Source: Sipunculus nudus
Lineage: Eukaryota; Annelida; Sipuncula; Golfingiida; Sipunculidae
Assembly (NCBI GenBank): GCA_026874595.1
Contig: CM049320.1
Coordinates: 27,700,714-27,764,713, forward strand
Length of the DNA: 64,000 nt
Reading direction: 5' to 3'
Every line of letters starts with the position of its first letter. Within the stretch, counting starts at the first letter, position 1. The notes under the pieces were generated by a model, which saw only the letters and a program-made list of their open reading frames with translations, made no database searches and had not been told where the DNA came from. The translations under genes were made by a program, and so were the position numbers. Positions 1-64,000 of the stretch are shown in pieces.

Positions 1-3000
1 TAGAGGGGAATACAGATAGCCTATGCTACATCTAAGCATAAAGATGAAAGACGTACACGACAGTTTCAACGTACCTTAATATTTTCCAACTGACTCTGTG
101 ATATCACTTCCTTTGCAACCAAGGCATCGAGGAGCGTAGTGTCAATGTCTATTATATTGCACAATGTTTTCCTGTTGGAGGATATTGCCTGCTGATGTTG
201 GATACAGAGCGCCTCCATCAATCTGGTTGAAGCTACACCCGATCTGATTAGAAATTTATAAAAATGAAGGTTTATAATGTGACATGCAGGTACATTGAAG
301 GAAATATCAGCTCATTCTTGGACAAAACATTTTAACAAGCATGTCTAGAGTAGAACCCAATGATTGGCCACAATGCTTATAGACAAAATCTGAGCCTTTT
401 TAATTATGACAAGGTGCTCAAGGAAGCTTCATAACTCGGAGAATATAGGTCACAGTGACCTGATGTCAAGTTTTCGGAGATAATTTGTAAGGATCACCCT
501 CGAAATTATAACTGTTTATGTCAAAGAGAAATGATTTGTGAACTGTTAAAGGATGACCAGACGGTCTGGCAGACAATTAAAGGACAAAGCATGATCGCAT
601 CAACTCAGTGACTCACAGTCTGCGGAGCTAGAAAACAAAACCAGTGGTTTTAAATGTTGGCAGTCTTTAAGGGTTTTGTAGGAGAAATTAGGGATAACTA
701 TATGTATATTGAATTTTCGATTTGTAGGTCTAACGAAGCATGCCGTTTAAGAAACGGACGGACAGCCAAGTGATAAAAGAACCATTGCTATAGCTCTGCT
801 GCTCTTAAATGCTCTAATTTACATAATTTATGTATGGTCACATATATATTATGGTCACAATATATTGTCACACACACATAAACACACACAATATGACCAG
901 AGTATCTAGCAATATCTATAATATGTTATATTTAAGAGTAACATACATGATATAGTCATAGTATATAATATCTTATATACAGTTTTATTGTCACACTATA
1001 TAAAGCCACACATTTAAAGCACATTAACGGTATAAAATAACATATGCATTATTCGACGCATGGTCCACGCCAACTTACCAGTATTTGCAAAACAAATTTT
1101 CCATTTCCTGTAGGCTATTTAGCCTGCCCCAATACATTCAAGTAGGAATAGTCTTTATTCACTTTAACATAAAATGTATCTGACTGGAACCATAAAATCC
1201 TGTTACCATGGCTGCCAATGTGACCCCAGCACTTGATTATGAAATAAAAAAGAAGTATTGTTTCTGGAAAATAGCAGGTGACATATTACGGTATATATCG
1301 TCTTATGGAAAACTTTGAAAAGTGGTGAAATAATGAGGAAAACAGACAAGGAGAGACCGCTAATATTCTTTATTTATATGCATCATTTATGTATTTATGT
1401 TAATATCACATTATATAGTCACATATACAGCTAGTATATTCACAGTGTGTAGCTACACATGTATGGTCACAGTACAGGGTTGGGTTTTAGGCCGCCAAAA
1501 ATCTGATGATAAATATGATAATATGAGAATATATTTTATATTATCTGATATTGAATAAGAAATTCTACTCATTGTTTATTCGCTTTGGTCATCCCTGGTC
1601 ATTTTTTTTGTAAACATGCTTATCCATATGATTGATATACCCTTGAAAATAGAACCTTCACGTAACAAAATAAAATTGAATGAAAAATATGACAATTTAA
1701 TGCAGTGAACATGACGCAAACCACAATATTTATAATCACTTTTGGCAAAGGTTCAACCTGAAGGCATGAGAAACCTACATTTCATTGGTCTGGAGCCCTT
1801 AACTGCATTACTCAACCAGTATTATGTTTCATTCCTGAAAGGTGTCCTACACAGACGTTGTGATTGCATCATCCTTGTCATGTATGAAAGTTCACATGAA
1901 CAACTTCTATGAACCAGCAGGGGGATATGACAAGGTTAAATAGTAATCAATCTAATTAAGCATGACCTCCCCTACGATACCCGGCCTTAGTAGAGTGCCA
2001 CTGGAGCATCTGAAGGTTCTATTACATCATTCCATGTAGCAGGGCTCTCATCAGGAAACCGAAATCACATTACCTGGGCCTATGAAACCTTGTGCCACAC
2101 AAACATGGTTACACGCTCAGAAACCTTCCAGTCGCCCAGCAAAGCTTGTTAACTGCTTCTCCTCACCCATTTTTGTAGTTCTATAACTTTATGTCATACA
2201 TTTATAAACATGTTTTTAGACATTTTTGTGCCAAAATCCTGCCTGAAACCTGTTTAAGGCGGGGTAGTTTTAAACAGGTGTAACCTATGGTTAATACCTT
2301 CATGCTTGAAACTTACCAAGCCTGTCACGGTATATGGCAACACATATAATACAGTCACAGTATATACTCATACAAGATATACTTTCCTGGGAATGGAGGA
2401 GGGCGGGTTCATGGTCTGTTGGAGCATGAAATGTTTAAGAATTGCTTCTTGTTCAGTGCCCAGGAGGTATTCAGTACTACACACAAATGGGATATATGGA
2501 TGTAGGGTTTAACGAAGGATCATAAAAGCATCCATTGTAGTTTGTGTTTACACGTGGTTGTGTTAATAAATATCATCTATTGACCTCAATGAAAAATTGC
2601 AAGGAACTCTACTTGATTTATTAAATTCGTTTCATTAATATAAAGAACTAGTATATGTATAGTCATATACTGTATTGCACATCAGGTAAGAATTATGCGT
2701 ATTACGTGTAACACATATGCTACGTGTGACTGAAGAGACGAGTGTTCTCCTGAGTCCATGGTAGCTTCCAACCACGTGTTTGAGCATAGCATTATTAAAA
2801 CACTACCCTACATACCACTGTTGTAAACCGGAGATGAAATTTCTCTTGATGGGTAAACATGCCTGAAATTGCTAGTCTTTTGTTGTGACGTTTGTTGTTT
2901 TTGAAGGTATAGTTTATGTTCATGACATAAAGTAATATTGATGTGAAGAGGAAATAAGGATGGAATATTGGGTAATGTTGCATAATGGGTTTACTACATT

Positions 3001-4799
3001 TTGTTGTAGTTTTTATACAGAATATGAGTGTTTAGGTAGAGTATATGGGAGGAACAGCTTTCTTCGTGATATTGTCCCCTCTAAGTGTTTCTAAAGTTTT
3101 CCATGCGTTTACCAGTTTTCCTGGATAATTCGTATATAAACATAGACGATTATGATATAAACGTTACATGTTTGATTTCAATAAGTGACTCATGGATCAT
3201 GACGTTCTGATTATTAGCATGACAGTGTGACGTAAAATTCAGATTTGTTCCTCCTTAATTTTAGAACGTGAACAGAAGGACTGATACGTATAAAAGTAGC
3301 ACATTATTTGATAATCCAGATAAAATACATTACTGCTGACACGGTTGTGGCATGTGAATTATACCTCAGTCTCACATTTCAGCAAGCATTCTTTAATGCA
3401 TTATTAACAGTTCTTTAGGTTATATGGATTTATGTTGGTTTAGGTTATGTTTAGGTCACCTGGGGACACGTTGGATATATTCTGAGTTGGTTATGTTCAA
3501 AGAAACATACTCAAAGGGGAGAAAATAATGAAACTGCTTTGACAAGATGATTTATTGTCCGGGCAGACACACGGGTTTCTGAAGGGCCTAAAATGTGATA
3601 TCGCCTCACAGGGACAAACCATGTGGAAAATAATCCAAAGATATTTTTAGATAAGTGTATGTATAAAACAGTTAATATCAGTCTGAACAGAGAAGTCAAA
3701 TGACCGTATATTATCACTTTGCTAACATAAGGCAGCAAAAGGGGATGTAAGCAGTGCAAAATTTAAAAGGAAATAATTCAGATTCCATCACTATGGAATT
3801 AATCAAATAAAGCTCTGCAAATCCATGCACACGCCCACAAAAATCAGAACAACAAGTTGCTCGTATATTTCGTATATCTCATGTATATGCTCGTATATAT
3901 AATTATATATAAAATCAAGATGTCTTTTGATTTAAGTTTATTTCTATGATTCCATAAATGAATGACAACATATATATTCTTATCATATAAGTCAGTATCT
4001 GAACTAAGTCCGGTTAAAGCGTTTGAGTAATGGGGCAACATGGTGTATTTGTTATGCACTAATGAATTAATACCAAGGCATAATGTTTTAAACCTGTGAA
4101 TCAAAATTAAGATGCAAGTGTACCTGTTAAATACCGAGAAAATATTACTAGTGTATAAAAAATATTAAAATAAACCAAAACATTTTTAATTGGTTAAATT
4201 TAAAACCTTGCTCTTCTTGAACCAAATAAAAAATAAAACATTTTGAATTACCACCTCCATCCACCTGACCTGCAACTTTAACTTATTGGCCTTAAAATCA
4301 TTAGACTGAGAATATGAGATAAAATTAACAGAGAATGGAAGATATACAAAGAGAATAAAAGAAACGAAGAAAGAAAATAATAGATGGAAAGATGGAAAAA
4401 TAACAAGTGACAAATGGATCATGATACTCAGCTGACTAGCATACCATTTTGGTCTAACATTCACACAATGAATTTCATCAAATGAAAGCTGTTATTATAT
4501 TAACTTCAGATGTGATCTTGTCCTTTGGCCCCCTGACATCAAAATCGACAGGTGGTTTTTCCCCGTAAGGATGGGTCACATATGTGCAGACAGAATATAT
4601 ACAGGTAATACAAGAGAGGAATAAGATCAAGGTCACCTGTTTTCAAACTTTCCTCTGAGAGGTCATCATAATCTAGTTACAGGTTTAAAAAAAAATACGT
4701 ACCCAGATTCCCTATAGATGTTGCGTTAGAAGATTCTAGGACTGGCTTATACAATTTGAGCGCATCTGACTTCCAGGGTGCTAAAATCATGCTTTTATC
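1..4799. other. AT-rich segment without a recognisable gene
   Basis: I see no exon, RNA gene or transposon coding relic here. Around 840-1040, 1405-1470 and 2330-2370 there are loose repeats of a motif like TATAGTCACATA or TATGGTCACA, suggesting a decayed tandem repeat. The stretch at 430-770 belongs to the same dispersed repeat family that dominates 4.8-9.9 kb: it has the phrase GAATATAGGTCACAGTGACC and ends in a CGGACGGAC run. Short open frames here look like chance and have no recognisable domain. Intergenic or intronic status cannot be decided. Confidence 0.6.
447..461. promoter_or_regulatory. Perfect inverted AGGTCA/TGACCT site (ERE-like, IR3)
   Basis: The 15 bases read AGGTCA CAG TGACCT, the textbook palindromic estrogen response element with a 3-bp spacer. 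It sits in a dispersed repeat whose other copies in the window carry one-base variants at 5088-5102, 9428-9442 and 9822-9836. The match is visible directly. A regulatory role is only inference, because the site is part of a repeated sequence and no promoter is nearby. Confidence 0.4.
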
Positions 4800-7700
4800 C
4801 CTACAGCTCGCGAATATAAGTCAAGGTGACCTAATTTCACTGAATGTCACATTAGATGATTCTAGTTCAAACTGGTACAATGTGTGCCTCGTCTGACTCC
4901 TTGTGTACATAAAATTATGTTTTCAGCCAGTAGCTCTCAGAAAACAGATCACCATATCATAATTTCAGGTTTCCAAGGAGCTTTACCTGAGACATCTATG
5001 AATTTACAGTTTGAAGTTTCTAGGTCTAACAGATACAATGTATTTCCTGTCTGACTGTCTGCCGGCTCTATATACTTCAAAGAATATAGGTCGCAATGAC
5101 CTAATCTAAATTCAGGTGTCCAAAGATATTTTTATTGACTTCACCGGACATTCAGCTGAAAGTTTTAGATTTCACGTTTTGTAAACGGACAGTCCGACCG
5201 CCGGAAAGGGGGTGATCGCTATAGCTCAAATGAATTTCAGATCCCTTTTGAAACGTGCGGACTACGGATGTGAACGTGGGTGCCCACCCGGTGAAACATC
5301 AAGCCCTCGGAGCTTAACTAGTCATGAATATTAACAAGGTTTCTGGGCACAAGATGAAAACACATCGGAGAACTGACATGACTGATGTCATTTGACAGTC
5401 TCAAAGCTGTCATTTGACAATCTAAAAAATAAAGAAAAAATGCACGGAAAATAGTAAAAAATAAAGACGGCGCCACCAGTCTTCAGGAACTGATTAAACT
5501 ATTCATTATCAATAAACATGTGAGGTCCTAGGGCAATAGATGACCACACATTGGAGAAACTGATATATGATTACTGTCGATTGAGTGAAAAACAAGGGAC
5601 CTGCACTCAGCTGAAATTGATATTGACAATATTTTTATAATCAGCTGAATTTGTCTATAAGGTCATGTTTATGAGTTATTTTTCAAAATGTGGGTCCTGT
5701 GATCAAGTTTGAAGCAAACCTGTTTACCCAAATGGAGTTATTATATGTTAAATAATTTGTGAATGGAAGGGCCGTGTGATCTTGACCTTTGTGCGTGATA
5801 CCAAAAAATTCATCAGTTTCTTCAACTATTGACAGGGGAGCAAAATGTGGAAGATAAAAGGTTTGGGATGAAAAGTTTAGCGTAGAAAAGCATCCATATT
5901 TTTTTTTAAGTTGATCATGTGACCTTGGCCTTTGACTTCATGACCCCTAAACCAAAATGGTTCTTACTTCATTGGTGGGCAAAATATGTCATGTTTGAAA
6001 CCAATATTTCAATCCAACCTCGAGTTATCATCTGGAAACAACCAGGTTTCATCTGGAAACAAATATATTGACAGATAACCCCTGTGACCTTGACCTTTGA
6101 CATCATGACCCCAAAATAAAAAATGATTCTAACTTTATCGGTGGGCCATATATAAATTAAGTTTGAAACCAATATGTTGATCCACACCGGAGTTATCATT
6201 CAGAAACAAATATGTGGACAGATAGCAACTGTGACCTTTACCTTTGACCGTGTGACTCCTAAATCAATCCGATTCACCTCCAATTTGCAGGTCACCTGTA
6301 TGTGTTAGATGGAAGCTTTGGGATGAAAAGTTTGCTTGCATCCACAGTATTTCTATATAAGTGGGTTCCGTTACCTTGATCTTTGACCTCATGACCCGAA
6401 CATCATTAGAGTCCTTGCTTTAGAGGTGGCCCATATATAACTCAAGTTTGGAATTTTTCGATATTGATTTGTCAATCTAAAGTTATCATGAGTAAATACA
6501 ATTAACGGATATATAGAAAGACGAAAAGACAGGCGGACTTGGTGATTACTATAGGCCATCCGCTTATTCAAGTTGGTCCCTAATAACACTGAAGGTTTCA
6601 GGACACTGGATTAATCACGGTTGCAAATCTGATGGTATCAATATAATTTTGGAAGTCTTAAACTAAAGGGAAAAACTAATAAATATATAGAAAAATACAG
6701 GTGGCGCCATCATTCTTCAGTAACTAAAGAAACCAGCCACAATCCATTAACACACCAGGTTTTGTGACACTAGATGAAACAACAGTTGAGAAATGGACAA
6801 AATTGCTGTCATTTGATGGCCTCAAAAAGAGAAAAAAAATTGTAAATATTAGAAAAATGTAGATGGCGCTACCAGTTTTCGGGAACTGACAACCCTAGTA
6901 ATGGTTAATGACCGAGGCAGGATTCAGGGCAATCCATGCATTAATTATCAAGATACTGATGGTTTTCCATCATATTATAAATTATTCTTGGGTGGTGGGG
7001 TTACTAAGAAGCCCTATAGCTTGAAGAATATAGGTCATAGTAACCAAATTTCAGGGTTTCAAGGAGATTTTCCCTAGACCTCCCTGGATGTTCAGTCACA
7101 GGTATCTAGGTTCAACGATGTCAAAACGTGCCAACTAACGTACGGACGGACAGACAAACAGGACAGACGGACGGACAACCGACGCTGGCCGATCACTATA
7201 ACTCAGTTGACTTACAGTCAGATGAGCTAAAAATATCAATTAAAAAATCCCCCCCCCCAAAAAAAAAAATTAGAAAAATGTAAGTGGCACCACCAGTCTT
7301 CAGGACCTGATATATCAATTCTTGATCAATACAAATGTGAGGTTCCAGGGTAGTAGATGAACCACAATGGAGAAACTGATATTATTGCTGTCATTCGAAT
7401 GTCAAAAATAGAGATAAACAAGTGACCCATGGGTCGTGCGGCTAAGCTGACAAGCATGACCTGCGACATCATGGGCTGCAATTCACAACTTCCAGTCATA
7501 TTGTTGAAGAACCTATATGCCAATTTTGTTGAAACTGTCTACATTGACATAAATATATATCACATATGTCTGGTTAAAACACAGTGAACTGATGGTTTGA
7601 GGCAAAATGTATAGTTATTGAGCTATCAGGAACTAATCCCACAGCTTGCTTGATACCTGAATACCACACAGGCCAAATATAAGATCAATATATGTGCTTC

Positions 7701-9910
7701 TGTTTTAATTTTTATTCAATACAAGCCAATTGTACTGAGTTTTCATAAATGATGATCATATTTATTCATAAATCTTTGACCCAATGCAAGATTACATTAA
7801 TATACCTCCCACTACATACACTTTAATAGTTCTTGAGATAATATGTTTTAAAGGAATTTAAAGATGGCTTACTGGTGGCCATATTGGATTTCTGACAGGT
7901 CGGAAATTGAACAACAAACATCCTCTAAAAGGGACCAAACATTAAAAAAATCCCGGAAACTGCACTGGCAAAAGGATTTCTAAGCTGGCAGACATAATGA
8001 ATTTCTGACAAGTCTGACATTTTGTATCGCGCATCCTCCAATAAGAGACCAAACTTATGGCAGTTGCTCCAAAGAATGTTACAGTTATGGATGTCCAAAA
8101 CAAATCAAAAGGCATGATCAGGTTGAAGAGCTCTCATATAAGATTTATGGACATGCAAATGTAAAAAGTGTAAGTCCAATATTTTTTAGTTATCATCTAG
8201 CTTTTCAATGGGGTTAGCAGGGTAGGTAAATTGCAAATTCTGAAAGAAAAGAATTGCAGAAAGCATCACTTAGAGTCTTGTAATCAAATAAAGCCATCCT
8301 AAATCCAGGTTAAGACAGTCATATTATTAGAACAAACACTTGCTGGTATATCTGCTGATTTGTATAATAATATTCAGATATCTAGAGAACTATGTTTATT
8401 GCTATGATTCCATGAAATAAAATGCAAAATGTTCCCATCATTTTATAAAATAGTAGCTAAACCTTAACACTTTACTCTCATAGTCTTAATGCCTGGCCAA
8501 AGCGATCTGGCAACAGTGTTTTGTGATGCACTAATGATATGTACTTATCACTTCATGGGCTGATACTAAAGGAAATCATATATCACAAGTGTCACTGACA
8601 ATTATGGGCACAGAGTGAGATGTATGGTTATATATACAAGAAAAATAGAGATGGTCTACAAAGTAAGTTTTTATTGTAAACATCCCTGACCTGTGACCTT
8701 GGCCTTTTGTCCACATATTAATTGGATTTGTTTTAAAGTGATGGGTAAATACTAACCACTTAAAAACTGGAGTAATCACTTGGCAACTAATATGTGATAA
8801 ACTTTGACCTGCAACCTTTAACCTCCTGACCAGCTGACCCCAAAATCAATAAGTTATTTCTGCAAGCAAAAAGACCCATAAATATGTTTGAATCAAATTG
8901 AGTGATGCATAGATGAGGCATATGTTAAAGACTGAAGGTTTGGGATAAACAATTTAGCTTGAAATATGTTCAAAAGCATTTGGAACAATTAAGTATTGGG
9001 ACCTTGGCCTCTGACCTTTTGAACTTCCCCTATTGGTAGGTTAGCAATATATGACAGATGGAAGTTATAGGTTCTAGTTATAGGAAGTTAAAGTTCGCCT
9101 TAAAATGACTCCACGCAAGAAGTGGGTGCTGTGACCTTGACCTTTGACCTTAAAATCAACAGGTCTTTTTTCCCCTGTTGGCAGAGAAGCGATATGTCAG
9201 TGCTGGAAGGTTTGGAATGAAAATTCTAGCTTGAATTGTGTCCCCAACCTTTTTAAAGAGGTGGATCCTGTGACCTTGACCCTTGTCCTTGTGACCTCAA
9301 AATCTATCGGATTCTTCTCCCACTTGTTAGGTGAGCCATATGTGAAAAATCAAAGGATTGGGATGAAAATTTTGGTTATAGGAATTAATTCGGTGGTTGC
9401 AGACACGCCCCCTAACTCGAGGAATATAGGTCGCAGTGACCTAATTTCAGGTTTGCAAGGAGATCTTTTTAGAACCTCTAAGACTGCACAGGGATCATGA
9501 TCCTAGCCCTTAAGGTTATGATTTGTGCCCTGATTACGGACTGACGGCCGGACGGACGGAAAGACGGAGGGACGACGGACAAAGACCCATCACTATAGCC
9601 CAGCATGACTGAAAGTCAGCTGAGCTAAAATGCGAGAAAAACAGAAACAAATAGAGGTGGCGCCACCGGTCAACAGGATCTGATAAGACCTGTCATGATC
9701 AATATGCTAAGCAAGTTTCATGTCGATCCATGCATTATATATTGAGATACTGGAGCTTTTGTGTAATTAAAGAAAAATTATTCTGAGAAGTATTTATGGG
9801 TCCCATAGGCCCGGAAGATATAGGTCGCAGAGACCTTATTTCAAGTTTGCAAGGAGAATTTTTATTGACCTCCCAGCTAGGGTGCTACTTAAACGTTACT
9901 AGAGTCAGCG
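4800..9910. repeat. Cluster of decayed dispersed repeats with nuclear-receptor-like motifs
   Basis: This 5-kb stretch is built from diverged copies of at least three recurring phrases. (1) TGACCTTGACCTTTGACC-like lines, best at 6085-6101 and 9132-9150, with weaker copies near 5925, 6231, 6371, 8692, 8803, 9000 and 9270. (2) GAATATAGGTCGCAGTGACC followed by about 100 bp and a CGGACGGAC run, with copies starting near 4811, 5081, 7025, 9421 and 9813. (3) A phrase GGTGGCGCCACCAGTCTTCAG with about 100 bp of conserved flank, near 5467, 6700, 6862, 7285 and 9655. The copies share order and flanks, so this is an old nested or tandem repeat family rather than chance motif density. No protein-coding relic was recognised. 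The family recurs on the other strand at 34.3-34.7 kb and partly at 44 and 54 kb. Confidence 0.7.
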
Positions 9911-10428
9911 GTAAAGCTCCAGTCACAAATAAGCACGGATGAACACGGCAGTCCTGGAACATGCCGGATCCCGCTGGATCAAGATGCGGGATGATCCGTG
10001 TTCATTCTTGGGTTTTCGAGCATCGACGGTCGATCAACGACACGGCAGCTACACGGACGATCCCGGGAAAACACGGATGACTAAGGACCGGACAGTCATG
10101 GCAGTGCGACGGACCAACACGGACAAACACGGCAGAGACACGGACTGCCATGGATGAACACGGACCATCCCGGTCTGTCAAGGACTCATACGGACAATCA
10201 AGGCAGCGCTACGGCTGTCCCCGGACCCTACACGGTGGCTACACGGACCACCCCGGAAGTCGCCATCTCCCCGAACCGTCACGGATGAACACGGCAGTTT
10301 GAAAAAAAAACTGCGTGTTGGCCTCTCGGAGCCCCAAGGACCTTCCCGGACGTCCCAGGACCAACAGGGACCATCCTGCCGGATGTGATCCGTGTTGATC
10401 CGGCACCTATATGGGACCGGGGCTTTAC
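9911..10428. mobile_element. GC-rich inverted-repeat element with ACACGG subrepeats
   Basis: The left end starts GTAAAGCTCCAGTCACAAAT. The right end, read on the other strand from 10428, starts GTAAAGCCCCGGTCCCATAT. The ends stay alignable for roughly 40 bases and both run into a GGAT-AACACGG phrase. The interior is far richer in GC than its surroundings and is full of short ACACGG/CGGAC words in both orientations. The phrase CACGGATGAACACGGCAG occurs twice (9934 and about 10279), and inverted versions lie at about 9995 and 10387. No transposase is present, so this is a non-autonomous, MITE-like or foldback element. No convincing target-site duplication was seen, so the exact ends and the superfamily are open. 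Confidence 0.6.
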
Positions 10429-10579
10429 GATTTAATCCTGTTAACGGAGGCCGGACGGACAGCTGGGTGAAGATAGACAACGACAGAGCGAAAGAAAGTG
10501 AAAATGGGAACGACCCTTGATCTCTAATTATATAATGTACATATCCATAGCCGTGCTATTAGATTAACAAAGGAACATA

Positions 10580-10580
<1 letters not shown>

Positions 10581-10640
<60 letters not shown>
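10581..10640. repeat. (TA)n microsatellite
   Basis: About 30 uninterrupted TA units directly visible; likely polymorphic in length. Confidence 0.95.
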
Positions 10641-10643
<3 letters not shown>

Positions 10644-10863
10644 CTAATCTGATGTTGTCTTGTAACGCTGCCTTAAAACGGACATGCACCTTGTATCTGA
10701 TAACATCAATCTCTTTTATGAATGGTATGTTATATTGTAGTAAATAAAACTTTTAATTAATCTAAAACTTATTTTATTCTACCTATGTGACGAGGTCCAT
10801 TTATCGAACAGTATTGATCTGTTACCTTTGTGTTATTAAAATACAGACAGGAGAGTCAGTACA

Positions 10864-10866
<3 letters not shown>

Positions 10867-10914
<48 letters not shown>
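10867..10914. repeat. (AT)n microsatellite
   Basis: About 24 AT units, followed by an imperfect extension to about 10924. Confidence 0.95.
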
Positions 10915-10924
<10 letters not shown>

Positions 10925-11007
10925 CTGTAATATTATTATATTCAATAAAAACAATAAATTTATTGGTATTTAATATGTTTTTGAATATATTTTACAACAG
11001 GAAACTC

Positions 11008-11010
<3 letters not shown>

Positions 11011-11052
<42 letters not shown>
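11011..11052. repeat. (TC)n microsatellite
   Basis: About 21 TC units on the + strand, followed by a pyrimidine-rich region with further short CT runs. Confidence 0.95.
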
Positions 11053-11055
<3 letters not shown>

Positions 11056-12887
11056 CATAAATATCGCTTTCGCACAAACACAACATTTCTACCCCTCTCT
11101 CACACACTCTGATAAAAATCCCCCCCCCCCCTTATATAAATCTCCCCCTCACTTACCTCAATATTTGCTCTGTCTCAATATCTTCCAAAAACCTCTTAAA
11201 TATAATACCTTTCTCTCTCTTTCTGAAAATATCAAGATAAGAATATAACCTTATTTTTAATTCTAAGAGTTTATATTGCGTTAAATCCAACCTTTTACTG
11301 CTAAAGAACTAAAGCTGAGACAAACTGATTGCTTAAAAATATAGTCGCGAATTTCAATTTGAACATGACTTCATGATACTTTATCATATGAAATTAGTTC
11401 TTAATTAATGCTTATCAAATTCAAAGGTGATCAACTTAAATTACGTTCATAGGGTAAGACATAATTGGTATAAAATATATTCTAGTTCAGAGGGTAACCG
11501 TGTAACATAGTGTAATAAATTTACTTTTTATATATTTTTTTATTATATGCATTATATATCGGGTAATTCAGCATAAACGTCCCAAACTTTAGGGTTATTT
11601 AAATGGTTGGTAATTAGTGTGTAGAAATATATATATTTAATATTAATATGTCTGTAAAATTTCATTGGTCCAGACCTTTCAGACATTTATGACAGGAATA
11701 AATTTGCATAGTGAATTTTTCGATATCCAATGTTGGGTACCCGTGTCGCCAGCGGAGAAAGCCGAGCGTTTTCTGAATTTCAATCAACTATTCTATCCAC
11801 ACCTTAGTAGTAATTATGTCAGGCAAACCAGTTTTACGAATGTGGATTCACTGTCGGTATGAGAAAATCATTCATAAAGGGTTAGTAACACAGTATCAGC
11901 TCATAGTTCATTCCTGTAAAGTTCCCCTACCTGTAATTATTATTGTCAAAACATGGATATGTGATTTTGGACCCAGATTATAGTTATCACAATATCTTTA
12001 ATAGCATTCTTGACTTTGACTCAGTGGCCAGCATCTAAATGTATATGTGATGAACCACCTATTTAGCAGGAGTGTCAATAATCATCACAAAGTATAAATA
12101 TTAGCTTACCAACTGATTATAAACTGAGTTCAACTATGCCAGCTCATATGATAAAATTGCAAAACAAGCCCCGGAAAGTTATCGCGGCGACACTAAAAGT
12201 TAACGGACGGACGGACGGTGGGTATACCATAATGCTCTTGTCATATAACGTGCGTACAAAAATGACAGAATGTAAACAAATGTTTAAAAACTGAATGCAA
12301 AATGTGAACAATAATTAATTTGGCAAATGCCGTCAAAACAGAAAGCACGGAAGTATCATTCGGAAAATTATTCAAAAGATGCATTTATATGCATGTTCAA
12401 AGCTCACAACATCATAAGCAATAATCAAACTTATTTTCAGTTTTATGATATTGAATGGACTGAGACAGTTTTTCTAAATTAAATTTGATAAACATGAAGT
12501 GATTTATCTTTTATTATTATTAAAGTGCACATGTTGAGATATTATTTTCTATTCTCCAGTCACATGAAATTTCCACCCTGGGAATACCCGGACAAGTTTC
12601 AAATAAGATTACAAATAATCCTTTAAATTATTTATCATATGGTGTGGTTATGGGTGTGATAGTAAATACGTGTTATATATATATATATATATATATATGG
12701 GGGATTGTGCATCGACAGAACTTGAGTGATTTAATGTTACCATTCAGAACACATTCAGAACATATCCGACCTTGTTGCAAAACCCTATACGGGGACATCT
12801 ATTCAGAGTCAGAGCAGCCAAGCGAATCAAAAATGGTCTGACATGAGTGAACGAGGGCGTTTTACATGCTACACAGGTAAACTTGTG

Positions 12888-13137
12888 CAGGGGCGGATCC
12901 AGAATTTCGGAAAAGGGGGGGGGGGGGGGTCCAACCTAGGCGGACTAATGAAAAACCTAAAAAAAAAGGTCCCCAGGTCCGGAAAAAAAGGGGGGGGGGG
13001 TTGGGGTTCCAGGCCGCAAAATTTTGTCTGAAACACTTAGGAAAAGGTTGTTTCGGGTGAAAAGGGGGGGGGGGTCCTGACCCACTGTACCGGTCCTGAC
13101 CCCCTGTACCCCCCCCCCCCCCCCGGATCCGCTTCTG
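12888..13137. mobile_element. Small TIR element with G/C homopolymer runs
   Basis: The left end reads CAGGGGCGGATCCAG. The right end, on the other strand, reads CAGAAGCGGATCCGG. The 250-bp body carries several long G or C runs (about 12917-12929, 12990-13000, 13063-13072, 13110-13124). The CAGGGGCGGATCC start resembles ends of hAT-like non-autonomous elements known from invertebrates, but no matching 8-bp target duplication is visible at the flanks, so family assignment is tentative. Open frames through this segment are low-complexity glycine/proline translations of the runs, not genes. Confidence 0.6.
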
Positions 13138-16100
13138 GTGTGAGTACTATAGCTGTATAGCACACTTAGATAACTCTCGCACGCTGAAGCAAAAGACAGT
13201 GTATGGCACCAGATAAAACATTCCCAGCTGCTGTATGATATGAAGGATACCTTATTTCCTGTCCCAGAATATTTTGGTCGAACAGATAGCCCACCACCCT
13301 TGCGTCCGCTCCTAATCCACCCAACACCGCTCCGGCTGAGACATGGCCCGACCCATTCCAGTTGTTCGGTAAATGCTGACGCAGGGGAATTCCAAGTATG
13401 TTTCCAAGCGTCAGCATTCGCCATATTCGCTTACTCTAGAGCTTTCTAACCCGGATCTCGTTATTCACAGGAACTTTACGTATAAATCCACAATAATTTT
13501 GTTGTTCCTCCCCACGAATTAACGATGAAATCAGCCAGAGATTTAAATTTAACCGATTTTCTCATAGAAAATCGACCGAATTCAGTCTACTGGAATATTC
13601 TGAATAACACGTCCAGCTAAAGTGCCTGTGAATAAAAGCTTTGGGTGGCAATCGACCAATGCAAATATGTCGAATTAATTGAATACGCAGTGTTCTACAT
13701 ACCTCAAGCCTTCAAATAAGGGCACAGTCATCGTACAAAGTATGCAGTGGCTACATCGCAGGAATCCTTACTGCAAGTTGTCACTTCTGTTTATTTGGAT
13801 CTTGGGATTCCCAGTGACGTCAACAGTGTCACCTGGCAGCTGTAAAAATCAGGTCAATGCATGCCGTGTTTAGCAGGCATGTAAACATGTATACTAACTT
13901 CGAGCTCTGCGCGGGCCCCAAACGGCCTCGCGTGCACCCGAGGGCTTACTTTTCATGATTGTGTGGGGCGGGCTGGCCAAAATAAAATTACCTGCGGGGC
14001 TGGGTAGGCAGGGGCGTATTCATAGGGGGCGATCATGCATGGATTAACAAGTCCTATGCGCTACCACTGTGCCATGCAAGACGGGATGGGTGTGAGGGGT
14101 CGAGTGGGGATATTTAAATCAACTCTTTTTCAGAATTGGTCGTAGTTGTTAAAATGAGGGTTAATTTTTGTCAAGCGTATGCGTCGTCCGAGCGCTTTGC
14201 GCCCGGACGTCGCAAAAGCTTAAAAAAAATTAACCATCAGCCGTTTGTTAACTGCCTGCCACTAAATAGTACTCCGTCTCGCGCTTCGCGCGGACAAGGT
14301 GGAGTCACTGTTTTATTTGTGAACCCTTACCCTTGAAATACACCAAATATATCCATTATGTGTGTGCGTAAAAATGCCTGGAGGGCGCAAGACAACGGAT
14401 GTCAATGACGTAGGCAGGACGTGTACATAAGCCAAGTTGTGTAAACAAGCAAGAGGGAGGAATCATGACGGATACGAGCATGTTAAATTGCAAGAAGGAA
14501 GGATAAATTGTACATTATTACAGGGTAAGAGGTACATTGGAAGGATATAGGATACCATTAACTTATAAAGGAGTAAACTTGATATATTTTTACCACGTTT
14601 CACATGTATCCATGGTGTCTTAACGTGTCCAGAACAGCAGCCTGAATTCTTGACTCGTACCAAGGCATGTGTTCACGTGTGTGCGTTTCATGTGTGAACA
14701 CTGTCATGCTTCAGTAACACGAGTTCACCATGCGAGTGACAGAACAAATATATACGAATGGGTGGCTTCCACAATGGGACAAAGGAATTATCCTTTGTCA
14801 TAATATTTTATAAGAAAATATATATTTTGGTGATTCTTATTACCTCCAAAATGAAATGGACTATTGATATGTCTTTACCCTAACCCTCTATACAAATGTT
14901 CAGCAAAACATTTTTCGCCTGTCACGCTTTTTCAGGAGGCGACCTGTAATCCCCACTGAACCCCATTTTTATTATATCGCTTTTTCAGAAAATTTACTCT
15001 GTCAAATGGAAGTAAAGACTTTAAATTCAAGCGCGGAACACAGGTCCACATGAATCTTTTAATAGGGAGCACTTTTCCGTTAAGTGGACACAAAGAGCTG
15101 AGACCCTTTACACGATCACCGTTTTATAGGTTTACAGGTATGTTGATTTTTATACATTCAGAAGTATCTTTCCATGATAACCTTGGTTTTAATAGTTCCG
15201 CAAATTCATGAGTTGTTTGAAAAAAGTTTTGTTTTCAAAGTAAGCCCGGGGGGGGGATTGCACACATTTCTAAGGGTCCTCAATCTCTTGGGGACTTTGG
15301 AACCCCCGCTAGAATCTACTAATCAGTCGTTCGTTCATACGTGCACGTTTCATGTAATACAAAATATTGATGAATCAATACTTTCTAGATTTTGGGTGAG
15401 GCGTACATTTTATGCCCGTTTGATCCCCCCCCCCCCCGCTGACCTTATTACTGCCCTTATACCTGAACATCTTATATATCAGCCTATACTGCATGCCAAG
15501 AGCAAATGTTTCATGCGTCATAAAATTTCAGAGTTTCGGTTATTTTTGCCCAACAAACAAACTAACATGGTGTTTCTCATAATTTTTTAAGATTGTACCA
15601 ATGTCTTTGATTACATTAATTACATTGATTATATTGATTACATTGATTACATTGATGTAATTACATTGATAACATTTTATTTATTTTCAGTCATCCTAGA
15701 AAATGTAATAGACGATCAGTTGATCTGTTTTTACCACACAGAGTAAAAATGAGTCACTCGATTCTAGGTGTTGGACGAGACCAAAAATCCCATGACCTTT
15801 TGACCCCTGCTGACATCAGTATTGAAACTTATCGTCGTTATCGGCATAGCCAAAGTAACAATATGATGAGTACTTAACTGTTTTAGTTTTTAAAAAGTAT
15901 GGAGTTCTAAATTATTAATTTAATTTCCCCAATCACCAAGATGGCGTTTCTCACAAAATTCTTAATTTAGCACTAAGATCGTATTTTATTTGTGTTTTTC
16001 AGTAATCCTTGAACAAGTGTAAGCAAACACTTTCTGAGTACGTGATATAAACAAATACCAATTAAAAATTGATCATTTGATGATGTATTCCATACTAAGG

Positions 16101-17337
16101 AATAGTGCGTCGTCAGTTTCTATATTTTAGCCAAGCCGGAAATCACATGAAATGTTGACCCTTGCTGACCTCAATACTGTTCTTATTTTCTTACTTCCAT
16201 ACCATCTCAACAGGCTTATTAAAAGCAACAATTTGGAATACGTGTTATCCTAGTTACAAAAGCTTATTTGAGTTATTGTCATTTCAATTTTCCCTACCCA
16301 GAAAATGGGTGACGAAATATTAAGCCTCAGTTTATTCAATGTTAAAATCCTAACAGTCAAAGTAGAGGAATATAGCAATAAAACATAGGTGTGTCAAATT
16401 CTTTAGGGAGGTAAGGTTGGAGCTCATGACCCAGGAGCTCATGGACAATTAGTGATACCCTCTGGTCCTGAAATTCACGAACGGATCATAACTGGGAATG
16501 TGTTTGGTTATGCTGCAGCAGCTGAATTTGCCAATAAGTCAGACTGTAGCTTAACGGTGGCCCCTCTGATTTTTTTATGTTCTGCTATTTATTGGAGAAT
16601 GTTCTATTTAACCCGGTTTTTACTTTAAAATTTTCATTCTGAATATGAAACAATTGCTCTTCTTCGGTTTCATGTATCTCGACTCTACGATTTAGACAGG
16701 CGTATTTTATATCATTTTGTTGGCGATTAGTCATTACGTCTTCTGGCCAAAGTGACAAGACAGCCTGGACATTTCAGAATTATGTATCATTTGTTATTTT
16801 ATGAACATTTTATTAAGTAATCTTATCCTGTATCGTTCAGTTTCTTTTTTGACTAAGCACTTGCTTGCAATCATTGTGACAAGAAATAACGTCACAATTG
16901 CATTTTCTCTAAACCATGTTAACCAAACAGTTAAACATTCCCCACCTTAATTTATCTTTCTTATCAAAGGATCCCTCATGAAATGTTGTATAATAAAAAA
17001 ACTGAAGAAAACATTGCTTTCGGGCGCCGTAGTAGAGGAAGCAAGGAGTTCCTGCCTAGGCGCTCCATCTGCAACGATAAACATGATATCTAAATTAATG
17101 TTTTAAGCGAACTATTGACCACAATTAAATCTCACCTTATAATTTTAAGGATTCTTTATATTTTTGTTTTTAGGCTCTTCGAAACACATTTTATTCGTGT
17201 TTATTTGGTTTTAGTTCAATTCTTCAAGTTTTGCACCAGTTGCGCTTGGACAGCGTTACTTCAACAGCAAACGTTGGAATCAGTTAATAGATAGCTATGT
17301 TACCATCTTATTTTAAAACAATGACCATTTGTTCCGT
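13138..17337. other. Non-coding segment with repeats and small hairpins
   Basis: No confident gene. A GC-rich hairpin lies at 14181-14213 (15-bp arms with two mismatches and a TTT loop), close to a second GC-rich inverted word near 14276-14295. A minus-strand tRNA-like fragment lies near 14010-14085: an A-box-like TGGCACAGTGG is followed by GGACTTGTTAATCC, but the T arm is degenerate. Two diverged direct copies of a ~350-bp repeat, each with the phrase GACC-TTGCTGACCTCA near its middle, cover about 15700-16060 and 16070-16400. The reverse-strand frame at 13166-13417 is open but matches nothing I recognise. Confidence 0.5.
15602..15676. repeat. Short tandem repeat of a 9-bp ATTGATTAC unit
   Basis: Seven to eight imperfect units of ATTGATTAC (with ATTAATTAC and ATTGATTAT variants) follow each other directly. 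Confidence 0.8.
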
Positions 17338-17790
17338 GTTCAGGAGATCGATAACGTATAGGATCAAGGTCAAAGGGTCCAGCTCTTAATCTCGTAAGTT
17401 TATGTGACAGATGGGATCTGATTACTTTGATGCGTAGTGTCAGACCATACTGCATCAACGGCCTTTTTCAAGTCGAGAAATATGGCTAATATCCATGTTC
17501 GGACAACTCATGATACCCTGACTGAGCTGTAATATATATGAACATGTTGCCCGCCCAAAGCGAAAGCCTAGTTGATGATCATCGTTAAAGGTGGGCCAAC
17601 AAGTTTGCCAAAGAAGGACCTTGATAGACCTGAAATTTTTTGTTGTTTGTCCTTTGTCTTGCCCGGTTTATGGATCATTGTAACTAATGCTCTCTTCCTT
17701 TCAATTGGAAACTATCCCATGAAACGCACAGCGTGTGTAGATTTCCCATTGTTCCTAGACGCGCATATATGGAATATAAGTATCTTATAA
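17338..17790 (-). pseudogene. Decayed non-LTR retrotransposon reverse transcriptase fragment
   Basis: Read on the minus strand, conserved reverse-transcriptase blocks of a Jockey/CR1-like LINE appear in the right order. MIHKPGK (codons from 17678 down) matches the KPGK block that precedes the RT core. About 30 codons later comes SFFGKLVG, like the LLSSxGKLxE block. QLGFRFG (from 17574) matches QFGFRxGxST. AIFLDLKKAVDAVW (from 17486) matches the core AxFLDLxKAFDxVWH containing the first catalytic aspartate. The first and last blocks share a frame while the GFR block is in another, and stops intervene, so the copy is dead. Neither end of the element was identified. The RT assignment is firm; the clade is not. 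Confidence 0.75.
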
Positions 17791-19329
17791 GTAAGCTCTA
17801 AAAGTTATACTTCTGTGTTGTCGTCATGGTCGGGTTTCCTAGAGGGATGATTAGTGTTTTGTTTTCAATAATTATTTGTTTAGCTTTGTTTAAGAAATTA
17901 TCATTAAAGTCAGGGTGTCGGGGTTTGGTGTAATTGTTTTTAAGGATTCCCAAATACACCTGCACGACACTTTGCTGTACCAGCGACTGTGCCGTCAGGG
18001 CATGGTAGAGGTTTAACCTGCCTTGTATTTATGTTTTATTTAGAGTTAGAGAACGATATAGTTTCCAAATTCACACAAGTTTGTTTTACGGTCTTAGCTG
18101 TTCCTATATTTTGACCATTGAGAGCTTTATTGGGGGCCAAGATAGCGCAATATACAAAATTTTAACTCTATTTAACAAATCTTTACCTATCGTGGAACGT
18201 GTCCGTTGTTGTTAGAGCCTGACTAGTCACCAAAGGCTACCATATTTTTCATCTATGGTGTGAAGTTACACTATTGTTTTTTTTTAGCGCCTCTCTTGAG
18301 CGACCGCATTGACAGCCTTTTGTTTTGTGTTTTGTCTGTTGCGTTGCTACATATTATTATATTACTGTTGAGGATTTTCTTATATCAAACCAAATCAGCT
18401 TTAGCGAGATTCCGATGCACAGGCCCATCTATTGAAAACTATATAACTCAGATTTGGATCGACAGATTTCTTTTTATAAAATACTAGCTGATAAACCCGG
18501 TATACCGGGTTTTTACCGCGGTTTGGGAGATATATTTACTGAGATATTGAAGGTTTGCTCATTTTTTATTATTAAAAGTTAAAAGAAAATATAGATTTTT
18601 AGTGGGATACTCTCGGAATACAATATGTACAAATCATTTTTACTGTTATTTTGTGGCGCTGTGCTCGTAGCAAAAATCATATCCCGGTATGTTTATCTTA
18701 AAGACCTGGTCAGTGATGGTTTACATTGCGAACCGGAATGAGACGCGGAGGCATACAGTGTTTCGTTGATATTTGACTGGTTTCTATCGTTGGACGTATA
18801 AAGAATAGGTTAATGTGAGGAACACATTAGATTAATCAAATGTACGTTGAAAGGAAACTTCCTGAAGAAGGAAACAGAAATATACATACATCGTAAGTAG
18901 CAGAAGCGAGACTCCATGCAGTGGGTCCGTATCCCATTTTCAGACCCCTGACACCACCTCAGCCCTGTTCCTGAATTCGGGACCTTGAATTAGGTTTTGT
19001 CATTAATCCTCCTGGGTTGAACTCAATTTGATAAAGCGAGAAACATGTGTTTTTCTCTTTTACTGACCACGCACGTGGGTCAAATCCCTCATTGAAAGCA
19101 AGCGTTATTCATATGAACAATAGTCCTTAGTGTTAAAAGGTGAAGTGACCACGATGCACGCATTCCGGTGATTGCCGAAGGCAATTCGGTTGTGCTCGGT
19201 AAAAAAAAACGGAAAAATCACTCAAAATTATGTGTATATTAAAAATTATTTATTTTCATATCGCCTATGTCACTGCGGGGATAATAACCTTTAAAATGAT
19301 GTATGGCACAATATTATACACAACGTGGT
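17791..19329. other. AT-rich spacer, no gene recognised
   Basis: It may include upstream remains of the minus-strand LINE at 17.4 kb, but I found no convincing further motif. At 18484-18530 there is a GC-rich phrase with the perfect 20-bp palindrome AAACCCGGTATACCGGGTTT (18493-18512), preceded by CTAGCTGAT. Such palindromes often mark the end of a short interspersed element. Confidence 0.5.
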
Positions 19330-20740
19330 TTTAGAGAACACCGCGAACAAACGTGAACTGAATTCCTTTTTTAAGTATTCGATGATTTTAATCATACGGT
19401 CCGAATGTGTCAAAACAAAGACGGCTGACCCGGGGTGTGACACTAGGAGTTACTTTACCACTTGTTACTGGTATATTCTACAAATTATGTTCCATACGTC
19501 TCGAGATAGTAGTTCAATCAAGGTAAAAGGAATCCCGGACACCAACTGTTGCACTTCAAATTTCACGACTGAGAGCTCCGTTGCCTGTTCTTACAACAAA
19601 AGCAGAAAGTGTTTGGCATACATTCTTATATTTTACGTTTGTCGTTTCTCAAACACTCTTATAAAACAGGGCTTGTTTGTAGTAAAATACAAATTAAGGT
19701 TCTGATTTTCACGTGTTTATTATGTGGTTAAAAAAAATATGACCCTAAATTGTAACACAAAGGCTTTCTGTTCACTTTAATCTTCTAAAAAGTCGTCATT
19801 TTCTCATGCTTCGTATATTGATTGAAGTTTTGAAACTATCAATGTGAACACCCTCACAGATATTATTTTAGTGATCTAATGTGATCTTATATTCAGATAC
19901 AGACGAAAATTGAATTCGTAGCCATGTCACTTCAGTGTGTGTATTCTTTGGAAATTTATAAATTGCTATTTTCATTCCTTCAGGACGAGGACACTCCGTT
20001 GATCCTAGCATCAATCGAAGGACACCTTGATGTCGTCAGTCTACTTTTAGGCAAAGGTGCTGCTGTCAATCAGACCGGCAAGGTAGCATTATCTTCACAA
20101 TATGTCGTCATTTTCTCATGTACAAAACACTTATGCTTCGTTTATTAAGTGATGTTTGTAACTCGCAATATGAACACCTCATATATATTTTTTTAGATTA
20201 GTGGTCCATTGTTCCTTGTAAAATATCTGATTTTTTTCATGCGTTCATAATATGGTGAAACAAAGATGGCTGAAGCTACCGTTAATGACACGCTGATAAT
20301 TTGACACTGGCCGTTACTTTACTAATTGTTACTTGTTTATTCTAACAACTTAATTTTCACAGATAGTAGTTCGATTAAGATAATAGCAATCCCAAACACC
20401 AACGGGAGTTTTAGCAATTCAAATATTATGACCGACTTTAGGAGAGCCCCGGTTCCAGTTCATACAACCAAAGCACATTGATAAGTGTATGCATATATTC
20501 AAGAATGTAGTGATAGGTTTACGCATATGTTCGAGATTGCTTATATCGTGTTTCATGTTTTTCAGTTGTCTCTTTTCTGAGACTTTAATAAATACAGTGT
20601 GTTAGAAATAAATTGCAAATTAATTTTCTGCTTTAACAGAATCTAATTTAAGGTTTGTTTAATTGTAATACAAAAACCTTTGTTCACGTCCTCGTTTTCA
20701 TGAATTTACGAATCGGAGGAGTGCATAATTTAGCTTAAAT
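19330..20740 (+). repeat. Diverged intron duplication around an ankyrin exon
   Basis: Sequence at about 19380-19640 recurs at about 20230-20480 with shared phrases such as ACAAAGA-GGCTGA and ATAGTAGTTC-AT-AAG. A second block starting GTCGTCATTTTCTCATG occurs at about 19791 and 20104, and an AATTGTAA-ACAAA block at about 19748 and 20658. The period is about 0.85-0.9 kb. The ankyrin exon lies between copies. No second ankyrin exon survives in the later copy. Confidence 0.6.
19984..20082 (+). CDS. Ankyrin-repeat exon of an ASB-type gene (partial gene)
   Basis: This 99-bp exon encodes exactly one 33-residue ankyrin repeat, DEDTPLILASIEGHLDVVSL followed by LLGKGAAVNQTGK. It shows the family landmarks TPL, the GHLDVV turn-helix and GAxVN in the expected positions. 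It is bounded by a pyrimidine-rich acceptor (TTCATTCCTTCAG) and a GTAGCA donor, both in phase 0. Ankyrin repeats form stacked helix-turn-helix units for protein binding; in the family this one appears to belong to, they recruit substrates to an E3 ligase. The next recognised exon is 5.6 kb downstream. The frame stays open into both introns, but those translations lose the ankyrin pattern at the splice sites. Upstream exons with the start codon were not found. Confidence 0.85.
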
Positions 20741-21218
20741 CAGGACACTGTATCATATTCTAACCTAGCACCAGTCAGGACACTCGTACTGCCAATTCAT
20801 GCTTCAGTTATTGAATTAACATGACACAAAACACTGTAGATAAGTCCACGTACAAATATGAGGTAGCATACGGTCGATAACACTTTCAAAACAAAATGCT
20901 GTAATCTCGTTAAACACTCAAAGTTGCTTTCAAATGACATAACGGCAGATAGTGCTTTAATGATATAAAACCCTGATATCCTGAAGCTATATACAGCATT
21001 CTTTTCTTTGTTTGCCTTGCTTCCACAGTGCCATGGTAGGCATATTCTTTTAACACATGCCGGTATATCTGTGTTACAGGTAACAACCCTACAAATTATT
21101 ATTCAACAAAAGGTGACACAAACAAACCTGGCCTAATTTCAACCAAGAAGATATTAAAACAATATTTAATTAAATAAAACTTGAATTTGTTCTTGATGAC
21201 CGGGATAAATACACCTAA
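20741..21218. repeat. Old copy of the 23.5-kb intron repeat
   Basis: From about 20960 to 21175 this intron sequence matches 23440-23670: both have a run like ATAAAACCCTGATATCCTGA, then CAGCATTCT, then CACAAAC-AACCTGG and AAGATAT-AAA-CAATATTT. It is clearly more diverged than the two tandem copies at 23.5-24.6 kb and is directly followed by the TIR transposon. No coding sequence was seen. Confidence 0.6.
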
Positions 21219-22283
21219 TGCTACGGTCACAATGTGAAACTGCCGCCTGCTAATTTTTAGACATCGGCGGATTCTTAAAGTTACATGCCGCCGGCCGATT
21301 TTTTGCAAATCGGTGCGAGTGGTCATAAATAACTGCCATTAAAAGGCCGCCTGACGGGCTCCGGGCGGCCCAAGGCAGTGTCTAAGTTCGAGGGGGTGTG
21401 TGACGTCATCAGGGTGTTGGCCGGTGGCAGTTAGACGACAGGCTGGCAGCCGTCAGATTTAACCTGCCACCTCCCGGTGACCTGGCGGACACCGGCCATT
21501 TACACCTGCCATCGGCCAACGATCGGGCGTTCTAACTGCCACCGGCCGGCGCCCGATCGATAATCTTAGGGCGGCAATCTGGTTCCCGGTTGGATATATA
21601 AACCTAGATTGCCCTTGTATCACTACAAAGTGTACCATCAACCATTTTCCATCAACCATTTTCCATCAACCATTATTATCAACCATTTCCTTCCAACAAG
21701 ATGCCCCCTAAAGGCAAGGGAAAGGACAAGGCGCCAGCATCAAAGCGCAAGAGACGAGAGCCCTAGCCCCAGCGAGAACCCATCAGCAGCAGCACTCGGC
21801 AGATCGCCGTCCTGCCACCTACCGACACCGACAGCCGCCTCCAAGCTGCCTTTCAATGTCCGCTTTCCCGCTGGCAGATATTTTGAAATCGTACGGTGGC
21901 ATGTCGGTAGCATAACGGCAGCAGGCCGGATGCTAGAGAGTGGCAGTTAGATCCTACCGATCGCCGGCCGAAGTTTGAAGGACCTCCAGCCCCACGACCG
22001 AATAAAAATCCCGCTGCTGCCCGCCTGCCGCTTGATAGCCACCGCGCGACTTCGAAATGCGCCCGGCCGGCGACCTGACGACTGGCATAATTGGAAAAAA
22101 TCGGCCGGTGGCAGACAGAATTTCCAAAAATTCTTAAAATTCCTGCGACGTCCTAGCGGCGTCTGAAATGCCGACCGCCGCCTGCCGATTGTGCCTGCCG
22201 CCGAGCTGCCACCTGACGAATTTTAGTGAAAACTGGCAGTTACCACGCCGGCAGGCGGCATTTAGTGATTTGTGACCGTAGCA
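21219..22283. mobile_element. TIR transposon with TAA target duplication and truncated internal ORF
   Basis: The left end reads TGCTACGGTCACAA and the right end carries its exact reverse complement (TTGTGACCGTAGCA). Beyond that, a GCCGCCTGC stretch is also shared inverted. TAA flanks both sides (21216-21218 and 22284-22286), a 3-bp duplication typical of PIF/Harbinger-like insertion. The 1.07-kb interior is GC-rich with repeated CTGCCACCGGCC-like words in both orientations. Inside are a TATA-like box near 21592, three to four direct copies of a CATCAACCATTTTC unit (21625-21690) and an ATG at 21701. The ATG opens a 21-codon basic peptide (MPPKGKGKDKAPASKRKRRE then P). A neighbouring frame continues as a Ser/Pro-rich stretch, suggesting a frameshifted start of an autonomous element's gene. 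No transposase catalytic domain remains, so this is an internally deleted, non-autonomous copy sitting in the large ASB-gene intron. Confidence 0.75.
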
Positions 22284-23459
22284 TAAAGCAAATACCTACG
22301 TCCAATTTAACAAATTTTAAACAGATTTACATTAAACAATTTCTTTATCTCCTTTCTTCTACAACTTCATGGATCATGGTGAGAATATAGGTAGCACATA
22401 TAATGTAAGGAAATGAAATGATATATTGCTATATTCCTAAAGCCTATTGAAATCCATGGTGAGTATACCTGATTTGTTACTTGGATATAATAATGTAGTT
22501 TCCATTTCACATGTGGTAAACATGTGTACATTCAACTGGAATCTATCGGAATAGAGAGAATAATTTATGCGTTGTAACTAAAATTTAGAACTAGCTTTTT
22601 TTAGGGCTAGCTTTTGTACATATCTCCTATTGTTCTTATTCTGCTAATTCATGTCCGTTTAAGTAGGAACTGTTACACCTGGACAATTTGTACACATGAT
22701 ATACTTTGTAAACTTCATTTTTCTGTTGCCTATATCACATACTCCGTAATTTCACGGAAAGTTAAACATTTAACATTTATTTTAACAAAATTTTCTATAA
22801 ACATTTCATAACCACTATCGTGTGGGCTACAGGTCAATAGTCTTTTGAATACTTCCTTCGACATAGGTTTGAAGCCAAGGTTTACTTATAACAGAGTAAC
22901 CATCATTAAGTAAAACGATACACTCTTTGGTGGTTTATATTTAGAGGTAATGGAGAAAACTATGTTTTGGAGTTTCAGTATTGTATAAATCATAGTCTAT
23001 AATGGATGATATATGACAAAAACCGCTTTCTCATATATTAAACTTCGTGCAGATTCTGATGGATGTTGTATACTAGGAAACGTACGAGATATTAATTTTC
23101 TTTCAAATATAGCAGATTTCTGAGTCACTGATTCAGAAACATTAAGAACATCGATCAACCACTTTTATTTATAATGCCCAATGGCTGATCCAATACTTAA
23201 GTGAACTTAAGTCTTTGAACAGCATTCCTGAACTGACGTGATTGCCAAATTACCAGCAGTCAATCGCATCTGCTTAATATGCATCCCCCTACTGATTAAG
23301 CACGGTACTTATTCCGCCCACTAATATCCTCAATTTTTTGGACGTTTCTCAAAAATGTTAAAATTTATCCAATGTTACAAATAATGCGGCCATTTTGCAT
23401 GGGCGGCGGCTGAATATTTGACATAACATAATGCTTTGTGAAAAATTCCTTGCCTTAAG
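22284..23459. other. Intron sequence without recognisable features
   Basis: AT-rich DNA inside the 5.6-kb intron of the ankyrin/SOCS gene. No exon with an ankyrin signature, RNA gene or transposon end was seen. Confidence 0.5.
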
Positions 23460-24631
23460 CATATAAAACCCTGATATCCTGAAGATATGAAAACAGCATT
23501 CTCTCCTTTGTTCGCATTTTTTGTGATTAAAGCACAGTGCACAGCGCCAAACATATTAACACACCCCTGTACATCTTTGTTATCAGTAACAATCTTACAA
23601 AATATTCTTCACCAGAAGCCACACAAACTGGACTTATCTCCCCCAAGAAGATATCAAAGCAATATTTAATTAAAGACTGTCAGCCAATATAGACCCCCCT
23701 CCCCCTTTTGACACCAATTTTCAGTTAGTTATTCTGTTAGCTAGTATAGTTAGCTGTTTTGATCTGCATGTTTTCTATTGAACTGCCGGTGGATGTGAGC
23801 CCAAGAGCCGTTGTCATGGCAACATAAGCCAGGAATTAAAGCTTCACAGTTAATTAAATTAATGTATTTGTACATATTAGTGATCGAAACGAATAATAAG
23901 CGTCATTGCTATGGCAACAATGTTATAGAGAACTATTAGCATTTTAGAACCTTTGGTTAGTAACAAAATCAAAGTACAAGTACAAAGTAGTCTGTGTATC
24001 TATATAACTATGGTCTGAGCTGTCTGAGTCATGGCAAATATGATATGCTTCATTTAATGTCACATTCATGCAAAATCATGACACAGTGCACAGCGCATAA
24101 CATATTAACACACCCCTGTACATCTTTGTTATCAGTAACAATCTTACAAAATATTCTTCACCAGAAGCCACACAAACTGGACTTATCTCCCCCAAGAAGA
24201 TATCAAAGCAATATTTAATTAAAGACTGTCAGCCAATATAGACCCCCCTCCCCCTTTTGACACCAATTTTCAGTTAGTTATTCTGTTAGCTAGTATAGTT
24301 AGCTGTTTTGATCTGCATGTTTTCTATTGAACTGCCGGTGGATGTGAGCCGAAGAGCCGTTGTCATGGCAACACATAAGCCAGGAATTAAAGCTACCCTG
24401 TTAATTAAATTAATGATTTGGTACATATTAGTGATCGAGATGAATAATTAGCGTCATTGCTATGGCAACAATGTAATAGAGAACCATTAGCATTTGAGAA
24501 CCTTTGGTTAGTAACAAAATCAAAGTACAAGTACAAAGTAGTCTGTGTATCTTTATAACTCTGGTTTGAGCTGTCTGAGTCATGGTAAATATGATATGCT
24601 TCATTTAATGTCACATTCATGCAAAATCATG
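23460..24631 (+). repeat. Recent 549-bp tandem duplication
   Basis: The unit starting CACAGTGCACAGCGC at 23533 is repeated from 24082 to about 24631 with only scattered mismatches and tiny indels, including the runs AGACCCCCCTCCCCCTTTTG and TTAGTAACAAAATCAAAG. The copies abut, so this is a simple recent tandem duplication. Each unit contains two X-box-like words (GTTGTCATGGCAAC and ATTGCTATGGCAAC) about 95 bp apart. The short peptide frames near 23487 and 24120 are identical only because the DNA is duplicated. Confidence 0.9.
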
Positions 24632-25400
24632 GCAACGTTATGTCAAGTTATGACAACGTAATACCAGAAAAGACATGATGGACAACGGAATAATGTTAAA
24701 CCATATTGACTAAAGACCGGCATGGACCCTTCCCCTAATGGCAGTAATTGTTATACCATTTTTCTAGTTAGCAAGGAACCTCGGCTATCATAATCTTCTT
24801 GTTCGCCATTGATCAGGTGGGGGTTTTCGCCGTGTCATCATAGGAATACAATCATGGCAAAATAGTATTTAACAATTTAAAATAAAAAGACAAACCTTTG
24901 TTACTTATACAAAAAAAAACAACGAATATACCTATTATACATGTCAAAGTATACATGTTTTAAACGGGCAGACCAAAGACATACGAAGTCTAGGTTGATT
25001 AATGGCAGGGTCATGCAAAATCATGACCGTTGTAATGGGAACGTACCACCAGAAAATTATCAAGGATATGATTCACTTCCAAAATAGGGGTAGATCATGT
25101 GGCCGTTTGGCCTGCATGGACCCCCTCGTCTTTAGGTAGTAATTTAATCCAGGTTTTCATGTTAGCCAGAAAACTTAGTTATCGTAATATGCTTGTTTAC
25201 CAGTGTTCCAGTGGTCGCTGTTACCATGGCAACATAATAACGAAAAATTTTTAAAAAGAGGTAGACCATGTAGCCTCTGGGCCAGCATTGACCCCCTCCC
25301 CAGGCAAGAACACTTACCACATTTTCTAGGTCTAATGCGTTCCCATGACAACTGCTCTGCCGCTCACACCCAATTAAATGGCAAACATGCAGATTGTTAT
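24632..25400 (+). repeat. Diverged further units of the 23.5-kb array
   Basis: Three degenerate units continue the same order of phrases: CATGGACCC followed by a C/T-rich run (about 24720, 25115 and 25285), a GTTAGC phrase (24766 and 25160), a TTGTT-GCCA phrase, and ATGGCAAC or GGGAACG (about 24630, 25035 and 25225). Spacing is 170-550 bp. This suggests an older tandem array whose two left units were later re-amplified. Confidence 0.5.
25220..25233. promoter_or_regulatory. Consensus X-box (RFX-type) palindrome
   Basis: GTTACCATGGCAAC is a full palindromic X-box (GTTRCC-AT-GGYAAC), the site bound by RFX factors, for example at ciliary genes. Weaker versions lie at 23810-23823, 23905-23918, 24359-24372 and about 24455-24468. 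All are in the intronic repeat array, so function is uncertain. Confidence 0.35.
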
Positions 25401-25639
25401 AGCTGAATAACCTGGTTAACAGAAAAAATATGGTAGAAATTGGTCTCTAAGTGTTCTGGCCCACGGTATATTAAGTGAGACATGGATTGTTTCTTGATAC
25501 AGTAGGCACAGACACCTAAAACAAATACATTAAATTCAATTTAAATTATAACAATGCTTACAGTGTTTAAAAGATTTGTTTAAACTATTCATTTACTTTG
25601 TTCTTCTATAATTTCTATTTGTTTCAAATTAAAATATAG

Positions 25640-25738
25640 GATGGAAGATCACCGTTGATTAGTGCTACGTTAGGAGGGCACCTAGATGTTGTGCGTCAGC
25701 TGCTGGATCATGGTGCTGATATAGACAGCAGAGATAAG
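25640..25738 (+). CDS. Second ankyrin-repeat exon of the ASB-type gene
   Basis: Another 99-bp, phase-0 exon encoding one 33-residue ankyrin repeat: DGRSPLISATLGGHLDVVRQ followed by LLDHGADIDSRDK. The pattern SPL, GGHLDVV, LLDHGADID matches the consensus closely. The acceptor ends in AAAATATAG and the donor is GTCACG. It shares size, phase and sequence pattern with the exon at 19984, consistent with repeat duplication one exon at a time. The intron to the final exon is 652 bp. An ankyrin exon skipped or lost between the two cannot be excluded, but I found no further match in the 5.6-kb intron. Confidence 0.88.
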
Positions 25739-26390
25739 GTCACGAATAGAAATTATATGTTTTATTCAAGCAGCCTATCATAACATTGCTTTGTTCTTTC
25801 GGTATACTAATGAAGTTTCCCTTCCACATGTCACGAAATAATGAGCTGAAACCTAGAAATTATATGTTCCATGGTCAATGTGATAAGCATAATGAGGCAT
25901 AGGAATTATAAGCCAAGATCACGACACTGATAACTCTTCCGGCCACATTAAAAAAAAATTTAACTACGTCTTGTCTCTGTCAGTTATCATTCATTTGGTA
26001 AATAGCTTTCACCCAGAGCTGCAAAGCTGATGTTGTATCCAACAGGGCTCTTCGCTTTTCGGCTTGTCTGCTGCGGGGGTCTCTATAAGGCACACTCTTT
26101 TCTTAATTATAGCAGGCGTTTCTCTGAAAATACGATTTCATTTATCTATTAAACATTTTAAATGGAAATATGAATAAAATGTAAAAGAATGTACGACAAC
26201 GGTTTAATATCGAATTCATCAGAATTACCCTTATACTGGTCCTTAAAGTGAAAAGCGATTTTCTTAATATTAGTATTAACTTTCGACTCAACAAACAGTG
26301 AAATATTCATCGTGTCATTAACAACTATCTATTATTCCAAATTTAAAATATGATCATCATCCTTAACTTATTGATATATGTGATTTTTAG

Positions 26391-27300
26391 AATTCAGGAA
26401 CAGCTTTAAGTGCAGCGACAATGATCGATGTGATGCTGATCTTACTTGAACATGGAGCTTTTTTGGATCCTGTCGAGAAACCCGGAATGAAAACACCACT
26501 CTCTAAATGTCTGGCAGCATCCCCGGAGGATTTACCTTCTTCACTACCGTATATTCTGATACAACATGGGGCTGATGTAAATAATGGCATTCCGGAGTCA
26601 GGATGTATAATCAAATTTGTCAAAGATCGGCCAGACATAGAAGTTCTAAAATGGGTACTATTCGAGTCAGGATATTCATCACGAAATGATACCTTTGTTC
26701 AAGATACGCTCAACTTGCACCTGAATTTCCAGTCGGAACTATCCTCTGAGACGTCTTTCTCAAATAAAATGTCCCTGCAGCAAGCATTTGTCCAAATTAA
26801 TGCTCTTGTTGATGAAATATTGATGTCTTTAAAACATGCGAGATCCTTCCAGAACCCTCCATCGGAAGACATCACAGCGCCCAACAAAAAAGGAGTCAAA
26901 TTACCACCAGAAATATTCCAAAATATAGAAGATTTAGAGAGAATGTTGAAGTACCCGGCTGTGGCCAGTATGATCAACCCAAAATTAACAACAACAATTG
27001 AAAAGACTCTTTCTTTTAACGGAATTGAGTAAGCAGCTCAACCAGATAGAAAGTATTAAGTTACAAACGATGGCGAAAATGCAGCAGGTAAAGAGGCTGA
27101 CTAAAGTATGCCACTGGTTTGATAAACATGCACACCAGGTGCGCGAACTGACACACCTATGTAGAATTGCAGTGAGAGCTGCCATCAAGGAATTAACAGG
27201 AGGACGGAGCATTGTAGCCCCTGTTGAACGTCTCACGCTGCCTACCAAGATTAAAAATGAACTCATTTTTAAGCACGTCATTCCAACACCTCTGTTCTAG
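26391..27300 (+). CDS. Terminal ankyrin/SOCS-box exon with a one-base frame break
   Basis: After the acceptor TGATTTTTAG the frame reads NSGTALSAATMIDVMLILLE and then HGAFLD, continuing the ankyrin array. Two more degenerate repeats follow (MKTPLSKCL to LIQHGADVN; IIKFVKDRPDIEVLKWVLFE), then a helical, charged linker. This frame stops at TAA 27030-27032. A second frame, open from 26989 and offset by one base, continues smoothly as a helical stretch and ends in a SOCS box: LTHLCRIAV (27148-27174) fits the elongin-BC box LxxxCxxxV, and LTLPTKIKNELIF (27232 on) fits the Cul5 box LPLP motif. It stops at TAG 27298-27300. SOCS-box ankyrin proteins (ASB family) are substrate receptors of Cullin5-elongin BC ubiquitin ligases. 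The break lies between 26989 and 27029, next to AAAA and CTTTCTTTT runs: a sequencing indel, polymorphism, true frameshift or a ~79-nt intron (26951-27029, weak sites) are all possible. If real, the ligase-recruiting box is lost. Confidence 0.8.
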
Positions 27301-27902
27301 CTGATGAACATCGACATACCTTACCAGTGCTCCACCGGTAACACGTCTCCTACTGTTGACACGGCTTGGTAGTAAGGATGGTCAAGTGGACGATTATGGG
27401 TGTAGTTTACCTTGAAAATAAGGTGGAACAACTGAAGCTGTCCAAGGGCCTAAAGTATATGATTTTGCTGCTGCCATAAGATTTTTTTTCCTATGCCCTG
27501 GTTACCATTCTTCTGGCAGGATCAAATCATGAAAAAAGGAGTGTAAAAGTTAGTGGTTGACGGTCTTGTGTTTGTGGCATATTGTACTTTAAAGAGCGCA
27601 AGTCCCAGGCAGTATGAGTAAGGACTGCGTTGTTTTCCATATTGTGTACAGGAATATGGATAACTATACAATATGTATACCAATTGATACCTAAGACACC
27701 TTATTTATGCTGCGTAGATCTTTGTGTATGTGATATGAAGAGCAGGAAACGGGTGAAAGCAATGCATTACTAAATCACTGATTTAAGTATATACCCATAT
27801 TAATATCAATACTTCTATGCCAAATTCTCATTTGCTGACTACAAATCATGTTTAATTCATAGCAATGGTATAAGAGTTTGTATTTTTATACACATTATCT
27901 AA

Positions 27903-27908
27903 AATAAA
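27903..27908 (+). terminator. Candidate poly(A) signal of the ASB-type gene
   Basis: AATAAA lies about 600 bases after the TAG stop and is followed within 50 bases by T/GT-rich sequence, as expected for cleavage and polyadenylation. A second AATAAA is at about 28503. Between the stop and 27903 nothing else is recognised, fitting a 3' UTR. Confidence 0.5.
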
Positions 27909-28955
27909 CACTGTATTTCCTATGTCTTTGCACTGTCACATTGTTCTCTGTAGGGATGAAAACTCACAAAATGTAAACAATAGAATAATTTTTTTTATAT
28001 ATTTACTGGTATCAGATGGGAAAACTGGTATCAGATGTGCTCTTCATTTGTACATTTCTCCTTATTATTGTTTTGCCGCCAATCCATGTCCTTTGCAATA
28101 GCAACTTTCACAAATGCCAATATTGTACACAAGCAGTCCGTGATAATAATATATGAATGATATACCCAATATCTATTGTTGACATTAAGACTTTACATTA
28201 AGACAAACTTTTATATTTCCAATTTTGGAGCAAATATTTATTATCAAACCAAGATATCATCTAGAATAGTATCTTGGTACAAAAATATCACAATATATCA
28301 GAGAGAGAAACAAAAAAGATGTGTTAACCTCAATGGCTGTGATCAGGTTAAAATTGATTCCATACAGGAAAATATGTCGAAAGTATAAAACTGAAATAGA
28401 ATTTGTACAAAAGTGGCATATCTGAGAGAATGCAATTACAATTTGTTTATACGACTCTATATTTTCTTTCTTTATATGCAGCAAGTAGTGTTTGGTATGG
28501 TGAATAAATCGTATTCTCTCACACATTGTTGTTGCTAAATTTCATGTCTACAGTAAAAAAATCAAGTTATAGAAATTCATTTATACATTTATAAGGTATT
28601 TTATTACTAGACTTCCAGAATTTAGATACTGTAACGCTTTGTTGAAAATTCGGATTATTTCATCCCCGGTGTTTCTTTCAGTCCTAATAATCGCAGCGAA
28701 TAACCCCTCAGCGACCCGTTTTGACCTTCTCCCTTTGACCTTCCTTCCCGTGGAGTATAACGAATATGCACAGAGTGTGTCAATGCCCTTTTCAGTTGCA
28801 AGAAATATGAGCAATAATTAATGGTCCACTTAGCTCAGCTGATTAATTCATAAGCAAGAGAGTTATTTCGATAACCAGTCAAGCACGCGGCTGGTAGCCA
28901 CTCGGACCGAACAAGTTTGGGTGGTGGTGTAAATAACCACTGGGGGAAATAATCT
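27909..28955. other. Intergenic AT-rich sequence
   Basis: No gene recognised. The minus-strand frame at 28581-28814 is open but shows no known domain. TTAGCTCAGCTG at about 28829 resembles a tRNA A box, but no B box follows. Confidence 0.5.
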
Positions 28956-29292
28956 TAAAGTACCAAGGTGTAATATCAAATTCGGTGAAAGTTTTATAGC
29001 CCCAAAGGTCTGGAATTCACTTCCTATTACACTTAAATGATACAAGAGTCGGAGATTGTCTAAAGCTAATTTAAAACTAATTTAAAAACATCTCTCTCTG
29101 ACAAGCTTTTGGTAATTAATATGCATCATTGTTTTCTTGGGTCAGACACGGGGAGTAATTTTTTTCATGAAAATGTATTTAGGTATGGGTGTGAGAATTG
29201 CGCTGTGAGTCCGACCATCGGAGAATTTGCGCTATATAAATTCTATATTATAATTATTATTAGTATTATTATTATTGATAATAACTCAGATC
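28956..29292 (+). mobile_element. 3' end of an L2/CR1-like LINE
   Basis: Around 28995-29090 the + strand reads APKVWNSLPITLK, stop, then KSRRLSKANLKL. This is the characteristic C-terminus of CR1/L2-group reverse transcriptase ORFs (apxxWNxLPxxI...SLxxFKxxLKxxL), broken by stops. It is followed by a non-coding 3' region ending GCGCTATATAAAT and an (ATT)n tail (about 29250-29285), the usual 3' tail of such LINEs. The copy is 5'-truncated and dead. Confidence 0.75.
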
Positions 29293-29542
29293 ATAAATTA
29301 TAAATTTTAAAATACTAATGATTATAGATTATTATCAACACCGGCACATATATTTATTGATCGGGGCAAAATATTCTTTCAATAATTCTATATTACTTAT
29401 TCCGTATAACTATTAACATTTTGCTTCTAATACAGAATTATCCTGTGCTTCGTATTGTGGGAAAAAAATCGATTAAGTGGAGTGACCGTTTATCAATGAT
29501 CCGCACACATACTTTCATGTAACACAAACTTTCGGTGCCTGC

Positions 29543-30304
29543 AGATCTTTGCTATCTCGGCCCGCACGACGTCGGAACTTTCTAAATCGGCCATTACGAT
29601 CTCAGACCACTGGATGGACGATCTCAGACTATTTTATATCGAGCCACTGCGATCTCAAACCTTTTCAGTGCGGCCACTCCAATCACGGACCACGGTATCA
29701 GACCTTTTCAAATTATGTTATGTCTGCTTCTAATGTTATGAAATACCAAGGTATATATCCATTTATAATACTAAACAAAGACGACCTATGCTTCCAAATT
29801 TATATTATTCTATGTAAGCGTGAAATTGTTAAAACATCGTGTTTGGCCTACTGCTTGGCTCGTTATAAATCAACTCAGAAACCCGTTTTAAACATACGTC
29901 CCCTCACAGACACTCCATATATTATATATATATATATGTCTACATGCAAATGTTAGGTATATATAGGTATATATGTATATTTTGAATGAGTTCATTTTTT
30001 AATTTCTTTCCTTCATGTCTCCCTTTCATTCTCTCTATCACACACACATACAAGCGCAAAAGAGGTGTGATTATTTCAATTGCTCTGTATTACAGTGAGA
30101 CACAACGATTGTCAAACTCACAAATACATTAAAAATTCATTCTCTCTGTAAACTTTTCTTATTTCTTTATTACATTTTCTTTAGTTTTTATCTTTCTTTG
30201 TTTCTTTCTCCCTTTCCGAGATGATAAAAAATTTGGTCCGAGATCGTTGTTTCTACTGAGTGGTACGACTTCGTGAGGCCCGAGATCGCAAGGGTCCCAG
30301 ATCT
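29543..30304. mobile_element. Inverted-repeat element with CGATCTC subterminal words
   Basis: The left part (from 29543) contains AGATCTTTG-CTATCTCGG-CCGCACGA-GTCG. The right part, read backwards from 30304, contains AGATCTGGG, then GCGATCTCGGGCCTCACGAA, then GTCG. Repeated words CGATCTCAGAC or CGATCTCGG-C occur four times on the left in one orientation and three times on the right in the other. This is the subterminal repeat layout of non-autonomous DNA transposons. The middle is AT-rich and without coding potential. Exact ends and target duplication were not established. Confidence 0.5.
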
Positions 30305-30741
30305 CCATAATGCCAAACTTTAATGAATCAGCTTTTATTTTCACAAAGGTGATTTAGAAATATATGTCTAGCATAAACAGTAACGACTGATTTCAACTAA
30401 CTGAATATCACAAAACAATTATCTTTGATTGTTATTTATTCGTTTAACCTCCATGAGAGAGTGTCAGTGTGTGGTTTGAAAGGGAGAAAGAAAAGCAAAA
30501 TTTGTATTTGAGCGAAAGCATTGGGTTTATGCATATAGTTAGCGCAATAATATCTGCTAAAAAAATCATCGCATATAATGCATGTCAATTTGAAAACATA
30601 ATAAAATAGTAAGAATGTGTACATATGTGTATATTTATATCCCATTAAATTCGACGTTAACAATCTTCGATTATAAGGAATGTTTACGCTAAGCATTAAA
30701 GGTAAAATTATATTCTGATGTGATAGAAACATATAACTTCA

Positions 30742-30744
<3 letters not shown>

Positions 30745-30782
<38 letters not shown>
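30745..30782. repeat. (AG)n microsatellite
   Basis: About 19 uninterrupted AG units. Confidence 0.95.
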
Positions 30783-30784
<2 letters not shown>

Positions 30785-32337
30785 GAAGTAAATCCAGATG
30801 GGGCGCATACAGATATTGCAGCAGTCAATTGTTCCTGGAGGTAAAATAAGACTGAATGATACCCAGTGTAATATTTTTTTATTGTAAAATATTCAGTTAT
30901 TCATAAAGGTAAATCGTCAAACAGAACAAACAATAGCAACTGATTGCATATATATATCATATAAATGTGGTTAATACAATAAAATATAACCCAGTCTGTC
31001 GCTTGAACAGAGTGTCGCTGGGGACATGAGTCCTTAGGACGAGTGCCTCTAGGGTAGAGGCCGAGAGTTCCATTAATTATTGCGTGGTTCTAGTAGTTAA
31101 CCTTTAAACAGAAGACTAGAAGGTTTCAATGGATTCATGGCCCAGCCCGTCTTTGCCTTGATTCGTGTATATTTATCATCTGCTATCTTTAGCAGAACAT
31201 TATTCAACAGGAGAGCACCCCTTTCTAATAGATTAAAATATGTCTCTAATAGATGCGACACTGACATATCTGAAATAATTTACCAAATACCTTTATCATT
31301 AAAATCGTGTACAGTTTTTACTAATAACCGTAAAAATACAGTTTCTTCCATAAAATAACTGATTTCTTACAGTCACGCACCGTTTTATGTATCTAGTCTC
31401 AAATTTGAAGAAAGAATATGTGACAGTAAGGAAATAGAGAATGTGTATTTGTCTGTGCACTGTTTATTCAGAAAGGATCCTGCAGTGTCATGATGTAAAC
31501 TAATTGTTGACAGTAATTGTCTGGAACAGCTGAGCACACTTCAGAATATGCACACGGAGTGGTAGCTGTAATACATGAAGTATATCTCACAATAATAATA
31601 AACTATCTATCTATTTATCTACAACCATAACTTAGGAGCTGTGGCCAATAAAATCTTCCTCTGATTGAAGAGGTATCAAGTGTTTATGTTTCTGCAAAAG
31701 AGTCTGCTTTTCCGAGTTACCAGCAGTGTTGATGTAACAAATTTTTAGGAAGTGGAACATGTTAAAATAGTGTGTTCAAGACAATGTCAATGGTCGTACA
31801 TTATCAAGCAGTTCGTTTTGATAAGGTATTCAAATAAGGCGGTACATTGTATTTGTGAGAGTTTTCATGCATTTTGAACGAATGAATGAATGCTTTAATT
31901 TCAGACACATACATTGGTTTATATATTGATTATTTTAACAATAATACAGAAAATAACGGTGCAATAGTCTAGAGATATGCATGTTAATGAAAGTGGTCAT
32001 AACATATTTACTAATTTGTTGCAATAGCAGTGAATATTTGGCTATCTGAATGTATAAGACAAATAAAGTTTCTTCAGACGTGATTTACCCAAAATCTCAA
32101 AATTACTAATGGTATTGATATACACATTGTTAACATTATTTATGCGTGTTATCAACGTATATCACACTTTTCGTAACAGGGCTTCGAAGGAACTGGCTTT
32201 TCTGGATACAAACATTTCGGATGCACTACACCATTTAGGCAAAAACATTATAATCCTAAAGGCATTATGGTATGTTATTCTTAGCTTGTCATAAGTACTG
32301 CGCATATAACGATACCACAGGCTTGAGTATTACATAT
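30783..32337. other. AT-rich spacer without recognised gene
   Basis: Open frames near 31137 and 32109 are short and match nothing I recognise. No RNA gene or transposon end was seen. Confidence 0.5.
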
Positions 32338-32425
32338 GTCAGATCCCCAACCCCTCTGTGTATTTTTTACAGTTTTTTCCACTGGCAGTGAACCACTTTT
32401 CTGTGTATACTCTTTCCATCTGTAA
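32338..32425. repeat. Rearranged SINE fragment (5' part inverted, 3' part direct)
   Basis: 32338-32371 is the reverse complement of the head of the SINE at 32597-32630 (AGATCCCCAACCCCTCTGTG). It is followed at once by a direct copy of the SINE's tail (CACTGGCAGTGAACCACTTT). Such a 5' inversion next to a direct 3' part is the known outcome of twin priming during LINE-driven retrotransposition. The middle, tRNA-like part is absent. Confidence 0.55.
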
Positions 32426-32596
32426 AATAATGAACCAGCATGGCTATTCATACATCTTATATATCTAATATATGCGATACACCATATAAAGCCATCAGGT
32501 CTCCCTGCTGCATGCAAAAGTCGCCGTGCCGACACGTGCAGTGGGTGAGACTATGACGTCATTACTGTGACGTCACTTCGCTGGTTCCTATAAAAG

Positions 32597-32727
32597 TGTA
32601 AAAAATACACAGAGGGGTTGGGGATCTGACTTGGCCGAGTGGACTAAGGCAGCCGCACCGGAAGTCGGAAGATCGTTGGTTCGAATCCCACTGGCAGTGA
32701 ACCACTTTTCTCTGTATATCCTTTACA

Positions 32728-32770
<43 letters not shown>
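32597..32770 (+). mobile_element. tRNA-derived SINE
   Basis: The segment carries both internal RNA polymerase III promoter boxes in the right order and spacing: TGGCCGAGTGG (A box, from about 32632) and GGTTCGAATCC (B box, from about 32678). The surrounding bases resemble a leucine/serine-type tRNA with AAGGC after the D loop and CCCACT after the T loop. The anticodon arm is imperfect and there is no closed acceptor stem, so it is not a working tRNA. A tail GCAGTGAACCACTTTTCTC and a (TA)n end follow. A rearranged partner lies 250 bp upstream. Confidence 0.7.
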
Positions 32771-32773
<3 letters not shown>

Positions 32774-33057
32774 CCTAGTGACAACATTAAGGGGACCATC
32801 TTTATTTTAGGCATAAGAGGCACAATTATTGGAATATATGGAAATTCATATATTTAAATGAAGCCAAAAGGCATAGATCGGTCTTCAACATGTGAAAATT
32901 TCATTTTAATCTAGACATAATGGTTGCTTATGGCAAATCGACCAATTTGCAATGTTTTATAACTATAAAACTGTTGAAATATTAGATCCCCCTTATCTTT
33001 AGTGTTCCCCTTATTGCAGCGATTAAAGGAAGTTGGGTCTACCTTATCATTAGAAAA

Positions 33058-33060
<3 letters not shown>

Positions 33061-33090
<30 letters not shown>
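33061..33090. repeat. (AT)n microsatellite
   Basis: Fifteen AT units, continuing imperfectly to about 33100. Its minus-strand translation yields a meaningless Ile/Tyr run. Confidence 0.95.
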
Positions 33091-33095
<5 letters not shown>

Positions 33096-33149
33096 TATAC
33101 ACACATGATTAACAATATAATGGAAGTACTTTATCATACAGTCCCAGTA

Positions 33150-34110
33150 AAATATGAAGATACTTGTCCAAGAATTTTCCAAAAAAAACTGACATTATTT
33201 GACTCTTCATTTTCCATGAGAAATAATGTAGCATTACCTAGAATCATAGCTGGGATAATTTGTAAACCCTGGAAGGATATATGAGACCATTTTAACGAGC
33301 AGTCGCTTTACTATCGGTCTCATTTTCTTGACAATATAGAATATTGCAATGGTACACAAGGGCTACCGAAAGTCTTATGTATACACAGAGTAATCACAGA
33401 AAATTTGATCACAGTAAATCACATGACCTACAATGCGCGCCCCTGCTATTTGCTTTTGGTCGTGCTCGGCCTCGAGTATTGTCGGTATACTGTCAAAATA
33501 CAAGCTTCCAGTCGAACACTGGTGCGTTTGACGAAGACTTAATGGATACTCTGTCTGGATAAGCGGGTCTCTTTTCAGGTAAGATTGTTTAAATTACGCT
33601 AAATTACACCCAAGATTTTCCAATGCTGTCGTGACGAGTGGCTGATTATGCGTTCTATATTCAGTATGGCTTTCACGGTCCCCTTCCAATTCAACTGTGT
33701 ATTTGATTATATTCAATCCGTGGGTGCCATATGCAGTAATATCAAAAATATTACTCGAATAATGTATTCGTTTTTTTTTTATTGTTGCAAGTATCCGTAT
33801 AGTAACAAAAAGGAATACCTTGTAATGTACAACTTCATCCCGAGTCAAATGTATAACATTACACGACTAGGTTATTCATTGTGGGTTTAGAAAAAAGCTG
33901 CTGACTTCCGACGATAATGAGCGTGGTGTAAGATACACATATAATGATTTGCCTAATATACAAATGAGAGTTCCGAAGAAAGTCTATGTATTCATCTGAT
34001 CGGCGAGTGACAGTAGGACGTGGATGCTTTAGTATAGTGTTTTGAATGATAATATACATATAACAAACTTGTTTCCCCATGACAAATCTAGTTTGGATTG
34101 TCAAATGGAA
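33150..34110 (+). repeat. Oldest relic of the 40-64 kb segmental duplication
   Basis: 33170-33490 matches 45175-45420 and 55385-55640 (phrases AACTGACATTATTTGAC, AAATAATGTAGCATTA, TTTCTTGAC, CACATGACCTACAATG-GCGC). 33490-33620 matches 53090-53225, including TACAAGCTTC and TCTGTCTGGA. 33880-34040 matches 42335-42470 and 45550-45700 (GTGGTGTAAGATACACATA; GATCGGCGAG). At 33579-33584 and 53175-53180 both copies keep a donor-like GTAAGA/GTAAGG at the same place. The alignment is broken by indels and no gene can be read. Confidence 0.6.
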
Positions 34111-34289
34111 TTCAGACTTGAATTAATCATGGACCACCACTGAAGCAAAACAATATTATGTAGTCAAATGTAAAGGTTACTGTACCCCCTTATTTAAAAA
34201 AAACTGTGAATGCATTTTAGCCAAACGTATAATCCTAAATCTCACAGCATGTGCATTAGTCTGACCTGACAACCGGGGAGAAGCATAAT

Positions 34290-34690
34290 TGAAGGGCAAA
34301 GGTCAAGGTCACACTGGTTATCTGTCGACAAATTGGTTTCCCGATGATAATTCATATTTACATTAATTGCTTTTAAACTTGACAGATATATGACCCATCT
34401 ATCCAGAAAGACGTCTTTTGATTTTGGGCACATGAGGCCAAGGTCAAGATTACAGGACCGACCTCTTTAAATAGATGTTGGTTTATAGTCCAGACTTTTC
34501 ATTACAAATTTAACATCTTATACGTGTGACTATCTAGTAATAGGGAATGATTCTTTTTATTTTTGAGGTTACCTGGTCAGAGGTCAAGGTTATGAAAATC
34601 TAGGTTATGTAAATCAAAATAACGTTAATTTGATCATAGTACGTTCACGCATTATAGGTTACAAGGGCAAGGGTCAAGGTCACAGTATCA
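34290..34690 (-). repeat. Minus-strand copies of the nuclear-receptor-motif repeat
   Basis: Four lines like AAGGTCAAGGTCACA (about 34298, 34438, 34578 and 34670) are spaced about 90-140 bp apart, in the opposite orientation to those at 5.8-9.3 kb. The TCAAGGTCA core is the extended half-site bound by FTZ-F1/ERR-type receptors. The copies belong to the same dispersed family. Confidence 0.6.
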
Positions 34691-34699
34691 ACATTTTAG

Positions 34700-36620
34700 A
34701 AAAGCTAATCAAATATCCTAACAGACTGATTCTGCGGAGCGTCTTGACCCATGGTTCCCTAGTTTTAATGGTAGACATGTGTTCTTTTGATGGGTCACGT
34801 GATCTTCAAGGTTCAGACAGAATTTCCTGTTCTTAAGCATTCTGACAACGTGGTAAGATGATATTTCAACACGTATGGTGTTTTAGGCTTAGACTGGGAT
34901 GAAAACCTGCCGAAGGAGATTGTAAGTTGGTCTTTAACAAATAGTCTCCACGTACACAACCAATGGAAGATCCTCAGATAGTATATCTCTGATTTACCAT
35001 GGAAGCAGTGTTTCATGTGGTTTTAAACTGCATACCTTCGGAGAAACATCAAGGAATATAACCTGTGTATGAATGGATGTCCTAAAGGGAGGTGGGAGCT
35101 TGACAAGTCCGGAGATATCAAAGGCTGAACTGACCCCCTTAAAAGGGGATTCCAGAACTGTTTGGGCCTTCGTTAGGTGCTCTTTTAAGTAACTGCTGGA
35201 TTTATTCTCAAGTAGTGGTCAAAAGGAAGACAATGATTTTAGATACAAATATTTAAAAAGAAATTTAACAATATCTATGATACACTATGTACATTATATT
35301 ACATGGCCATATAAACAAAAAGGTTGCACTACGATATGCATCTTAGCTGTATCCTAAATATGGTCTTTATTTATGGTTTAAATAAGCCTGCATTCTTGCT
35401 TGAACTTAGATTACTGCATTGAAGTTGGTAGTGTTCCTTGAAGTTAGCAGTGGCACTTAAAGTTTGTAGTGACACGGCCAACGACACCAGACCAGTGGCC
35501 GTTCATTTAGGAAAAAAAACACTGGATACGTTTATAATATCGTACTTGCTAGTAAAAGATATATACAGAGGCGGATAAGCTATATCATCTCTTTTGTTCA
35601 CCGTTAGACGTAATATGTCGTTTACATAACATATACTCTTCTTATGAGCATTTCGAAATGTGACATATCTTGAATTATTATTATTACAATATAAACAATG
35701 TAGTAGTTCTATATAGATATAAGATACCGACACCAATAGTCATAATCATATCTGGTTTTCATTTATAGCCTTGTGTTTACATATTTCCCTCATTTAAGTG
35801 TTATTTATACAACATGTTTCAATCATTTAGGAGTTATCTATACACCATGGTAGCTGTACTTCGATAATTATAGTTACGATTTAAAACAAACCCGTACATA
35901 TTTCTGACCATCTTTGAATAGTCTCATGAGAGCCTACCATGGCCTCGTTGTCAACAGTGTGTCCTACATAGCTCTGCATTTGATCTTAGCAACACCCTAT
36001 TTATACTATGCGTGGTTGGTTATCTCGCATCGATGTCATGCGTTCACTATGGCTCAGGTACATTACTCGTTTATTCACTAGGACTGGAGCCATTAACCAG
36101 GTCATTCATTAAAGTTCAGGTTTATTTACCGTAAATTCATTATGACAGTAGTTTTTTGCCATACCAATCAACGGAAGGCCTTTGTAGCAATCTTTATTCT
36201 ATACCTATAAAGAATATGCATATCAAATTAAACAAAAAATATATGGTATAAAATATATGGTATTCATAATCAATGTGTCACAGGCATACGTGTACTGGAA
36301 AAATCAATACGGTTCAGGAAAACCCGCAGGCTCAGACTTCCCGTGGGTTAAGATATAGACACATAAACCGAAATGAGGGTCCTTGAATTGCACGGGTTAG
36401 AAAAAATAATTTGGGAGTGGTAACGGTATAAATGCACTTGATCATCACTAGTCCGGGGACCAACTGTTTCTGTTATGATCATGAAGATCCAGGGATCATA
36501 CAACGTGATATACGGATATATATTATCCCTAAGTTGTACCTATTAATACTTGCAGATTTAATGCTTGAAAAGAAGACATGAACCATAAAGCAAACAGGCC
36601 TGGTAACGAATGGAATGTAC
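34700..36620. other. Spacer without recognised features
   Basis: AT-rich, no gene, RNA or transposon relic recognised. Short frames near 34813 and 35503 have no domain. Confidence 0.45.
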
Positions 36621-36625
36621 GCATC

Positions 36626-36661
<36 letters not shown>
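36626..36661. repeat. Compound (CA)n(TA)n microsatellite
   Basis: About 12 CA units followed directly by about six AT units, adjoining the long hairpin. Confidence 0.95.
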
Positions 36662-36663
<2 letters not shown>

Positions 36664-36664
36664 A

Positions 36665-36777
36665 CGAAGGTTAAGATAAACAGTGACGCCTTTTAGATAG
36701 ACTAACTAGTTTATTAACACACAGTTAATAAACTAGTTAGTCTATCTAAAAGGCGTCACTGTTTATCTTTACCTTCG
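36665..36777. repeat. Near-perfect 54-bp inverted repeat (hairpin)
   Basis: The left arm 36665-36718 and the right arm 36724-36777 are reverse complements over 54 bases with a single mismatch (36671-36674 region). Only a five-base loop (ACACA) separates them. Microsatellites flank both sides. As DNA it could extrude a cruciform; as RNA it would be a long perfect stem. Origin may be a foldback transposon, a small-RNA source, or an assembly or amplification snap-back artefact. Confidence 0.9.
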
Positions 36778-36810
36778 CTTCAACTACAGACAAACACGGC
36801 TATACCACTC

Positions 36811-36811
36811 A

Positions 36812-36848
<37 letters not shown>

Positions 36849-36850
36849 GA
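36811..36850. repeat. (TA)n microsatellite
   Basis: About 13 AT units, then an imperfect extension. It lies just right of the hairpin. Confidence 0.9.
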
Positions 36851-37264
36851 CAGTCGTACATATGAAATACCTTTATTCTGATATAACAAAGTTATTTATA
36901 TACATATTATATATGTGTATATATACATATATATATCCCCATCTTGCTATTTTTAATATTATTATTATTATTATTATTGTCATTGTTATTAATATTATTA
37001 TTATTATTTTATATTTATCTTTCCGTACACTCGAAATTTGGTTATTGTTTTGACTATATATGCCCAATGTAAGGAGATACAAATAGTTTAGACATCAGTT
37101 CGAAAGACCGCTTTGATAGCCGAAGCCTTAAAAAAAAGCCAACAACTATTTCTCATTCGCCTGTATAGACACATTTCTTCCTAAACAGCAAGGTTTCCTT
37201 ATAAGACATGTTTGCCTGAATTATTTAGAGGTGGTTTTGCAAGATACATTATCAAACATTATCA

Positions 37265-37266
<2 letters not shown>

Positions 37267-37318
<52 letters not shown>
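37267..37318. repeat. (AT)n microsatellite
   Basis: About 26 AT units. Confidence 0.95.
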
Positions 37319-37319
<1 letters not shown>

Positions 37320-37582
37320 CACAAATGGTTTGAATGCCGTTATAAGATCAAAGTGTGCAATGCATATCTGTCCGAGATTTTATATATTTATGAAATTAAT
37401 ATATATTTACGATAACATAAATTTACAAAAAAATATATTACTAAAATCATCTACATTTAATCAACTTACTGTAAAAGGATAAGATTTTTCGTGTTATGCA
37501 GCTAATATATTTAAGCCCTCTCCATTTTCAATGTTTATTCAGAAAGGTAACGGCTGTAATTTGAATAACCATTAGAACATAT

Positions 37583-37590
<8 letters not shown>

Positions 37591-37630
<40 letters not shown>
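37591..37630. repeat. (AT)n microsatellite
   Basis: About 20 AT units. Confidence 0.95.
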
Positions 37631-37633
<3 letters not shown>

Positions 37634-37687
37634 GTCATGACTGTGATACATGATGTACATGTCACAAAAATAATAAAATATATTTGT

Positions 37688-37795
37688 CTATCCGTCTGTC
37701 TCCCTCTCCATCCGCCCATCCATCCACCCATCCATCCGCCTATCCTTCCATCTATCCATCCACCCATCTATCCATCCTTCTATACATCCATGGAA
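37688..37795. repeat. Degenerate (ATCC)n minisatellite
   Basis: About 27 imperfect four-base units (CATC, CATT, TATC variants of ATCC) in a pyrimidine-rich strand. Its translations on both strands are open only because the unit lacks stops. Confidence 0.85.
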
Positions 37796-37799
37796 AAAA

Positions 37800-40227
37800 C
37801 AGTAAATGCAAGCTCAGTCTCGTTGGGGATACGTTTGGGTTTACTGGCGTCTGACAAGTTAATACTTACCTTCTGAAATATAGAATCTGCTACATGACCA
37901 GAGGCTCCGTTTATTGGAATGAACTTAGCAAGTCAAATAGGGTGGGCTGTTTTCAAACCTTGATCAGTCGGTGTATATACCGACTCTCATGCGTCAGTCA
38001 CCCTAACCCTATAGGACCAGCGCTGTCTCTACTGGCATAATTGCCAAATTACCCTCCAATAGTCGCCATGACGTCATGCATGTATTTCCATATACCAACC
38101 CGGCAAGGTCAATCTAGCAAAACTAGTAATACCCGGATGAACAGGAATGTAACACGTAAGGGGCTAAATATAATATTTCATAGGGACTTCCCCTCACTCG
38201 TTTCCTTTTGTAAATGGAAATTTAATATTTTTACAGCCAATTTAGGGATCTCAAATTGAAGCCGGAACCGATTTTGAACTCCGCTGTCTATAAATCATCA
38301 GAGCTTTAGCGGTGACGCTGTCTCCTTTATCTGTCTGGCCGTACGGGTTTAGTTACCAGGGCATTATTTGTATCTGTTGGACATAGAATTTTCTAACATA
38401 ATATCTTTGACAAATCTCCTTGAGAACTTGAAATTAATTCAGTGAAGGGTATTGTTTCCGAGTTAATTGGCGGGTCCGGGTACTGCAGAAATACTTATGT
38501 TCTCTTTTATATAAAAGCTCCAATATCTAAAAGCTACTAAAAGCATGGCATTATGCGTTTTATATTAAGCATTAAGTTTAATCCGAAAATAAACACCGAT
38601 GTTACTAACTGTATATTTCAGCTATATATTTTGTCAGGTATATCGAAGGTCCCTTGTCCACAGCGGTTAGCTTGGTGAACATTTTATGATTCATTGGTAT
38701 AGCTCAGTGGCTGCAAGTACACAGAACAGATCTCAAGCCCATCATGCGTATCAAGTTAGCAGATCAGTGTGGCTTCAGTGTATCCTCGCTTTTAACACAT
38801 CAGACCTTGGTTTTGCAGACGTTTAAGTGTATATTTTTTAAAAACAATTTTTCAACACATCTCATATTTTTTAAATTAATCTAAAGCTATTATTCTGTTC
38901 AATGTGTCACTGATCATGAGTACTCCACAGACGAAGGGAGAATGCAAGATATGCTGATAGAAGCCTTCCTGAATCAGAGAGTGGAGTATTGCAGTGAGTA
39001 ATGCTGAACAGATTATTTATACGGTTAAAATAATTGTTTTGTTGATATTTACATATCATTTTCCTTACTTTTCATAAAAAGGATGTACCACTTCCCAAAA
39101 TATATTGTCAACGTCCGAACTTGCTGCCTAAATATTTGATGCTGTCATTAATACAGACAGATATTTTGAATTAATATTCTTATTGTAATATTACAAATAA
39201 CAATTTGTAATTGGTCCCTGTGGAGATCAAATGCTTTCACAGGTGTAGAGTTATTCAAATATTACACCAACGCACAGTTATGCAGTAATTTTATTGTTTG
39301 AATCGTATTGATGTTTCCACTCCTATATACAAACCTAATGTAATCACTAACCGCCCGAGCATGTATAAACACGCAATATATAATTGTTTTATACATACAG
39401 TTGTTAAAAAGAAGTGTATTAATATGAGTGTATTATTATAAACTTCATTAACACATTGAAAATTTATCTATCCCGGTCCATTATAGATTTATTAAAAATC
39501 AAACATGCCATTTAATTTTTTTAAAAAGTCCATGATACTATTAAATTAAGTACTTGTGTGTGTCTGTGTGAAAATAATTCATTACTAAATTTTATTTACA
39601 CCCATTTTTGTGTTGTCATTCACATATGCTTTCTTATGATAAAAGATGTATAAACCCCCGCTTTCAATCGATTTAAATGAAGCAAATTATCCGGCAATGA
39701 AATGAAAATATTCAGTTTGTTACATAAATGTTTAAGTTGCATACTTATTTGACTGCAGATAATATTGTAATTTATAATAAATACGGGTATTATAATTGGG
39801 ATAATAAAGAAGCGCGTTTTTTTATTTCCAACAAATTAAGTTATTCCTATTTGTATTAAGCTATTTTGAAAAAAATGAGAAGCTGTATTTGGTTAATTAG
39901 CTTTCCATTATCTCGGTATTATATAACATATCGATATAAAATATTTAAAAAATTATGTCTTGGAATTATTTGTAGAATTTATTCTAACAGAACAAAAAAA
40001 TCTTGTTTATTCTACCTGCCCCATGAAATAAGAATTCCTGCGGAATATCAATCTAGTCCTCCCGTATCCCGACTTACTCTATCTGATGCTTGAGTCTTTG
40101 CCGCAGGGCGCCCATTTACACTCAACAGTTTTGGTTACATGTGACACAACAGGCCAGTAACATATATACATTCAGGGTCGCATATCTTTGTAACACGTAT
40201 ATACCGGTATGATCTAGTCCATTTTAG
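37800..40227. other. AT-rich spacer without recognised gene
   Basis: A TAGCTCAGTGG word near 38698 with a degenerate B-box-like CTCAAGCCC 33 bases later could be a decayed tRNA-derived fragment; evidence is weak. Nothing else was recognised. Confidence 0.45.
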
Positions 40228-40294
40228 TCAGACAGCCTTACCTGATGAGTGCAACAACATGTTGCACGAAACTACGTAGTAGTAAAATGTCTGA
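40228..40294 (+). ncRNA. Type I hammerhead ribozyme
   Basis: All invariant parts of a hammerhead are present in order. The core box CUGAUGA is at 40242-40248. Stem II is a perfect 7-bp GUGCAAC/GUUGCAC with loop AACAU (40249-40267), starting with the canonical G10.1-C11.1 pair. GAA plus A15.1 follows at 40268-40271. A short stem III (ACU/AGU) closes on the tetraloop ACGU (40271-40280). The cleavage triplet is GUA, with predicted cut after A40281. Stem I is open: UUAC (40238-40241) pairs with GUAA (40282-40285), then an internal GCC/AA loop, then UCAGACA (40228-40234) pairs with UGUCUGA (40288-40294). Short-stem-III type I hammerheads are known from animal Penelope-like elements and retrozyme-type small circular RNAs. 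Here a (TA)n tract starts 27 bases downstream. No second copy was seen in the window, so the host element is unidentified. Confidence 0.85.
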
Positions 40295-40320
40295 AAATAC
40301 TTGATTCGTCTTCATTTTGA

Positions 40321-40345
<25 letters not shown>
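40321..40345. repeat. (AT)n microsatellite
   Basis: About 12 AT units just downstream of the hammerhead, possibly the tail of its host element. Confidence 0.85.
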
Positions 40346-40353
<8 letters not shown>

Positions 40354-40689
40354 ATAATAATTCTTAAATTAGCAGTCGTTTCTAGTTTTTCCAGTTTTTT
40401 TTTTTAATCGTAGAAGGTCCAATAATAATAAGGCTCTAACCGTATTTTAAATTTTAAGGGCAAGTTTACCTACGATATGCATAGAAAACTTATTGTTAGA
40501 AAAGATGACATGATCTCCAACTACGGGTATTGCTGGTTTCCTGAAGAGGTACTCTTTATGTACTGAATTCCCATTTTACTCAATTATTTGTCAATAACTG
40601 AGACGAGAATTATTATGCTTAAATATTAATACACAGGACAGTCTGTCACAGTTTACAATACCGAGGGTTTAGTGAACACCTATTTTATT

Positions 40690-43600
40690 AATCACAGCCA
40701 ACCACACCACCTTTCATGTGAGCCCCGGCTAACATTCGGTTATGAAGATGCGCGGCTTCGGCATTCACCATGCTTTGGGCTTATGAAATTAGTTCGTCTA
40801 AGTAAACATTAAGAGGCTCACTCACAAGTGTGAGTGTTCGAGATGTATTTTGAACTGTCAAGTTTCCATGGTGAGTCCAGTGCTATTGCTTGTATGTCCT
40901 GAATGAATTTTAATAGTTAAAGTATATCCCATGGTAGTATTTCATAGTATCTCCCAGGAAGGGAGATTTCATGAATTATCCGGAAATTCTATACCTGCAC
41001 CCTTGTACATCCCGGACGGCCTTGATTAAAGGGAACTGTAATCCTAAAGAGGATAGCATACTAGACCATTGTCATAATCTATGTAATATTAAAAATAAAT
41101 TTTGTTCAGCATTTTTTATAACCTAGTGACTCAGAGTTATGGTACTTAGAGATTCTATCCAAGGTGCAAGTTAAATGCCCAAGCTGGCCAGTGATATCTT
41201 TTACATATATAGATTCCCATATTGCACGTTTCACTGATATACTTAATATATATATAACTAGGTTCAAATATCTTCTGAAGTGGCTCTCGGGATTAGTGTA
41301 AAAAGTAAAGTCAATTGTTAGTTAATCCAGTACATGCATATGGGAGATGTCACTTTTTATAACTGAAATAAAGTAAATTCATGCTTGTGCTTACTATCTA
41401 GTGAATATGAAAATATTCGACTCATGTCTACAAACTCCACTAGCTGATGATTGGTTAGGACAGTAAGTGGACTGACCACCAGGACTATTGTCTTTGAGAT
41501 GAATAGCCGGTTGGCAAATCAGACAGACTTTTACTTTTTCCTGTTAAAAAGTACAAAAGCAGTGCTGGTCATTGATTATGACTTGCAAAGCTTCTCCTTT
41601 CTCCTTCAGAACCGCCTCTCTTCAATGATAACTGGTGTAAGTCTTCACAACTATGGTTATTCTGTTTCTCAAAATCTGATATTGTAGTCACATGTCACTT
41701 TTCAATTAGCGGTCGATAGACTTATTATCTTTAATCTGCCGATGGGTGACTTTTATTAAAGAATGTCTGAAGTGCTTCAGCAGCAACCACAGAGAACCAT
41801 TAAATATGACAACATCTAACACCGCGTGATGTTTGTTTGTAAACATTGTATTGCGCGGATTACCTATATTTCAGCGGGGCAGGATAAGCATCAATAATAA
41901 CTCAATTCTTTGTAATATCTTAATGTTTATATATACATAAACAGATTGTGAAGCATTAACGCTTCGTGATATTGGCCCAAGCGAAAATAAAGACGGGGAT
42001 AAGGTAGCACTTAGAGATGGATCGGGGAGACGTGAAAGTGTAATAGACTTCGGCATCATATTATTATTCGGCGAGTTCATGAAATTTCTGCGGCACGGTT
42101 CCCTGCGAGGCACCAAATATTCAACATGGCCGTCTTCTGTCCCGTTCGCCAGCAGGGTAGTTGCTAACTCAATGCAATGATATGTATAGCATACAAAGTA
42201 AAATATTACTGGAATCTGGCTATATTAAAGTTTATGGTTACACATATCAGTACATTCAAAATAATTTGACTGGACTTTATCCTATGTCAAGGATGTATAG
42301 GCTTCTAAAGTGAATTAGGGAATCCTCTGGCTCAGACTTTTTGTGATAATAAGCTTGGTGTAAGATACACATAAATCCATATTGCTTTATTTAGTAATCG
42401 GATTCAGGAAGTATTTTTTTTTCTTTGATCGGCGAGCAAATAGTGGTACGTTTACGCTTTTGGCCTTTTATGATACTATTGATAATTTTTTTATAACATA
42501 GCAGCTTTTGTAGTACAAAGGGTTGTCGCTTAATCAATGAGCCAACGCTGTGTAAGTAACCGCTATACGCCTAGCTCCTCCCGGGTCCTAGTTGCGTAGC
42601 ACCAAAAGAGGGTCAATTGGAGCGAGAGCATAGTCTAGATCGAATTAGTCCCATTCACCCGACCTGGTCGGCAGTGTTATGAGCTATAGTAAAGGCATGA
42701 GCCTGAAGCTAACTGCAAAAGCTCCCAATCAGAGTATCAGGTAAATTTGACATTTTCAACACCCTATAATTTAATTCAGTTTTTAACATTAAAATACTTG
42801 CCTTCTGAATTTCTAGACATATTTGTTTATGTATAACATGAAATACATATTTATTTAGTTTACCTTATTTTGTACAATCGATGTAAGTTCATTCTGTCAA
42901 GCAATTTGAGAAAATAAATTGAATAAAGGTTTGAGAAGGTTGACAGGGAGAGACGTAACTGACCATAAATGAACAAATAAAATTGAAATCAAACATGTAT
43001 TAGGAGCGCCAGCTGCGGCAAGACATAAAAAATGGTGCAATGCAAACTCTATGAGTTATAAAAAAATGTTTTTTTTAAAAGAAAAATATGGGGTTTCCCA
43101 CATTCCCACAACATCTTGCCTGTTAGCCTAGTCTACTGTGAAACATGCGTTCTTGGTCTGCTTAAATTTAATTTAATTTAATATTTCTTCACATATTCAG
43201 CTTTGTAAAAAAAGCAAGATAAACTTAACAACAATTGAAATAGTAGAATAAAAGCCAATTGTTTCAAAACATAAAATGAAGGATGATGTCCCTGTTGATT
43301 CATACAACAGGGAGCAACAGTGACCCACTCTGTTAAGGCCCGGCCACAACGAACGCCGTCTATTTTAGAGAAAAGGGTGTTGTGGTTCTTGGCTGATTTT
43401 GTAGATACATACAATAAATTCATATTCTATAAATAATTGCTTTGGTAAAAAAAATCATTTTTCCATATATAAATGTCACTAAGTTTTGCCTGAGTTTTCT
43501 GAGTGTTTATAGTGCAAACAACGGAATCCAGTCTACCCTCCATGGTGTTAAAAAAATTTAAATCACTGACTGCATGTTATCACAATGTGTTGATTGGGTT

Positions 43601-46600
43601 TGCTAGATTGATTTATGATGATATCTTTGTAAAAAAAAAACCTGAAGCAGTGAACTGTTCTAAGTCCAGGTGTTTTATTTATGGTTCAGTATACAAGTGC
43701 AATGAGTGGATTACAAATGAAAATTAGAATAAAATCAGAGTCTATAATGTTAAAGAAAAGACGTATGTTTAGGGTCACAAACAACCCCATATAACTTTTC
43801 GTAATATTTCCGACATTAAAAGCGCAATCTCTGCTAAAAATTTATGAAAGGTTGGGGGTCTAAGTTCACAAATTATTGGTAAGAAATATTATGAAACTAA
43901 ACTGTTACAACATCACATATATTCACATAGCTGGGATCTTGGTCCCTTGATGGATATCAGGGTACAGATCGTAAATAATTTACTTTTAATATTCTAACAA
44001 TATACTCATGGAGGTCCATAACAATCTCCTTGAAAGTTAGGTACCTGTGATCTATATCCTCCGGTATACGGGACGTGAACGTATACCCCAAAATAATTAA
44101 AAATTTGGGCTGAAATCTCCAGTATCTGAGAAACTAATGCTTTGATTGACATTATTCTTCTCATGCTTATTGATCGTGGGATATTCCCTGATTCCTTTTT
44201 TTTAACTTTTACATATTATTTCTCCATTTGGAGACACTCCAATGAAGCAGTCCGTCCGTTAACAGGGCACACATCGTAACCGTTAATATTTTAACATTCA
44301 GAAAACGCACAAATTTTATCCGTTTGACCTAGATAGTTCTAACTCTACATCAAGGGATGTCCTAAGCAAAACTCCTCAGAACCCTAAAATTTGGTGATCG
44401 TGCCCTATATTCTGCAAGCTTCTGGCTGCAAACATGAAGATACAAGTGCATAATACATGGACAAACAAACAAAGTAATTTTAAATAAGGTTACATACTAT
44501 TTAAATGAAAAAGTAATATCATCACGGGGAATACACCTTTTAGCTTACAGGATAAGGAAACAATCAAATGAGTTAATTTGTCTACTTAGGCGAATAATAT
44601 TTTTTTTTGTATATCGGTAGTAAAACACACTTTTTGCAAATAAATATCATAATATTTCTTATGATCGCTTGTTCTTGTTCTGTAGATAAAAGCAGTTTTC
44701 CATAACTATGATAACCATTTGCCTGAACATATAAAAGTTTCACTTTGTTCAGTTTCGCATATTTTTGTGGTCCATTAAAGTGCAAAATATTAGTTTCGCA
44801 AACATATATTTAGTATTTGATTATCACCAGATAGCACGACCATTTCTTCTCAGTTTTTCGTGTACTAAATTACTTTATGAAATCAACAGAAAAAAGTATA
44901 TTTTGCATTTTCTAAGAAAAAAAAATGCTATATTTTTTATTTGTTTAATACAAACATGCATAATAATATCAATGTACAAACGTGTTAGACTGTTGTCGAA
45001 GTGTACTTTATAAGTATGAGTGGCCCTTTTAAGATAGACAAGCTTATTCTTTTTTTGGTATCATGCAACTCTTGGGGTTTTAGAGTAGCTACCCCATTCG
45101 AAAACGGAGTTTAATTTTATATATCCCTTTCGAAAATGAGACTCTGTAGACTCTGTATCACACACACAAAAAAATCCAAAAGAACTGACATTATTTGACA
45201 GCATTATCAAGAAGAAAGAAAGTAGCATTAACTAGAAGCATTAACTGGACATATTTCTGAGGGTCAACTTTTCTTGACCATATGAGAGGTAGCAGGCCTA
45301 CACAAAAGTCACATTTTCACGGACTTTGTTATCACATGCCCTATCATGTGTGCCCACGCTAGAATTTGCTTACGTTCGTGTGCTTGTTTCTTCCGCTTGT
45401 TCACTGTATATGATTATATGCGATATGAAAATGAAAATCAAAATAGTATTCTAAAATGGTATTCCTATATTAAATTGTTACAAGAATCAGTATAGAAATA
45501 AACGTTTAAAAAACTTCATGTTGTCCAGCTTCTTCACGACCAGGATTTTAATTGTGGATTTAGAGATTTCTCTGACTGTTTTCTCTAGTTTTTGTTTAAG
45601 CTACATAGAAATATGGTTTGCCTAATATGGAAATGATAGTTCCTGACGTATTCTTTGCTTACTTAATGCGTGACACTTCAACTTGGACGCATTATGCATT
45701 GTGTGTGGAATAATCATACAGACAAGTTTATTCCTGATTACAAAGACGGTTATTACATTGAAAAAGCACAGATAAAAATAGTTTGGTATATAGTATTCTG
45801 GTATATGGGGAACCTAGGAAAAAAACACAAATAAAATTAGCTTGGTATATAGTATTCTGGTATACGGGGATGTTTCTGTTGTGATCATAGAGGCCCATCG
45901 TGCTAACGTCAATTGTATGAACAGGCCGTTGTATTTTTGTTTGTACTTATTTAAAAACATTCATGTCACACCCCTTATGACGGCTCTCCATGTAAGCTTA
46001 TGTATATATGAATTAACACATATACGCATTATTTATAAGTACATTAGCTACGTTATGTTACGGAGCTTGACTGGCACTTTTAAACATGTTTGCCGTCTTG
46101 GGATAAAATAATGCAAAATTGCCGATACCTCAAGTTATGGCCTGACACAAATCATGCTTTGTATTTTCATAATGGACAATTTCATTCGTTGCAAAGGCTT
46201 TTGTTACTTCATGTTTTTTATCTAATATTGAAGAATTCCAAAAGTTTTCAATATAAGTATCCACGTAGTGAGATAAAACGTTCTATGCCCTTGGAGCCGC
46301 TTGTTTTTTTTTGTATTCTCACGTTTTTACCTTGTTGTTTTCAGCAACTGTTAGATATTTTATCAATTTCTCGGCCTTTCGAAGTTCCGTATGTTTATTG
46401 ATTAATTACTATTTTTTACATTTCAAGATGAGGTATGGCACAACCTGTATTTCTTTAAAAGTTTTATATTGTATAGGGTAATTGTGTGAAACCAGCATGT
46501 TATTTAATGAGTATGTTTTAAGGCTGTGGTGACAGTGGCCTGACGCATATACAGCTGAGGAATGTTAATCTTCAATAAACAACACAGGTATTGAATACAG

Positions 46601-47690
46601 CACTGGTGTGAGCTGCATGGTGAGCAAATTCGGTGGTGTGATTAGCAGAGGGGAAATAATCATGGGGGTCGGCATGTTATATCTATATACCCATTTATTC
46701 TATCACATACAAGTCTGCCTTGATTAATTATAGAATTTTTTTTGAAGATTATATATGTTTTCTGTATATTTTTGTGTGTGATTTTATAAAAACTATATGC
46801 ATATCTTTCATTCAATGATGTGATATACAAATTAAATTACAAATATATAATTAATGAAATTGTTTTTCTGTAAAATCCTGATGTCTACATATATCCCATA
46901 AGAAATATTATTTTTGTTTTTAAATACGAAAAAAAATTAAAATTTAATTTGATTTGATCTTTAAATATGACTGGCACCATCAGAATGTTAACATTGATAT
47001 AAATTACATATTGTGTGTGGGGATCATTGTTATACGAATGCGTCATGCAACTTGTGCGTTCACAGTAGCTATCCATTCTGACACTTTGACGCTTTTTTAT
47101 ATTTCTTATTTGCATAAAATTTTCGAAGAAAAATTACCCATTTCAAGAAACCATACAAGTTGGATTTGGTATAAGGAATTTCTTGTTCCTTTCGGCATAA
47201 TCTGCATGTAAGCATGTTGCATGTCTATATTGTTTACACTACATATTCATCAAGGAATATAGTAACGTTTACTTGGAGCAATTGTCTTCCCTAAAGGTCA
47301 ATATCATATGCGAATAACCATATCTGTAAAGATCGATGAAATTAAATTAAACATACAATCGCTTTTTGTGCGGGCCACATTAGTTTCATAAATTAAATTG
47401 CAACAGTGCAGCACCAGAACTACCAAAGGTTTTGTGCAAACCCATTTGATTAATAACAGCCAGACACACGACCTATCATGTAAGCTCCGAGAACATTTGG
47501 CCATAAACATGGGCGGCCTCGGCATTCACCATGCGTCGGGCTTATGAAATTAGTTCGGCTGAGTAAATAAAAAGAGGCTCACTCACACGTGTAAGTGTTC
47601 GAGATGTATTTCGTGAATTGTTAAGTGTCCATGGAGAGTCCACTGCAATTGCTTTTATGTCCTGAATGAATTTTAATGATTAACGATATA
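40690..47690 (+). repeat. Segmental duplication, copy A
   Basis: Collinear, diverged matches to copy B run the full length: 41056-41700 with 51234-51966; 41755-42170 with 52020-53340; 42335-42900 with 53455-54010; 43915-44430 with 54470-54960; 45013-45420 with 55243-55640; 45775-46310 with 55735-56290; 46425-47200 with 63195-64000. The offset is about 10 kb until copy B is interrupted by 6.8 kb of other sequence. In addition, 40696-40920 matches 47455-47683 (shared CGGCATTCACCATGC and GGGCTTATGAAATTAGTTCG), which could be the remains of the junction repeat. No coding gene was recognised in either copy. Short frames around 46.1 kb and 42.1 kb partly agree between copies (see findings). Confidence 0.8.
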
Positions 47691-47838
47691 TATAAACATT
47701 CTATAGTGGTATACTGATTCAGTACAGTACAATTATACAACGGGAGAATATTATTTAATTAAACCAGTGCATTAAATTTAATTCAGTGCCACTTACATTC
47801 TCGAAAACAAAGAGAGTGAACGATGAGGAACAAAAAAA

Positions 47839-48054
47839 AACAGAAAAAGGGAAATAAATTGGAAAAACTCACCGAACAGCAGAAGTGTTAAAACAGACGT
47901 TGAAAAAAGAATCTTAAAAATCAGCGACAAATATCTACCAAAAATCCACAAACTGCATAAAAGATTCAGTAATAATACTATCAAAACAAGCTTCTGTGAC
48001 ATGAAGAACATGATGCAAATAAAAGCAGCACATAACATAATGATCATGACATAA
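47839..48054 (+). pseudogene. Penelope-like element ORF fragment (RT to GIY-YIG linker)
   Basis: A 71-codon frame reads NRKREINWKNSPNSRSVKTD, then VEKRILKISD, then KYLPKIHKLHKRFSNNTIK and TSFCDMKNMMQIKAAHN. It follows the pattern common in animal Penelope-like elements between reverse transcriptase and GIY-YIG nuclease (R-IIWFNPPYSKNVKTN, FPKxHKLHKIFNRNTVKxSYxCMxNMxxIIxxHN). The frame ends at TAA 48052-48054. Downstream, RYCNKNEITL may be the decayed Cys-rich CNCRxK linker, but the nuclease itself is not recognisable. Pattern knowledge is from family memory, not an alignment. The copy is fragmentary and inactive. The hydrophobic 105-codon frame on the opposite strand is an antisense shadow of this relic. 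Confidence 0.65.
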
Positions 48055-49160
48055 AAGACCCAAACCCCCGAAAGATATTGTAACAAAAATGAAATAACAT
48101 TAGCCATCAATCACCTGAGAGATAATCCAGAAATCCAACACAGTAAAGTGCACATCGAGGCAATGTAGTCTATGTATTCAACAAATCTTATGTATCTGTG
48201 TGTATTCTACAAAAGCGACCAAACACGGGTCAGTCGATGAAATGTGCTTATTTCAAGATGCCGCCACTCCCAATAGCCATTGAACCGTGTTAAAGTAAAT
48301 ACAGGAATAGCAGGGAACCGCAATCAGGCAATATTAACCTGACGATCGCCGATGTGTAAACAACAGCATGAAGCTCTTAGTAGTCACTCAAAGCTTCAGC
48401 CTTTTTGACATTGAGTGAATATGCTCTATTTAGCTGTATTAAGAACTTAACATTCATATCGACTATGTCGACTGTAACTCAAATATTGATACATATATAT
48501 GTATATATATATATATTTATATATATATACATTAAATACATATATATATATATATTTATATATATATAATATATATATAATGTATAAATATATAATATGT
48601 TCGTTTAATGTAAAATAATGGAATTGACAGAGCAATATTTTAAAGTTCAGCAAATAGGTTAGTTTTAGCTATTTATTAAAAGGTATGATTTTCCATTTTT
48701 TTTTAATCGTTTTGCGAAAACCAAAAATTTGTCAATAAAAAAATTATTACCCATCCTCACTTCCAAAAAACAACAAAATAATTACCTTAATAATGAGAAA
48801 ATAAGGCAAAAAAAATAAGGTTTGGTTCTAAGGCACTTTTTTTAAGAAATCAAGGCGGCCGAGCTTTTTTTTTTTATCTTTTTATATGTTTCGATAGACA
48901 TTCCAGATGGTAAGGGACCAGCATAATAATAACAAATTTATTTTTCATAATCTAGTAGAAGCACTACATAAGAAAGGAAATTTTATCAAAATTGTATGAT
49001 TTTATCTTCTTGAAAGAAATGTCCGATCGGCAAGAACTCAAAATTGGTAAGTTTTTTTTATTGAAAATCAAAATAAAAATTTTTGATGCGGGAGTTTAAA
49101 TTTGGTGGTGCCTGAGAACCATACCTTTTATTTTGGTGGCCTAAGGACTGTAGATAAGAA
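48055..49160. other. AT-rich spacer with TA-rich low complexity
   Basis: 48485-48600 is a TATATA-rich low-complexity stretch. 48690-49130 has many A and T runs. Further decayed parts of the Penelope-like copy may reach about 48400, but I cannot support them. Confidence 0.5.
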
Positions 49161-49230
49161 CTAGCCTGATTTGATCGAACTCATTATTATTAGGCCATGC
49201 CATATATGGAGTTCGATCAAATCAGTCTAG
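49161..49230. repeat. 22-bp inverted repeat hairpin
   Basis: CTAGCCTGATTTGATCGAAC plus TC (49161-49182) is the reverse complement of 49209-49230 with one mismatch. The loop is 26 bases. The geometry resembles a miRNA precursor or MITE end pair, but arms beyond 22 bp do not pair. Confidence 0.7.
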
Positions 49231-49544
49231 ATGGTAACAGAAAAAAAAAACAATCTACATGTAAAATACCATTAAATCATGATTTTTTTAAATCAAACTT
49301 CATATTATTTCAGCTCATTCTTGCGCAGCTTGCCCAATAGTTGTAGGTTGGAAGGACAGTATCTTTTATGGTTGGGTCTAATTATTATGATAAATATTTC
49401 GATATTTTAACCTAGGCATCATGTGTGAATTGACATCCCATATAAATTTTCTATACATTTTTGTGAAGCATATATAAGCTCAACACAAATTGGCACCAGT
49501 AGCGTGTTTCTTGTGTGCCAAGATATGTCTAATTATAGGAAACT

Positions 49545-49720
49545 TGCATTTCCGTCAGGCGGCGCTACGGACGCTTGTCACGTTGGTCGGCCACAAGGAA
49601 TTGTGACCGGCGCCTTGCTCGCAGTACCTGTTTTGCGCGGAATATAGCGCTTTTGCGCATGCTCGAATTTTAATTTCCTGTTTACCGCTCGAAAGAGAAA
49701 GGCAAGACGAACTTGTGCTG
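49545..49720 (+). promoter_or_regulatory. GC-rich promoter-like segment with 5' exon candidate
   Basis: An island rich in GC and CpG within AT-rich DNA (about 49555-49660) ends with TTGCGCATGCTC, close to the NRF-1 site YGCGCAYGCGC. The next 50 bases (TTTCCTGTTTACCGCTCGAA to GACGAACTTGTGCTG) stop at a strong splice donor, GTAAGT, at 49721. A matching acceptor CATTTCAG precedes 50369. This is the layout of a TATA-less housekeeping promoter with a non-coding first exon. Transcription start and expression are inferred. Confidence 0.45.
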
Positions 49721-50375
49721 GTAAGTTTTTTAAAGTTATATCAATATTTAGCTACCGAAATTGGGATCGAAACTTTTTAAAGTTGATTAAGGCAAACTTG
49801 TGAGAATGATACATTGTTGAGACCGATATTATTTAGTCAGATGCGGTACAATGAACGCGTCCGATTTGTAAACATTATAATTTATGTCGGCGCAGGTGCA
49901 AAAAAATTGAGTTTTTCGGGTTAGTGTAGTTTCACTGCCTGGTAACTGTCAGAATGTGGTTTCATCGGCTGTCACCCGTCAGAATGACAGCTGATTATTA
50001 CGTAACCGCCCGCTGTTTGACAGTTCTGTGACGGATCGTGTCGCGATCTATGCGGGACGCTTCACTTGGTGTATTTGACAGTGTCAGTGGACGTAAATGA
50101 TAATAATGGCAGTAATGCCATGGTTAATCGTGCGCGTCTTTGTTATTAGTTACTCTATTATTAACAGTATTTAGTTTATGGTATATATGCCTGATATTAT
50201 TTTTATTGATAACACTTTGTGTGCATTCAACCTAGCAGTTGTTAATAAATTGTTAACTTTCTCTACTGCTCCAGTTAAGCTAGGTTAATAAATATAATTC
50301 ACACACTGAAAGATATTGTATTACTTGTATACTTACTTTTTTATTAAATTATCTGTATTTCATTTCAGGTACATC

Positions 50376-50444
50376 ATGTCTGAGCAGGGGACAGGTACAG
50401 CCTTTTCAGCCCGTGGAATAACATACAACAATAAATCATCTTGA
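50376..50444 (+). CDS. Short ORF in candidate second exon (22 codons)
   Basis: After the acceptor at 50361-50368 the exon begins GTACATC and then ATG, opening MSEQGTGTAFSARGITYNNK plus SS and a TGA stop. I do not recognise the peptide. The ATG is the first in the predicted spliced transcript. Alternatively only MSEQGTG is coding and the exon ends at the donor-like GTACAG at 50393, continuing to an exon I could not find. An AATAAA at 50466 would suit the short version. With no homology to lean on, this is a weak gene call that rests on the splice layout. Confidence 0.3.
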   Translation: MSEQGTGTAFSARGITYNNKSS

Positions 50445-50465
50445 TTTTCTGTATATGTATTTATT

Positions 50466-50471
50466 TAATAA
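50466..50471 (+). terminator. Candidate poly(A) signal of the small transcript
   Basis: AATAAA, 22 bases after the TGA stop and followed by T/GT-rich sequence. Confidence 0.35.
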
Positions 50472-51090
50472 ACATGGTAACATTGTGTATATTTTTGTAC
50501 TATGTTATACATATTTTTTTTTTCATATTCCGACATTCATTTAAGAACATTTGAAAATCAGTATTAATAAACTTCATCTATTTCCTTTATTTTTCCATCA
50601 TACATATGGACATATTTTTTGTGTTTTTATATTGTTTGAAAACTAATGCAGTCAAATAATAACATGTTGCCAAAAGTTCACATAAAATGTATTTTATATG
50701 TAAATAAAATTATTCATAAAAAGTTCATTTTGTTCTTCCAAAACTTCCATGTTGTGTGACTGGGGGCGTGGCATAATGTGAGTGAGTGTGGTTTTCTTGT
50801 GTGTTTGGGTATGGTTTTGGGAGAAGTCATGCTTGACTGCCTTTGTATGTCAGGGTGAGGTTTCAGCTGTCAATGTGTGTCCCCTGGGAACCTCTGGCCT
50901 CTTCTTGTGGTCACAGTTAGGGGAGGGCTTAATTAAGGGGGCAGGTGAACAAAAATGGCCACATTTCAGAAACTTTCCTTTTAAATATCTCACTTTTGAT
51001 CATAATAATATTTTGAGCTTGGTGCCATAAGTAATAATTTCTTTTTCTCTATCCAATGATACAGATAATGTCAAAGATAAATAAAAATGA
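50472..51090. other. AT-rich sequence with a dispersed-repeat fragment
   Basis: 50760-51060 contains GGGGAGGGCTTAATTAAG and AAACTTTCCTTTTAAATATC, reading like a fragment of a dispersed invertebrate repeat. The open frame here is not supported as a gene. Confidence 0.4.
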
Positions 51091-52201
51091 TTTTTGTGCA
51101 AGTCCCTACTAATAAGTTGACATACGGATTTGTTTTAGTTTTGCTTTCTGAAAAAGATAAATTTATATGCATGTTACAAACTCACCATTATGTGCAGCTA
51201 CATAATAGATAATAGTCAGCTACATAAAGATTATAGCATACTAGATCATTTTCATAATCTATGAAATTTTAAAAATAAATTTTGTTCAGTATAAATTTTA
51301 CTATGCATCTAATACAAAGAAATCGACCCTATGCAATCATCTGCTTAATCTGTACAGTTATGGGCCGGTCATTCCCATTATGAATGGAACTGACACAACA
51401 TCTTTTATAACCTAGTGACTCAGAGTTATGGTACATAAAGATTCTATCCAAGGTGCAAGTTAAATGCCCAAGCTGGCCAATGATATCTTTTGTGTATACA
51501 AATTCCCATATTGCACATTTTCCTGATATACCTATTACATATAACAACTGTAGATAACAATATCCTCTGTCGTGACTTTTGGGATCAATATATAAAAGTA
51601 ATGTATTTAGTAGTTAATCCAGTATACGCATATGGGATATATTACTTTTTTAACTGAAATAAAGTGAATATATGCTCGTGCTAACGATCAAGTTAATAAG
51701 GAAATTTTCCATTCATGTCTACAAACTCTAGTAGCTAATCCTTGATTAGGCCGGTAAGTGGACTGAACACCTGGATCGTTCTCATCAAGAAAAATAGCCA
51801 GTTGGAAAATGAAACTATTTCCTGTTAATAAAACGGAAAAGCAGTGCTGGTCATTAAACATCACCTGCAAAGCTTCTTGCTTTTCCTTCAGAACCACATC
51901 TCTTCAATGGTGACTCATGTAAATCTGCACAACTTTTGTTAATCTGTTCTCAAACTCTGACATTGTAGTCACGTGTCACTTTCTCAATCAGCGTGCCATA
52001 GACTATTCTATCTTTAATCTGCCGATTAAAGAATAGCTGAAGTGGTTCAGCAGCAACCACAGAGAACCATTAAATATGACATCATCTGACACCTCGTGGT
52101 GTACGTTTGGAAACCCTGTATTGGGCAAAATAGATACATTTCAGCTGCTCATAAAATGCATCTGTAAATAACTAATTTTTTTGTAGTATCTTAGATTGAT
52201 G

Positions 52202-52261
<60 letters not shown>

Positions 52262-52828
52262 TGTGCAAGTCCCTGCTAATAAGTTGACATACGGATTTGG
52301 TTTGGTTTTGCTTTCTGAAAAAGATAAATTTATATGCATGTTACAAACTTACCATTATGTGCAGCTACATAATAGATAATAGTCAGCTACATAAAGATTA
52401 TAGCATACTAGATCATTTTCATAATCTATGAAATTTTAAAAATAAATTTTGTTCAGTATAAATTTTACTATGCATCTAATACAAAGAATTCGACCCTATG
52501 CAATCATCTGCTTAATCTGTACAGTTATGGGCCGGTCATTCCCATTATGAATGGAACTGATACAACATTTTTTATAACCTAGTGACGTGTCACTTTCTCA
52601 ATCAGCGTGCCATAGACTATACTATCTTTAATCTGCCGATTGGTGATTTTTATTAAAGAATATCTGAAGTGGTTCAGCAGCAACCACAGAGAACCATTAA
52701 ATATGACATCATCTGAAACCGCGTGGTGTACGTTTGGAAACCCTGTATTGGGCAAAATAGATACATTTCATCTGCTCATAAAATGCATCTGTAAATAACT
52801 AATTTTTTTGTAGTATCTTAGATTGATG

Positions 52829-52830
<2 letters not shown>
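51091..52830 (+). repeat. Recent local tandem duplication with internal deletion
   Basis: 51091-51418 and 52258-52586 are nearly identical. Copy two then jumps directly to the equivalent of 51973 (GTGTCACTTTCTCAATCAGC) and runs in parallel to its end, so about 540 bp are missing from it. Each copy ends in GTAGTATCTTAGATTGATGT followed by a (TA)n tract. The high identity shows it is much younger than the 10-kb segmental duplication in which it lies. Confidence 0.85.
52204..52258. repeat. (AT)n microsatellite
   Basis: About 27 AT units at the boundary between the two local duplicate copies. Confidence 0.95.

Positions 52831-52831
<1 letters not shown>

Positions 52832-52883
<52 letters not shown>
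52832..52883. repeat. (AT)n microsatellite
   Basis: About 26 AT units closing the second local duplicate copy. Translations give Ile/Tyr runs only. Confidence 0.95.
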
Positions 52884-52886
<3 letters not shown>

Positions 52887-54471
52887 CCCGAGAGAAAATA
52901 AAGATGGGGTTTAAAGTAGCACTTAGAGGAGGATCGGGGAGAAGTAAAGGTGTAATGTACGGCAGAGGGCGGAGTAATCCGGCAGACACCCTAGGAGGTA
53001 TGAGTGAGACCTTATGTTTTGACTTAGCCGAACTGATTCCAATAGGCCGAAGCGTAGTGAATGCGGCATTGGGTGTTGCCGCCGTTCTTCCAAAGTACAA
53101 GCTTCTAGAGGGGATTGGTGTGCTTAACCAACGCTTTAGGTATACTTTGTCTGGACTAAGGGTTCTACTTAAAGGTAAGGTTGTTAGACCTAAGTGTACG
53201 CCATTACATTATTTGACGAGTCCAGGACATTTCTGTTTTCCGCGACAGTCCTCATGTGAGGCACCCACTACTCAACATGGCCGTCCTCTGCCCTGTTCTC
53301 CAGCAAGATAGTTGTTAACTCAGTGCATTTGATCGTCTGAAATAAATGCAATGATATTTATAATATGAAAATAATGCACTATATTGATACAAATATCGGT
53401 ACATTCAAAATATCTTGACTGGACTTAGAGAATCCCCTTGGCTCAGACTTTTTATGATTATAAGTGTGGTGTAAGATATACATAAATCCATATTGCTTTA
53501 TATGGTAAATGGATTCCGGAAGTATTTTCTCTTCCGATCGACGAGCAAGCAGTAACAAGTTGGCACTTTAGGCCTTTCTTGATACTATGAATAAATTTAT
53601 TTCTTTTTACAAAACCGTAGCTTCTGTAGCACAAAGAGTTGTCGCTTAATCAATGAACCACACGCTCTGTGTGCTACGTAGGTAACAGTTATACGCCAAG
53701 CTGCCACCAGGGTCTAGTTGCGTAGCAACCACAAAGAGTCCATTGTAGCGAGAGTAGAGACCGGCACAGTTCGAATTTGTCGCATTTACCCGACCTGTTA
53801 GAAAGTATTAGGTGCTATAATAAAGGCATGAGACTGACTACATAGGCTAGCACTAGGTAAATTTGACATTTTCAATTTCCAATAATTTAATTCAATTGTA
53901 AACAACATAGGAATTGCTTTCTTAAGTTCTACACAATTTTTGTGTATGTATAGCATGAAATACATTTGTATATAGTTGATTATAATTTTTACAATCAATG
54001 AAACACAGTTCATTGTGTTATTCAATTTGAATATGGGTTAAAAATAAATGACAGGGCGGGAAGTGCCTGACCACATATGAACCAAAATCATGAAATCAAA
54101 CATGTGTTAAGGCCTTAAGCAACAGAAAGACAAAGTATATAAAACATAGCAAAACATACAACAACAAACAAAACAAAAGATTAAGCAGAAAAATTAAAAA
54201 ATACTCCAGTTAGCAACAGTGACCTACTCTATTAATCGGGGCAACAACAAACGCTCTCTATTTTAAGGTAAAGATGGTGTTGTTCATGGATGATTTTGTA
54301 GAAACATACAAAAATTCAAATTATTTAAATAATCACTTTGATTTAAAAACAACCAACTTATTAACATCACCAAAAGGCGCAACCTCTGCTAAGATATTAT
54401 GAAAAGTTAAAGGTCTAAGTTCATAAATACTTTGTAGGAAAAATCATGGATCTAAACTCTTACAAGATCAC

Positions 54472-54472
<1 letters not shown>

Positions 54473-54497
<25 letters not shown>
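54473..54497. repeat. (AT)n microsatellite
   Basis: About 12 AT units; the equivalent place in copy A (about 43915) lacks the expansion. Confidence 0.9.
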
Positions 54498-54502
<5 letters not shown>

Positions 54503-56402
54503 GCCGGGGTAATTAATGACCCCACTTGGTCCATTGAAGGATATCAGGACATTAAAGGACCTGGAATAACTCACACTCATGGAGGTCCCTAAAATCTCCT
54601 TAAAAACCTGAAATAATGTTACTGTGACCTATATCCTCCGGTAAATGGGAGTTGAACGTATCCCCCAGAATAATTTTTGAAGATTTATACAAAATCCACA
54701 GTAACTGAGAAACTCCGCTTTGATTGCCATGACTCTTTCCATGCATGTTGATCAGAGAGTGTTTCCTCATTCCCATTTTTTCTACTTTGCCGAATCATCT
54801 CTCCATTTGAGACCCTGAAATGAAGCAGTCCTTCCGTTAACAGGGCAAAAATAGTAACCGTTAGACCTAAAAACTCAACATCCAGGAAGGTCCGAGGAAA
54901 CTTTCATTTGAAAAACAAATCTGGTCGCACTGATCTGTATTCAGTGAGCTTCTGGCTGAAAACATCATTTGGAGCAATAAGAGAGTCACATGAGCTAAGG
55001 TCTAGAAACATCTTACGCAACATCAAGGGAGGTTCTTCTTTTTTAAACCTGAAATTGTTGACCTGATTGATTGAACAATGTCCATTGGTTATTAATGGTT
55101 ACGATGAATAGAGGACTTCAAAGCAAAGAGTTTAAGTGGTAATTTTTCTATATTACTATGAGTAGATCTAAAGATACAGCAGTGAATGTTTCCCATAAAC
55201 ATAATTGACCTTCTCATTTCATTTTTCCGATGTGAAGTTAATAGTATGAGTAACCCTTTTAGATAGACAAGCATGTTCTTTTTTGTATCATGCTTATGGT
55301 GGGGTCTGAGAGTAGCTACCCCATTCGAAAACTGAGATTTGTTTTATATATTGCTTTCGAAAATGAGAGTCTGTAGATATTTCACCAAAAAAGTCCAATA
55401 AAACTGATAGAATTTGACCGCATTTTCCAAGAGAAATAAAGTAGCAATAACGAGAAGCATTAAGTGGACATATTTAATGAACAGTTGCTTTACTGCGGGT
55501 CACATTTTCTTGACATTATGGAAGTTCTCAGTGCTACACAAAATTCATACGTTCACGGACCTTTTTTTGGTCACAGGACTGATCATGTGAGCTCCCGCTT
55601 GCATTCGGCTATGGTCGTGTGCTTGTTTCATCAACTTGTTCATTTGATTTTGGACGCCTTACGCAAGGTGTTTGGAATGAAAATACGTAAAAATTTATTC
55701 CTGATAACAAGACGGTTATTTTGACATTGAAAAAGCACAGCTAAATATAGCTTGGTATATTGTAATAGGTATATCGGGAACCTACTGTTTTCTGTTGTGA
55801 TTATAGAGGCTTAAATTCTCTCTGTCATTACATCTTGATAATGTTAATTGTACGAATAGACAATTTTGTATTTTGCATTTTGAATTGTTCTAAATCCCAT
55901 CTCACGTAGTATGGCAGGCCACATCATAAAAATCCATGTCGGTCCCCTGTCCAGGTCTTCTTATGTATATGTATATTAATATATATAAATGCAAATTATT
56001 ATAAGTACATTAGCTACGTAATCCTACGGAGCTGGATTGGCACTTTAAGAATGTTGGCCTTCTTGGGATAAAATAATGCAAAATGGATGGGACCTCAAGT
56101 CATGGCTTGGCATAATTCAAGCTTTGTATTTTGATAATGGACAATTTCATCAGTTGCAAAGGCTTGTGTTACTACATGTTGTTAATCATGTATTGACGGA
56201 TATATATCAAATCCAATAGTTCTCAAGCTGTGTTTTTACAAAGTGAGTTAAAACGTAGTATGCCCTTTGAGCCACTTGTATTTTTTTCTAGTATTTTCAC
56301 TTTTTTTACCTTGTTGTTTTATACAACTGTTATTGTAGCAATTTCTTGGCTGTGGTTTTGCCCTCTTTTTTTTAGCGAACCTGTGAGCCTATGCGATGGT
56401 GC

Positions 56403-56462
56403 GGCGTCGTCCGTCGTGCGTCGTGTGTCGTGCGTCGTGCGTCGTGTGTCGTGCGTCGTCTG
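56403..56462. repeat. GTCGTGC-type short tandem repeat
   Basis: Seven to eight imperfect units of CGTCGTG(C/T), GC-rich, directly at the left side of the inserted repeat-array block. Confidence 0.85.
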
Positions 56463-56609
56463 TACGTTAACCATAGCTATCTCAAAAACGGCAGGAGCTG
56501 GCATCACCAATTTTTTCGCAAATAATCAGTCATTCAAAAAACAAAATCGGATTTTGTTTATTTTTTTCCTAACTGCATTTTCTTAGATTTAATAGGGAAA
56601 AAGCTAAAA

Positions 56610-57445
56610 AAGCTGTAAAAATCTTCTTTTTCGAAATTGTCCAGCCAAATTGTCCAATATTTCACAAGAATTCTTGGAACAATCTTTCTCAAATCTGTTC
56701 GAATGGTTCCAGTTCGGAGATTTTTGGTTGAGTTACAGGAGGTTGAACTTTGTTAACTGTGCAAAAAAGCATATTAAAATTTAAATCTCTAAAACGGCTG
56801 GAGCTATCATCACCAAATTTTATGCCAATATTGGTCACATAGGTCATATCTGAAATTTAGGTATTGGTGGCGCCACTTTCATCGGCCTTTTTTTTACGGG
56901 GTCATCAGTGCCTGTATCACACTTAGGGCTACAAAAAACTTCTTCTCTGGAACCATATGGCCAAAATGTTTAATATTCCATAGAAATGATCCTAGAGTAG
57001 TGCTTTCTGAAGTTTGTTTAAATGGTCTCTTTTCAGTGATTTTTTGCGAAGTTATGGGAAGCTGAATTTAGTCATATGCCATAACAGCCCATTTTAGCTC
57101 AGTGGCTACAAAGATCCTCTTCTCCAAAACCACCGGGCCAAATTCTTAAATCTCACACATTAATTATCCTCAGATGTTGATAATTCAAGTTTGTTCAAAT
57201 GGTTTCGGTTCAGTGCTTTTTGGCTGAGTTACGGGAAGCTGAACTTAGCCAGTTTGCTGCATCCTCCTATATGAGTTATAAACCTGCGAAACAGTTTTCG
57301 ACTGATGCCACTGAAGCCAGTTTGTTAAATATTTTACAAGAATAATCCCTACAATAATTCTTATAATAATCGTCATTAATGGCTCCACATGAATGATTTT
57401 TGGCTGAATTATGGAGACGTGAATTGAGTCATTTTACCATATATG
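56610..57445 (+). repeat. Four degenerate ~160-175 bp tandem units
   Basis: Units at about 56610-56780, 56928-57090, 57102-57258 and 57285-57440 share the order CTTCTTCTC, GGCCAAATT, TTTGTTCAAATGGT, CAGTG-TTTTTGGCTGAGTTA, GGGAAGCTGAACTTAG. They are diverged from one another. No coding capacity. Repeats of this style are widespread in mollusc genomes (general knowledge). Confidence 0.7.
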
Positions 57446-57904
57446 TTAGCTGTGTTATGCAGTTACATCTAGCCTGACACCAGTTTATCAGCATCTGTTA
57501 CATCATGCCACTAGACATTTAGATTTTAGGTTATTTTTGGTTAATATTTAAAAGAAAGTTTTTTTAAAAGCTTTTAAAAAATTTAGATTTATGATTTAAG
57601 TTATTCATCATACCAGGCAATGTTACAATCATGGATATTCAGCTCTCTGTGGCTATATAAAGACAACTGTACGTGGATTATAAATAATTGGTATCCCTTC
57701 TCAACTTAATTCTAGAATTTACCATCAATGAGATATATCTGTATTTCAATTTTGCATTCAATGTGCATCCGTAATAATTTTACATATATTCCTGATTTCT
57801 TTTTTATGAAAAGTCAGCTGAAATGCATTTTGTATTGGAAAAATTTCAAAGCTGTTTCAAGTAGGGACCACTGTTGTGTACAGATGGCAGCACTTGGTTT
57901 ACCA

Positions 57905-58132
57905 TTGGCAGATTGCCAGTGCCTTGATGTTGGCCATTAGCCAAGATGATGTCAGCTCTATAAATAGTTTTGGCACAGTGCCAGGATTGGAAGAAGTGCA
58001 GCCAGGTATAGGTCAAGAGTTCACTTAGTGCAGTAGCTGCATTCTATTTATAGCTTTGACACAGTGCTCACTGCATCATATTTGGCACCAAAGTTCAGCC
58101 TAAATCTATTTATAGCTTTGGCAGACTGCCAA
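57905..58132 (+). promoter_or_regulatory. Repeated MEF2-like plus NFI-like composite module
   Basis: Three MEF2-consensus words CTA(A/T)4TAG occur at 57958-57967 (CTATAAATAG), 58044-58053 and 58106-58115 (both CTATTTATAG). Each is followed after two to three bases by an NFI-type palindrome: 57970-57984 (TTGGCACAGTGCCAG), a decayed one at 58055-58070, and a perfect TTGGCAGACTGCCAA at 58118-58132. A fourth NFI-like site without MEF2 is at 57905-57919. Spacing inside each module is constant. CTATAAATAG could also serve as a TATA box. No gene follows directly, so activity is unproven. Confidence 0.45.
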
Positions 58133-58299
58133 CTGTGTCAAATTATGCAACAGGTCAATAGTTCACTCAGTTCAGCCAGGTGCAGGTCAAGAGTTCATTC
58201 AGTGCTGTAGCTTGAGGCAGCAATTTGTCACAGGTCAACTCGGGGCAACTGCCTTACTCACCTAATCCTTGTCTGCCCAGAGCATCAAACTCTAGGGAA

Positions 58300-59640
58300 G
58301 TTTGATGTATTGGACTGATATTTTGACCTGTCTGTGCGTCTTTGATGATATTCTCATCTACAAGACAGGTGGTGGCACCTGCATTGACTTTTGCAGTGTA
58401 TGTGCCTGCTTATTTCTACAGAGGAATTTAATACATCAGCCTAAAATTGGGCATGTTTATACATATCGGGTAGCTTTACAGTGTCTAAGACTGGTGGCGC
58501 CACCTACAATAATTTTTGCACAGTGTATGTCCCTGCTTATTTTACAGGAGGAGTTTGACATATCAGTCTGACATTTGGCATATTTATATATCTCTTTGTT
58601 GTATATAAAACTGGTGGTGCCAGCTACAATTATTGTATCGGCAAAAACAGAGTTTCGGGATACTATGTTTTCAGTCGGACGTCGACGCTGCCGCCATCGC
58701 CGCATAGGTTTCCAGACAACTCCTCCATAACCACTGAGCAGAATTTTTTTTAATTCAGAATTATTATCGGTCACATGTGAACTGCTGCGCTCTCATTTTT
58801 GGTTGACCTCTGACCTTTCCTCTCTGCCCAGCGTCCATTTCCACACATAAACCCACATATCTGAGGAACCGTTTGACCGATAAGGCTAAAGATTTTGCAC
58901 AAATGTAGCCCTTAGAAAGCTTTATAACATACACTAAAAAATGTGGCGCCACCTGCAACAATTTTTGCACAGCGTCCATCTGGTCATCTGCCCTTTGGAT
59001 AAAATCACTCATATCTCGGCAGTGGTTTGAACTTATCCACCTGATATTTTGCAGGTTTATACGTCCTGGACAGCTTTCTTGATTTTATGACAGGTGGCAC
59101 CACCTACATTCAAATTTGCCTTTGGATAAAAACACTCATAATTCTGCATTTGTTGGACTAATCAAGCTGAAATTTTGCATGTGTATACATTCTAGACAGC
59201 TTTCTTGATTTTATGACAGGTGGCGCCACCTACATTCACGTCTAAGCTGCAGACATCCAAGCTCATATCTTGCGAACCGATTGACCAGTTGGGCCAAAAT
59301 TTGCATGTGTATAGATCTCCCATAAATCTTTATTATATGCAGAACTGGTAGCGCCACCTGCACCCATTTTTGCACAGCCTCCATTTGTTCATCTGCCTTG
59401 GGATAAAATCACTCATATCTTAGCTGGGTTTGACTTATCCACCTGAAATTTTTCAGGTGTATACATCCTTGACAGCTTTCTTGTTTTATGACAAGTGGTG
59501 CCACCTACATTCAAATTTACGCTGCAGACATCCAAGCACATATCTCAGGAACCATTTGACCGAACATGCAAAAATTTTGCATGTTTGTAGATCTCACATA
59601 GCTTTTTATCATACTCAAAACTGGTGGCGCCATCTGCAAT
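58300..59640 (+). repeat. Tandem array around the palindrome GGTGGCGCCACC
   Basis: Eight copies of the 12-bp palindrome or one- to two-base variants start at 58493, 58613, 58942, 59093, 59219, 59347, 59494 and 59623, mostly 120-150 bp apart. Each is embedded in a unit of fixed order: TTTGCACAG, then CTCATATCTC, then TGAAATTTTGCATGTGTATA, then CTTTCTTGATTTTATGACA, then the palindrome, then TACA. The units are diverged except for the palindrome and its near flanks. The same palindrome marks repeats at 5.4-9.7 kb. Confidence 0.8.
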
Positions 59641-61646
59641 CATTTTTATTATAGTTGTGGTCCTTTGTCCGTCGTCCGTTAAGAGGGCGCGTTTTGAAAC
59701 CGTTGGACCTACGATTCCAAAATTTTGCATACCATTAGATGTCCCCAAAATCTCCTGCCATACCGAAAATTCGGTCATTAGGACTTCGTTCCTTCGAGAT
59801 CTTAAGTAAAACCCTCCGTTTTCCATAAAAAAAAAACATTGTTACACTTCAAGGCTGCCTAATATCAAAACCACTGATCTGTATTTAGTATTCACTTACT
59901 GTCATACATTTTCTATGAACATACAAAAAATTAGGTCATTGTTGGGTATTATTTTGTTATGGGCCAAAATATAATGCAATTAAAAAAAAATCAGGAAATA
60001 TATTTACTCACCTAACATGAAAATTGCTGAAGCTAGAGACTTTTTTTCAGGAATATAACTTTATTTAATCAAGATTCAGTTGTTTACCTAAAATTAGATC
60101 TGAATTTTGCAAATTTTTCAAGTTATTAGCATAAATAAAAAATCAATACCTTAAATTTTGTCCAACTTTAGTAATGGCACGTTTTTTTCCCTGTAAGCAC
60201 TGTTGATTTATTTTTCACAGCATATATACATAAGGATTAATTCTTTTAAATCTGAAATTTCAAAGGAATTGATTGAAAAAAGTAGCTTTTATTCAAGTTT
60301 TTATACACCATGTCCAGTGTTGTTTACATCTAGCCCACCAAGTAGTACAGCCTTCACTTGCATTATGTAACCAACCTCAAGCATCTTGCCTTGATTCAGC
60401 TTGGCCACTACCAGCAGGCTTCCCTTCTGCCCTGCACTCCCACCCCCATCCCCCACCCCAACCCCCCCCCCGATTGTTCATAAACAAGATGAATGTTATT
60501 ATTTTCTGTATTTGATTCATTCTTATTCTAGGTTATGCTACATTTTAGATTTTGTATTGTACCACCAGCGTTACAATGATATTTAATTGTGCCCACAAAG
60601 TGGTGTATTGCTATGAAAGTGTGGATGTTCATCAGATAAGCAATTCCTTACTTCAGAAGAGTAAAAACCTCACCAGGTATTAAATTGACTATTAATTCCA
60701 GTAATAAATTAAAGCTGGGATAGTAATTAGTACAATGATATTGTTTGTCCCTCATTCAACAGAATGTGTATACTTTATTTGAAAAGATGTTTTATTTTAT
60801 CAAATTTACTGAATCTTTTATTTATTTTGGTGAATAAAATTAAGCATATACTGAAAACTATAATGTGCAAAACATTTTAATAGTGATTCAAAGGAAAATC
60901 TTTTAGATGCCATGTTGTGGCATTATTTTCTTTTTAATTCAGTTTAAACATTTGTAATTTAAAAATAATAAAATATATGTCTTTGCATAATATGACCCAA
61001 TATGAGCTACACTCTGGATATATAATGATTTCAACTTTTGCAACAATTCTAATATTTTAACTTATATTTTCAGTTTTTTATTCTGTATATATAATGATTG
61101 CAATTTTGCAACAATTGTAATATTTTAACTTATATTTTCAATTTTTTTTATTAAAAATTTATAAAACTTGTAAATAAAAAAATGATTAAGATTAAAACTT
61201 CTAAAAATAAAAAAGTGGATATGCTAAAAAAGTAGGCTTATATATAGACTTAAATGCATTATTCTCTTGAAAGTGAAATAAAGGTATTAGTCCATTCTGT
61301 CCACTTGCTGTCCACCTGTAAATTTTCATATGCATCACAGGATCCCAAAACTTTTACTGTTTTTCTTCATGACAGTCTTGTCAGAGTATTAGTTCGCAAT
61401 CATATATTTAGAACTTTACTATAACAAAGTAGGAGGGCCCCTTTCCTATTAGCTTCTCATATTCTTATACAAATGAAAAAAACATTACAATAGAATATTT
61501 CTACATCCACCTTCGTGCTGCCCTCACTTTTTCCTTCTCCGAACCCCATCCCAAAGTCAGCCTTGGTAAACAAGAACACGATGAATTAGATATATTCATA
61601 CTTAAATATTTTGTATAACTATTCGTCCATAGGTACCTATGTACAT
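59641..61646. other. AT-rich sequence without recognised gene
   Basis: 59650-59830 contains another dispersed-repeat fragment (CCGTCGTCCGTTAAGAGGG; TTCGTTCCTTCGAGATC). 60400-60475 has a C-rich run. 60960-61150 has two near-identical ~65-bp segments (ATATATAATGATT-CAA-TTT). Nothing protein-coding was recognised. Confidence 0.5.
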
Positions 61647-61815
61647 GCCAGAAATTATGTCAATATTGTGTAATATGTAGACATAGTGGGCATCACAATT
61701 ATGTACCTTGTCCAGACTAAAGAGATATTGTGTCATACAGTCACAAATTCATAAATCCCTTTATCGGAATAGTTAATCATAACATCATATCTGTCAAATT
61801 GAAAGCTTGCAGACT
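61647..61815 (+). repeat. 169-bp near-identical repeat, copy 1
   Basis: GCCAGAAATTATGTCAATAT through AAGCTTGCAGACT recurs at 62455-62623 with about five mismatches. No terminal inverted repeats. Confidence 0.9.
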
Positions 61816-62119
61816 TCCATACACTTTAGATCCTTCAACAAATGGCTTTATCATCATTCTACTACTGCTTATTTCTGCTGTCATTGCATTCATATTAGCT
61901 CAAATATATCACAATTTTCAACCCCTCCTAAATAATAAAAATTAACCACTATATTTTACTCTATTAATCCATCAGTCAGGTAATTCCATTTATCATTTAC
62001 TCACATATTACATTACATTCCTTTATAATAGCCCAACATGTCCATGATATTCATAATCTTTATCGACTCTATATAGTATCACAGTGGAGAAACATTTATA
62101 GTCCAATCACGATCAGCTG

Positions 62120-62870
62120 AGCGCCGTGACCCATGGGTCCCTTGTTCCACAGCATCCATCTGTTTGTTTGCTGTGGGATAAAATCACTCATATCTCGGCA
62201 GTGGATGTCTGCAGCGTAATATTGTCGCCACTTGCCACCTTTTTTGCACAGCGTCCGTCTGTTTATTTGCCGTGGGCTAAAATCACTCATATCTCAGTAA
62301 TGGTGGCACTTATCTGCCTAAAATTTTGCATGTTTATACATCTTGGATAGCTTTCTCGATTTTGTGGCAGGTGGCGGAACTTATATTGATGTATATGCTG
62401 CACACATTCAGGCTTATATATCAGGAATGGTTTGACAATTCCCCCTGAAATTTTGCCAGAAATTATGTCAATATTGTGTAATATGTAGACATAGTGGGCA
62501 TTACAATGATGTACCTTGTCAAGACTAAAGAGATATTGTGTCATACAGTCACAAATTCATAAATCCCTTTATCAGAATAGTTAATCATAACATCATATCT
62601 GTCAAATTGAAAGCTTGCAGACTGTGTATAGATCTCTCATATCTCTTGATCATACACAAAATTGGTGGTGCGACCTGCCACCATTTTTGCACAGTGTCAA
62701 TCTGTTTGTCTGCCGTTGGCTAAAATCACTCATATCTCAGTAGTGTTTTGACTTAGCTGCCTAAAATTTTGCATGTTTATACATCTTGGACAGCGTTCTG
62801 GATTTTGTGGTAGGTGGCGCAACCTACATACACATTTCGGCTGCAGACCTCCAGGCTATTTTGCAACACA
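62120..62870 (+). repeat. Second block of the GGTGGCGCCACC-type array
   Basis: Three to four more units of the 58-59 kb array: TGGGATAAAATCACTCATAT, AAATTTTGCATGTTTATACA, TTTTGTGGCAGGTGGC. Degenerate palindromes lie at about 62368, 62664 and 62812. One unit is split by the 169-bp repeat at 62455-62623. Confidence 0.7.
62455..62623 (+). repeat. 169-bp near-identical repeat, copy 2, inserted in the array
   Basis: It interrupts an array unit exactly between TGAAATTTTG and TGTATAGATCTC, which are adjacent in uninterrupted units, so it is a secondary insertion. Confidence 0.85.
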
Positions 62871-63169
62871 CCTCACTCTATTTCCCCTTGCGACTCAATC
62901 CATGCCACACTTCACCATTCCCACTCTGATTTTGGAGGATACATGTAGTCGCTTGTTGACTACCCATATTCCAGTTTTTGTGTTGTGTGCACCCATACCA
63001 GAATTGCAGCAGTGATGTTTGTTTAATTGTTTCTTGTTCTAAGTGTTTAGTACTTGCATTGTTTATATACATGTTACACATGTTATTGAAAAGTAATGGT
63101 CCAGCACTGAAGCATTATACCTGATGTAATATCATTGCACAGGTTAGCATTAGGCCTGTAGGCCTTGTT

Positions 63170-64000
63170 TATGAATGACTAATTTTTACAGTTCCAGATG
63201 ACGTTTGGCGCAACCCATATTTCTTTATTAGTTTTTGTATTGTATAAAGGAAATGTTGTGAAATCAGCATGTTATTTTGTGGCTAGGTTTGAAGGATGTC
63301 AGTTGCCTGACGCATATGCAGCTGAGGAATGTTTATGTCCAATATACAAGACAGGTAATGATTACAAACAGGTTGTGAGCTGCATCGATTAACAAATCCG
63401 GCTGTGTGATTAGTAGAGGGAAAATGCTCATGAGGGCTTAGTATGGTGTGGTATATCTATACACCTATATAATCTGCTACATAAAAGTCTGTTTTGTATT
63501 TAATTGTAAAATATTTTTTTAAAGATTATATATCTGTTTTATATTAAATATATATGTTTTGGTGTTTGAATGTGTGTGATTAGATAAAAAAATATTTATA
63601 TCTTTCATTCAATGATATGATATACAGATTAAATTATAAATGTGTATAATCTATGGCATTGTATTTCTGTTAAATCCCGTTTTTACAAATATCCCATAAG
63701 AAATATTATTATTATTTTTAAATTCGAAAAAAAAATTAATTTGGTTTTATATTTATCTATGACTGGCATCATCAGAATTTTAACACTAATATAAATACAT
63801 ATTGTCTGTATGGATAATTGTAATACAAATGCATCATGCAACTTGTGGGTTCCACAGTAGCTATCCCATTCTGACAGTTTGACGCTTGTTTTTTTTATTT
63901 GTATTTGCGTAAAATATCCCCCAAAAAATCACCCATTTCAAAACACCATACTTTTTGTCTTGGGTATAAGCAATTACTTGTTCTTTTTGGCAAAACCTTC
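63170..64000 (+). repeat. Segmental duplication, copy B (right part, runs off the window)
   Basis: Collinear with 46425-47215: GATGACGTTTGGCGCAACCC matches GATGAGGTATGGCACAACCT, and CTGACGCATATGCAGCTGAG, GTGTGATTAGTAGAGG and CATCATGCAACTTGTG follow in the same order. No gene recognised. Confidence 0.8.

Follow-up and report, generated by a model that had tools for sequence, protein, structure and literature searches.

A type I hammerhead ribozyme in a probable truncated Penelope-like element of Sipunculus nudus, and insertion scars that may record its cleavage

The stretch of DNA analysed here (the window, 64,000 nucleotides) carries a type I hammerhead ribozyme (HHR) at 40228–40294 which, judged from its sequence and from that of its relatives, is real. 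The repeat that contains it is very probably a 5′-truncated, non-coding copy of a Penelope-like retrotransposon, and in this we include a proposed insertion mechanism that uses two sites. We further suggest, tentatively and at a little under even chances, that insertion scars in sister copies record the ribozyme at work, with two start sites each used a single time, on opposite strands of a symmetric (AT)n target, and with cDNA running off at the cut. Coordinates are collected in Table 1.

Table 1. Features of the hammerhead ribozyme and of the element copy around it, in window coordinates.
Feature	Position	Strand	Basis or description
Type I hammerhead ribozyme	40228–40294	+	Core, stems, descriptor scan, covariation, family-excluding covariance model
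Outer stem I strands	40228–40234/40288–40294	+	7 bp, read directly
Stem I internal loop	Between outer and inner stem I		GCC/AA, read directly
Inner stem I	40238–40241/40282–40285	+	4 bp, read directly
Core CUGAUGA	40242–40248	+	Direct reading and alignment of 30 copies
Stem II	40249–40267 (strands 40249–40256/40260–40267)	+	8 bp, ACA loop
GAA	40268–40270	+	Read directly
Stem III ACUACGUAGU	40271–40280	+	Self-complementary
Predicted cleavage, A40281/G40282	40281–40282	+	Canonical position, equal to b2552/b2553; cDNA-end pile-up in sister copies
Probable Penelope-like element 3′ end (3′ UTR/pseudo-LTR), 5′-truncated, short end type	40055–40320	+	Sister-copy homology from 40055 to the (AT)n; no tail after it
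(AT)n tract, read as insertion target	40321–40353	.	In the sister copies read, most ends of either type (short or tail) run into (AT)n

The 67 bases of the hammerhead can be read directly as a complete type I structure, with the three helices in type I order, stem I open, and a core made up of CUGANGA, GAAA and H17 with A15.1–U16.1. Among 30 aligned copies, the window's included, the CUGAUGA core is nearly invariant save at the free position 40246, which is also the sole core position where the window departs from the majority. A sequence-only reading had claimed a complete type I hammerhead with an interrupted stem I of 4 plus 7 bp, and both points are borne out, the first by the intact core, the paired stems and the covariance model described below, the second by direct reading of the stem strands. 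Its 7-bp stem II is better drawn as 8 bp with a 3-nt loop, though 7 bp with a 5-nt loop can also form; its 3-bp stem III with an ACGU tetraloop is possible, with 4 bp and 2 nt as the alternative. All ten bases of stem III make a perfect palindrome, a self-complementarity that would suit a dimeric ribozyme. The fold has a z-score of −4.0, with none of 200 shuffles equal or better, and the minimum-energy structure contains outer stem I and stem II, a shifted stem III and no inner stem I. Scanned on both strands with a descriptor of minimum stems 4/4/3, the 64-kb window yielded a single site (stems 4/8/4), and a background of 400 first-order Markov windows of 64 kb gave one chance site at 4/4/3 and five at 3/3/3. 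Many copies of family A, to which the window belongs, have a stem II of 4 bp with an 11-nt loop (e.g., L013, L031), the 8-bp form being found in the window and a few others; the 4-bp form looks like an apparently younger subfamily.

A check against Rfam had been proposed, with a score below threshold named as grounds for refutation, and its outcome was unfavorable: RF00163 scored the window site at 17.9 bits (E = 0.12), below the gathering score of 34, and a search of eight loci picked for related hammerheads gave no hammerhead match up to E = 1. The curated cut-off is a limit for searching and not a biochemical definition, and we consider the sub-threshold score outweighed because compensatory changes occur in five related families and because a model that excludes the window's own family detects the site. 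That model, built from seven sequences of families B, C and E, gave the window site 30.2 bits (E = 2.8e−8), the runner-up having 10.3 bits (E = 0.42). In the stretches 3′ of related reading frames a script found hammerheads in 10 of 21; cores of D, C and E type were added by eye in six (L048, L050, L055, L058, L059, L062), and no hammerhead was seen in the remaining five (L046, L054, L057, L060, L061), the L046 stretch lying mostly within the frame. These sequences represent at least four families besides A (B, C, D and E), whose stem sequences differ. Nine sequences from the five families, selected and put in register by hand, make up a covariation table with pairing in 92 of its 98 stem cells and both sides altered at 7 of its 11 pair positions; four of the nine, the window's among them, have a perfectly palindromic stem III. 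The five families preserve the hammerhead fold through compensatory changes, and the search for such copies elsewhere in the genome, also proposed from the window alone, was accordingly positive.

Sister copies are numerous. A 141-base query had at least 41 matches at 91–100% identity in the 1.43-Gb host genome (including the window itself and one 53-base piece, with 40 of 777 first-look candidates scored), and a pattern joining the 3′ half of the ribozyme to the element end had 136 matches with up to three mismatches (the window copy not excluded, 100 places listed), the reversed control having none. The statement that no sister copy is adjacent is correct within the 64-kb window and does not extend to the genome. 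In the alignment the 3′ end of the copies is fixed and the 5′ truncation differs from copy to copy, with the window copy spanning about 40055–40320. Open frames of 544 and 578 aa occur in longer copies of the same repeat, and frames of 554–715 aa in the genome share 94–97% identity across their C-terminal 251 aa. As these longer copies carry frames of 544–715 aa and then the same ribozyme, the window holds a 5′-truncated fragment and not, as had been supposed, an unlabelled non-autonomous retroelement. Nor is an element that ends in the (AT)n tract supported; the tract is more readily taken for the insertion target, since in the loci read (AT)n comes after the majority of ends of the two types described below. 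The ribozyme and the link to Penelope-like elements (PLEs) are what stands of that earlier interpretation.

The frames contain the blocks FDVVDFYPSI, TMGSYDGAE and LYRDDG, which we take to be motifs like those of reverse transcriptase (RT), and a C-terminal block YIG...RY.NH...NTELSK, with R, H, E and N positions judged by eye, which is presumably a GIY-YIG-like C-terminus. The frame blocks are common to a second family at 45–51% identity. Sequence searches of the open frame against Pfam, NCBIfam and PDB gave no significant match, and tblastn against plasmids gave none; because profile and PDB searches do not recognise the frame, the Penelope label rests on motifs and on element anatomy. Elsewhere in the window, neighbouring arrays of 126–127 bp units at 58362–58588 and 58992–59238 have the common motif GGTGGC..CCACCTAC, and the same 22-bp tandem repeat is present at 51187–51236 and at 52354–52403, 1167 bp apart, which suggests a local duplication.

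To ask where cDNAs end, we used unit coordinates (b) in which the core at b2513 corresponds to window position 40242 and the predicted cut lies between b2552 and b2553. To find arms that lack the ribozyme, we set the places listed for three patterns against one another, the lists covering 100 of 136, about 100 of 163 and about 100 of 162 places. Dropping two false anchors from 141 arms left 139; 29 are clipped at the limit of the stretch fetched. The cut site is read through in most copies, and the window copy is one of them. Twenty-five of the 139 family A arms have their 5′ end in b2539–2573, and seven of these short arms, from six loci, end at b2552–2553 (both arms of L119 and one each of L122, L123, L124, L136 and L139). 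At these two pre-set positions 1.43 would be expected over 35 positions (P = 3.8e−4) or 1.61 over the 31 positions sampled by the patterns (P = 7.9e−4), and the Monte Carlo value for any two-base window is 0.013. Four of the seven arms have an A immediately before G2553, which may be a coincidence or may be the cleavage base. A gap-pattern search that demanded nothing upstream of the cut gave three family A mini-pairs, all at loci already within the 139-arm set, with four of six arms at 0 or +1. The same search approach in family D gave nine mini-pairs, against one site, present on both strands, for the reversed control. The script placed 8 of the 18 family D arms at 0 or +1, four of them from two plain palindromes that by eye end at about −4; without the palindromes the count is 4 of 14 (P = 0.02), and with the palindromes as misses it is 4 of 18 (P = 0.06). 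At C6:62108035, a family D insertion, both arms end at the cut with one base between them. Pooled without the palindromes, the count is 8 of 26 (P = 9e−4, the sampled range being estimated).

These ends suggest that the ribozyme cleaves in vivo, a signal that is not fully replicated. A reading that we hold to be a serious one, though short of even odds, is that it never cuts in vivo, so that RT stops, joining at microhomology or chance would account for the ends at the cut, and the hammerhead would owe its conservation to something else, for example to being a structure to which the protein of the element binds. The prevalence of read-through copies is in keeping with this, as are the failure of family B to replicate the pile-up (none of six arms at the cut) and the small number of ends exactly at b2553 in family A (3 of 25, P = 0.045). 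In PAc, the Poseidon element of Anolis carolinensis, ribozyme mutants are described as inserting normally in vitro, and RNA-seq reads starting or ending at the cut as not found (PMC11167929). The excess in family A at two positions set beforehand, the weaker excess in family D and the single insertion with both arms at the cut argue against it and for occasional cleavage.

Another pile-up, larger than that at the cut, lies at the 5′ edge of the ribozyme and counts against our best explanation: 24 of the 51 arms of b2400–2551 end at b2500–2516 (window 40229–40245; L077–L171), where 5.7 would be expected, in a post hoc count for which the inner flank was fetched for some, not every, arm. It may reflect transcript starts, RT stops or cDNA fold-back. 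A promoter at this place (TATA at 40198–40203, Inr-like TCAGTC) was considered and set aside as weak, L064 having no such TATA.

At their 3′ side the copies end in one of two ways. The short end terminates in CTTCATTTTGTATAATTATA, followed by (AT)n; the tail end is about 65 nt longer, to GATCTAT, and is then usually followed by (AT)n. The tail is the beginning of the next unit's leader, as read in the tandem copy L067, and the window copy has no tail sequence after 40320. Head-to-head pairs, defined as two anchors within 6 kb, combine one tail and one short end in all 37 typed pairs of the mapped set. The script typed 33 of these; three had one end resolved by eye, and one was scored tail/tail by the script, its outer end being short because the left arm is tandem. 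The side of the tail varies (17 left and 19 right in the script count, which includes the pair scored tail/tail). L009, L014, and L035 with L004, also fit unequal ends and lie outside the 37-pair count; the head-to-head neighbours at L008 and L011 were left out of it, the partner's end being missing from the stretch read. L017 faces an inverted tail across its own (AT)n. Among the mapped arms there are no tail-to-tail neighbours within 6 kb, and the 65 unpaired arms comprise 25 short, 22 tail and 18 untyped ends. Some loci were fetched for their pair-like look, which should not bias the end types. Identity over the arm overlap of longer pairs is 99–100% in L029, L031, L032, L041 and L042, and 93–96.5% in L003, L038, L078 and L085.

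The head-to-head pairs thus appear to use two adjacent start sites once each, and the simplest reading is that each pair represents two cDNAs, one per target strand, from two adjacent sites. Self-priming, in which a nucleic acid folds back and copies itself, has been proposed for Penelope elements of rotifers (PMC3846280) and could draw on the ribozyme stems, which are inverted repeats and in which many junctions of short pairs fall. Simple self-copying would give two outer ends of the same type, and the inequality of all 37 typed pairs is a clear rule that speaks against it; we regard self-priming as unlikely.

On the reading with two cDNAs, the element would nick (AT)n DNA, and reverse transcription would begin at two neighbouring positions, some 48 nt and 113 nt beyond the ribozyme cut on its 3′ side. 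Each target strand would be served by one start site, the (AT)n offering the same primer on both strands. The two cDNAs would then be linked head to head; alternatively, and this would apply to the window copy, a single cDNA would be linked to the flank. Since most cDNAs read through the ribozyme, most templates would be uncut there, and the usual template seems to be uncut RNA, which is also the case in PAc. A minority would be cut, since some cDNAs stop at the cut; a cut template would give run-off exactly there, and with it a minimal insertion. If this is true, cutting parts the coding region from the priming sites and would be a brake on transposition or a trimming step. The role and in vivo activity of PLE hammerheads have been called a mystery (PMC7761336), and counting genomic cDNA end points is a cheap test of both. 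Our literature search of titles and abstract beginnings found no published counts of cDNA ends at a hammerhead cut. Any genome with many Penelope-like elements would allow a check of the head-to-head rule or of the sign of cut templates.

Tandem copies show where the ribozyme sits in the full unit. L067 has a unit of 2665 bp with a hammerhead after each unit and interrupted frames; the ribozyme lies about 340 nt past one stop codon, ahead of the next unit's leader and ATG, a site between units that we take to be the pseudo-LTR (pLTR) position of Penelope-like elements. In a second tandem, at C14, the ribozyme ends are 2667 bp apart. Tandem and inverted copies with an optional tail, as expected of pseudo-LTRs, and an AT-rich target, as expected of Penelope-like elements, are both present. 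A related tandem array of period ~2925 bp (G000:C17:42718783–42830671; L046, L048, L069) has at least 27 matches listed, 22 of these 27 with a 713-aa frame; its spacing implies about 39 units, with an apparent higher-order repeat of ~38.02 kb (13 units), and a D-type hammerhead lies in the single inter-unit stretch read. Further related arrays, with periods of ~2427 or 2930 bp, are found at C3:95.74–95.75 Mb, C17:31.68–31.69 Mb, C9:65.45–65.47 Mb and C12:49.44–49.51 Mb.

This unit length also bears on whether the window holds a metazoan non-LTR retrozyme, that is, a non-autonomous tandem repeat of 150–450 bp with a type I hammerhead that spreads through small circular RNA. A canonical-looking type I hammerhead with helix III in a context of low GC does resemble animal retrozymes, including that of mussel, as they are described in PMC7229834. 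We reject the reading, which is very improbable, on unit length and ORF: the tandem unit is 2665 bp long, the repeat is continuous with frames of 544–715 aa in longer copies, the 5′ truncation points vary, and no head-to-tail tandem of 150–450 bp was noticed in the loci read. A DNA transposon with terminal inverted repeats, which the inverted pairs might bring to mind, is ruled out by the 5′-truncated copies, the fixed 3′ end and the unequal outer ends.

Hammerheads in the pseudo-LTRs of Penelope-like elements are known (PMC6155905, PMC7761336, PMC11167929). The window element is like those of Cervera and de la Pena (2014), as described in PMC7761336 and PMC6155905, in having a hammerhead within the pseudo-LTR and tandem copies, and the RT and C-terminal GIY-YIG of Penelope-like elements generally have their counterparts in it as candidate motifs only. 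Published PLE hammerheads are, in the same two accounts, usually minimal and without helix III or loop contacts, whereas the window family has helix III, which in the window is 3–4 bp long and goes with a long helix II and a helix I that is interrupted. Metazoan retrozymes, as presented in PMC7229834, share a type I hammerhead with helix III, but have no ORF and a repeat of ~170–400 nt. In the Penelope families of Adineta vaga, a tail on one inverted pLTR was noted and self-priming proposed; inverted pLTRs, an optional tail on one of them, AT-rich targets and head-to-head arrangement are all shared with the window element, and the words hammerhead and ribozyme are absent from the main text of that paper (PMC3846280). 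For PAc, the optional tail is explained by two internal RT start sites (PMC11167929). Going by that account, and on the mechanism proposed here, PAc and the window element are alike in two adjacent RT start sites, an optional tail, an AT-rich target of which both strands are cut and extended, and a hammerhead at the junction of pLTR and ORF. They differ in that in PAc the hammerhead extends over the beginning of the ORF and RT initiates within it, whereas the window element has both of these 5′ of its start codon, and in that the end sequences of the window element look similar to its (AT)n target.
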